Assembly (NCBI GenBank): GCA_005893225.1
Contig: VBOT01000105.1
Location: 1-42,148 of the forward strand
Length of the DNA: 42,148 nucleotides
Origin: Candidatus Eiseniibacteriota bacterium
GTDB lineage: Bacteria > Eisenbacteria > RBG-16-71-46
Direction of reading: 5' to 3'
A program made the position numbers and the translations under genes. This document shows positions 1 to 42,148 of this stretch, in pieces. How positions within the stretch are numbered: the stretch's first letter is position 1; each line of letters opens with the position of its first letter. The notes beneath the pieces are model-generated. The model had not been told where the DNA came from. It did no database searches and worked only from the letters and a program-made list of their open reading frames with translations.

Positions 1-1
1 C

Positions 2-1207
2 GCGTTCTCGCAACAGACGATCTGGTACAAGATCACGCCCACCACCGGCGTCTGGCTGCGTGTCGACGCGGTGGGAGGCAGTTTCACAGGCAACCTCAAC
101 GTCTATCGGGATATGGGGTCGGGAATCTTCGGGCTCAACTTCCTGGGATGCTCGGGATTCGGCTCCTTCACCTTCCGTGCCGGGCCCGATTCCACGCCGA
201 CCACCACCTCCTACTACCTTCAGGCAATGGCCCCCTGTTGCGGCGTCTCCGGAACCCTGCGAGTGAACGTGGTTCAGATTCAGCCGCCGGCGCCTATTGT
301 TCAAATCAATTACTATCCGAGTGACCCATCGAAATTCGACACCATCCAGTTCTTCGATTCGTCGTACGACCCCGGGCAGCAGGGCATCCAGCTTCGGTCG
401 TGGGACTTTGGTGATGGGGCCACCGCCACGGTCTACAATCCTGCGCATGCCTATGGTGCGGATGGGGACTACACCGTCACCCTGACGGTCACGACCGTCG
501 ATGGTCGCACGGGCTCCGCGAGCCAGAACGTGAGCGTCAAGACCCACGACGTGGCGATCACGAAATTCAGGGTGCCGCAGAACGGCGCGGTGGGGCATAC
601 GGGCCAGATCACGGTCGGCATCCGGAACACCCAGTATCCGGAGAACGTGAGAGTCGAATTGTACAAGGGGGTCGCCGGCAGCTATCAAGGTTTCGAGCAA
701 ATTGGCTATCTGCAGGGATTCGTGCCCGTGCGAACGAACCGCACCACGGATTACGACTTCAGCTACACGTTTACCAACGATGACGCCCGCATCGGAAAGG
801 TCACGTTCAAGGCGGTCGCCACGCTCACGAATGGACGCGATGCGTTGCCGGCCGATAACGAGGCGATCGCTACCACCCGGATCGGAAAGGCGATCACGCA
901 GATCACGTTCCCGGAGACCCCGTTGATCGTTCCGGAAACGCTCGCGCTCCTGGGCGTGACGCCGAACCCGGCGAGGGGGTCCGCGGATCTGGCGATCCGA
1001 CTGGCGCTGCCCGTGGATGGGGCGGCCACGCTCCAGGTGATCGATATCGCCGGCCGAGTGATGGCCGAGCGCCATCTGGAATCGCTTGGTCCCGGCGTTC
1101 ACGAGGAAAGACTGGGATGGGACCGCAGGCCGGCGCCCGGGATCTACTGGGTGCGGCTGACGCAATTGGACGAGACGACCGCGACGAGGCTCGTGGTCCT
1201 GAACTGA
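2..1207 (+). CDS. Secreted protein with PKD domain and C-terminal FlgD-like/T9SS-type sorting domain (5' truncated by window edge)
   Basis: Frame is open back to base 2 (AFSQQTIWYKITPTTGVWLRVDAVGG...); PKD signature RSWDFGDGATATVYNPAHAYGADGDYTVTLTV; C-terminal GVTPNPARGSADLAIRLALPVDGAATLQVIDIAGRVM...GIYWVRL. Confidence 0.85.
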   Translation, partial: AFSQQTIWYKITPTTGVWLRVDAVGGSFTGNLNVYRDMGSGIFGLNFLGCSGFGSFTFRAGPDSTPTTTSYYLQAMAPCCGVSGTLRVNVVQIQPPAPIVQINYYPSDPSKFDTIQFFDSSYDPGQQGIQLRSWDFGDGATATVYNPAHAYGADGDYTVTLTVTTVDGRTGSASQNVSVKTHDVAITKFRVPQNGAVGHTGQITVGIRNTQYPENVRVELYKGVAGSYQGFEQIGYLQGFVPVRTNRTTDYDFSYTFTNDDARIGKVTFKAVATLTNGRDALPADNEAIATTRIGKAITQITFPETPLIVPETLALLGVTPNPARGSADLAIRLALPVDGAATLQVIDIAGRVMAERHLESLGPGVHEERLGWDRRPAPGIYWVRLTQLDETTATRLVVLN

Positions 1208-1229
1208 GATCAGCGCCCGAAAACGAGTA

Positions 1230-1268
1230 GACGACGGCGGCCACCCTCACCGGGTGGCCGCCGTCGTC
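1230..1268. terminator. Perfect 17-bp stem-loop downstream of the PKD protein gene
   Basis: gacgacggcggccaccc-tcacc-gggtggccgccgtcgtc; no T-tract follows. Confidence 0.6.
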
Positions 1269-1419
1269 CAATCCCCGATTGGCGCCGCACCAGATCGCCC
1301 CGATACGAGACCCACTTCCGACCAAACACCCCGGACAGATTGGCCGCCTGCCGTGACAGGCTGCGGGAGGTCCCGTCCCCGCGTGTGCCCGGGGCCGCCC
1401 CGCCCCGGCTCCCGGTAGC

Positions 1420-2421
1420 TTATTCCTTCCCCGCGGTGCTCGGCCCCTTCGAGATCACGCCCGGGACGAGCGTCCAGAGATCGAGGCTGCCGCCGCGGTC
1501 GGAGACGAACGCGAGCTCGGTGCCCGACGGCGCCCAGCGCGGCCAGCCATTGAGTCCCTTCGAGCGGGTCAACTGGATGCCGCTCTTACCAGTCTCCTCG
1601 ACGTTCTTGATCCAGATTTCGTAATTGGGTTTGCTCTTGAGGTCGTTGATGACTTCCTTGCCGTTCTTGAGATAGCCCAGTTTGCCCTTGTAGGCGATGT
1701 AGGAGATCCACTTGCCGTCCGGGCCCCAGTCGGGCGAGAACTCCGCGGTGTTCTCGGAGGTGATCTGGGAGATGGTGTTGGTCTCGATCTCGATCGTGTA
1801 GATGTCCCGATTCTTCTCCTTGCCCTGGGTCATCTTGCTGTACACGAGCCTCTTGCCGTCGGGGGACCAACGCGGCTGGGTACCATCGGTCAGCTGCCGC
1901 TGGTTGGAGCCGTCCGCATCCATGATCCAGACGAACTCCTTCCCGTTCTTGTCGGGCGCCATGTAGGCGAGCTCCTTGCCGTCCCTAGACCACGCCGGGT
2001 AGTTGGCGCCATACGGGGCGTTGGTGAGCTGGGTCAGACCCCGCGCACCGATCGAGATGCTCCAGACCTGGAAGACACCTCGGGAGCGGTTCGATGCGAA
2101 CGCGACCTGGCCCTCGGGGCCGGCATCCGGGAACACGTCCACCTCGTCCGCAGCGGGCTGGGTGAGCGCGGCGATCCCGCCACCACCGCCACGACCGACA
2201 CGACAGATTCCGACGCCGCCGAACCGATCGCTCACGAACACGATGTACTTGCCGTCTCTACTCCACGTGGGAGTTGTCTCGAAGGTCTTGTCCGACGTCA
2301 CCTGAGTCTTCTGGCCGATGTCTGGCTCCTGATCGGTCTGGGCGGTTCCAGCGGCCGCGAGAGGCGCCCAGAGCAGAACGTACGACAACGAGAAAACGGC
2401 TACGCGTGAGTAGTTAGGCAT
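1420..2421 (-). CDS. TolB-like / WD40-like PD40 beta-propeller protein with signal peptide
   Basis: Repeated WSRDGKYIVFVSDR / WSPDGKRLVYS / WGPDGKWISYIA / WAPSGTELAFVSDRGGSLDLW blades; ATG at 2421 preceded by GGAGGAG. Confidence 0.85.
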   Translation of the reverse strand: MPNYSRVAVFSLSYVLLWAPLAAAGTAQTDQEPDIGQKTQVTSDKTFETTPTWSRDGKYIVFVSDRFGGVGICRVGRGGGGGIAALTQPAADEVDVFPDAGPEGQVAFASNRSRGVFQVWSISIGARGLTQLTNAPYGANYPAWSRDGKELAYMAPDKNGKEFVWIMDADGSNQRQLTDGTQPRWSPDGKRLVYSKMTQGKEKNRDIYTIEIETNTISQITSENTAEFSPDWGPDGKWISYIAYKGKLGYLKNGKEVINDLKSKPNYEIWIKNVEETGKSGIQLTRSKGLNGWPRWAPSGTELAFVSDRGGSLDLWTLVPGVISKGPSTAGKE

Positions 2422-2643
2422 CCGCAGACTCCTCCTTGATGGGATCCGCACCCTGGCAACCGGGGCGCGTCATCGCGCTCCCCGCCCGCGGAAGTATCGG
2501 CCGCCCCGATTCTGAGGAACACCGTCAAGGTTCTCGGACCCTGAAGCTGACCCGTGCCATGAGGCGCGAGCCCCTACCGCGCGCTCGCCGTCGACCTGGA
2601 CGGATGCGCTTTGCGCGTCTCACCCGCGCAAGGCTCGACAACA

Positions 2644-2726
2644 TGCCGGGACTGGGATTCGAACCCAGACGGGGTCTCCCCCAGCGGATTTTAAGTCCGC
2701 AGCGTCTACCGTTCCGCCATCCCGGC
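2644..2726 (-). tRNA. tRNA-Leu (anticodon UAA)
   Basis: Reverse complement GCCGGGATGGCGGAACGGTAGACGCTGCGGACTTAAAATCCGCTGGGGGAGACCCCGTCTGGGTTCGAATCCCAGTCCCGGCA; anticodon stem GCGGA/TCCGC around CTTAAAA, long variable arm, TTCGAAT T-loop; CCA not encoded. Confidence 0.95.
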
Positions 2727-2810
2727 ACTTCGAAGGACCCATCCCACCCGGGTCCAGCCGTCCCCAGGTTCCGAGCGAACCTCGGCCGCTCTTCCCCTGC
2801 CGCCCCTCCA

Positions 2811-2848
2811 AGCCAAACGCCCGGGCCCTCTCCTCGAGGACCCGGGCG
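2811..2848 (-). terminator. Rho-independent-like terminator at the end of the act operon
   Basis: Minus strand CGCCCGGG TCCTCGAGGAGAGGG CCCGGGCG TTTGGCTT. Confidence 0.6.
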
Positions 2849-2876
2849 TCGCGCTCGGCAATCGGCGAGAATCGCG

Positions 2877-4151
2877 CTAGTGCCCGTGCCCTCCCGCGCC
2901 GGATAAGACATCCGCCACCTTGATCGCGGGGTAGCGCGCCAGGAACCCCTGCACCGCCCAGCCGAACACCCCCAGGAAGCCCAGCGTCACGCCGATCTCG
3001 GGGAGCCCCACCCACCGGACGTCCGGGTTGAGCGAGGGCATCACCAGGATGTGGCGCTCCATCCACATCCCGGAGAGGACGATCAGGCTGAAGAGCGCGA
3101 GCCACATGGGATTCTTCTTCGTGTACATGTTCATGAGCCCTAGGAAGGGCAGCAGGAAGACAAAGCCGAAGGTGGTGAAGGCCATGCCGCGCCACGGCTG
3201 CTCGAAGCGCAGGAACACCCACCAGGTCTCCTCGGGCAGGTTCGCGTACCAGATCACCAGGTACTGCGACCAGAACTGGTAGACCCAGAAAATGCTGAAC
3301 CCGAAGATGACCTTGCCGACGTCCCAGAAGTGATCGGGCGTGATGTAGGGTTCCAGCTTGAGTCGGGTCCTGAGCTGGGTGGCCAGGAGGGCCGTCATGG
3401 CGACGCCGCTCAGGAACGCCCCCATGAACACCCACCAGCCGAACAGCGTGCTCGTCCACTGCGGCGTCAGGGAAAGTATGAAGTCCCACGCCATGACGGT
3501 GAAGACAGCGGCGTAGACCAGCACGATCTGCGGGGCGCGCTGAGACAGCCGGTGGCGCTGCCAGGTCTCCTCCGCCTCGTCGCCGCGCCAGTTCTCGCTC
3601 AGCTTCTCGTAGGCGGGCTTGAGCTCGGGCGCCACGAAGCCCTTCAGGAGCTGGGCGTCGGTGCGGAGCGAGACCCGGACCAGGTCGCGCGTCAGCCACC
3701 ACAGGAGCCCGAGCCCCACCAGGGTCCGGAGGTAGAGGAACGGCACGTTGAGGTACGGCATCTGCCGTGGCTCGACGTGCTTGATCCACGGGAGGTAGGT
3801 CCAGATGCCGCCGATCAGCAGGACCAGCATGAGCCCGAAGCCGTAGGGCATGAAGGCCGACAGCGACTCGGCGATCCGCACGATCGGCCCGCCCCATCGC
3901 CCGTTGCAGAGGCGGATGGCGCACGCCAGCACCACGGCCCCCTGCGCGATCCCGAGCCAGTAAATGGTGTTGATGGCGTAGGAGCCCCAGGCGCGCTGCG
4001 GCTGGTTGAACAGCAGCCAGACGAACGTGGCGATTCCGATCACCATGCAGGCGACCCAGATCTGTAGGGCGCGGGAGTTGCGGCGCACCGGCAGCTTGGA
4101 CGCGATCTCGCGCAGGATCCTCTCGCGCCCCGCGGCGTGGTCGGCGCTCAT
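2877..4151 (-). CDS. actF: Alternative complex III subunit ActF (quinol:cytochrome c oxidoreductase quinone-binding subunit 2)
   Basis: Multi-TM NrfD-like protein at the end of an actABCDE gene order; ATGA overlap with actE. Confidence 0.9.
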   Translation of the reverse strand: MSADHAAGRERILREIASKLPVRRNSRALQIWVACMVIGIATFVWLLFNQPQRAWGSYAINTIYWLGIAQGAVVLACAIRLCNGRWGGPIVRIAESLSAFMPYGFGLMLVLLIGGIWTYLPWIKHVEPRQMPYLNVPFLYLRTLVGLGLLWWLTRDLVRVSLRTDAQLLKGFVAPELKPAYEKLSENWRGDEAEETWQRHRLSQRAPQIVLVYAAVFTVMAWDFILSLTPQWTSTLFGWWVFMGAFLSGVAMTALLATQLRTRLKLEPYITPDHFWDVGKVIFGFSIFWVYQFWSQYLVIWYANLPEETWWVFLRFEQPWRGMAFTTFGFVFLLPFLGLMNMYTKKNPMWLALFSLIVLSGMWMERHILVMPSLNPDVRWVGLPEIGVTLGFLGVFGWAVQGFLARYPAIKVADVLSGAGGHGH

Positions 4152-4693
4152 CTCGGGCTCGCCTGCTGCTGATGCCGGATGAAGTTGATCAGGTCGTAAG
4201 CCTCCTGGGCGGTCACCTGGGCGCCGTAGCTCGGCATGATGGCGCCGCCGTGACGGATGTAGGAGTAGATGAAGCCGTCGGCGCGCTGGCGGGTCTGGGG
4301 CCCGAGCAGGTCGGGAGGCGGCACGAACTTCGCCGCCACCGGGCCGTCCCCGGCCATCGACTTCCCGTGGCAGGGGATGCAGGTCTTGAGGAACTTGCGC
4401 TGCCCGCGCGCCACCGAGGAGTCGCTCATCGGCTCCGGGTTCCGGAACGTGGCCTCGAGCACCGCTCGGTCGGTCTGGAAGTCCTTGCCCGTCACCGGCA
4501 CGCTCAGCGTGTCGGGCGGCCGCAGCACCCCCTTCTGGGGAACGAACGCCACCGTCGAGCGCATGTCCCGCTTTTCGAAGTAGGAGAGATGCGTGACGGC
4601 GGTCTTGAGGTTCCCCAGCCCGCGCGAGATGGTCGCGGTGCTGAACATCGTGAGCACCGCGAGTAGGATCAGGGCCGCGCCGACCTTAAGCAT
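4148..4693 (-). CDS. actE: Alternative complex III cytochrome c subunit ActE
   Basis: Single CIPCH haem motif, N-terminal hydrophobic segment, operon position. Confidence 0.9.
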   Translation of the reverse strand: MLKVGAALILLAVLTMFSTATISRGLGNLKTAVTHLSYFEKRDMRSTVAFVPQKGVLRPPDTLSVPVTGKDFQTDRAVLEATFRNPEPMSDSSVARGQRKFLKTCIPCHGKSMAGDGPVAAKFVPPPDLLGPQTRQRADGFIYSYIRHGGAIMPSYGAQVTAQEAYDLINFIRHQQQASPR

Positions 4694-5243
4694 GGAGGTG
4701 CACCTCCTCGGCCCCGTGCCCGCGCATCATCTCGCGCACCCGGATCGCGGCCTCGCCGTCGCACGGCACCCAGACGCCGATGCGATCCTCGGTGAAGCGC
4801 GGGTCGTAAGGTGCCTTCGACTTGACCCGGGGCAGGCGCCCGAGCGCCAGCATGCCGATCAGGTTCGACAGCGCGGCGAGCAGGATCATCGATTCGTAGC
4901 CGATCACGATGAAGGGCGGCAGCGACACCAGCTCCTTGCCGGCCACCACCAGCGGCCACGAGTACACCGAGTAGATGCACAGCGACAGTCCTCCGGTGAG
5001 GCCCAGCACGCCCCCGGTGAACGTCACCCAGCGCACCAGCGAAGGTCCCTGCTCGAGCGCCTTCTCGATCTGGTGGTGGGGGACCGGCGAGAACACGCTC
5101 AGATCGCGATGCCCCCCCTGCTTGAGCGCATCGAGCGCCGCGGTGACCTCGTCGACGTAGTAGAACACGCCCATCACGCCGCGATAGCGCACCGGGGGAC
5201 CCTTGAGGAGCTTATCGATCCAGTTGCCGAGTGCCCGAATCAT
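4686..5243 (-). CDS. actD: Alternative complex III subunit ActD (DUF3341-type membrane protein)
   Basis: YRGVMGVFYYVDEVTAALDALKQGG..FSPVPHHQIEKALEQGPS..WVTFTGGVLG..TGGLSLCIYSVYSWPLVVAGKE typical of ActD; operon position. Confidence 0.9.
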   Translation of the reverse strand: MIRALGNWIDKLLKGPPVRYRGVMGVFYYVDEVTAALDALKQGGHRDLSVFSPVPHHQIEKALEQGPSLVRWVTFTGGVLGLTGGLSLCIYSVYSWPLVVAGKELVSLPPFIVIGYESMILLAALSNLIGMLALGRLPRVKSKAPYDPRFTEDRIGVWVPCDGEAAIRVREMMRGHGAEEVHLHA

Positions 5244-5268
5244 GACGCCTTCCGCCCCGGCCGCGGCA

Positions 5269-6660
5269 TCACGCCGCCCTCCGCTTCAGCGGCGCGGCCA
5301 GCGTCTCCTTGATCTCGGCCACCGAGAACGCCGGCAACACACGCACGAAGATGAGGAAGAACATGAAGAACCACGCGAACGAGCCGGCCAGGATCGCGCC
5401 CTCGGTCCACGACATCTTGTAGTTCACGCCCCACGAGTAGGGCTCGAAGGGCCGGGCGAGCGACGTCACGATGATCACGAAGCGCTCGAACCACATGCCG
5501 ACGTTGACGAACAGGCAGATGACGAACATCACGCTCATGCTGCGGCGCACCTTCTTGGACCAGAGCAGTAAGGGGATGATCGAGTTGCAGGTCATCATGA
5601 TCCAGAACGCCCACCAGAAGTGACCGGTGGCGCGCCACCAGAACAGGTCGCGCTCGTGCGAGTTGGGTCCGTACCAGGCCATGAAGAACTCGCACAGGTA
5701 CGAGTAGGTCACGATGGTCGACGTGAGCAGGACCAGCTTGCCGAGCTTCTCGATGTGGTCGACGGTGACGATGTGCTCGAGCTTGAAGGCGCTGCGGATC
5801 GGGATCAGCAGGTTGATCACCAGCGCCACGCCGGAGAAGATGGCTCCGGCCACGAAGTAGGGCGCGAAGATGGTGCTGTGCCATCCCGGCACCTGGGCCA
5901 TGGCGAAGTCCCAGGACACCACGCTGTGCACCGAGAGCACCAGCGGGGTGGCGATCGCCGCGAAGTAGAGGTAGGCGCCGTAGAAGTGCTTCCACTGGTG
6001 GTTCGCGCCCGTCCAGCCCAGCGAGAAGATCGAGAACCACAGCCTGGAGAAGGGCCCCTTGGCCCGGTCGCGCGCCGCCGCCGCGTCCGGGATGATGCCG
6101 ACGAAGAAGAAGATCGAGGAGACCGTGAGGTAGGTGCTCACGGCGAACACGTCCCACTCCAAGGGCGAGCGGAAGTTGGGCCACAGGCCGCGCTGGTTGG
6201 GGTACGGGAACAGCCAGTAGGCGAACCACGGGCGCCCGAGGTGGACGATCGGGAAGAGCCCGGCCGTCAGCACCCCGAACACCGTCATCGCCTCGGCGAT
6301 GCGGTACACCGATCGCCGGAAGTGCGAGCGGAACAGGAACAGGATCGCCGAGACCAGCGTACCGCAGTGGGCGATGCCGACCCAGAACACGAAGTTCGCG
6401 ACGTAGCTCGCCCACATGACCGGCCGGGTGTGTCCCGCCACGCCGATGCCGAACATGATCTGGTTGCGCTCGGCGAGCAGCCCCACCGTGAGGATCGCGA
6501 GGTCGATCACGAAGATCGTCCACCACACCGGGCCCGGCTTGCTGATGAGCTTGAGGCAGTCCTCGTTGAGCGACCGCTGGGTCATCCGGGACGCGCCGGG
6601 CTCCCCGGGGGCGCCGGCCGTCCGGGCTTCTCCCTGCGCCGTCAGGGTCGCTTCGCTCAT
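5269..6660 (-). CDS. actC: Alternative complex III NrfD-like membrane subunit ActC
   Basis: About 10-TM NrfD/PsrC-like protein, FRSHFRRSVYRIAEAMTVFGVLTAGLFPIVHLGRPW; ATGA overlap with actB. Confidence 0.92.
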   Translation of the reverse strand: MSEATLTAQGEARTAGAPGEPGASRMTQRSLNEDCLKLISKPGPVWWTIFVIDLAILTVGLLAERNQIMFGIGVAGHTRPVMWASYVANFVFWVGIAHCGTLVSAILFLFRSHFRRSVYRIAEAMTVFGVLTAGLFPIVHLGRPWFAYWLFPYPNQRGLWPNFRSPLEWDVFAVSTYLTVSSIFFFVGIIPDAAAARDRAKGPFSRLWFSIFSLGWTGANHQWKHFYGAYLYFAAIATPLVLSVHSVVSWDFAMAQVPGWHSTIFAPYFVAGAIFSGVALVINLLIPIRSAFKLEHIVTVDHIEKLGKLVLLTSTIVTYSYLCEFFMAWYGPNSHERDLFWWRATGHFWWAFWIMMTCNSIIPLLLWSKKVRRSMSVMFVICLFVNVGMWFERFVIIVTSLARPFEPYSWGVNYKMSWTEGAILAGSFAWFFMFFLIFVRVLPAFSVAEIKETLAAPLKRRAA

Positions 6661-9600
6661 GTGATCTCCCGCTGGATCTTCTTCAGGTAGGTCACGCCCG
6701 GCTTGGTGTTGAGCTCGTCGAGGACCCAGTAGCCGCGCTCGTCGCGGGAGAGCCGCGAGACCTTGCTCTCAGGGTCCGCGAGGTCGCCGAACACGATGGC
6801 CTGGGTGGGGCAGCTCTGCGCGCACGCCGGCTGGATCTCGCCGTCCCGGACCTCGCGCTGCTCGTCCTTGGCGTTCCCCTTGCCCTCCAGGATGCGCTGC
6901 ACGCACATCGTGCACTTCTCCATCACGCCCTTGGATCGCACCGTGACGTCGGGATTGAGCTGCCAGTTCAGGGGCTCGGGGAACGCGAAGGTCTCCTTCT
7001 CGGGCGCCGAGTAGTCGAAGAAATTGAAGGCCCGCACCTTGTAGGGACAGTTGTTCGAGCAGTAGCGCGTCCCCACGCAGCGGTTGTAGACCTGCACGTT
7101 CAGCCCCTCGGGGTTGTGATAGGTGGCGTAGACCGGGCACACGATCTCGCACGGCGCGTCGCCGCAGTGCTGGCACATCATCGGCACGAAGCGGACGTCG
7201 CTCCGGCCGGGCTCGAGCCTTTCCTCGAAGCGCTCGATCCGGATCCAGGTCATCTCGCGGCCGCGCTTGACCAGCTCCGGGCCCACCACCGGAACGTTGT
7301 TCTCGGCGCTGCACGCCACCACGCACGCGCTACATCCGGTGCAGGAGTCGGTGTCGATCGCCAGCGCCCAGCGATGCTTGGCGTTGGCGTAGCTGCCCTG
7401 GCGGATCGGGATCGCCCGCGGTCCGCGCACCGTGTCCTCGGGGACGAACGCCGTCAGGGCGTGCGCCGGCGTCTTCTCGCCGGGAGGCTTGAGGCGCGGC
7501 TCGGTGTCGTGCCCGAGCCGGTGCTGCGAGGGCAGCTCGGCGAATGGCTTCTCGCCCTCCGCAGGGTGCTCGCCGGGCGCGCGAGCTCCGCCGTGGGGCT
7601 CGCGGGGCCCGCCGGTGAGCGCCGAGATCGGGATGATGCGCGCCACGGCTCGGTCGGCCTGCTCCTTCTCGCGCTGGGCCAGAACCAGCGTGCCGGCGTG
7701 GCCCGTGGGCCTCACCGTCGCCTTGGCGACGAGATAGGCCAGGGTGCCCGAGGCGGCGTCCTGCGCCGGGGGCAAGAGTGCCAGGGCGTTGACCCCGCGC
7801 CCCTGTGCGAAGCGGCCGTAAGCGGTGTGGCCCTGCCCGAGCGGCACGGCGATCGTGTCCTTGCGGAGCCCCCCATAGAGATAGGCGGGCAGCTCCACGC
7901 TTCCCGCCTCGGTCTCGACCTTGACCGCGTCGCCCCGGCGCACTCCCAGCTTGGCTGCCGTCTCGGGGTGGATCTCGACCCACGATCCCCACACCGCCTT
8001 CGTGGTCGGGTCGGGCAGCTCCTGGAGCCAGGGCTTGTTGGCGCCGCGGCCGTCGTAGTGGACCGGGGAAGGATAGAGCACCAGCGCGAGATCGCCGGCC
8101 CCGCGCAGCTCGGGAGCGGCGAATGCCGGCGCCGACTGCCAGGTGACCGAAGGGGCCGACACCTCTTCCCACACGCCCCCTTTCGCCAGCGTCTCGTTCC
8201 AGAAGGTCTCGAAGTCCCGTCCCGCGCCGAAGCGCTGATGGAGCGCCTTCCACTCCGTCTTCACGTACTCGTTCCAGCCCTCCGCGAACGCGCTCCCGAA
8301 CCCGGCCGCGCTGGCGAGCGCGATCAGCGTGTCCCCGGCGGGTCGCGCGTCGAACACCGGGAGCCTCTGCATCGCGGGCTGGATGATCGAGTAGACCCCG
8401 CGCTCCGGCTGGGCGTCCCCGAGGGTCTCGAGCGGGTGGGTCGAAGGCAGGATCAGGTCGCAGCGCTCGGCGGTCTCGTCGAGGACGGGCGAGAGCGAGA
8501 TCTTGAACGGCACATGGTCCATCGCCGCGCTGAACCCCGCCCAGGCCGGCAGCGAGTAGACCGGGTTGGCGCCGTGCACCACCAGCACGTCGATGGCTCC
8601 CCGGGCCATCTGGCCGGCGAGGTTCTGGAGCTCGCTCACCGGGGCGACCGTGTCGTAGTTGAGGGTGCGGTCGAAGCGCACCGACCGTCCGATGTTCCCG
8701 GCCACGTAGTTGAGCAGGTTGACCGCGGCGTGCAGGGCCACGGCCTGCTCGCTCTGCGCCGCGATCCCTCCCGCCACCGCGAGGCTGGGATGGGCGGCGG
8801 CGAAGCGGCGGGCCAGGCGGCGCACCGTGTCCGCCGGCACGTCGGTGCCCCGTTCCACCTCCTCGGGAGTGAACGCGGTGACCGCGTCGGCCAGCGTTCC
8901 CCGGTCCGAGAGCGCGGGGCCCAGCCCCTCGGTGAGGATCACGCCCGCCATCCCGAGCGCGAGCGCCATCTCGCCTCCGGGCCGGATCGCCACCCATTCG
9001 TCGGCGTTGGCGCCGGTCAGCGAGAGGCGCGGCTCGACGGCCACGAACGTGCCGCCGTCCTTCCGGGCGCGCATCTCGGAGAAGGCGCGCATGTACCCGA
9101 CCGGCGAGCCCCAGGTCTCGAGGAAGTCGGCGCCAAACGAGATCAGGAAATGGGTGCCGGCGAAATCCAAGTAGGGCACGGCCGCCTGGCCGAAGGTGCG
9201 GCGGTTGGCCTCGCGCAGCGCCACCGGGGCGAACGGCTCGTAGGCCAGGCGCGCGCCGCCGGCCCCCGCGGCCCAGGCGCCGCAGAGCTTCTCGAAGGCG
9301 CCCGTCTCGTGGCCGGTGAGCAGGGCGACGCCCTTGCGGTTCCGGCTCGCGTCCCCGATCCGCTCGCCGGCGCGCTTGAGGGCTTCGTCCCAGGTGAGCT
9401 TGCGCCACGCGCCGTTCTCCCGGGCCATCGGAGCGGCGACGCGGTCGGGATCGTAGAGCCCCTGGAGCCCAGCCTGCCCGCGCGCGCACAGCCCGCCGCG
9501 GTTGACGGGGTGCGCGGGATTGCCCTCGATCTTGATGGCGCGACCCTCGCGCGCCTTGACCAGGATACCGCAGCCGGCGGGGCACTCGCGGCACGTGCTC

Positions 9601-9773
9601 GCGTACCAGTAAGGGACGCCGGGAAGGATGTCCTCGGGCGCGATCAGGTACGGGATGAGCTTCTCCGCCGGACGGTGACCGCAGCCGCTGATCGCGCCCG
9701 CCGCTCCGATCCCGGCCAGCTTCAGGAAGTCGCGGCGGTTGAAGACGTAGGTTTCGCTCACCGGGCCTCGCAA
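6657..9773 (-). CDS. actB: Alternative complex III subunit ActB (molybdopterin-oxidoreductase-like plus 4Fe-4S ferredoxin domains, Tat signal)
   Basis: NRRDFLKLAGIGAAGAISGCG twin-Arg signal with lipobox-like end; CRECPAGCGILV; C-terminal DTDSCTGCSACVVACSAENN and CQHCGDAPCEIVCP clusters. Confidence 0.95.
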   Translation of the reverse strand: MRGPVSETYVFNRRDFLKLAGIGAAGAISGCGHRPAEKLIPYLIAPEDILPGVPYWYASTCRECPAGCGILVKAREGRAIKIEGNPAHPVNRGGLCARGQAGLQGLYDPDRVAAPMARENGAWRKLTWDEALKRAGERIGDASRNRKGVALLTGHETGAFEKLCGAWAAGAGGARLAYEPFAPVALREANRRTFGQAAVPYLDFAGTHFLISFGADFLETWGSPVGYMRAFSEMRARKDGGTFVAVEPRLSLTGANADEWVAIRPGGEMALALGMAGVILTEGLGPALSDRGTLADAVTAFTPEEVERGTDVPADTVRRLARRFAAAHPSLAVAGGIAAQSEQAVALHAAVNLLNYVAGNIGRSVRFDRTLNYDTVAPVSELQNLAGQMARGAIDVLVVHGANPVYSLPAWAGFSAAMDHVPFKISLSPVLDETAERCDLILPSTHPLETLGDAQPERGVYSIIQPAMQRLPVFDARPAGDTLIALASAAGFGSAFAEGWNEYVKTEWKALHQRFGAGRDFETFWNETLAKGGVWEEVSAPSVTWQSAPAFAAPELRGAGDLALVLYPSPVHYDGRGANKPWLQELPDPTTKAVWGSWVEIHPETAAKLGVRRGDAVKVETEAGSVELPAYLYGGLRKDTIAVPLGQGHTAYGRFAQGRGVNALALLPPAQDAASGTLAYLVAKATVRPTGHAGTLVLAQREKEQADRAVARIIPISALTGGPREPHGGARAPGEHPAEGEKPFAELPSQHRLGHDTEPRLKPPGEKTPAHALTAFVPEDTVRGPRAIPIRQGSYANAKHRWALAIDTDSCTGCSACVVACSAENNVPVVGPELVKRGREMTWIRIERFEERLEPGRSDVRFVPMMCQHCGDAPCEIVCPVYATYHNPEGLNVQVYNRCVGTRYCSNNCPYKVRAFNFFDYSAPEKETFAFPEPLNWQLNPDVTVRSKGVMEKCTMCVQRILEGKGNAKDEQREVRDGEIQPACAQSCPTQAIVFGDLADPESKVSRLSRDERGYWVLDELNTKPGVTYLKKIQREIT

Positions 9774-9777
9774 TCCC

Positions 9778-10311
9778 CTAGTGGTGACACACCACGCAGT
9801 CCATCGTGGCCGGATGGACCGGATCGTCGAGCTTCTGCCGATGACAGCTCACGCACCAACCCATCTTGAGGGACGGGTATTGATACACCGCGGCCATCTC
9901 CTGCACCGGACCGTGGCAGCTCTGACATTCGATCCCGGCCCTGACGTGGCGCTTGTGATTGAACTTGACGTGGTCCGGGAGCCAGTAGACCTCGACCCAC
10001 GGCACCTGCTCGCCGCGCTGGAAGTAGCCGCTCAGCTTCTGGATCTCCGGCTTGTCCGCCGCCGCGATCTTGTGGCACCCCATGCAGGTACTCACCGGGG
10101 GCAGGTTCGCGATCGGCGATTTCTCGGCGCCGTAATGGCAATAGAGGCAGTTCATGCCGAGCTGCCCCGCGTGGATCTTGTGGCTGAAGTTGATGGGTTG
10201 CGTGGGTCCGCGGTTGAGGCCGAGCTGGACCGAGAACGACTGGGTGAACGCCGCGGTGCCTGCGGCGAGCACGATCAGGACGAGAGAAGCGAGGACGAGG
10301 GCTCGTTTCAT
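9778..10311 (-). CDS. actA: Alternative complex III pentahaem cytochrome c subunit ActA
   Basis: Five CXXCH motifs (CLYCH, CMGCH, CQSCH, CVSCH, CVVCH), signal anchor. Confidence 0.93.
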   Translation of the reverse strand: MKRALVLASLVLIVLAAGTAAFTQSFSVQLGLNRGPTQPINFSHKIHAGQLGMNCLYCHYGAEKSPIANLPPVSTCMGCHKIAAADKPEIQKLSGYFQRGEQVPWVEVYWLPDHVKFNHKRHVRAGIECQSCHGPVQEMAAVYQYPSLKMGWCVSCHRQKLDDPVHPATMDCVVCHH

Positions 10312-10322
10312 GGCCGGGGCGG

Positions 10323-10351
10323 AAACTAAGCAGGCATCCCGATGGTGTCAA
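10323..10351 (-). promoter_or_regulatory. Candidate sigma-70-type promoter of the act operon
   Basis: TTGACA (10351-10346), 17-nt spacer, TAGTTT (10328-10323), ending 12 nt before the actA ATG. Confidence 0.55.
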
Positions 10352-10518
10352 CCAGGATTGTCGCGCGCGCCCGGATCGGCTCGGCGCTCCGCGCGGGCCC
10401 GAGGGCCCGGCACGCGGATCGGGAGGGGCGCTGCCGGAGATGCTGCGAAACGAGCCGCGGGGAGCGGCCCGGAGACGATTACTGCTCTTCGCTGAAGCCC
10501 GCGAGGCGCGGGCCTGCG

Positions 10519-10941
10519 CTAGTCGCCGGTCGTGAGCACCAGGGACAGCGTCCCGTGGCTCCCGTAACCCTTCACGTTGTACGAGTACCCGAAGCCCGAG
10601 TCGGCGTAGCTTGTGATCCCCGCGCGGGCGGTGGGGTCGGCCGACGTGCTCGCCCGGTCCTCCCACGCGCGTCCCTCGCCGGTGGACCTCTCGAACGGGT
10701 TCCTGAAGCTCCCGAGGAGCAGGGGCGCCACGTCGCGAGCGTTGTCGGCGTAAGTGCTGTCGTTCCGCACCCGGAAGTCCTCGGCGGCGAGCTGGAAGGT
10801 GTGCATGTTGGACTTCACCGACGCCTCCCTGGCGCGGTTCTCCGAAGCCCGGTAGTTGGGGATCGCGATCGCGGCGAGCAGCCCGATGACCACCACGACG
10901 ATCATCAACTCGATGAGCGTGAATCCCTTCTCGTTCACCAC
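10519..10941 (-). CDS. Type IV pilin-like / pseudopilin with prepilin cleavage motif
   Basis: MVNEKGFTLIELMIVVVVIGLLAAIAIPNYRASENRAREASVKSNMHTFQLAAEDF. Confidence 0.92.
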   Translation of the reverse strand: MVNEKGFTLIELMIVVVVIGLLAAIAIPNYRASENRAREASVKSNMHTFQLAAEDFRVRNDSTYADNARDVAPLLLGSFRNPFERSTGEGRAWEDRASTSADPTARAGITSYADSGFGYSYNVKGYGSHGTLSLVLTTGD

Positions 10942-10971
10942 GTCGGCTCCCTCTGGGTTACCTCAAGACGA

Positions 10972-11000
10972 ACCCGTTCCGGCTCCGCGCCGGAACGGGT
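10972..11000 (-). promoter_or_regulatory. Perfect 12-bp stem-loop in the pilin leader
   Basis: ACCCGTTCCGGC-GCGGA-GCCGGAACGGGT, lying between the candidate promoter and the pilin start. Confidence 0.6.
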
Positions 11001-11042
11001 CGATCATCGCGTGGCCCGCGATTTCAACCCGCCCGCCGCAAC

Positions 11043-11057
11043 GCAACCCGTATGCCA
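11043..11057 (-). promoter_or_regulatory. Candidate sigma-54 promoter upstream of the pilin gene
   Basis: TGGCAT-ACGGG-TTGC matches the -24/-12 consensus TGGCAC-N5-TTGC with one change. Confidence 0.6.
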
Positions 11058-11202
11058 TGCTTCTCATGACTGGAAACGGAAGCAACGCCTTGTCGCTGCG
11101 CGAGCCTCACCGCGCGGCGCCCGCGGCCTTCCGTGCAGCATGCATGCCCTCGTGCGCGTTGGCGCTTCGACCGCCAGCCGACGCGCCCGTCATGGTTTTC
11201 GG

Positions 11203-11928
11203 TCAGGCCGCCTGACCGGAGGCGACCCCTTCGCTCGCCGGCCGAGAATCGACGCTCCGCCGGTATCCCTCCCGGGCGATCATCAGCGGAAGGACGAACC
11301 AGGGGATGACCGCGATCCCGAGCCTCGCGCCGGCCATCGCGACTCCGTACCCGAGCGCGAGAACGGTCCCGCTGGCCAGGATCTCGAACCGGCTGCCGAA
11401 GTTCACGCGCCACGCATGCGCGGGGGACACGCCCTGGCTTGCCGCAATGACGATCGAGACCGCTCCCCGGTTCACCACGTAGTAGCAGACCGCCGCCAGG
11501 AGGACCGGCAGGAGCCTCGCCTCCGAACCCGGGGTGCCCAGTATCCCCCGCCCCGCTCCCCCAGCGTGGAGGGCCATCGACCCCGCCGCGATCGAGAGGG
11601 CCGTCTGGGCTGCGTTGAAAAACGCCCGCACCGGCGGCTTGCGCACCACCAGCAGCTCGGCCAGCAGCACCGAGGAGGCGGCGGCGATCATCGCCGGCCC
11701 GCGATCGAGAACCAGCAGGGCGGCGAAGTTGAAGCACGCTCCCATGCTCACCGTCGCCCGGTCGAGCGGCAGGCGGAACCAGAGGAGCTCCCCCGCCAGG
11801 CAGGCGACGCACCAGAACACCACCCCGGCCGGCGGCACTCCCTTCATCGACCCGGCGAGGCCGAGCGCGGCGAGGAGCACCGTGACCGCCACCACGACGT
11901 GGGTTCGGATTCGAGCATCGCGGCTCAT
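11203..11928 (-). CDS. Multi-TM membrane protein resembling an N-terminal sensor module of HD-GYP/GGDEF proteins, without an output domain
   Basis: Several hydrophobic helices; FWCVACLAGELLWFRLPLDRATVSMGACFNFAALLVLDRGPAMIAAASSVLLAELLVVRKPPVRAFFNAAQTALSIAAG; ends after the TM region. Confidence 0.55.
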   Translation of the reverse strand: MSRDARIRTHVVVAVTVLLAALGLAGSMKGVPPAGVVFWCVACLAGELLWFRLPLDRATVSMGACFNFAALLVLDRGPAMIAAASSVLLAELLVVRKPPVRAFFNAAQTALSIAAGSMALHAGGAGRGILGTPGSEARLLPVLLAAVCYYVVNRGAVSIVIAASQGVSPAHAWRVNFGSRFEILASGTVLALGYGVAMAGARLGIAVIPWFVLPLMIAREGYRRSVDSRPASEGVASGQAA

Positions 11929-11979
11929 CGGCTCACCTCGGCGAGCGAGGCGGCGAGGGCCCGCCGGCCGGGCGAGAGC

Positions 11980-12498
11980 TCACCAGCCCGCGCGTCCGGC
12001 GCTGTACTTGGAGAAGTGCCAGAGCAGCGCGCTGCGAGTGCTCCCGGCCAGGGTGGAGGGGACGACTCGCCACACCTTGGCGCCCGGGTCCCACCAGTAG
12101 ATGTCCGAGGCTTGGGCGTCGGTCGTGGACTTGAAGGTGCAGAAGAGAGTCGCCGGCACCTTGAACGACTTGAGGGCGGCCGGCGAGATGTTGAGATCGC
12201 ACTGGGCGACCGTGGGGTCGGGGATGCTGATCGTGACCGTGCCGGTGCCGCTGAACGCTCCCGCCGGGATCAGCACCTTCCACGGCCCGACCTGGACCGT
12301 CCCCCCCACCAGCCCGTTGATGATGCCCGTGGCCAGGAGCGGCGAGCCGGTGACGCCGGCCGGCTGGAGCCAGGATGTCTTGGCGGGCTCGAGGCTGACG
12401 CGCGAGGGAGGCGGGGGACCGAGGGGGGCACTCGAGCATCCGGTCAGAAGCGAGATCGCGGCGAGCGGGGCGACAAGGAAGCGGGGGTTGAGTCTCAT
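11980..12498 (-). CDS. Lipoprotein with ZU5-like beta domain
   Basis: MRLNPRFLVAPLAAISLLTGC lipobox; VGPWKVLIPAGAFSGTGTVTISIPDPT resembles ZU5-type repeats. Confidence 0.6.
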   Translation of the reverse strand: MRLNPRFLVAPLAAISLLTGCSSAPLGPPPPSRVSLEPAKTSWLQPAGVTGSPLLATGIINGLVGGTVQVGPWKVLIPAGAFSGTGTVTISIPDPTVAQCDLNISPAALKSFKVPATLFCTFKSTTDAQASDIYWWDPGAKVWRVVPSTLAGSTRSALLWHFSKYSAGRAGW

Positions 12499-12787
12499 GG
12501 CGTTCCTCGAATGGTGCATTCCCTTGCGAACCGCGCGCGGTGGCTCTGCGCCTCTCGAAGCCCGCCGGCGCGACTCCCGGGCTTCGTTTGAGTCGCAGCG
12601 CACCGGGCGTGCCCGGCATGCGGGGGCCGGCGCCCGGCCGTCCGGTGACGGTCGCTCAACGGGTTAGCCGCGGAGGCGAGTAGGGGAAGGTCGTGATCGT
12701 TCGCGGCGCAACGCCTGCAACGGCGGGTCGCAATCCGAGGCTGCGGGATTCCCCGCATCGCCTGCGCGGATCCACCCGGCTGGGTTC

Positions 12788-14248
12788 TTACTTCTTGCCC
12801 GGCCTCACGATCTTCAGCACCTGGCCGGCCGAGACGGGCTCGTCCCCCTCGGCGTTGTTGAGGATCTCGGTGTCCTCGAGGCTCAGGGCCTGGGGCCCGA
12901 GCCGAGGCACGACCTCCCCGAAGGTGCCCGACTCGGAAAGCGTCACCACATGGACGCGATCGGGCGTGGCGGCCAGGCGCCTGGCGTCGGCGAGCCCGCG
13001 GAACGAGCGCGCGCTCGCCAGGATCGCGCCTTCGAGCACGTCGCCGGGCTGGGTGCTTCTCCCCACGATCTCGAACATCCGATCCGCCTTGCGCACGAAC
13101 GCCCCCGCGAACGTGCCCTGCCCGCCCCCCTGGAGGTCGACCAGCAGGCGCCCGGCCCACGCCGGGAAGCCACCAATGGTCTCCGGCTCCCCTCGCGCGG
13201 TGGCGACCTTCCCGCCTCGCTCGAGGCTCGCCACGTACTCCGAGGGAGACTGTTCCCCGGCCTCGGCCAGCGTGAGCTGCATCCCGGCACGCTGGTCGGG
13301 CTCCACCGCCGCCACCGCCTCGTGCCCGTTCTGGGTTTTCCAGCCGCTCGGGAAGACCATCTCGAAGCCCAGTTCGGGATGGTAGAAGTGGCCGCCCTCG
13401 AAGTAGCCGTGCCGCGGGTCGTCGCCGAAGACGACGCCCTCGAGCCTCTGAACGTGGGCCTTGTTGCGGATCAGGAGCCCGGTCTTGCCGGCGGCGGCCT
13501 GCCGGGCCAGTTCGCTGGTGCGCTGCTCGCGGTCACCGGGGTCGGGATGGGTGGATAGGAACGCCGGCATGCGCTGGCCCGACCGCTCGCTCACCCGCTT
13601 GAGCACGGCGTAGGTCGAGGGAATCTCGCGCGGGTCGTAGCCGGCCTTGGTCGCGTATTCCACGCCGAGCTGATCGGCCTGGGTCTCGTCGTCGCGGCTG
13701 TACTTGAGGAAGATGATCCCGAGCGCGCTCTGGGCGGCGTCGCTGTAGCGGCGGAATCCCTCCGAGACGATTCCCGCCACGCCGAGCCCCAGCCCCGCGA
13801 TCTGCTGCTGCGTGATGCGCTGAGCGGTATGGCGCGCGGTGACGTGGCCGATCTCGTGTCCCAGCACGCCGGCGAGCTGCGCCTCGGAGTTCAGGTGCGC
13901 GATGATCCCGCGCGTGATGTAGATGTATCCGCCGGGCATCGCGAAGGCGTTCACGGTCGGATCGTCGAGCAGCGTGAAGTGCCATTCCAGATCCGGGAGG
14001 TGCGACACCTTCGCGAGCCGGTGGCCGACGCTGTCGACGTAGGCCTGGAGCTGCGGGTCCTGGTAGACGCCGTACTCCTTGAGGACCGCCGGGTATCCCT
14101 CGCGCCCGATCTGGAGCTCCTGGGCGGGGCTGACGAGCGAGAACTCCCGCCGCCCCGAGACCGGATTGGTCGCGCACCCGGCGAGGCCGAGCAGGGCGGC
14201 GGCGAGCGCGAGCGTCCGGGTCCGGTGCGTGGGGGTTCCCGGGCTCAA
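12788..14248 (-). CDS. M48 family metalloprotease, lipoprotein (BepA/YfgC-like)
   Basis: LAGC lipobox, NPVSGRREFSLVSPAQELQIGREGY, LGHEIGHVTARH (HEXXH), NAFAMPGGYIYITRG; TTG start overlaps the upstream stop (TTGA). Confidence 0.9.
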   Translation of the reverse strand: MSPGTPTHRTRTLALAAALLGLAGCATNPVSGRREFSLVSPAQELQIGREGYPAVLKEYGVYQDPQLQAYVDSVGHRLAKVSHLPDLEWHFTLLDDPTVNAFAMPGGYIYITRGIIAHLNSEAQLAGVLGHEIGHVTARHTAQRITQQQIAGLGLGVAGIVSEGFRRYSDAAQSALGIIFLKYSRDDETQADQLGVEYATKAGYDPREIPSTYAVLKRVSERSGQRMPAFLSTHPDPGDREQRTSELARQAAAGKTGLLIRNKAHVQRLEGVVFGDDPRHGYFEGGHFYHPELGFEMVFPSGWKTQNGHEAVAAVEPDQRAGMQLTLAEAGEQSPSEYVASLERGGKVATARGEPETIGGFPAWAGRLLVDLQGGGQGTFAGAFVRKADRMFEIVGRSTQPGDVLEGAILASARSFRGLADARRLAATPDRVHVVTLSESGTFGEVVPRLGPQALSLEDTEILNNAEGDEPVSAGQVLKIVRPGKK

Positions 14249-15765
14249 TAGCGCGGCACGCTCGGATCGACCTCGCGCGACCACGAGTCGATCCCGCCGC
14301 GCAGGTTCTTGAGCTTGCGAAAGCCGGCCTGGCGCAGCATCTGGAGCGCCCTCATGCTGCGCTGGCCGTGATGGCAGTGCAGCACGATCTCGCGACTGCT
14401 GTCGAGCTCGCTCATGCGCTCCGGCAGGTGATGGAGCGGGATCAGCGTCGAGCCGGGGATGCGCGCGATCTCGTACTCGTGAGGCTCGCGCACGTCGATC
14501 AGCGTGAAGTCCTCGCCACCGGCACGCTGGGCCTCCAGCTCGCGCACGCCGATCTCCCAGTCGGCCGCCTCGGCCCCGGCCTGCTCCTCGGGAGCGATGC
14601 CGCAGAACGCCTGGTAGTCGATGAGCTCCTTGATGCTCGGCCGCTCGCCGCACAGCGGGCACTCGGGGTCCTTCCGCAGCGTGAGTTCCCGGAAGCGCAG
14701 GGCGAGCGCGTCGAAGAGCAGCAACCGGCCGATCAGGCTCTCGCCCACGCCGAGGATGAGCTTGATGGTCTCGATCCCCTGGATCACGCCGATCACGCCC
14801 GGCAGCACGCCGAGCACCCCCCCCTCGGCGCACGAGGGCACGAGCCCGGGCGGCGGAGGATCGGGATAGAGGCAGCGGTAGCAGGGGCCGCGGCGCGCGT
14901 CGAACACGCTCGCCTGTCCTTCGAAGCGGAAGATGCTGCCGTAGACGTTGGGCTTGCCGAGCAGCGTGCACGCGTCGTTCACCAGGTAGCGGGTCGGGAA
15001 GTTGTCGGTGCCGTCGACCACCACGTCGAAGGGCCGGAGGATGTCGAGGGCGTTCTCGCTGGTGAGCCGCACCTCGTGCGCCTCCACCCGGACGTGGGGA
15101 TTGAGGTCGGACAGCCGCGCGGCCGCGGAGTCGAGCTTCGGCTGTCCCACGCTCGAGGTGCCGTGCAGGATCTGGCGCTGGAGATTGCTCTCCTCGACGC
15201 GATCGAAGTCCACGAGGCCGATGCGCCCCACACCGGCGGCCGCGAGGTAGAGCGCGAGCGGGGAGCCGAGCCCGCCGGCGCCCACCACCAGCACGCTCGC
15301 CGCCTTGAGCTTGCGCTGCCCCTCGAGCCCGACCTCGGGGAGGATGAGATGGCGGCCGTAGCGCAGCAGCTCCTCCGGACCGAGCGGCGGCAGGCCGTCT
15401 TCCCCGGTCGCCCAGGCGGGCGGCGCGGGCCCGCGGCGCGCGCCCGGCACGGTGGCGCTCTGCGAGCGCCCGCCTTCCCCCTGCGACCCTCCCGCGATGC
15501 TGGGCACGATCGACACCGTGTCGGAGGAGGAGAGCGGCGTCTCCTCGCCCTGGAGGTGCCTCACGTCCTCCTCGTTCCGGTAGACGTTGACGTAGCGCCT
15601 GAGCCGCCCGCTCTCGTCGAACAGGTGGCGGCGGAGCTGATCGTGGCGCGCCACCAGCTCGCGCAACGCCTCGCCCACCGTCGCGGCCTCGATCTCGACC
15701 ACGCTCTGCTGCGCCACGTACGGCCGGAGCGGGGTCGGTATGTGAACTCGGGTACGGGTCTTCAT
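14245..15765 (-). CDS. Fusion: CysO/MoaD-like sulfur carrier domain + ThiF/MoeB-type adenylyltransferase (E1-like) + C-terminal rhodanese
   Basis: IPTPLRPYVAQQSVVEIEAATVGEALRELV..RYVNVYRNEEDVRHLQGEETPLSSSDTVSIVPSIAGG (CysO-like), RYGRHLILPEVGLEGQRKLKAASVLVVGAGGLGSPLALYLAAAGVGRIGLVDFD..NLQRQILH (MoeB), CxxC pairs CYRC/CPLC, rhodanese FTLIDVREPHEYEIARIPGS..IVLHCHHGQRS. Confidence 0.93.
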   Translation of the reverse strand: MKTRTRVHIPTPLRPYVAQQSVVEIEAATVGEALRELVARHDQLRRHLFDESGRLRRYVNVYRNEEDVRHLQGEETPLSSSDTVSIVPSIAGGSQGEGGRSQSATVPGARRGPAPPAWATGEDGLPPLGPEELLRYGRHLILPEVGLEGQRKLKAASVLVVGAGGLGSPLALYLAAAGVGRIGLVDFDRVEESNLQRQILHGTSSVGQPKLDSAAARLSDLNPHVRVEAHEVRLTSENALDILRPFDVVVDGTDNFPTRYLVNDACTLLGKPNVYGSIFRFEGQASVFDARRGPCYRCLYPDPPPPGLVPSCAEGGVLGVLPGVIGVIQGIETIKLILGVGESLIGRLLLFDALALRFRELTLRKDPECPLCGERPSIKELIDYQAFCGIAPEEQAGAEAADWEIGVRELEAQRAGGEDFTLIDVREPHEYEIARIPGSTLIPLHHLPERMSELDSSREIVLHCHHGQRSMRALQMLRQAGFRKLKNLRGGIDSWSREVDPSVPRY

Positions 15766-16244
15766 CGACCATCGACTCCACCCCGCGCCGGGGAGGGCAC
15801 TCGCGCCAGCGGGTCCGCCTCGGGCAGGATCTCCAGCGTTTCGGGCTCGAACGCGGAGCGGTCCTCGGCCAGCCGCCAGGACCTCGAGTCGGCGGCCCGG
15901 CCACGCTCCACGCTCACGATCAGATACGAATAAAAGGGCCACGCGTTCTCCAGGTCGAAGGCGGAGGGGCGAGCCGGGTGATCGGGGTGCGAGTGGAAGA
16001 ACCCGACCACGTCGAGCCCCGCGGCCCTCGCCTCCTTCTCGGCGGCCAGGAACTGCTCCGGCGCGATCAGGTACCGGTTGTGGCGCGAGTCCTCGCGGCG
16101 GTTCTCGAACGGGATCGCGCGCTCGACCTCGCGCGCCCCGCCGAGGTCCCTGCCCACCAGCACGCCGCAGCCCTCCTCGGGATAGGCGCGGCACAGCTCG
16201 GCGTGGATCTCCACGGCCAAGCTCGCGCGCAGCCGCAGGCTCAT
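15762..16244 (-). CDS. JAMM/MPN+ metalloprotease, Mec-like
   Basis: PEEGCGVLVG..VVGFFHSHPDHPARPSAFDLENAW (HxH-x10-D JAMM motif); ATGA overlaps on both sides. Confidence 0.92.
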   Translation of the reverse strand: MSLRLRASLAVEIHAELCRAYPEEGCGVLVGRDLGGAREVERAIPFENRREDSRHNRYLIAPEQFLAAEKEARAAGLDVVGFFHSHPDHPARPSAFDLENAWPFYSYLIVSVERGRAADSRSWRLAEDRSAFEPETLEILPEADPLARVPSPARGGVDGR

Positions 16245-17200
16245 GCCCCCTCCCCCCACAGCGGATCATCCAGGTAACGCTCGGCCCCGTCCGGCAGGAT
16301 CGCCACCACCGTGCCGCGCTCGAGCTCGCGCGCCACGCGCTCGGCGGCCGCCAGCGCCGCCCCCGCCGACCAGCCGATCAGGAGCCCGAGGCGCGCCTGG
16401 CGCTTCGCCATGTCGATCGCGTCCTCGCTCGTCACCTCGAGCGTGCGCTGGTGGGCACCCGGGTCGTAGATCGCGGGCACCATGCAGCTCGCCAGGTGCT
16501 TGAGCCCTTCCAGCGCATGGTACGGCGAATCCGGCTGAACCGCGACCACCTCCAGCTCGGGCCTGAGCTCGCGCAGGCGGCGCGCCGTGCCGACCAGCGT
16601 CCCCGAGGTCCCGATCCCGGCGACCAGGTGCGTCACGCGGCCCTCGGTCTGGGCCCAGACCTCGGCGGCGGTGGTGCGGTAGTGCGCCTGCCAGTTGGCC
16701 GGGTTCGAGTACTGGTCGGGATAGAAGTAGCGGTCGGGCTCCTCGGCCACCATGCGCCGCGCCTCGCGAATCGCGCCGTCGGTGCCCTCCATGGGGCTCG
16801 TGAGCACGAGCTCGGCCCCGAACGCCTCGATCACGCGCAGCCGGCGCGCGCTGGCGTTGGCCGGCACGCACAGGCGCACGCGCAGCCCGCGCGCGGCGCC
16901 GATCCAGGCGTAGGCGATGCCGGTGTTCCCGGAGGTGGCGTCGATCAGGATCTTGTCCCGGGTCAGCGCCCCCGAGCGCTCCCCGGCCTGGACCATGCCC
17001 CAGGCTGCGCGATCTTTGACCGATCCGCCGGGATTGAACCACTCGGCCTTGCCGGACACCTCGACCCGCCCGGGCACCTCCCGGAGGCCGCCGATCGGCA
17101 GCAGCGGGGTGTCCCCGATCAGGTCAGTGAGAGCCGGAGAACCGAGAATGGAGTCAGGAGCGCGAACGTCCATAGATCGTGGGAGGGTGATGTCACTCAT
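16241..17200 (-). CDS. cysM: PLP-dependent cysteine synthase (CysM/O-phosphoserine sulfhydrylase-like)
   Basis: LIGDTPLLPIGGL..KAEWFNPGGSVKDRAAWGMV..DATSGNTGIAYAWIGAARG..GIGTSGTLVGTARRLRE; adjacency to JAMM and CysO-like genes. Confidence 0.9.
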   Translation of the reverse strand: MSDITLPRSMDVRAPDSILGSPALTDLIGDTPLLPIGGLREVPGRVEVSGKAEWFNPGGSVKDRAAWGMVQAGERSGALTRDKILIDATSGNTGIAYAWIGAARGLRVRLCVPANASARRLRVIEAFGAELVLTSPMEGTDGAIREARRMVAEEPDRYFYPDQYSNPANWQAHYRTTAAEVWAQTEGRVTHLVAGIGTSGTLVGTARRLRELRPELEVVAVQPDSPYHALEGLKHLASCMVPAIYDPGAHQRTLEVTSEDAIDMAKRQARLGLLIGWSAGAALAAAERVARELERGTVVAILPDGAERYLDDPLWGEGA

Positions 17201-17360
17201 TATGGATGCGAAGGACGGCCCTGCGTTCGGTCCAGAATACTCCAACACCCCGGGAAGGCGCCCGCCGGGACTCGCGATCGCGGCGCGGGCCCGGGGGCGT
17301 GCCCGGTTCTCCGGCATTCCCGAGCGCGTCGCGGCCGCCGCTCTCCCGGCTCTCGACTGG

Positions 17361-17374
17361 CGGTTCGCGAACCG
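17361..17374. promoter_or_regulatory. Perfect 14-bp palindrome upstream of glk (candidate operator)
   Basis: CGGTTCGCGAACCG, 19 bp upstream of the glk start. Confidence 0.4.
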
Positions 17375-17393
17375 TTCGGGCTAGCATGCGCGC

Positions 17394-18398
17394 GTGATCC
17401 TCGCCGGAGACGTAGGCGGCACCAAGACCCATCTCGCCCTGTTCGAGCCCGGCAGCTCACCCCGCCGTCCGGTGCTCGACCGCAAGCTGCCGAGCCGCCC
17501 CCAGCCCTCGCTCGAGTCGCTGGTGCGCGAGTTCCTGGGCGGAACCAGCGCGCGCCCGACCCGGGCGGTGTTCGGCATCGCGGGCCCGGTGGTCGGGAAC
17601 CGCACCGAGACCACGAACCTGCCCTGGGCCATCGACGGAGAGGAGTTGAGCGCGACGCTCGGCGGAGCCGAGGTCCGCCTCATGAACGACCTCGAGGCCA
17701 CCGCGTGGGGAGTGCCTCTCCTCGCGCCCGCGGACCTCGAGGTCCTGCATCCCGGCGCCCCGGAGCCCGGCAACCGCGCGCTGATCGCGGCCGGCACCGG
17801 CCTGGGCGAGGCGCAGCTCGTCTGGGACGGCGCGCGATGGCTTCCGGTCGCCTCCGAGGGGGGCCACGCCGACTTCGGCCCGCGCGACGGCCTCGAGGAC
17901 GAGCTGATCCGGTGGCTGCGCGAGAAATACGGGCGGGTGAGCTACGAGCGCCTGCTCTCGGGCCCGGGGCTCGCGGATTTCTACCGCTTCATGCGCGACA
18001 CCGAACACGGCGAGGAGCCCCCGGCGGCGCGCGAGCGCTTCGACCAGGACCCGGATCCGGCCGCCGCGGTCACGGCCATGGCGCTCGACGGCTCGTGCGA
18101 GCGGGCGCGCCTCGCCCTCGAGCGCTTCGTCGGGATCTACGGCGCCGAGGCCGGCAACGTGGCGCTCAAGTTCCTGGCCGTCGGCGGGGTCTACGTGGGC
18201 GGCGGGATCGCCCCGCGGGTGCTCCCGGTGCTCAGGGACGGGCGGTTCGTGCGCGCGTTCACTGGAAAGGGACGCCTCACGCCCCTGCTCGAGAAGATTC
18301 CGGTGCACGTCATCCTCGACGATCGCACCGCGCTCTGGGGCGCGGCGGCGGTGGCGCTCGGGCCGCCCGCGGCCGCTCCGCTGGGAGCCCGGGTCTGA
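17394..18398 (+). CDS. glk: Glucokinase
   Basis: ILAGDVGGTKTHLALFE..GIAGPVVGNRTETTNLPW..LMNDLEATAWG..AAGTGLGEAQLVWDG..EGGHADFGPRD; GTG start. Confidence 0.92.
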   Translation: MILAGDVGGTKTHLALFEPGSSPRRPVLDRKLPSRPQPSLESLVREFLGGTSARPTRAVFGIAGPVVGNRTETTNLPWAIDGEELSATLGGAEVRLMNDLEATAWGVPLLAPADLEVLHPGAPEPGNRALIAAGTGLGEAQLVWDGARWLPVASEGGHADFGPRDGLEDELIRWLREKYGRVSYERLLSGPGLADFYRFMRDTEHGEEPPAARERFDQDPDPAAAVTAMALDGSCERARLALERFVGIYGAEAGNVALKFLAVGGVYVGGGIAPRVLPVLRDGRFVRAFTGKGRLTPLLEKIPVHVILDDRTALWGAAAVALGPPAAAPLGARV

Positions 18399-20419
18399 TG
18401 CGGCCGCTGTCCGAGCTCGCGCGGCCGGAGCCCGCGCTCGAGCAGCTCGCGGTCAACACCCTCCGCTTCCTCGCCGTCGACGCCGTGGAGAAGGCCAAGA
18501 GCGGCCACCCCGGCATGCCGATGGGGATGGCCGATGCGGCCTTCGTGATCTGGACGCGCTTCCTGCGCTACCAGCCGCACGACCCGGCGTGGCCCGACCG
18601 CGACCGCTTCGTGCTCTCGGCGGGACACGGTTCGATGCTGCTCTACGCCCTGCTCCATCTCTCGGGCTACGACCTGCCGCTCGAGGAGCTGCAGCGGTTC
18701 CGTCAGCTCGGCAGCCGCACGCCGGGCCACCCCGAGCTCGGGCTCGCCCCGGGAGTCGAGACCACCACGGGTCCGCTCGGGCAAGGATTCGGAAATGGGG
18801 TCGGGATGGCACTCGCCTCCAGGATGCTGTCGGCGCGCTTCGGCTCGGGCTCGTTCAGTCCCGCGAGCTACCGCGTGTTCGGCATCGTGAGCGACGGCGA
18901 CCTGATGGAAGGCGTGGCCTCCGAGGCCGCCTCGCTCGCCGGTCACTGGGGGCTCGGGAACCTCGTCTACCTCTACGACGACAACCACATCACGATCGAG
19001 GGCGACACCGCGCTCGCCTTCACCGAGGACGTCGCCCGGCGCCTCGAGGCCTACGGGTGGCAGGTCGGGCGCGTCGATCCGTACGATCGCCCCGAGCTCG
19101 AGGCGGCGATCGGGCGGGCCGTGGCGGAGACCGGGCGCCCGAGCCTCGTCATCACGCGCAGCCACATCGCCTACGGGGCCCCGAAGAAGCAGGACACCCG
19201 CGAGGCGCACGGCGAGCCGCTCGGCGCCGAGGAGGTGGCGGCCGCCAAGCGCGCCCTGGGGTGGCCGGAGTCGCCCCCGTTCCTGATCCCGCCCGAGGTG
19301 CGGGTGCTGTTCGCGGAGCGCGCCGCCGGGCTCCGGCCCGAGTACGACGCGTGGCACGAGCGAATGAAGCGCTGGCAGGCGGATCAGCCTCAGCAGGCGG
19401 GGCTGTGGGACGCGATGATGGAGAAGCGCGTCCCGAAGGACCTCTTCGACCAGCTCGTGGCGGCGGCGCCCCGCGAGGCGGGCGCTACCCGTAACCACGG
19501 CAACGTGGTGCTCCAGCGCGCCGCGGTCCTGGTTCCCTCGCTGGCGGGCGGAAGCGCCGATCTCGAGCCCTCGACCCGGACCCGGATCAAGGACTCGCCG
19601 TCGGTCCAGCGCGGCGCCTACGGGGGCCGCAACTTCCATTTCGGCATCCGGGAGCACGGCATGGCGTCGATCCTCAACGGGCTCGCCGTGGCGGGCGGCT
19701 TCATTCCCTACGGCTCCTCGTTCCTGGTCTTCACCGACTACGCCCGGCCCGCGATCAGGCTCTCGGCGCTCATGAAGCAGCAGGTCCTGTGGGTGTTCAC
19801 TCACGACAGCGTGTTCCTGGGCGAGGACGGCCCCACCCACCAGCCGATCGAGCACCTGACCGCGCTGCGGGCCATCCCGAACCTGCTGGTGGTGCGGCCC
19901 GCCGACGGGATCGAGACCGCCGCCGCCTGGGCCCTCGGGCTCGAGCGGCGTGACGGCCCCACGCTGATGGCGCTCACGCGCCAGAACCTGCCCGCGATCG
20001 AGAGGCCGGGTTTCGAGCCCGCGGCGCTGCGGCGCGGGGGCTACGTGCTGCGGGAGCACCGCGCCGGGGAGGCCGTGACCCTGATCGCCACCGGCTCCGA
20101 GGTCTGGCTCGCGCTCGAGGCCTCGCGGAGGCTCGACGAGGCGGGCCTCCCTGCCCGGGTGGTCAGCATGCCGGCGCCCCAGTTCTTCCTGCGCCAGGAC
20201 CGGGCCTGGCGCGAGGCGGTGCTCCCGCCGCGGGGCCGGCGGGTCTCGCTCGAAGCGGGCGCGACCGACTACTGGCATCGCATCGTGGGCCCGGAGGGGC
20301 TCGCGATCGGGATCGACGGCTACGGCGAGTCGGCGCCGTACGCTCAGCTCCAGGAGCACTTCGGGTTCACGCCCGAGAAGGTGGCGGCGCGCGTGCTCGA
20401 GTGGGCGCGGGGCAAATAG
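18398..20419 (+). CDS. tkt: Transketolase
   Basis: NTLRFLAVDAVEKAKSGHPGMPMGMADAAFVIW..FVLSAGHGSMLLYALLHLSGYDLPLEELQRFRQ..DGPTHQPIEHLTALRAIPN; ATG overlaps the glk stop (TGATG). Confidence 0.96.
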   Translation: MRPLSELARPEPALEQLAVNTLRFLAVDAVEKAKSGHPGMPMGMADAAFVIWTRFLRYQPHDPAWPDRDRFVLSAGHGSMLLYALLHLSGYDLPLEELQRFRQLGSRTPGHPELGLAPGVETTTGPLGQGFGNGVGMALASRMLSARFGSGSFSPASYRVFGIVSDGDLMEGVASEAASLAGHWGLGNLVYLYDDNHITIEGDTALAFTEDVARRLEAYGWQVGRVDPYDRPELEAAIGRAVAETGRPSLVITRSHIAYGAPKKQDTREAHGEPLGAEEVAAAKRALGWPESPPFLIPPEVRVLFAERAAGLRPEYDAWHERMKRWQADQPQQAGLWDAMMEKRVPKDLFDQLVAAAPREAGATRNHGNVVLQRAAVLVPSLAGGSADLEPSTRTRIKDSPSVQRGAYGGRNFHFGIREHGMASILNGLAVAGGFIPYGSSFLVFTDYARPAIRLSALMKQQVLWVFTHDSVFLGEDGPTHQPIEHLTALRAIPNLLVVRPADGIETAAAWALGLERRDGPTLMALTRQNLPAIERPGFEPAALRRGGYVLREHRAGEAVTLIATGSEVWLALEASRRLDEAGLPARVVSMPAPQFFLRQDRAWREAVLPPRGRRVSLEAGATDYWHRIVGPEGLAIGIDGYGESAPYAQLQEHFGFTPEKVAARVLEWARGK

Positions 20420-20442
20420 CGGAGCTTTCGCGCCACGGGGCT

Positions 20443-20610
20443 GGGGAGCGGAGGACGGGAGGCTCGGAAGGCTCGGAAGGCTCAGGGAGACCCGCGGCCT
20501 CCGACATCCTGTCTCCGGCTCGCTGACTCGCGACGGGCGCTCCGGCTCCTGCCTCCGCGCGCTGCGAGAGTCTCACCTGAGCCTTCCGAGCCTCCCGCCC
20601 TCCGCTCCCC
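20443..20610. repeat. Intergenic repeat element copy 1: 88-bp core (20487-20574) flanked by 35-44-nt inverted arms
   Basis: Left arm GGGGAGCGGAGGACGGGAGGCTCGGAAGGCTC(GGAAGGCTC)AGG, right arm is its near-perfect reverse complement; core matches 24177-24264 in inverse orientation with 2 mismatches. Confidence 0.9.
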
Positions 20611-20735
20611 GACCCCCGGGCTCACTGAATCCCGCCTCAGCGCTTGATTCCACCTCACGTGAGGCGCATCTTTTCCGTCGTTCAAGCACCTCATCCCCCG
20701 CTGCGGCGATCTAACGATCCACCGGAGGTGACCGG

Positions 20736-21248
20736 ATGCCGACCCGCAAATCCAAGGCAGCACGCCGCAAGTCCACGAGCAGGAGCGCCGGGCGAGCCCG
20801 GTCGAAGCCGAAGAGGGCCGTGAGCGCCGCGCGACCCAAGCGCGCGGTGGCGCGCCGGCCGGCGGCCGCTCACAGACCCGCGGCCCCGAAGCCCGCGGCG
20901 GCCTCGAGCCCGAGCGCCATCGGGCTCGTGAGTCACCACCTCGACTACACCAGTCACGACCTCGAGGGCGTCAAGCGGTTCTATACCGAGGTCCTCGGCT
21001 TCAAGGACTTCAATCAAGATCCGAGGTTCAACATGCCCCCGATGCCGGGACCGCCGGAGCAGTGGCGTCCGCCGCGCGAGCCGGCGCTCTACTTCATCGT
21101 GAAGGACGTGGACCGGACCCACCGCCAGCTCTCGCTCCAGGGGATCCAGTTCGAACAGGCGCCCCAGGACATGCCCTGGGGCCAACGGGTCGCCATCCTG
21201 CGTGACCCCGAGGGACGAACCGTCTGCCTCGCGCAGGGCATCGCATGA
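20736..21248 (+). CDS. VOC/glyoxalase-family protein with basic, histone H1/AlgP-like N-terminal tail
   Basis: N-terminal ~65 aa K/R/A/P-rich (MPTRKSKAARRKSTSRSAGRARSKPKRAVSAARPKRAVARRPAAAHRPAAPKPAAA); VOC domain LVSHHLDYTSHDLEGVKRFYTEVLGFKDF..ILRDPEGRTVCLAQ; SD GGAGG. Confidence 0.85.
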   Translation: MPTRKSKAARRKSTSRSAGRARSKPKRAVSAARPKRAVARRPAAAHRPAAPKPAAASSPSAIGLVSHHLDYTSHDLEGVKRFYTEVLGFKDFNQDPRFNMPPMPGPPEQWRPPREPALYFIVKDVDRTHRQLSLQGIQFEQAPQDMPWGQRVAILRDPEGRTVCLAQGIA

Positions 21249-21285
21249 GGTTCCCGACCGGCGTCGAAGGAACCCGGAGAAGAAC

Positions 21286-24113
21286 ATGAGCAGTCGCATC
21301 GAGCAGCTTCGAAGCCTCGGCCAGAGCGTGTGGCTCGACTTCATCCGCCGCGGTCATCTGGTCTCGGGCGAGTTCGAGCGACTGATCGAGATCGGGGTGG
21401 CGGGCGTCACCTCGAACCCGACGATCTTCCACCAGGCCATCACCGAGAGCGACGACTACGATGCCGCGCTCCACGAGCTGGTTCCGAAGGGCCTCAAGGC
21501 CGTGGAGCTGTTCGACGCGCTGGCGATCGAGGACATCCAGATGGCCTGCGACCGCCTGCGTCCGGTCTACGAGCGCACCGGTGGGCTGGACGGACGCGTG
21601 AGCATCGAGGTGAGCCCGCGGCTCGCGCACGACACCCGGGGCACGATCGAGGAGGCGCGGCGACTCCATCAGGCGGTGGGGCGCGACAACCTGATGGTGA
21701 AGATCCCGGCCACGCTGGAGGGGCTGCCGGCGATCGCGACCTGCCTGGCCGAGGGAATCTGCATCAACGTCACGCTGACTTTCTCGCTGGCGCGCTACGA
21801 GCAGGTGATGGACGCCTACCTGAGCGGGCTCGAGCAGCGCGCGGCGAAGAGCCTGCCGCTCCAGCCGATGGTGTCGGTGGCGTCGTTCTTCGTGTCACGC
21901 GTCGACACCAAGGTCGACAAGGCGATCGACGAGGCCGTGAAGGAGCTCCCCGAGGGGACCCCGGCGCGCGCCGAGCTCGAGTCGCTGAAGGGGCAGGCCG
22001 CGGTCGCCAACGCGCGACTGGCCTACGCGCGCTTCAAGCAGGTCTTCTCCTCGCCGCGATTCGAGGTGCTGAGGGCCCGGGGCGCGCGCGTCCAGCGCCC
22101 GCTGTGGGCCTCGACCAGCACCAAGAATCCGGCCTACCGCGACACCCTCTACGTCGACGAGCTGATCGGCCCGGACACGGTGAACACCATGCCGCCCCAG
22201 ACGCTCGCCGTCTTCAACGACCACGGAGTGGTGGAAGCGCGGGTCGAGCGCGACCTCGATCGGGCGCGCGAGCTGTTCGAGCGGCTGCCGCGGCACGGCA
22301 TCCCGGCCGAGGCCCTGATCGCTCAGCTCGAGCCGGAGGGAGTGACCGCCTTCGCCCGGTCCTACGACGCGCTCATCGAGGCCCTCGAGAAGCGGCGGCG
22401 CGCGATCCTGGGACGGCCCCGGGTGAGCCCCAAGATCGCGCCCAGTGCGGTGACGCGCGCGACGCACGCGCGCCTCGCCCAGCTCGAGCGCGAGAGCTTC
22501 ATCCGGCGCCTGTGGGCGCGCGACGAGACGCTGTGGAGCGGCGACCCGGTGCATCAGCACGTGGCGCGCACCCGGCTCGGCTGGCTCGATGCGCCGCTCG
22601 AGATGACCGCCGAGATCGCCTCGCTCAAGGCCTTCGCGGGGCAGATCTCGAGCGAGGGCTTCACCCGCGCGGTGTTGCTCGGAATGGGCGGCTCGAGCCT
22701 GGCGCCCGAGGTGCTGAGCCGGACCTTCGGCGTGGGCCAGCGCGGTCTCGAGCTCACGGTGCTCGACAGCACCTCGCCCGCGGCGGTGCGCGCGGTCGGG
22801 GAATCGCACGATCCCGGGACGACGCTGTTCGTGGTCTCCTCGAAGACGGGGACCACGCTCGAGGTGCTCTCGCTCGAGAAGCACTTCTTCGAGTGGGCCC
22901 GCCGGGCCCGCGCGGATGCGGGCCGGGGGTTCGTCGCCGTCACCGACCCGGACACCCCGCTCGAGGCGCTGGCGCGCACGCGCGGCTACCGGCGCGTGTT
23001 CACGAACCGCCCCGACATCGGCGGGCGCTACTCCGCGCTGTCCTACTTCGGGCTGGTGCCGGCGGCGCTGATCGGGATGGATCTGACCGCGCTGCTCGAG
23101 CACGCCCTCGACGAGGCGCGGGCGTGCGGCCCCGATTCGGTGGGGGTCGAGAACTTCGGGGTCGAGCTGGGTGCGGCGCTCGGCGAGCTCGCGCTCCGCG
23201 GGCGCGACAAAGTGACGTTCGTGCCCGGCCCCGAGTTCGAGGCGTTCGGCGACTGGGCCGAGCAGCTCCTCGCCGAGAGCACCGGCAAGGACGCGCGCGG
23301 GCTCGTGCCGGTCACCGGGGAGGCCCTCGCGCCGCCCGACCGCTACGGGAACGATCGGGTGTTCGTGGCGTTCTCCGTGAACGATCTGCCGCGCGAGACG
23401 GAGACGCTGCTCGAGCAGCTCGAGGGCGCCGGCCACGCGGTGCTGCGCTGGCGTGACCCCGAGCCGGCGGCGCTCGGCGCCGAGTTCGTGCGCTGGGAGA
23501 TCGCTACCGCCACGATCGGCGCCGTGATCGGTGTGGATCCCTTCGACGAGCCCAACGTCACCGAGGCAAAGCAGGCGACCCAGGCGGCGCTCGAGCGCTT
23601 CCTCAAGGACGGCCGCTTCGCGGCGCGGCCAAGGCTCGCCGAGAGCAAGGGGATCGCGGTCGAGGCTCCGCAGGCGATCGGCGACCTCCTCGCCCCGCGG
23701 GTCAACGGACGCGACGCCTCGCGAGGCCGGGGGACTACTTCGCGCTGCTGGGCTACTTCCGGCGCACGCCGCAGCTCCACGAGCGGCTTCAGCGCCTCCG
23801 TACCGCCGCCGGGCGGGTCACGAAGCTCGCCACCACGCTCGGCTACGGGCCCCGCTTCTTGCATTCCACCGGCCAGCTCCACAAGGGGGGACCCAACACC
23901 GGCATCTTCCTCCAGTTCACGGCCGACGAGGGTGAGGACGTTCCGATCCCGGGCGAGAATTTCACCTTCGGCTCGCTGATCCGGAGCCAGGCCGACGGGG
24001 ACTACGAGGTGCTGGAGCGGCGCGGCCGCCGGCTCATGCGCATCCACCTGGGCGGCGAGCCCGAGAAGGCGCTCGAGGAGCTCAGCGAAGCGCTGGCGGC
24101 CGCGCGCGTGTAG
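21286..24113 (+). CDS. tal-pgi: Bifunctional transaldolase / glucose-6-phosphate isomerase (tal-pgi fusion), with an apparent frameshift near 23690-23740
   Basis: Tal: LGQSVWLDFIRRGHLVSGEFERLIEIGVAGVTSNPTIFHQAI; Pgi: LLGMGGSSLAPEVLSRTF..VVSSKTGTTLEVLSLEKHFFEWA; C-terminus GDYFALLGYFRRTPQLHERLQRL..LHSTGQLHKGGPNTGIFLQFTADE continues in another frame to a stop at 24113. Confidence 0.9.
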
Positions 24114-24116
24114 CCC

Positions 24117-24316
24117 CCGGGGCGAGGGGCCGCGCCGCGCAGCGCAGGATTGCAGCGAGTGCCCGAGGGCCGCAGCGAGACTCTCGCAGCGCGCGGAGGC
24201 GGGAGCCGGAGCGCGCGTCGCGAGTCAGCGAGCCGGAGACAGGATGTCGGAGGCCGCGGGTCTCGCGGAGGCCCTTGGACGCTCGCTGCCTCCGCTGCGC
24301 GGCCCCTCGCCCCGGC
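24117..24316. repeat. Intergenic repeat element copy 2 (inverted relative to copy 1): 88-bp core (24177-24264) flanked by different inverted arms
   Basis: Left arm CCGGGGCGAGGGGCCGCGC..., right arm ...GCGCGGCCCCTCGCCCCGG; core is 86/88 identical to the reverse complement of copy 1. Confidence 0.9.
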
Positions 24317-24333
24317 CGCGCGACGATCCTCGC

Positions 24334-25320
24334 TCACCTCGCCATGAGCACCAGGGCCGCCTCGAGGTCGACGTTCCCCCCCGAGAGGATGACGCCCACC
24401 CGCGCCCCCGCGGCCGTCACGCGCCCCTCGAGCAGCGCCGCGAGCCCCAGCACCCCGGTCGGCTCGACCACGAGCTTCATCCGCTCCCACACGAAGCGCA
24501 TCGCGTTCACTAGCGCCGCATCCGGCACGCTGGTCATGTCGGAGACGTGGCGGCGGATGAGCTCGAAGGTGAGCCGGCCGAGCGACGGCGTGCGCGCGCC
24601 GTCGGCGATGGTCTCGGGACGCTCGACGCGCTGGAGCCGGCCGCTCCGGAACGACCGCACGCCGTCGTCCCCTCCCTCGGGCTCGACCCCGACCACCCGG
24701 CAGCCGGCGCCGTGGCGCCGGGCGGCGAGCGCCGAGCCGGAGACCAGCCCGCCGCCCCCGACGGGGACCAGCAGGAGGTCCAGCGATCCCGCGTCCTCGA
24801 ACAGCTCGGCCGCGGCGGTCCCCTGCCCGGCCACGATGTCGGGATGGTCGAACGGCGGGATCAGGCTCAGGCCTCGCTCGCCGGCCAGCCGCTCGGCCAT
24901 CGCCTCGCGAGCCTCGCCGGTCCGGTCGTGATGGAAAACCTCGGCACCGTAGCCGCGCGTGGCCTCGAGCTTCGAGGCCGGGGCGGTGCTCGGCATGACG
25001 ACCGTGGCCGGGAGGCCCAGCAGGCGGCACGCCAGCGCGACCGCCTGGGCATGGTTGCCCGAGGAGTAGGCGATCACGCCGCGGCGCGCGGCCTCGCGAT
25101 CGAGGCGCGAGATGGTGTTGAAGGCGCCGCGAAACTTGAACGCCCCGGCGCGCTGCAGGTTCTCGCACTTGAGGAACACGCGCGCCCCGGTCAGGCGATC
25201 GAGCGTGCCCGAGGTCAGGACCGGGGTGCGATGCGCCACGCCGCGCAGTCGATCGCGCGCCTCCAGCAGGCGCGCGATCAGCTCGGCGTCGGAGGGAACC
25301 GCCTCAACCTCCAGCGCCAC
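24334..25320 (-). CDS. Threonine dehydratase / serine-threonine ammonia-lyase-like PLP enzyme
   Basis: HRTPVLTSGTLDRLTGARVFLKCENLQRAGAFKFRGAFNTIS..YSSGNHAQAVALACRLLG..VPVGGGGLVSGSALA. Confidence 0.9.
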   Translation of the reverse strand: MALEVEAVPSDAELIARLLEARDRLRGVAHRTPVLTSGTLDRLTGARVFLKCENLQRAGAFKFRGAFNTISRLDREAARRGVIAYSSGNHAQAVALACRLLGLPATVVMPSTAPASKLEATRGYGAEVFHHDRTGEAREAMAERLAGERGLSLIPPFDHPDIVAGQGTAAAELFEDAGSLDLLLVPVGGGGLVSGSALAARRHGAGCRVVGVEPEGGDDGVRSFRSGRLQRVERPETIADGARTPSLGRLTFELIRRHVSDMTSVPDAALVNAMRFVWERMKLVVEPTGVLGLAALLEGRVTAAGARVGVILSGGNVDLEAALVLMAR

Positions 25321-26716
25321 CTCCCAGCTCCAGCCCGGGCTCGGTCTGGCGGCGCGGATCGAGCGCCTTCTCGATCTCCTCCGGATCGAGCGACGTCATC
25401 TCGCGGGCCAGCTCGCGCACCGGACGCCTCTCCTTGAACGAGCGCTTGGCGATCTCGGCGGCCTGGTCGTAGCCGATCAAGGGGTTCAAGGCGGTCGCCA
25501 TGCTGGGCGAGATCTCGACGTAGTCCCGGCAGGTCTCGCGGTTCGCCGTGGCGTCCTGGATCGCCTTGTCGGCGAACACCCGCGCCGCCCGGGCCAGGAG
25601 ACGGATGCTCTCGAGCAGGTTCCGGGCCATCAGGGGCAGCATGGCGTTGAGGTCGAGCTGGCCGCCCTGGACGCCGAGCATCACGGCCGCGTGATTGCCC
25701 GCCACCTGGGCGCCCACCATGATCACCGCCTCGCAGATCACCGGGTTCACCTTGCCCGGCATGATGCTCGACCCTGGCTGGACCGCCGGGAGCGTGATCT
25801 CGGCCAGGCCGCAGCGCGGGCCGCTGTTCATGAGGCGCACGTCCCCGGCGATCTTGATCAGGCTCGCCGCCACGCCGCCCAGCGCTCCGCTGGCCCAGCC
25901 GGCGGCATCCTGCGCCCCCTGGGCCTCGAAGTGGTTCCGGGCCTCCGAGAACAGCGAGCCGGCGAGCTTCCCGATCTCGGCCGCCATGCGCCGGCCGAAG
26001 TCCGGGTGGGTGTTGAGGCCGGTCCCCACGGCGGTGCCCCCGATCGCGAGCTCGCGCAGGTCGGGGAGCACCGCCTTGAGGCGCGCGATCGAGTGCTCGA
26101 TCTGCGAGGCGTAGCCGCCGAGCTCCTGGCCCAGCCGGATCGGGGTCGCGTCCATCAGATGGGTGCGGCCGGTCTTGATGACGTCGTCCCACTCGCGTGC
26201 CTTCTGGTCCAGCGCGCTCCACAGGTGGCCGAGCGCCGGAAGCAGCTCGCGCTCGATCTCGAGCACCGCCGAGACGTGGAGCGCGGTGGGGATCACGTCG
26301 TTGCTGCTCTGCCCGAAGTTGACGTGGTCGTTGGGGTGGATCCGTCGTCCCAGCAGCTCCGAGGCGCGGCGCGCGATCACCTCGTTGGCGTTCATGTTGG
26401 TGCTGGTGCCGCTCCCGGTCTGGAACACGTCGATCGGGAACTCGGCGTCCCAGCGACCGTTCCCGACCTCCGCCGCGGCCTGCTCGATGGCCTTCGCCAT
26501 CGGCGGCTCGAGCAGTCCGAGGTCGGCGTTGACTCGCGCCGCCGCCTGCTTGACGAGCCCGAGCGCGTGGATGAAGGCCGCCGGCATCGGCTGGCCCGAG
26601 ATCGGGAAGTTCTGCACCGCGCGCTGGGTCTGAGGGCCGTAGAGAGCCTGCGCCGGGACCTTGACCTCGCCCATGCTGTCCTTCTCGATCCGGAACTCCG
26701 TCACGTCCGCCTTCAT
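25304..26716 (-). CDS. fumC: Class II fumarate hydratase
   Basis: RIEKDSMGEVKVPAQALYGPQTQRAVQNFPISG..FQTGSGTSTNMNANEVIA..GSSIMPGKVNPVICEAVIMV. Confidence 0.94.
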   Translation of the reverse strand: MKADVTEFRIEKDSMGEVKVPAQALYGPQTQRAVQNFPISGQPMPAAFIHALGLVKQAAARVNADLGLLEPPMAKAIEQAAAEVGNGRWDAEFPIDVFQTGSGTSTNMNANEVIARRASELLGRRIHPNDHVNFGQSSNDVIPTALHVSAVLEIERELLPALGHLWSALDQKAREWDDVIKTGRTHLMDATPIRLGQELGGYASQIEHSIARLKAVLPDLRELAIGGTAVGTGLNTHPDFGRRMAAEIGKLAGSLFSEARNHFEAQGAQDAAGWASGALGGVAASLIKIAGDVRLMNSGPRCGLAEITLPAVQPGSSIMPGKVNPVICEAVIMVGAQVAGNHAAVMLGVQGGQLDLNAMLPLMARNLLESIRLLARAARVFADKAIQDATANRETCRDYVEISPSMATALNPLIGYDQAAEIAKRSFKERRPVRELAREMTSLDPEEIEKALDPRRQTEPGLELGGGAGG

Positions 26717-26804
26717 GCGACATTCTCCTGGTGCGCCCCGCGCGAGGCGCGCCGCCTGCCGGCGCCGGTCGCGGGCGGGGGCCCGGCGCCGATCCCGCAG
26801 CGCC

Positions 26805-27230
26805 TCATGGATCGGGCACGATCTCGTAGCGGCTCACGATCTCGATCTCCTTGCTGAGACTCGCGTGCACCGAGCAGTACTTGGTCTCGCTGAGAAGGAT
26901 CGCCTCCTCGATCGCGGCCGGGCTCAGGTCCCGCCCGCGCACGCGATGCACCAGCTCGATTCGGGTGTAGGAGCGCGGGTGCTCGGCGCGACGCTCTCCG
27001 GTCAGCGTCACCTCGTAGCCCGAGACCTGCTGGCGCTTCTTCCGCAGGATCTCGATGACGTCCATCCCTTCGCATCCGCCGAGGGCCGCGAGCACGGTCT
27101 CGATCGGGTTCAAGGCCGACCTCCCCGCGCCGCTGTCGAGCGCCATCTCCTGGCCGCCGCCGACCCGGACGCGAAACCTGAGGCCGTGTCCCTCGACGGT
27201 CTCGAGCGTCAGGCTGGCGGTGCTCGTCAC
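26805..27230 (-). CDS. OsmC family protein
   Basis: NPIETVLAALGGCEGMDVIEILRKKRQQVSGYEVTLTGERRAEHPRSYTRIELVHRVRG. Confidence 0.9.
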   Translation of the reverse strand: MTSTASLTLETVEGHGLRFRVRVGGGQEMALDSGAGRSALNPIETVLAALGGCEGMDVIEILRKKRQQVSGYEVTLTGERRAEHPRSYTRIELVHRVRGRDLSPAAIEEAILLSETKYCSVHASLSKEIEIVSRYEIVPDP

Positions 27231-27258
27231 TCGCTGGGCCTCCGGCCGGGATCCGATC

Positions 27259-28680
27259 TCATCCCCTTTCCCCCGCCGCCTGGCGGGCCGGCACGGCGTT
27301 CAGGCTCCGCACCTTGTTGTATCCATCGAGGGCCGCGACCTTGTAGCACTCCGCCAGCGTCGGGTAGTTGAACACGTTGGTGATGAAGTAGTCGAGCGTC
27401 CCCCCGAGCGCCATCACCGCTTGCCCGATGTGGACCAGCTCGGCGGCGTGGGTGCCCAGCACCCAGACCCCGAGCAACTCCCCGGTATCGAGGCGGAAGA
27501 TCAGCTTGAGCATGCCGTCGCTGTCGCCGAGGATCTGGCCGCGGGCGATCTCGCGGTAGCGCGCGACCCCGGTCTCGAACGGCGCGCCCTTCGACGTGAG
27601 ATCGGCCTCGGTCGAGCCGACCCAAGCCACCTCGGGGATCGCGTAGATCCCGAACGGGAAGAGGGCCGGGACGCTGGTGGCCGGGATCCCGAAGGCATGG
27701 CAGGCCGCGAGCCGCCCCTGCTCCATGCTGGTCGAGGCGAGGGCCGGGAAGCCGATCACGTCGCCCACCGCGTAGATGTGGGGCACCGAAGTCTGGTAAT
27801 GCTCGTTCACCCCGATGCGCCCGCGCTCATCGGTGGCGACCCCGGCGCGATCGAGCCCCAGCCCCGTGGTGGCGCCCACCCGTCCGGCCGAGATCAGCAC
27901 CATCTCAGTGACGAAGCGCTTGCCGCTCTTGAGCCGCACCACGGTCTGCGCTGCCCCCGGCTCGAGTCGCTCGACCTCCTCACCCAACCTCAGCGTCACC
28001 CCGAGGGCGCGCGCCTGGTAGGTGAGCGCATCCACCAGCTCCGCGTCCACCATCTCGAGCAGTGACGGCCGCTTGTCCAGGAGCACCACCTCGATCCCGA
28101 GCGCGGCGAAGATCGTGGCGTATTCGACCCCGATGATGCCGGCTCCCACGACCGTGAGCGAGCGGGGCAGCGTCTCGAGCGACAGGATGTCGTCGCTCGT
28201 GAGCACGGCGCGATGGTCGACCTCGATCCCGGGTGGAATCCCGGGCGTGCTGCCGACGGCGATCACCACGTACCGCGCCTGGAGGCGGTGGGTCGCATCC
28301 CGGCCATCGACCACCAGCTCGTGCGGTCCCTCGAAGCGCGCCGCGCCCTCGACGAGGTGCACGTGATTGCGAAGGAGCTGGGAGCGCACCACCTCCCGCT
28401 CGCGCTGCATGATGAGGCCGGTGCGCATCAGCAGGTCCTGGGCGCTGATCTCCGCCTTGACCCGGAACGAATCTCCGTAGAGCGAGCGCTGCCGCAGGCC
28501 CGAGAGGTCGATCACGGCTTCGCGCAGGGTCTTGCTCGGGATCGTGCCGCCGTTGATCGACACTCCACCCAGCTCGTAGCGTTCCACGACGGCAACCTGC
28601 TTTCCCAGCTTGGCGGCCTGGACGGCCGCACGCTGCCCCGAGGGGCCGCTGCCGATGACCACCATGTCGAAATCCTGCAT
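27259..28680 (-). CDS. sthA: Soluble (Si-specific) NAD(P)+ transhydrogenase-like flavoprotein
   Basis: DFDMVVIGSGPSGQRAAVQAAKLGKQVAVVER..GGTIPSKTLREAVIDLSG..YAVGDVIGFPALASTSMEQGR..GIYAIPEVAWVG..VFNYPTLAECYKVAALDG. Confidence 0.9.
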   Translation of the reverse strand: MQDFDMVVIGSGPSGQRAAVQAAKLGKQVAVVERYELGGVSINGGTIPSKTLREAVIDLSGLRQRSLYGDSFRVKAEISAQDLLMRTGLIMQREREVVRSQLLRNHVHLVEGAARFEGPHELVVDGRDATHRLQARYVVIAVGSTPGIPPGIEVDHRAVLTSDDILSLETLPRSLTVVGAGIIGVEYATIFAALGIEVVLLDKRPSLLEMVDAELVDALTYQARALGVTLRLGEEVERLEPGAAQTVVRLKSGKRFVTEMVLISAGRVGATTGLGLDRAGVATDERGRIGVNEHYQTSVPHIYAVGDVIGFPALASTSMEQGRLAACHAFGIPATSVPALFPFGIYAIPEVAWVGSTEADLTSKGAPFETGVARYREIARGQILGDSDGMLKLIFRLDTGELLGVWVLGTHAAELVHIGQAVMALGGTLDYFITNVFNYPTLAECYKVAALDGYNKVRSLNAVPARQAAGERG

Positions 28681-28977
28681 GCCCCTCCTCGGGTGTCCCG
28701 ATCCGCAAGCGTGCCTCGATGGGATACCGGACTCCCCTGACGCAGACGCCCGAGTCTATGAAGTCCGGCATCGTGCCGCCAGTGCGCGCCGACATCGGGC
28801 GGTCGCAGGGAATCGTCGTCATGGTTCGCCGCGCGCCGGTCGAGGTGGATGTGAACGGCGGACACCTGCAACCCCCGCGAACGGAGCCGAACCAGAGACA
28901 CTAACAAATTCCTAACGGCGTCGCGCGGCCCCGCGCCCTTCGACTGCGGCACTTCGATCGTCTGCTACCTTCCGCCC

Positions 28978-29940
28978 GTGCCCGCTCTCTCGGTGCTGTT
29001 GCCCGTGCGAGATGCGCTGCCCTACTTGCGGCCCGCGCTGGCCTCGCTCCGGCGGCAGACGTTCCAAGACTTCGAGATCATCGCCGTCGACGATGGATCG
29101 AGCGACGGCTCGGGCGAGGCGCTGGAAAAGGCCGCCGCGCGCGTTCCCGCCCTCCATGTGATTCATACACCCCCGCGCGGCCTGCCTGCGGCGCTCGCCA
29201 CGGCCCTGACCCATGCCCGCGGGCGATGGATCGCTCGACAGGACGCCGACGACATCTCCCATCGAAGGCGCTTCGAGCTCCAACTCGAGGAGCTGAGAGG
29301 CAGCCCCGAGACCGCCGTGGTGGGGAGCCGCGTGCGCTTGTTCCCGGCCGGCGAGGTGGGGGTTGGAATGAGACGCTGGGTGCTGTGGCACAACGCGTTA
29401 CTGGCCCACCAAGCGATGGCCAACGAGGCCTTGATCGACAGCCCCCTGGCCCACGGCAGCGCCACGATGCGGAGGAACTGGCTCGAGCGCGCGGGCGGCT
29501 GGGTCGACCGCGGCTGGCCCGAAGACGTGGACCTGTGGCTGCGCCTCATCGAGGCGGGGGCGCGCTTCAGCAAGCGACCCGAGGTGCTCTATGCATGGCG
29601 TCAACATTCGCGCAGCGCCACGCGACGCGACCCCCGTTACCTGCGGGATCGATTCGACGCGCTGCGAATGGAGGCCCTGGAGCGGGGCGTGCTCGCCCGG
29701 TCGCGGTCGCTGACCCTGATCGGAGTCGGCCGGAGCCTGGTCCGGTGGCGTGCCATCCTCGCCACGCGCCGGCGGGTGCGAGTGGTCGAAGCGCCCCGTC
29801 CGTCCCCCGGCTTGGTCGAGAACTTGCGTCCACCCATCGTGTTGGTGTTCGGCGCTCTCGCGGCACGCGAAAGATGGCGGGCAGCGTTCAGGCATTGTGA
29901 TACGATGGCCGAACGGGGTCAGTTTGTATTCATTGCATGA
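28978..29940 (+). CDS. Family 2 glycosyltransferase
   Basis: LSVLLPVRDALPYLRPALASLRRQTFQDFEIIAVDDGSSDGS..GRWIARQDADDISHRRRFELQ; GTG start. Confidence 0.9.
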   Translation: MPALSVLLPVRDALPYLRPALASLRRQTFQDFEIIAVDDGSSDGSGEALEKAAARVPALHVIHTPPRGLPAALATALTHARGRWIARQDADDISHRRRFELQLEELRGSPETAVVGSRVRLFPAGEVGVGMRRWVLWHNALLAHQAMANEALIDSPLAHGSATMRRNWLERAGGWVDRGWPEDVDLWLRLIEAGARFSKRPEVLYAWRQHSRSATRRDPRYLRDRFDALRMEALERGVLARSRSLTLIGVGRSLVRWRAILATRRRVRVVEAPRPSPGLVENLRPPIVLVFGALAARERWRAAFRHCDTMAERGQFVFIA

Positions 29941-29945
29941 CCCCG
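29914..29945. promoter_or_regulatory. Inverted repeat CGGGGTCA-N16-TGACCCCG downstream of an extended -10-like TGATACGAT, upstream of the HTH gene
   Basis: cggggtca gtttgtattcattgca tgaccccg; TGtgaTACGAT at about 29897-29906. Confidence 0.4.
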
Positions 29946-30052
29946 CCGATAGGAGGTATAAACGCCTCGGGTCGCTCTATGTCCGCACGGCGGGCTCAAC
30001 GGCCGTATGTGGATCGGAGCAAGAAGGGACTCGAAACCCTGGAGGTCATACC

Positions 30053-30391
30053 ATGGCGAAGACTCGCCCGCGAAAGCGTTACACGGAGGATCAGCGCGCC
30101 ACTATTCTCTCGGTTGCTCAGAGGGAGGGGCTCACCGCCACCGAGGTGAAGAAGCGGTTTGGCGTCACCCCGGTGACGTACTATTCCTGGCGGAAGAAGA
30201 CCGGCGTCGCGGGTCGCCGGGGCCAGGCGATCCGGGTCGCAGGAGGAAACGCCGCTCTCTCGAGCCAGGTACGTACCGAGGTGCGCAGCCGGGTGCGGCA
30301 GATCCTTCCAGCCATCGTCCGCGGCGAGGTGAGCAGCTACCTCAACACCTTGTTCTCATCGGGTCGCGGTCGCAGGCGCGCCAGAGTCTGA
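30053..30391 (+). CDS. Stand-alone transposase-type (IS3/IS66-like) helix-turn-helix protein
   Basis: MAKTRPRKRYTEDQRATILSVAQREGLTATEVKKRFGVTPVTYYSWRKKTG; SD GGAGG at 30041; no transposase catalytic domain follows. Confidence 0.8.
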   Translation: MAKTRPRKRYTEDQRATILSVAQREGLTATEVKKRFGVTPVTYYSWRKKTGVAGRRGQAIRVAGGNAALSSQVRTEVRSRVRQILPAIVRGEVSSYLNTLFSSGRGRRRARV

Positions 30392-30406
30392 CCTCCAAGG
30401 TACCGC

Positions 30407-30440
30407 ACGCGCCCCGGCTACGGTCGGGGCGCGTTTCTTC
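30407..30440 (+). terminator. Rho-independent terminator after the HTH gene
   Basis: ACGCGCCCCG GCTACGGT CGGGGCGCGT TTCTTC, 10-bp stem. Confidence 0.85.
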
Positions 30441-30524
30441 ATGAAGGGAATAGGAAACCTGCCGGAGTGGGAGCCGCCGCGGCAGTGGTATGAGGGTCGA
30501 GCCGCGCGCCGTCGGATCGCGGCC

Positions 30525-31259
30525 TCAGCCCCGGCCGCCGGGCTCGGCCTGCCGGCGGGCGAGATCGGGGAGCAACTTGGCCGCCTTCCGGTCGAGATAC
30601 CAATCCCGGTCTCGCACCCACCGGGCCGGCACCAGGCTGGGCTTGCCTTCCCCGGTCAGCGCCTGAGCCACGACCGCGGCCTTGTCGGGGCCTGACACCA
30701 TCACCGCCACCTCGCGGGCCTCGCGGATCGCCCGGGGCGTGAGCGTGAGCCGGGAAGGCGGCGGCTTGGGGCTGTTCGTCACCACGACGACACGGCCGTC
30801 CTCGTCCTTCTCCGCCGCGGACGTGCCCGGGAAGATCGAGGCGATGTGGCCGTCGGAGCCCACCCCCAGCACCAGCAGGTCGATGGGCTCGAGCAGAAAC
30901 GCCTCGTAGTCCCGCGCCTCGGCCTGGAGGCCCGAGACCTCGCCCCGCATGCGATGCACGTTCTCCTCCGGGATCCCCGCCGGGCCGATCAGGGCCGCGC
31001 GCACCAGCCGGTAATTGCTGTCGGGATGCGCGGGCGACACCGCGCGCTCGTCCGCGAACAGGATCGTCACCCGCGACCAGTCGATCTTCTCTCGATAGCC
31101 GTCACTCGCGAGCAACGCGTAGAGGCGCGCCGGCGTCCTGCCGCCCGGGACCGCGAGGCGGAAGCCCTCGCGGGCGGCGATGCTCTCGGCCGCTGCGCGC
31201 ACCACCACGTCGGCCACCGCCCGCGCCAGCTCCTCCGCATCCTCGTACACGCGCACCAT
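30525..31259 (-). CDS. pgl: 6-phosphogluconolactonase
   Basis: FRLAVPGGRTPARLYALLAS..WSRVTILFADERAVSPAHPDSNYRLVRAAL..LLVLGVGSDGHIASIFPG. Confidence 0.93.
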   Translation of the reverse strand: MVRVYEDAEELARAVADVVVRAAAESIAAREGFRLAVPGGRTPARLYALLASDGYREKIDWSRVTILFADERAVSPAHPDSNYRLVRAALIGPAGIPEENVHRMRGEVSGLQAEARDYEAFLLEPIDLLVLGVGSDGHIASIFPGTSAAEKDEDGRVVVVTNSPKPPPSRLTLTPRAIREAREVAVMVSGPDKAAVVAQALTGEGKPSLVPARWVRDRDWYLDRKAAKLLPDLARRQAEPGGRG

Positions 31260-31312
31260 GGGCGATCCTAGCTTTCCGTGCCGGAAATCACGCGCCGGTC
31301 TGGGCACGGAGC

Positions 31313-32833
31313 CTAGAGCTCGCTCCAGGCCCGCCGGTCGCGCCGCATCAGCTCGCGCGCGCGCTCGGGGCCCCAGCTGCCGGGCTCGTAGTTGGGGAAG
31401 TCTCGCGGCGGGTTCTTGTCGATGTAATCCAGCACCGGAGTGATCCACGCCCACGACGCCTCGACCGCGTCGCGTCTCGAGAACAGCGTGGCGTCGCCCC
31501 GCATGGCGTCCAGCAGCAGCCGCTCGTAGGCCTCCGGCGGCTCGCCGCCGAACGCCTCGGTGTATTTCATGTCCATCGCGACGGTTCCCACCGCGACGTC
31601 GTGGCCGGGGATCTTGGAGGCGAAGCGCAGGTAGATCCCCTCGTCGGGCTGGATGCGGAGCGCCAGCACGTTGGGCTCGATCCGCTCGCACACGTCCTCC
31701 CGGCCGAACAGGCACAGCGGCACCGGCTGCATGTGAAGTGATACCTCGGTGACGCGCTTCGCCAGCTTCTTTCCCGCCCTGAGGTAGAAGGGCACCCCCT
31801 GCCAGCGCCAGTTGTCGATGAAGACGCGCAGCGCCGCGAAGGTCGGCGTCACCGAGTCCTTGGAGACCCCCGGCTCGTCGCGATAGCCGCGGTACTGTCC
31901 CAGCACCAGATTGCGGTCGATGGTGTCCGGCCCTTCCTGACGCAGCCCGTGGAGCACCTTGAGCTTCTCGCCGCGGATGTCGTCGGCATCCCCGGTGGTG
32001 GGAGGCTCCATCGCCACCAGGCACTGCACCTCGAGCAGATGGCTCTGCACGATGTCTCGCAGCACCCCGGTCTCCTCGTAGAACTTCCCGCGCGCTCCGA
32101 CCCCCACCGTCTCCATCGCACAGATCTCGACGTAGTCGACGTACTTCCGGTTCCACAGCGGCTCGAAGATGCTGTTGGCGAAACGGAACACCATGAGGTT
32201 CTGGACCGTCTCCTTGCCCAGGTAGTGGTCGATCCGGAACGTCTGCGACTCGTCGAGCACCCGCGCCACGAGGGTGTTGAGCGCCCGGGCGGACTCGAGG
32301 TCGCGCCCGATCGGCTTCTCGATGATCACCCGCGACCACGGCGAGACCTTGGGCTTGGAGACCAGCCCGGCCTGATCGAGCCGGTGGAGGATGGTGGCGA
32401 ACTCGCTCGGCGGCGTGGCCAGGTAGTAGAGGCGGGTGCCCTCCAGGCCGCGCTCCCGGTCGAGCTCGGCGAGCCGAGAAGCGAGCTTCTTGTAGGTGGC
32501 CGGATCCTCGAAGTCGCCCGAGACGTAGTCGAGCGACTCGGCGAACGCCTCCCAGTCGCGCGGCTCGACCCCGCGGCTCGCGAACTCGGCCAGCGCCGCG
32601 CGGACCTCGGCCCTGAAGCCATCCGCATTCCAGGCCCGCCGCGCGACGCCCACCACCGCCGAGTGCTCGGTGAGCGACCCGGCGGCGCGCAGCTTGAACA
32701 GCGCGGGCATGAGCTTGCGGTGGGTGAGGTCGCCGCTGGCCCCGAACACCACCAGGGCGCAGGGCGGCGCGCGCCGCTCGCTCCGGGGCAATGTGAGGGG
32801 CGGGACCGCCTGGATGCGGGTCGCCACGGTCAC
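31313..32833 (-). CDS. zwf: Glucose-6-phosphate 1-dehydrogenase
   Basis: VVFGASGDLTHRKLMPALFKL..VIIEKPIGRDLESARALN..FRIDHYLGKETVQNLMVFRFAN. Confidence 0.96.
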   Translation of the reverse strand: MTVATRIQAVPPLTLPRSERRAPPCALVVFGASGDLTHRKLMPALFKLRAAGSLTEHSAVVGVARRAWNADGFRAEVRAALAEFASRGVEPRDWEAFAESLDYVSGDFEDPATYKKLASRLAELDRERGLEGTRLYYLATPPSEFATILHRLDQAGLVSKPKVSPWSRVIIEKPIGRDLESARALNTLVARVLDESQTFRIDHYLGKETVQNLMVFRFANSIFEPLWNRKYVDYVEICAMETVGVGARGKFYEETGVLRDIVQSHLLEVQCLVAMEPPTTGDADDIRGEKLKVLHGLRQEGPDTIDRNLVLGQYRGYRDEPGVSKDSVTPTFAALRVFIDNWRWQGVPFYLRAGKKLAKRVTEVSLHMQPVPLCLFGREDVCERIEPNVLALRIQPDEGIYLRFASKIPGHDVAVGTVAMDMKYTEAFGGEPPEAYERLLLDAMRGDATLFSRRDAVEASWAWITPVLDYIDKNPPRDFPNYEPGSWGPERARELMRRDRRAWSEL

Positions 32834-33726
32834 TTCCTCTTGACCGCGTGGCCGCCGAACTCGGCCCGCAGCGCGGCGATCACGCGGTCGCGAAACGAGT
32901 CTTCCTGGCGGGACCGGAAGCGCGAGAAGAGCGCGAGCGCCAGGGCCGGCGCGGGGACGCCGCGATCGATCGCCTCCAGCACCGTCCAGCGCCCCTCCCC
33001 CGAGTCCTCAACGAAGCCGCGGATGTGATCGAGGCCGGGGTCCTTCTCGAACGCCCGCTCGGCCAGCTCGAGAAGCCACGAGCGCACCACGCTGCCGCGG
33101 TTCCAGAGCCGCGCCAGCCCGGCCAGGTCGTAGCGGTAGTCGCTCGACCTCAGGATCTCGAAGCCCTCGCCATAGGCCTGCATCATCCCGTACTCGATTC
33201 CGTTGTGAACCATCTTGGCGAAATGCCCGGCCCCCGGAGGGCCGACGTGGAGCCAGCCGCCCTCGGGCGCCAGAGCATCGAGCACGGGCCCGAGAACCTC
33301 GATCGCTGCCTTCTCTCCCCCGACCATCAGGCAATACCCGAGCTCCAGGCCCCAGATCCCCCCCGATGTCCCCGCGTCCACGAATTGCAGGCCCGCCGCC
33401 GCGAGTCGCTCGGCCCGGCGTCGCGAGTCGCGGTAGTTCGAGTTCCCGCCGTCGATCACGAGGTCTCCGGGCGCGAGCCGGGGCAGCAGCCGGTCGATGA
33501 GCTCGTCGACCGGGGGTCCGGCCGGGATCATCGCCCAGACGGCGCGCGGCGGGGACAGGGCTCGCGTCAGGTCCTCGAGAGCGGGAGCCGCGACGGCCCC
33601 CTGGCGCTCGACCTCCTGCACCCTTTCGGGCGAGCGGTCGTAGGCCACCACGCGATGGCCCGCGTGCAGGAGGCGCAGGGTCATGTTGAAGCCCATCCGA
33701 CCCAGACCCACGAACCCGAGTTCCAA
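32830..33726 (-). CDS. gnd: 6-phosphogluconate dehydrogenase (decarboxylating), short GndA-like form
   Basis: ELGFVGLGRMGFNMTLRLL..LVIDGGNSNYRDSRRRAERL..FVDAGTSGGIWGLELGYCLMVGG..GAGHFAKMVHNGIEYGMMQAYGEGFE; TTG start; ATGA overlap with zwf. Confidence 0.93.
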   Translation of the reverse strand: MELGFVGLGRMGFNMTLRLLHAGHRVVAYDRSPERVQEVERQGAVAAPALEDLTRALSPPRAVWAMIPAGPPVDELIDRLLPRLAPGDLVIDGGNSNYRDSRRRAERLAAAGLQFVDAGTSGGIWGLELGYCLMVGGEKAAIEVLGPVLDALAPEGGWLHVGPPGAGHFAKMVHNGIEYGMMQAYGEGFEILRSSDYRYDLAGLARLWNRGSVVRSWLLELAERAFEKDPGLDHIRGFVEDSGEGRWTVLEAIDRGVPAPALALALFSRFRSRQEDSFRDRVIAALRAEFGGHAVKRK

Positions 33727-34130
33727 TGGAAGCTCCCTCTCCGGACTGCCCGGCGCGTTCTGCCTGCGCCAGCCCGCCCGCACCGACTCGCCGGGCTCGA
33801 GGCCGACCGCAGGAAATCCCGTGAAGCCAGGTCGGTGCGCCTCAGATCCAGGATCGATGGTCAGCGCGTGACCCTAACGCGGCGGCCGAGCGAGCGGCAA
33901 CTGAGCGCCGGGCCGGTGAAGATTGAGGCGGGCGCGGCCCGACCCACCTCGTGCAAAGTGCCCGGCCCGCGAGGGCCCTCGCCGGCCGTTCTCCCTCCCG
34001 GCTTCGAGCCGCCTGCGTAGGTCCATTCACCCCAACGCCGTCCGCAGTGGCAAGTCAGGAAACACGAAACCCGCGGTCGCGCCGTCGCGGACGGCTGCCG
34101 CCGAGCCCCGTGATTGCATCCCGATCGGAC

Positions 34131-34148
34131 TTGGCACGGGCGTTGCGG
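34131..34148 (+). promoter_or_regulatory. Candidate sigma-54 promoter
   Basis: TTGGCACGGGCGTTGCGG: exact TGGCAC-N5-TTGC core, about 40 nt upstream of the GAF-GGDEF-like start codon. Confidence 0.7.
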
Positions 34149-34187
34149 TCCCAACCACCGTCTGGTGCGCAAATCCCCGGAGAGAGC

Positions 34188-35228
34188 ATGAACCATTCGC
34201 AGGAAAAGGCGACCCAGGCGCTCATCGAGCTGGGTGATCCGGCCGAGCGTCAGACACGGACCGAGTTGCTCGACCGTGCATTGCGCACGGCCCTCATCCT
34301 GCTGGATGCCGACGCCGCCGTCATCCAGACCTCCTCGAGTCGGCGCGGCGAGCGCCTGGCGCTTCACGCCGGAAGCTCGGTGCCGGCAACGCTGCGGCCG
34401 CACCCCGAAGGCAGCGAGGTGGTCCGCAGTCTGATCGAGGCCTGGCAGCCGGTGATGCTGGACGACCTGTCGGATGCTCCGCCGATCGCCACCGCCGACG
34501 GCTGCCCGGGCGTCGACCCGGGGCCGGTGCTCTTCACCCCCCTGCGCCAGCGCAATCTCGCTCCCGCTTACGTCGCCCTCTACCGGCGGCGCGGTCGCGC
34601 CCGGTTCACGCTCAACGACTGCCGCTTGATGCTGCTGGTCGCCGCGTGGCTGAGCGCGGCGCTCGAAAATCTCCGTCTCTCGACCGGAGTCGAGAAGCTC
34701 GCGGTCACCGACGACCTCACCGAGGTCTACAATTCCAGGTTCCTGAAGTCGGCGCTCCACCGGGAGCTGCGCCGCGCGAGCCGGTTTGGCCACGAGCTGT
34801 CCGTGGCCCTGATCGACATCGACAATCTCAAGACCTACAACGATCAGCACGGTGAGCTGCGCGGCAGCCTGCTGCTCAGAGAGGTGGCCTCGGTGCTGGC
34901 GCAGCAGGTGCGCTCGTTCGACGTCCTGGCCAGGCACGGCGAGGACTCCTTCCTCCTGATCCTGCCCGAGACCGGCTGCGACGGCGCGGTCGAGGTCTCG
35001 GAGCGCGCGCGCGCGGCGGTCGAGCGACAGGCGTTCTCGCTCAGCGCCGCCGGCGATGTCACGGTGAGCCTCGGAGTGGCGGCATTTCCACGTGACGCCG
35101 CTAACCTCCGCGACTTCCTGGCCGCGGCCGATCGCGCCCTCGCCCGCGCCAAGCAGCGAGGACGAAACTGCGTCGCCACGCTGGTCCGGCAGTCCGCTGA
35201 CGGAGCGATCAAGCGACTGACCGGTTGA
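34188..35228 (+). CDS. GAF-like plus GGDEF-family protein with degenerate active site
   Basis: LAVTDDLTEVYNSRFLKSALHRELRRASRFGHELSVALIDIDNLKTYNDQHGELRGSLLL..LARHGEDSFLLILPET: GEDSF where GGDEF is expected. Confidence 0.85.
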   Translation: MNHSQEKATQALIELGDPAERQTRTELLDRALRTALILLDADAAVIQTSSSRRGERLALHAGSSVPATLRPHPEGSEVVRSLIEAWQPVMLDDLSDAPPIATADGCPGVDPGPVLFTPLRQRNLAPAYVALYRRRGRARFTLNDCRLMLLVAAWLSAALENLRLSTGVEKLAVTDDLTEVYNSRFLKSALHRELRRASRFGHELSVALIDIDNLKTYNDQHGELRGSLLLREVASVLAQQVRSFDVLARHGEDSFLLILPETGCDGAVEVSERARAAVERQAFSLSAAGDVTVSLGVAAFPRDAANLRDFLAAADRALARAKQRGRNCVATLVRQSADGAIKRLTG

Positions 35229-35275
35229 CCCGCCGGCCCGCCCCGCACGGTGCGGGGGGATGATCGGTAGGAACC

Positions 35276-36454
35276 TCAGGGCTCCGCGACCACGGCCGCC
35301 GTCCCGGCCGCGGCCAGCCCCATCTTCGGCAGGGCGATGGCGCACAGGAGCCCCGCCCCGAGCAGCGTCGTGAGCGCCAGGAGGGCGTTTTCGAGCCCAC
35401 GCGCGTCCGCCAGGGCGCCGGTCGGGCCGACCATCAGCACGCCGAGACCCCACGCGAATCCCATGAGCAGGCTCGAGATGGTGGAGGCATGGCGCGGCGA
35501 GAGCTCCTGCCCGATCACGACGTTCACCGGCAGCGATCCCTGGAGCATCAGGTTCCCGAGCGCCAGGCAGACCACTCCCGGCCCGGTGGGAAGCAGCAGG
35601 AACGCCACGAAGAGCGGCAGCGCCCCGAGGAAGGAGCGAATCACCACGCCTCGCCCGCCCCAGCGCTCCGCGATCCAGCCGCCGAGGAGCCCTCCCACCG
35701 CCCCGGCCCCGAGATAGGCGCTCAGGGCAAGGCCTCCGCTCTGGACCGAGAGCCCCCGCCGGTGGAGAAGGATGGGAAGGAAGGTCATGAATCCGAACGA
35801 CACCGCGGAGCGGAACACGACGGCGAAGTAGAGCATGGCGAGCGGGCGCCACACGGGCCTGAGCTCGGAGAACGCCGGCCGCTCGCGGTGGAAGCGGGCC
35901 GCCGGCGGCACGCGGGCGAACCAGGCGATCAGCACCGCCGAGACCACGAGCCCCGGCAGCGCCCCGAGCCAGGTGCGCTCGAGACCGAGCGCCCCGGCCA
36001 TCGCGGCCGCGAAGAGGGGGCCGATCGAGAACCCGATCGTGCCGCCGGTCACGAAGGTCGACATGGCCAGCGCGCGGCGCTCCGAGAGCCCGCTGGCCAG
36101 CACCGCCGCCTGGGGATGGAATGCCGCCGCGCCGATCCCGCCCAGCATCACGATCGCCGCGAGCCCGCCGAAGCTCGGCGCCAGCCCCACCGAGCTCAGG
36201 AACACCGCCGCGACCAGCGGCCCGAATGCCACGAACCAGGGGCGGGAGAGCCGGTCGGAGAGCCAGCCGAAGAGCGGCTGAGAGAGCGAGGAGGCGAGCG
36301 AGGAGAGCGCCACCAGCGTGCCGACCTGGGTGAGGCTCAGGTGCAGCTTGACGATGAGAAGCGGGATGAGGGGAGTGACGAAGCTCGAGTACGCGTCGAT
36401 GGTGAGGTGCGCGGCGGAGACGAGGAGGAGCCGCGGGTGCAGGCGGGAAGGCAT
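35276..36454 (-). CDS. MFS transporter, fosmidomycin-resistance (Fsr)-like
   Basis: LLLVSAAHLTIDAYSSFVTPLIPLLIVKLHLSLTQVGTLVALSSLASSLSQPLFGWLSDR; ~12 TM. Confidence 0.8.
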   Translation of the reverse strand: MPSRLHPRLLLVSAAHLTIDAYSSFVTPLIPLLIVKLHLSLTQVGTLVALSSLASSLSQPLFGWLSDRLSRPWFVAFGPLVAAVFLSSVGLAPSFGGLAAIVMLGGIGAAAFHPQAAVLASGLSERRALAMSTFVTGGTIGFSIGPLFAAAMAGALGLERTWLGALPGLVVSAVLIAWFARVPPAARFHRERPAFSELRPVWRPLAMLYFAVVFRSAVSFGFMTFLPILLHRRGLSVQSGGLALSAYLGAGAVGGLLGGWIAERWGGRGVVIRSFLGALPLFVAFLLLPTGPGVVCLALGNLMLQGSLPVNVVIGQELSPRHASTISSLLMGFAWGLGVLMVGPTGALADARGLENALLALTTLLGAGLLCAIALPKMGLAAAGTAAVVAEP

Positions 36455-36529
36455 TGCGCGAGAGACGATAGCATACGGTGCAGGCGTCCGGACCCGAGCG
36501 TGCGGACGCCCGCGCCCTCGCCGTGATGT

Positions 36530-38044
36530 CTAGGTGCGCCGCTCGCCTCGCAGGCTCGCCCGCAGGGCCGCGGGGAGGATCTCCTGCACCAGCTCGGCGT
36601 CCTGGCGGCCGAGCGCCCCGAGCGCCACCAGCGCCAGGATGTAGGCGGCCATCGCGAACGTCCCCATCAGCGCGATCCCCCAGGCGCCGCCCGGATCGAG
36701 CGGCGAGAGCAGCACCATCGTCGCCGCCGCTATCCCCCCGGCGATCAGCGGGGCCCGCGCCACGCCGAACAGGCCGATGCGCGGCACCGAACGCCCGAAC
36801 GCCATGTACATGAGCGCGAAGCTCAGCGCCTCGCTCGCCACGGTGGTCGCCGAGGCGCCGAGGTACGAGAAGTAGGGGATCAGCGTCAGGTTGATGGCCA
36901 CGTTGAAGAGGGCCGTGATGGCAACCGCCCGCGCGCTCACCGACTGGCGCCGCTGGGCCGCGAGCAGGTGGAGCATGGTGTCGGCCATGAAGGCCCCCGG
37001 AAGGGCCCAGATCAGGATGGCGAGCCCGGCGGCGGCGGGCGCGTAGTCCGGCCCCAGCACCAGCACGATGATCTCGCGCGCGCGGAAGGTGACGAACACC
37101 GCGACCCCGATCGTGAACATCAGGTGGAGGCGGAGCGACTTCCGGCACAGCACGCCCAGCGCCTCGGCCGGCCCGTCGGCGGCGCGCGCCATGATCGGGA
37201 ACAGCACCGACCGGTACGCGGCCGAGAGCAGCACGAACGCCTCGAAGAAGCGGTAGATCCCGCCGTAGAGCCCCACCGCCGACTCGCCCTTGATGGCGTG
37301 GAGCAGCACCGAGTCGATGCGGAAGTACACCACGATGAACACACCCGAGAGCGCGAGCGGGGCCGCCTCGCGGAGGAGCGCGAGATAGCCGAGGAGCGGG
37401 GCTGGCGGCGCCGTGCTATCGGCGTCACGTGCCGCCTCGTCCGGGGCAGCGGCGCGCCAGAGATCGCGGGACGTGACCAGGGCGACGCCCAGGTGCACGG
37501 TGGCCGCCGCCAGGTAGGCGAGGGCGCCGCCCATCGCGCCGGCGCGGGAGAACACCAGCACCACCCCCACCGCCAGGGCGGTGGCGCTCTGGGCCACCAC
37601 CGACATTCCGGCCACGCCGGCGCGGTTCCCCGACTTGAGCAGGTTCTCGAACAGCAGCGCCGCCGAGTTCAGGAGCATCGCAACGGTGAAGACCGCGGTG
37701 AGCGCCAGCACGTCCGGGGAGGATCGCGTTGCGACCGAGGTCCCCAGGGTGACGAGCAGCGTGACAAGGGCGAGACCCAGCTTCAGCACCAGGCCGCGGC
37801 CGAGGAGTGCGCGGGTGTAGCGGGGAGCGCGCGAGGTCTCGCGCACGATCAATGTGCTCACCCCGAAGTCCGCGATCACGCTGAAGAGCAGGGTGAAGGA
37901 CATCGCGAAGGTGTAGCGACCGAACTGCTCCACCCCGAGCCGGCGCGCCAGGATCAGGTAGAAGACGAAGTCCAGCACCTTGGCCGAGAGGAGTCCCCCG
38001 AGCAGGCGGGTCGTGCTGCGGGCGACGGTCCTGGCGGTGCTCAC
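36530..38044 (-). CDS. Oligosaccharide flippase / polysaccharide biosynthesis (Wzx-like) membrane protein
   Basis: GGLLSAKVLDFVFYLILARRLGVEQFGRYTFAMSFTLLFSVIADFGVSTLIVRE; multi-TM; GTG start. Confidence 0.85.
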   Translation of the reverse strand: MSTARTVARSTTRLLGGLLSAKVLDFVFYLILARRLGVEQFGRYTFAMSFTLLFSVIADFGVSTLIVRETSRAPRYTRALLGRGLVLKLGLALVTLLVTLGTSVATRSSPDVLALTAVFTVAMLLNSAALLFENLLKSGNRAGVAGMSVVAQSATALAVGVVLVFSRAGAMGGALAYLAAATVHLGVALVTSRDLWRAAAPDEAARDADSTAPPAPLLGYLALLREAAPLALSGVFIVVYFRIDSVLLHAIKGESAVGLYGGIYRFFEAFVLLSAAYRSVLFPIMARAADGPAEALGVLCRKSLRLHLMFTIGVAVFVTFRAREIIVLVLGPDYAPAAAGLAILIWALPGAFMADTMLHLLAAQRRQSVSARAVAITALFNVAINLTLIPYFSYLGASATTVASEALSFALMYMAFGRSVPRIGLFGVARAPLIAGGIAAATMVLLSPLDPGGAWGIALMGTFAMAAYILALVALGALGRQDAELVQEILPAALRASLRGERRT

Positions 38045-38474
38045 GCGGTAGCGCTCCCCGGGGTCGAGGCAGGGCCCGGAACGCCGGCCGTTCCTGGCCC
38101 GGAATGAGCCACACCCCGCGGCAGGACCGCCGTCGGAAAGCGCTTCAATCGATTGGTGGGCATGACGGGTCGATGAGGTTGTCGGTCGATTCCCACCACG
38201 GATCGAGCCCAATCTGACGCTGATGGGGCTGGCGCCGGGCGGGAGGTACGCTTGGAAACGCGGCCCGGCGAACGCCGCGGGGCCCGTCCGCGTCCGACCT
38301 CGGGGCGGACGGGGCGGTGCGGGCGGGGGCGCGGGCGCCGACCGAGCCGCGGCGGAATCGGCAGAAGACATGACGGGGGCTCAAAATGACCGACATCACC
38401 GGCCGATCCTCGATCATCGGAAGGAACGGCGTTTCGTCGGCCGAGCCCGGTAGAAGCTTCGGGTCCAACCGGCA

Positions 38475-40254
38475 ATGTCGGCTATCTCGGAAAAGGTGCT
38501 CACCATCGATGCTCTGCTCAAGGAGCATCGCGTCATCGAACCCGCCTCGACGTTCCGTGCTCGCACCCTGGTCAAGGATGCTCGCGTCTACGAGGAGGCC
38601 GATCGCGATTTCGAGGGCTTCTGGGCGCGCGAGGCCCGAACGGCTGCACTGGTCCCGCCGCTGGAGCCGTGTCTGCAAGTGGGATCCACCCTGGGTCAAG
38701 TGGTTCCTGGGGGGCCGCCTCAATGCCGCCTACAACTGCCTGGACCGGCACGTGGCCACTCATCCGGAGCGCGTGGCCTACTTCTGGGAAGGCGAGCCCG
38801 GGGACACCCGCCGTCTCACCTATCGCGATCTCCACGCTGAGGTCGGCAGGTTCGCGAATGCCCTGAGAAAGCTCGGCGTGCGCCGCGGCGACCGGGTCGC
38901 GATCTACCTGGGAATGGTCCCCGAGCTACCGGTCGCGATGCTGGCGTGCGCCAGGATCGGCACCGTCCACTCCGTGGTGTTCGGCGGCTTCGCCGCGGAC
39001 GCGCTTCGGGACCGGATCGACGACGCCGATGCGGAGATCGTGATCACCGCCGACGGGGCCTGGCGCCGCGGAAAGATCGTGCCTCTCAAGGCGAGCGCCG
39101 ACGAGGCCGTGAAGGTATGCCCGAGCATCCGTGCGGTCGTGGTGGTGCGCCGGACAGGCGAGACGGTGCCGATGACGCCGGGCCGCGACCTCTGGTACCA
39201 CGACCTCGTCGAGGGCGAGACGAGCGAGTGTTCGCCCGAGGAGATGGACGCCGAGGACCCGCTCTACATCCTCTACACCTCGGGCACGACGGGGAAGCCC
39301 AAGGGGATCCTCCACACCACCGGCGGCTACCTGCTCGGCGTGTCCACAACCCATCGCCTCATCTTCGACATCCATCCCGAGGAGGACATCTACTGGTGCG
39401 CCGCGGACATCGGCTGGGTCACCGGCCACTCGTACATCGTGTACGGCCCGCTCGCCAACGGCACGACCAGCATCCTCTACGAGGGCGCGCCCGATTACCC
39501 CGACAAGGATCGCTGGTGGTCGATCGCCGAGAAGTACCGGGCCACGATCCTCTACACCGCGCCCACGGCGATCCGTGCCTTCATGAAGTGGGGCCCTGGA
39601 TATCCGGCTCGACACGACCTCTCGTCGCTGAGGCTCCTGGGGACCGTGGGCGAGCCGATCAATCCCGTCGCCGCCAACCAGGGCGGCTATCTGGTGCTCC
39701 GGCGCCCCTGGCCGGCCCAGTTCCGGACCATCTACGGCAGCCCCGAGCGCTACGTCGAGCAGTACTTCTCGAAGTTCGGCAAGGGGATCTACGTCACCGG
39801 GGACGGGGCCAAGCGCGACGACGACGGTGATTTCTGGCTGCTCGGCCGGATCGACGACGTGATGAATGTCGCCGGGCACCGGCTTTCGACGTTCGAGATC
39901 GAGTCGGCGCTGGTCGACCACCGGGCGGTGGCCGAATCCGCGGTGGTGTCGCGGCCCGACCCGGACGTCGGCGAGGCCATCGTGGCGTTCGTGACCCTCA
40001 AGGCCGGGGTGAACGGAGACGAGAAGCTGATCGCCGAGCTCCGCGAGCACGTCGCCAAGAAGATCGGCAAGCTCGCGCGTCCGCACGCCATCGTGCTCAG
40101 CGCCGATCTCCCCAAGACCCGCTCGGGGAAGATCCTGCGCCGGCTGCTTCGGGATGTGGCCCGCGGCAGGGCACTCGGGGACGTGACCACCCTCGCGAAC
40201 GCCGAGGTGGTCGAGGAGATCCGTAGTCTCGCCAAGACCCGGCACGAGGAGTGA
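38475..40254 (+). pseudogene. acs: Acetyl-CoA synthetase gene with an apparent frameshift (~38640) and an in-frame internal deletion (~39665)
   Basis: N-terminus [50 protein letters not shown] in frame 0; remainder [70 protein letters not shown] in frame 1; WWQTETG region absent between GEPINP and [10 protein letters not shown]. Confidence 0.85.
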
Positions 40255-40309
40255 GCCCGCCGCCGGGTGCGCGCGTGCCCCATCAATTGAAGTGCCGGGA
40301 ATGAAACCA

Positions 40310-40353
40310 GGGATGCGATCCGGCAGCGCCTGCGGAACGCATCCCGTGTTTTC
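40310..40353 (+). terminator. Rho-independent terminator after acs
   Basis: GGGATGCG ATCCGGCAGCGCCTGCGGAA CGCATCCC GTGTTTTC. Confidence 0.75.
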
Positions 40354-41695
40354 ACGCGTGTCTGGGTGTCGCGAACGCCCCCTCCGGCGGCTCCGGCTTC
40401 CAGATGCTCATCGTGCGAGTCTCCCGCATCAGGAACAGGCAGAGCAGGAACGCGACGGCCGGGACGGCGATCGGATAGATCAGCGCCGAGCCCACGCTGC
40501 CGGTGCGCACGAACACCGAGGTCGTGATGATCGGCACGAGCCCGCCTCCCCATCCGTTGCCGATGTGATACGGCACCGATACCGAGGTGTACCGGATGCG
40601 GGCGGGGAAGAACTCGGCGAGGAAAGCCGCGATCGGGCCGTAGACCATCCCCACGTACGACACCAGGATCGCCACCACCAGGACGGCCATCGGGTAGTTG
40701 ATGCCGCCCGGCTCGGCGAACCTGCCGAGGGCCATATAGAGCGGATAGTACGTCAGGGCCGCGAGGAGGAAGCCGCCGAGGATGATGGGTTTGCGGCCGA
40801 TCTTGTCCGAGAGCCAGCCGAACAGCACCAGTGTGGGAGTGCCGATGAGCAGCCCTGCCCCCACGATCAGGCTCGAGGTCAGGACGTCCACCTTCTTCAC
40901 CGTCTGTAGGAAGTATAGGGCCCAGAACTGGCTCGAGTACCAGACGCAGCCCTCGCCGATCACCACGATGCTCGCGATCAGCACGTACTTCAGGTTGCTG
41001 CTGAGAAACGCCTCGCGCCAGGGATTGACCGCCGTCTGCCCCTTCGCCTTGATGGCCTGGAAGATCGGCGTCTCCTGGAGCTGCAGCCTGATGTAGATCG
41101 CGATCCCCACCAGCACGGCGGACAGCAGGAACGGGATCCGCCACCCCCACCTGCTGAAGGCCTCCGTCCCCATCCAGGTGCGGATCACCGCCAGCGACAC
41201 CACGATGCCCAGCGTGGGCGAGGTCTGGAGCCACCCGGTGTAGTAGCCGCGCTTCTCGTCCGACACGTGCTCGGCCACGTAGGTGATGGCCCCGCCGTAC
41301 TCGCCGCCCAGACAGAGCCCCTGGATGAGGCGGAGGAAGAACAGGATGAAGGCCGCCGAGAGGCCGATCTGCGCGTAGGTCGGGATCACCCCGATGAGCG
41401 CCGTCGAGAGGCCCATGCCTCCGAGGGTGATGAGGAAGGTGTACTTGCGCCCGACCAGATCGCCGAGCCAGCCGAAGAGAAAGGCCCCCAGCGGTCGGAT
41501 CAGGAAGCCGACCGAGAAGAGCGCGATGGTGCTGAGCAGCGCCGCGACCGGGTGCCTCTTCTCGAAGAACTGGACCGAGAGGATCGCCGCGAGACTCCCG
41601 AAGATGTAGAAATCGTACCACTCGATCACGTTCCCCGCCGCGGCGGCGACGACCACGCGGCGAAGTTCCTTGAGGGAGAGCTGAGGGCTATCCAT
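40352..41695 (-). CDS. MFS transporter, metabolite:H+ symporter (MHS/ProP-like) family
   Basis: RRVVVAAAAGNVIEWYDFYIFGSLAAILSVQFF..FLIRPLGAFLFGWLGDLVGRKYTFLITL..RLIQGLCLGGEYGGAITYVAEH. Confidence 0.92.
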   Translation of the reverse strand: MDSPQLSLKELRRVVVAAAAGNVIEWYDFYIFGSLAAILSVQFFEKRHPVAALLSTIALFSVGFLIRPLGAFLFGWLGDLVGRKYTFLITLGGMGLSTALIGVIPTYAQIGLSAAFILFFLRLIQGLCLGGEYGGAITYVAEHVSDEKRGYYTGWLQTSPTLGIVVSLAVIRTWMGTEAFSRWGWRIPFLLSAVLVGIAIYIRLQLQETPIFQAIKAKGQTAVNPWREAFLSSNLKYVLIASIVVIGEGCVWYSSQFWALYFLQTVKKVDVLTSSLIVGAGLLIGTPTLVLFGWLSDKIGRKPIILGGFLLAALTYYPLYMALGRFAEPGGINYPMAVLVVAILVSYVGMVYGPIAAFLAEFFPARIRYTSVSVPYHIGNGWGGGLVPIITTSVFVRTGSVGSALIYPIAVPAVAFLLCLFLMRETRTMSIWKPEPPEGAFATPRHA

Positions 41696-41832
41696 GGGTG
41701 AACCTCGGATCGGCCGTGCGGTTGATGGGTTCCGGCCGGAACGACGCCCCTTCGACTGCGGGCGGACGTCCAGTCCGTCGAGTCGCCGCGTCGAGCCAAG
41801 CCATATGCGAACCAGGGCGCATGGGTGCTTCC

Positions 41833-42148
41833 TCAGCGGTCGGCCGAGCCGCCGGCGACCAGTCCCTTGCTGCGCCACTTCTCGAAGATCGTCTTCACCT
41901 GCTTGTGCGCCTCCTCCAGCGCCTGCTTGGGGCTCATCCGCCCGGTCGCCGCGTTCGCGAACATGGTGGGGAGCACGAACGTGTCGAACACCTCGCCTTC
42001 CGCCGGGTTGGCGGGCCCCGGGTGCCCGATGTTCGTCGCCCATTCCAGGGCCGTGCCGATCGGCTTGAGCTTGGACGGCGGGTTCGAGCCGAACGGATCG
42101 CTGGCGGTGACCTGCCCGAGCCATTTGTTACCCGCCTCGGGCTTCTGC
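41833..42148 (-). CDS. Extracellular solute-binding protein of a sugar-type ABC transporter, C-terminal part (truncated by window edge)
   Basis: Minus-strand translation QKPEAGNKWLGQVTASDPFGSNPPSKLKPIGTALEWATNIGHPGPANPAEGEVFDTFVLPTMFANAATGRMSPKQALEEAHKQVKTIFEKWRSKGLVAGGSADR*. Confidence 0.7.
   Translation of the reverse strand, partial: QKPEAGNKWLGQVTASDPFGSNPPSKLKPIGTALEWATNIGHPGPANPAEGEVFDTFVLPTMFANAATGRMSPKQALEEAHKQVKTIFEKWRSKGLVAGGSADR

Follow-up and report, generated by a model that had tools for sequence, protein, structure and literature searches.

The three-gene operon described here probably encodes a cysteine pathway of the CysM-CysO-Mec type in which the sulfur carrier CysO is made on its own E1-rhodanese and is freed by a JAMM metallopeptidase cutting after Gly93. 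The genes lie on the minus strand of the window (the whole stretch of DNA analysed, 42,148 nucleotides) in the tight order CysM-type cysteine synthase, JAMM and fusion (17200..14245), and both junctions, cysteine synthase/JAMM and JAMM/fusion, are ATGA stop/start overlaps. A scan of the locus for promoters and terminators found none. The features are as follows:

16241..17200, minus strand: CysM-type cysteine synthase with a PLP fold, 319 aa counted from the likely ATG, stop at 16241-16243
15762..16244, minus strand: Mec-type JAMM metallopeptidase, 160 aa plus stop, PF14464 (Prok-JAB) 91.8 bits
15954..15995, minus strand: JAMM catalytic motif HSHPDHPARPSAFD, residues 84-97, H84-x-H86-x7-S94-x2-D97
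14245..15765, minus strand: single-chain CysO-E1-rhodanese, 506 aa plus stop, stop at 14245-14247
15487..15765, minus strand: CysO-like ubiquitin-fold domain, residues 1-93, PF02597 and CysO alignment
15487..15492, minus strand: internal diglycine G92-G93, cleavage predicted after G93
15385..15486, minus strand: Pro/Ala/Gly linker, residues 94-127, varying in length and sequence among fused proteins
14596..15384, minus strand: MoeB/ThiF adenylyltransferase (E1-like), residues 128-390, PF00899 278.6 bits
14248..14535, minus strand: rhodanese domain, residues 411-506, PF00581 69.3 bits, CHHGQRS loop

The fusion is read in one frame (ORF 15765..14248) in which 413 residues continue past the GG, so that no free C-terminal GG is present, and its ThiS (7-93), ThiF (136-370) and Rhodanese (412-497) matches all score above the Pfam cut-offs. 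In alignment, M. tuberculosis CysO (93 aa; PDB 3dwg_C) matches residues 6-93, and its final residue coincides with the second glycine. The initial annotation, which had read a CysO-like N-terminus ending in SIVPSIAGG93, an in-frame linker into MoeB/ThiF and rhodanese, and an adjacent Mec-like JAMM with its motif, was thus correct on each count, down to the linker as quoted. Foldseek places the E1 domain with MoeB (1jw9_B, TM 0.94 by target length), and the E1-rhodanese scores 500 bits against NF005902 MoeZ, under that model's cut-off. The nearest solved structure to the JAMM is 2kcq, a Mov34/MPN/PAD-1 family protein, and HxH-x7-S-x2-D is intact in all 67 JAMM neighbours examined. The cysteine synthase matches PF00291 with 222.7 bits; TIGR01138 cysM (305.7 bits, against 264.1 for cysK, both under curated cut-offs) is its top-scoring single-function model, though below cut-off.

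A free glycine carboxylate is needed for adenylation and thiocarboxylation of MoaD and ThiS. The same requirement applies to CysO and MoeZR (PMC3227635), so a fused CysO can function only once it has been cut. For this step the JAMM is the leading candidate, being adjacent, catalytically intact, linked to carrier masking across genomes and preceded by the example of DRJAMM. The anatomy, the conservation and the co-occurrence are observed here; the cleavage and its site, the sulfur chemistry and cysteine release are inferred. CysO would be made in one chain with its E1-rhodanese, at the N-terminal end; the adjoining JAMM would then cut behind Gly93, freeing the CysO carboxylate and leaving an E1-rhodanese that begins with a short disordered tail. 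The E1 would thus be a very long C-terminal extension, which tails of 1 to 32 residues could replace, since the JAMM would recognise the ubiquitin-fold-GG side and tolerate almost anything that follows.

The linkage to masking emerged when the architecture search and JAMM co-occurrence check proposed in the initial annotation were carried out. A ubiquitin-fold alignment, used to scan one genome per species, gave at least 80 CysO-search loci, at least 31 of them fused. We call a GG masked when it is buried by 1-32 residues or by a whole E1-rhodanese, and exact when the carrier ends there. Pooling the CysO-search loci, the window's phylum and samples of Chloroflexota and Bacteroidota, which are not phylogenetically independent, a JAMM was present in the genome in 107 of 111 masked cases against 13 of 36 exact ones, and in 23 of 27 JAMM-less genomes the carrier ended exactly at GG. 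The four masked cases that had no clear JAMM (L084, L106, G028 and G133) include three from draft or fragmentary assemblies. Unexpectedly, free-standing carriers in these operons, which adjoin a JAMM, almost never end at GG; they continue into 1 to 32 unrelated residues (GGTI, GGWE, GGCARRCICR and others).

The same pattern holds locally. Among the 80 loci listed, of which two lie too close to a contig edge to be called, a local JAMM accompanied 58 masked carriers (31 extended, 27 fused) and a single exact one, and the loci where none was seen comprised 8 masked and 11 exact carriers. Among the matches listed, seven of nine masked loci with no JAMM nearby had one elsewhere in the genome (at least 50 bits), and ten of eleven exact-GG genomes with no adjacent JAMM had none at all at 50 bits. 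Within the window's phylum, a strong JAMM was found in 7/7 fused genomes versus 4/40 others (Fisher p=5e-6), in 9/10 genomes whose CysO- or SAMP1-like carrier is masked and in 0/11 with exact carriers only. One genome of the phylum, G025, has a JAMM and an E1-rhodanese with no carrier gene between them, its carrier lying elsewhere and ending in GGSIF. The Chloroflexota sample showed no association between masking and JAMM (p=1); it is uninformative on the rule because JAMMs are near-universal there.

The co-occurrence partly mirrors joint inheritance, since fused CysO and JAMM share one operon, and the exact-GG, JAMM-less loci belong mostly to one clade (Verrucomicrobia) and one phylum. Short extensions of split carriers may in part be by-products of overlapping start codons. 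L012-L031, free SAMP1-like carriers in the phylum, were considered as CysO and rejected as a more distant group (28-40% identity); they mostly end exactly at AVSGG and served as a contrast set. The verrucomicrobial CysO-like carriers (L098, L108, L109, L114, L118, L119, L124, L129, L131, L133 and L139) end exactly in IIPAIAGG, away from JAMM, E1 and CysM genes.

The tracking of JAMM with masking also bears on a second explanation, in which another protease cuts the fusion after GG and the JAMM, like Mec in M. tuberculosis, serves only to release cysteine from CysO-Cys. Cysteine release alone could account for a JAMM, given that M. tuberculosis CysO ends at GG and yet has Mec, so that JAMM presence does not require masking; in addition, the protease that processes MoaX was not identified in PMC4326299, and an M48-family metallopeptidase gene lies directly downstream of the fusion (12788 to about 14240, minus strand). 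This explanation leaves the tracking across genomes unaccounted for, however, and DRJAMM directly cleaves a homologous type of fusion. The M48 protein, moreover, is probably located outside the cytoplasm because it carries a lipoprotein-like signal (LALAAALLGLAGC), and its gene occurs near just one other fused operon (G034, L034:4056-5441). We therefore consider cleavage by another protease unlikely. A division of labour between two JAMMs is possible in some genomes, where maturation and cysteine release might be split: paired JAMM genes lie close together in Bacteroidota with the fused form (G202:C1:62871-65146, G276:C11:150740-152969 and G284:C15:46176-48407) and likewise in a Chloroflexota genome (G142:C161:21922-22693).

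Cleavage by the adjoining JAMM is also in keeping with how the fused protein is conserved. Fused orthologues occur in six further genomes of the window's phylum, in three families; the order CysM, JAMM, fusion recurs in the five with contigs long enough, and in the sixth (G018) the contig stops inside the JAMM. One fused orthologue in the phylum (G037, L032:2415) has a frame break inside the E1, through assembly error or decay. Beyond the phylum, fused loci among the matches listed come from Acidobacteria, Bacteroidota/Ignavibacteria, Rhodothermota, Gemmatimonadota, Chloroflexota and Thermoplasmata archaea. Both G92 and G93 are invariant in 37/37 aligned fused proteins, as are Cys 295, 298, 369 and 372 of the E1 domain and the rhodanese active-site Cys464; the catalytic residues of E1 and rhodanese are intact. 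The mean frequency of the top residue is 0.165 in the linker, compared with 0.672 in the ubiquitin-like domain and 0.80 in the E1. An AlphaFold (AF2) model built on the 37-sequence alignment (mean pLDDT 86) gives about 83-96 across most of the CysO-like domain and below 50 for residues 90-110, placing the GG in an exposed, low-confidence segment; the linker is accordingly predicted to be disordered.

The source assembly is a 3.37 Mb draft metagenome assembly, 88% complete. As the initial annotation had noted, the window holds no free-standing CysO, and none was found elsewhere in this 88%-complete assembly, whose remaining ThiS-family matches are one MoaD and one weak partial match. The JAMM adjoining the fusion is its sole strong Prok-JAB match, and its E1s comprise one MoeB-type and a second, weaker ThiF-family gene. 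No CysE scored above its cut-off in the same assembly, which, incomplete as it is, is consistent with an O-phosphoserine-dependent CysM. In a complete Rhodothermales chromosome (G047) the sole CysO is likewise the fused one; two other carriers there lie outside any CysO context, one clearly of MoaD type.

A tree built from 70 E1 domains (loci from the matches listed) requires 12 changes between the fused and split states, of which well-supported branches force at least three. Because the states switch repeatedly, the two forms appear functionally interchangeable. Among Solibacter-type loci, the carrier stop TGA overlaps the TTG that starts the E1 in L120 and L122 (ATTGACG), and in L126 and L136 the junction is read straight through, so that close relatives differ at the junction only. 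Small insertions or deletions at such an overlapping junction would make or undo the fusion. That repeated changes of this kind are tolerated argues that the cell must remove whatever follows the GG.

These observations weigh against a third explanation, that the fusion stays uncut and its ubiquitin-fold domain serves the E1 in regulation or docking, with a free carrier elsewhere doing the chemistry. Iyer et al. 2006 (PMC1779556) did assign a different role to the N-terminal ubiquitin-like domains of some ThiF proteins (for example in Campylobacter), which are found alongside a standalone ThiS, and an assembly at this level of completeness leaves room for a free carrier. A docking domain, however, would not need the invariant GG; no second CysO was seen in this assembly or in the complete G047 chromosome; and near-identical operons exchange fused and split forms. 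We regard an uncut fusion as highly improbable. A sequencing or assembly error concealing a stop codon after AGG, which the initial annotation had raised, is very unlikely to the point of being negligible: although the assembly is a metagenomic draft, relatives with the split form exist and the G037 break may be such an error, the fused frame occurs at 38 of the 70 loci with an E1 (among the matches listed), in many independent assemblies including a finished chromosome, with differing linkers, 14-45 residues long when measured to the RYSRH motif.

A second masked carrier is present in the same genome. Its MoaD (L001; G000:C33:4636-5505, minus strand) continues in the same frame beyond PPVSGG, through AGTAAGG, to a GNAT-like domain. 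Within the phylum, only G025 (L243; the source genome's fusion is also recorded as L242) shares this MoaD-GNAT fusion; in most relatives MoaD ends at or near GG with a GNAT gene adjoining. Both genomes have a strong JAMM, which lends small-number support to one JAMM acting on two precursors. A putative JAMM-less MoaD-GNAT fusion in G013 was rejected, as its upstream part is not MoaD. In its broadest form, which we hold to be about evenly balanced between right and wrong, one JAMM would mature all masked CysO- and MoaD-type carriers of this genome (CysO-E1-rhodanese and MoaD-GNAT) and also release cysteine; cysteine and Moco synthesis would both depend on it, any downstream gene could fuse to a carrier because the JAMM would accept almost anything after GG, and fused and split forms would trade freely. 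Other in-frame arrangements were seen in these or related genomes that have a JAMM (ThiS followed by a ThiG-like part and MoaD by a MoaE-like part; L170, L143 and L147). In Bacteroidota, L238-L241 have a ubiquitin-fold domain in open frames of 685-692 aa ending in MAMSGG, apparently a carrier attached C-terminally to another enzyme.

Together, these results suggest for Mec-type JAMMs a role in maturation beside the cysteine release known in M. tuberculosis. The system would be a counterpart, in bacteria and archaea, of ubiquitin precursor maturation, with the activating enzyme itself as the part that is cut away. The masking rule offers a cheap predictor of prokaryotic carriers that need maturation, and natural fused/split pairs among close relatives are ready-made test material.

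In the QbsE/QbsD and HcyS/HcyD systems, residues after the GG are removed by a JAMM protease before thiocarboxylation; the tails are one or two residues and no enzyme is fused. The present idea is not new in kind, the architecture, the operon class and JAB release having already been published. Release of fused ThiS/MoaD by a JAB protein was proposed in general terms by Iyer et al. 2006 (PMC1779556), whose class 4c combines a ThiS/MoaD-like protein, an E1-rhodanese, a JAB and a cysteine synthase, as here; class 4c, as listed, gives the carrier its own gene, whereas here it is fused. MoaD-MoeBR fusion families with an identical domain order were catalogued in 2024 (clusters 356.2 and 356.3, mainly in unclassified Euryarchaeota and Poseidoniales, with transfer from Acidobacteria likely); in the parts of that paper drawn on here, they are presented as molybdopterin fusions, without a link to JAMM or cysteine synthase (PMC11237513). 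A limited search of open-access papers found no statement tying this fusion to JAMM and cysteine synthase, and none that tail masking goes with JAMM. What is new is the GG-masking rule, the link to a cysteine operon and the second masked carrier. The earlier proposal that the JAMM frees the GG gains comparative support from the invariant GG and the masking counts, but the question was less open than had been thought (PMC1779556, PMC8832034, PMC4326299, PMC11237513).

A close parallel, which was drawn in the initial annotation and holds against the comparative tests, is the M. tuberculosis CysM-CysO-Mec-MoeZR pathway, in which the roles of MoeZR, CysM and Mec have been described (PMC3227635). 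The same four activities are predicted here, including a MoeZR-like E1-rhodanese and a Mec-type JAMM; M. tuberculosis CysO, however, is free and ends at GG, and an extra maturation cut would be needed here because CysO is fused to the E1. For such a cut, Deinococcus DRJAMM (DR0402) cleaves a MoaD-MoaE fusion after GG (PMC8832034), and M. tuberculosis MoaX is cut after Gly82, with Gly81 mattering for recognition (PMC4326299). Both substrates are, like the CysO fusion, ubiquitin-fold sulfur carriers with an internal GG; they release MoaE, an acceptor enzyme of the Moco pathway, whereas the part released here would be the E1 activator of a cysteine pathway.
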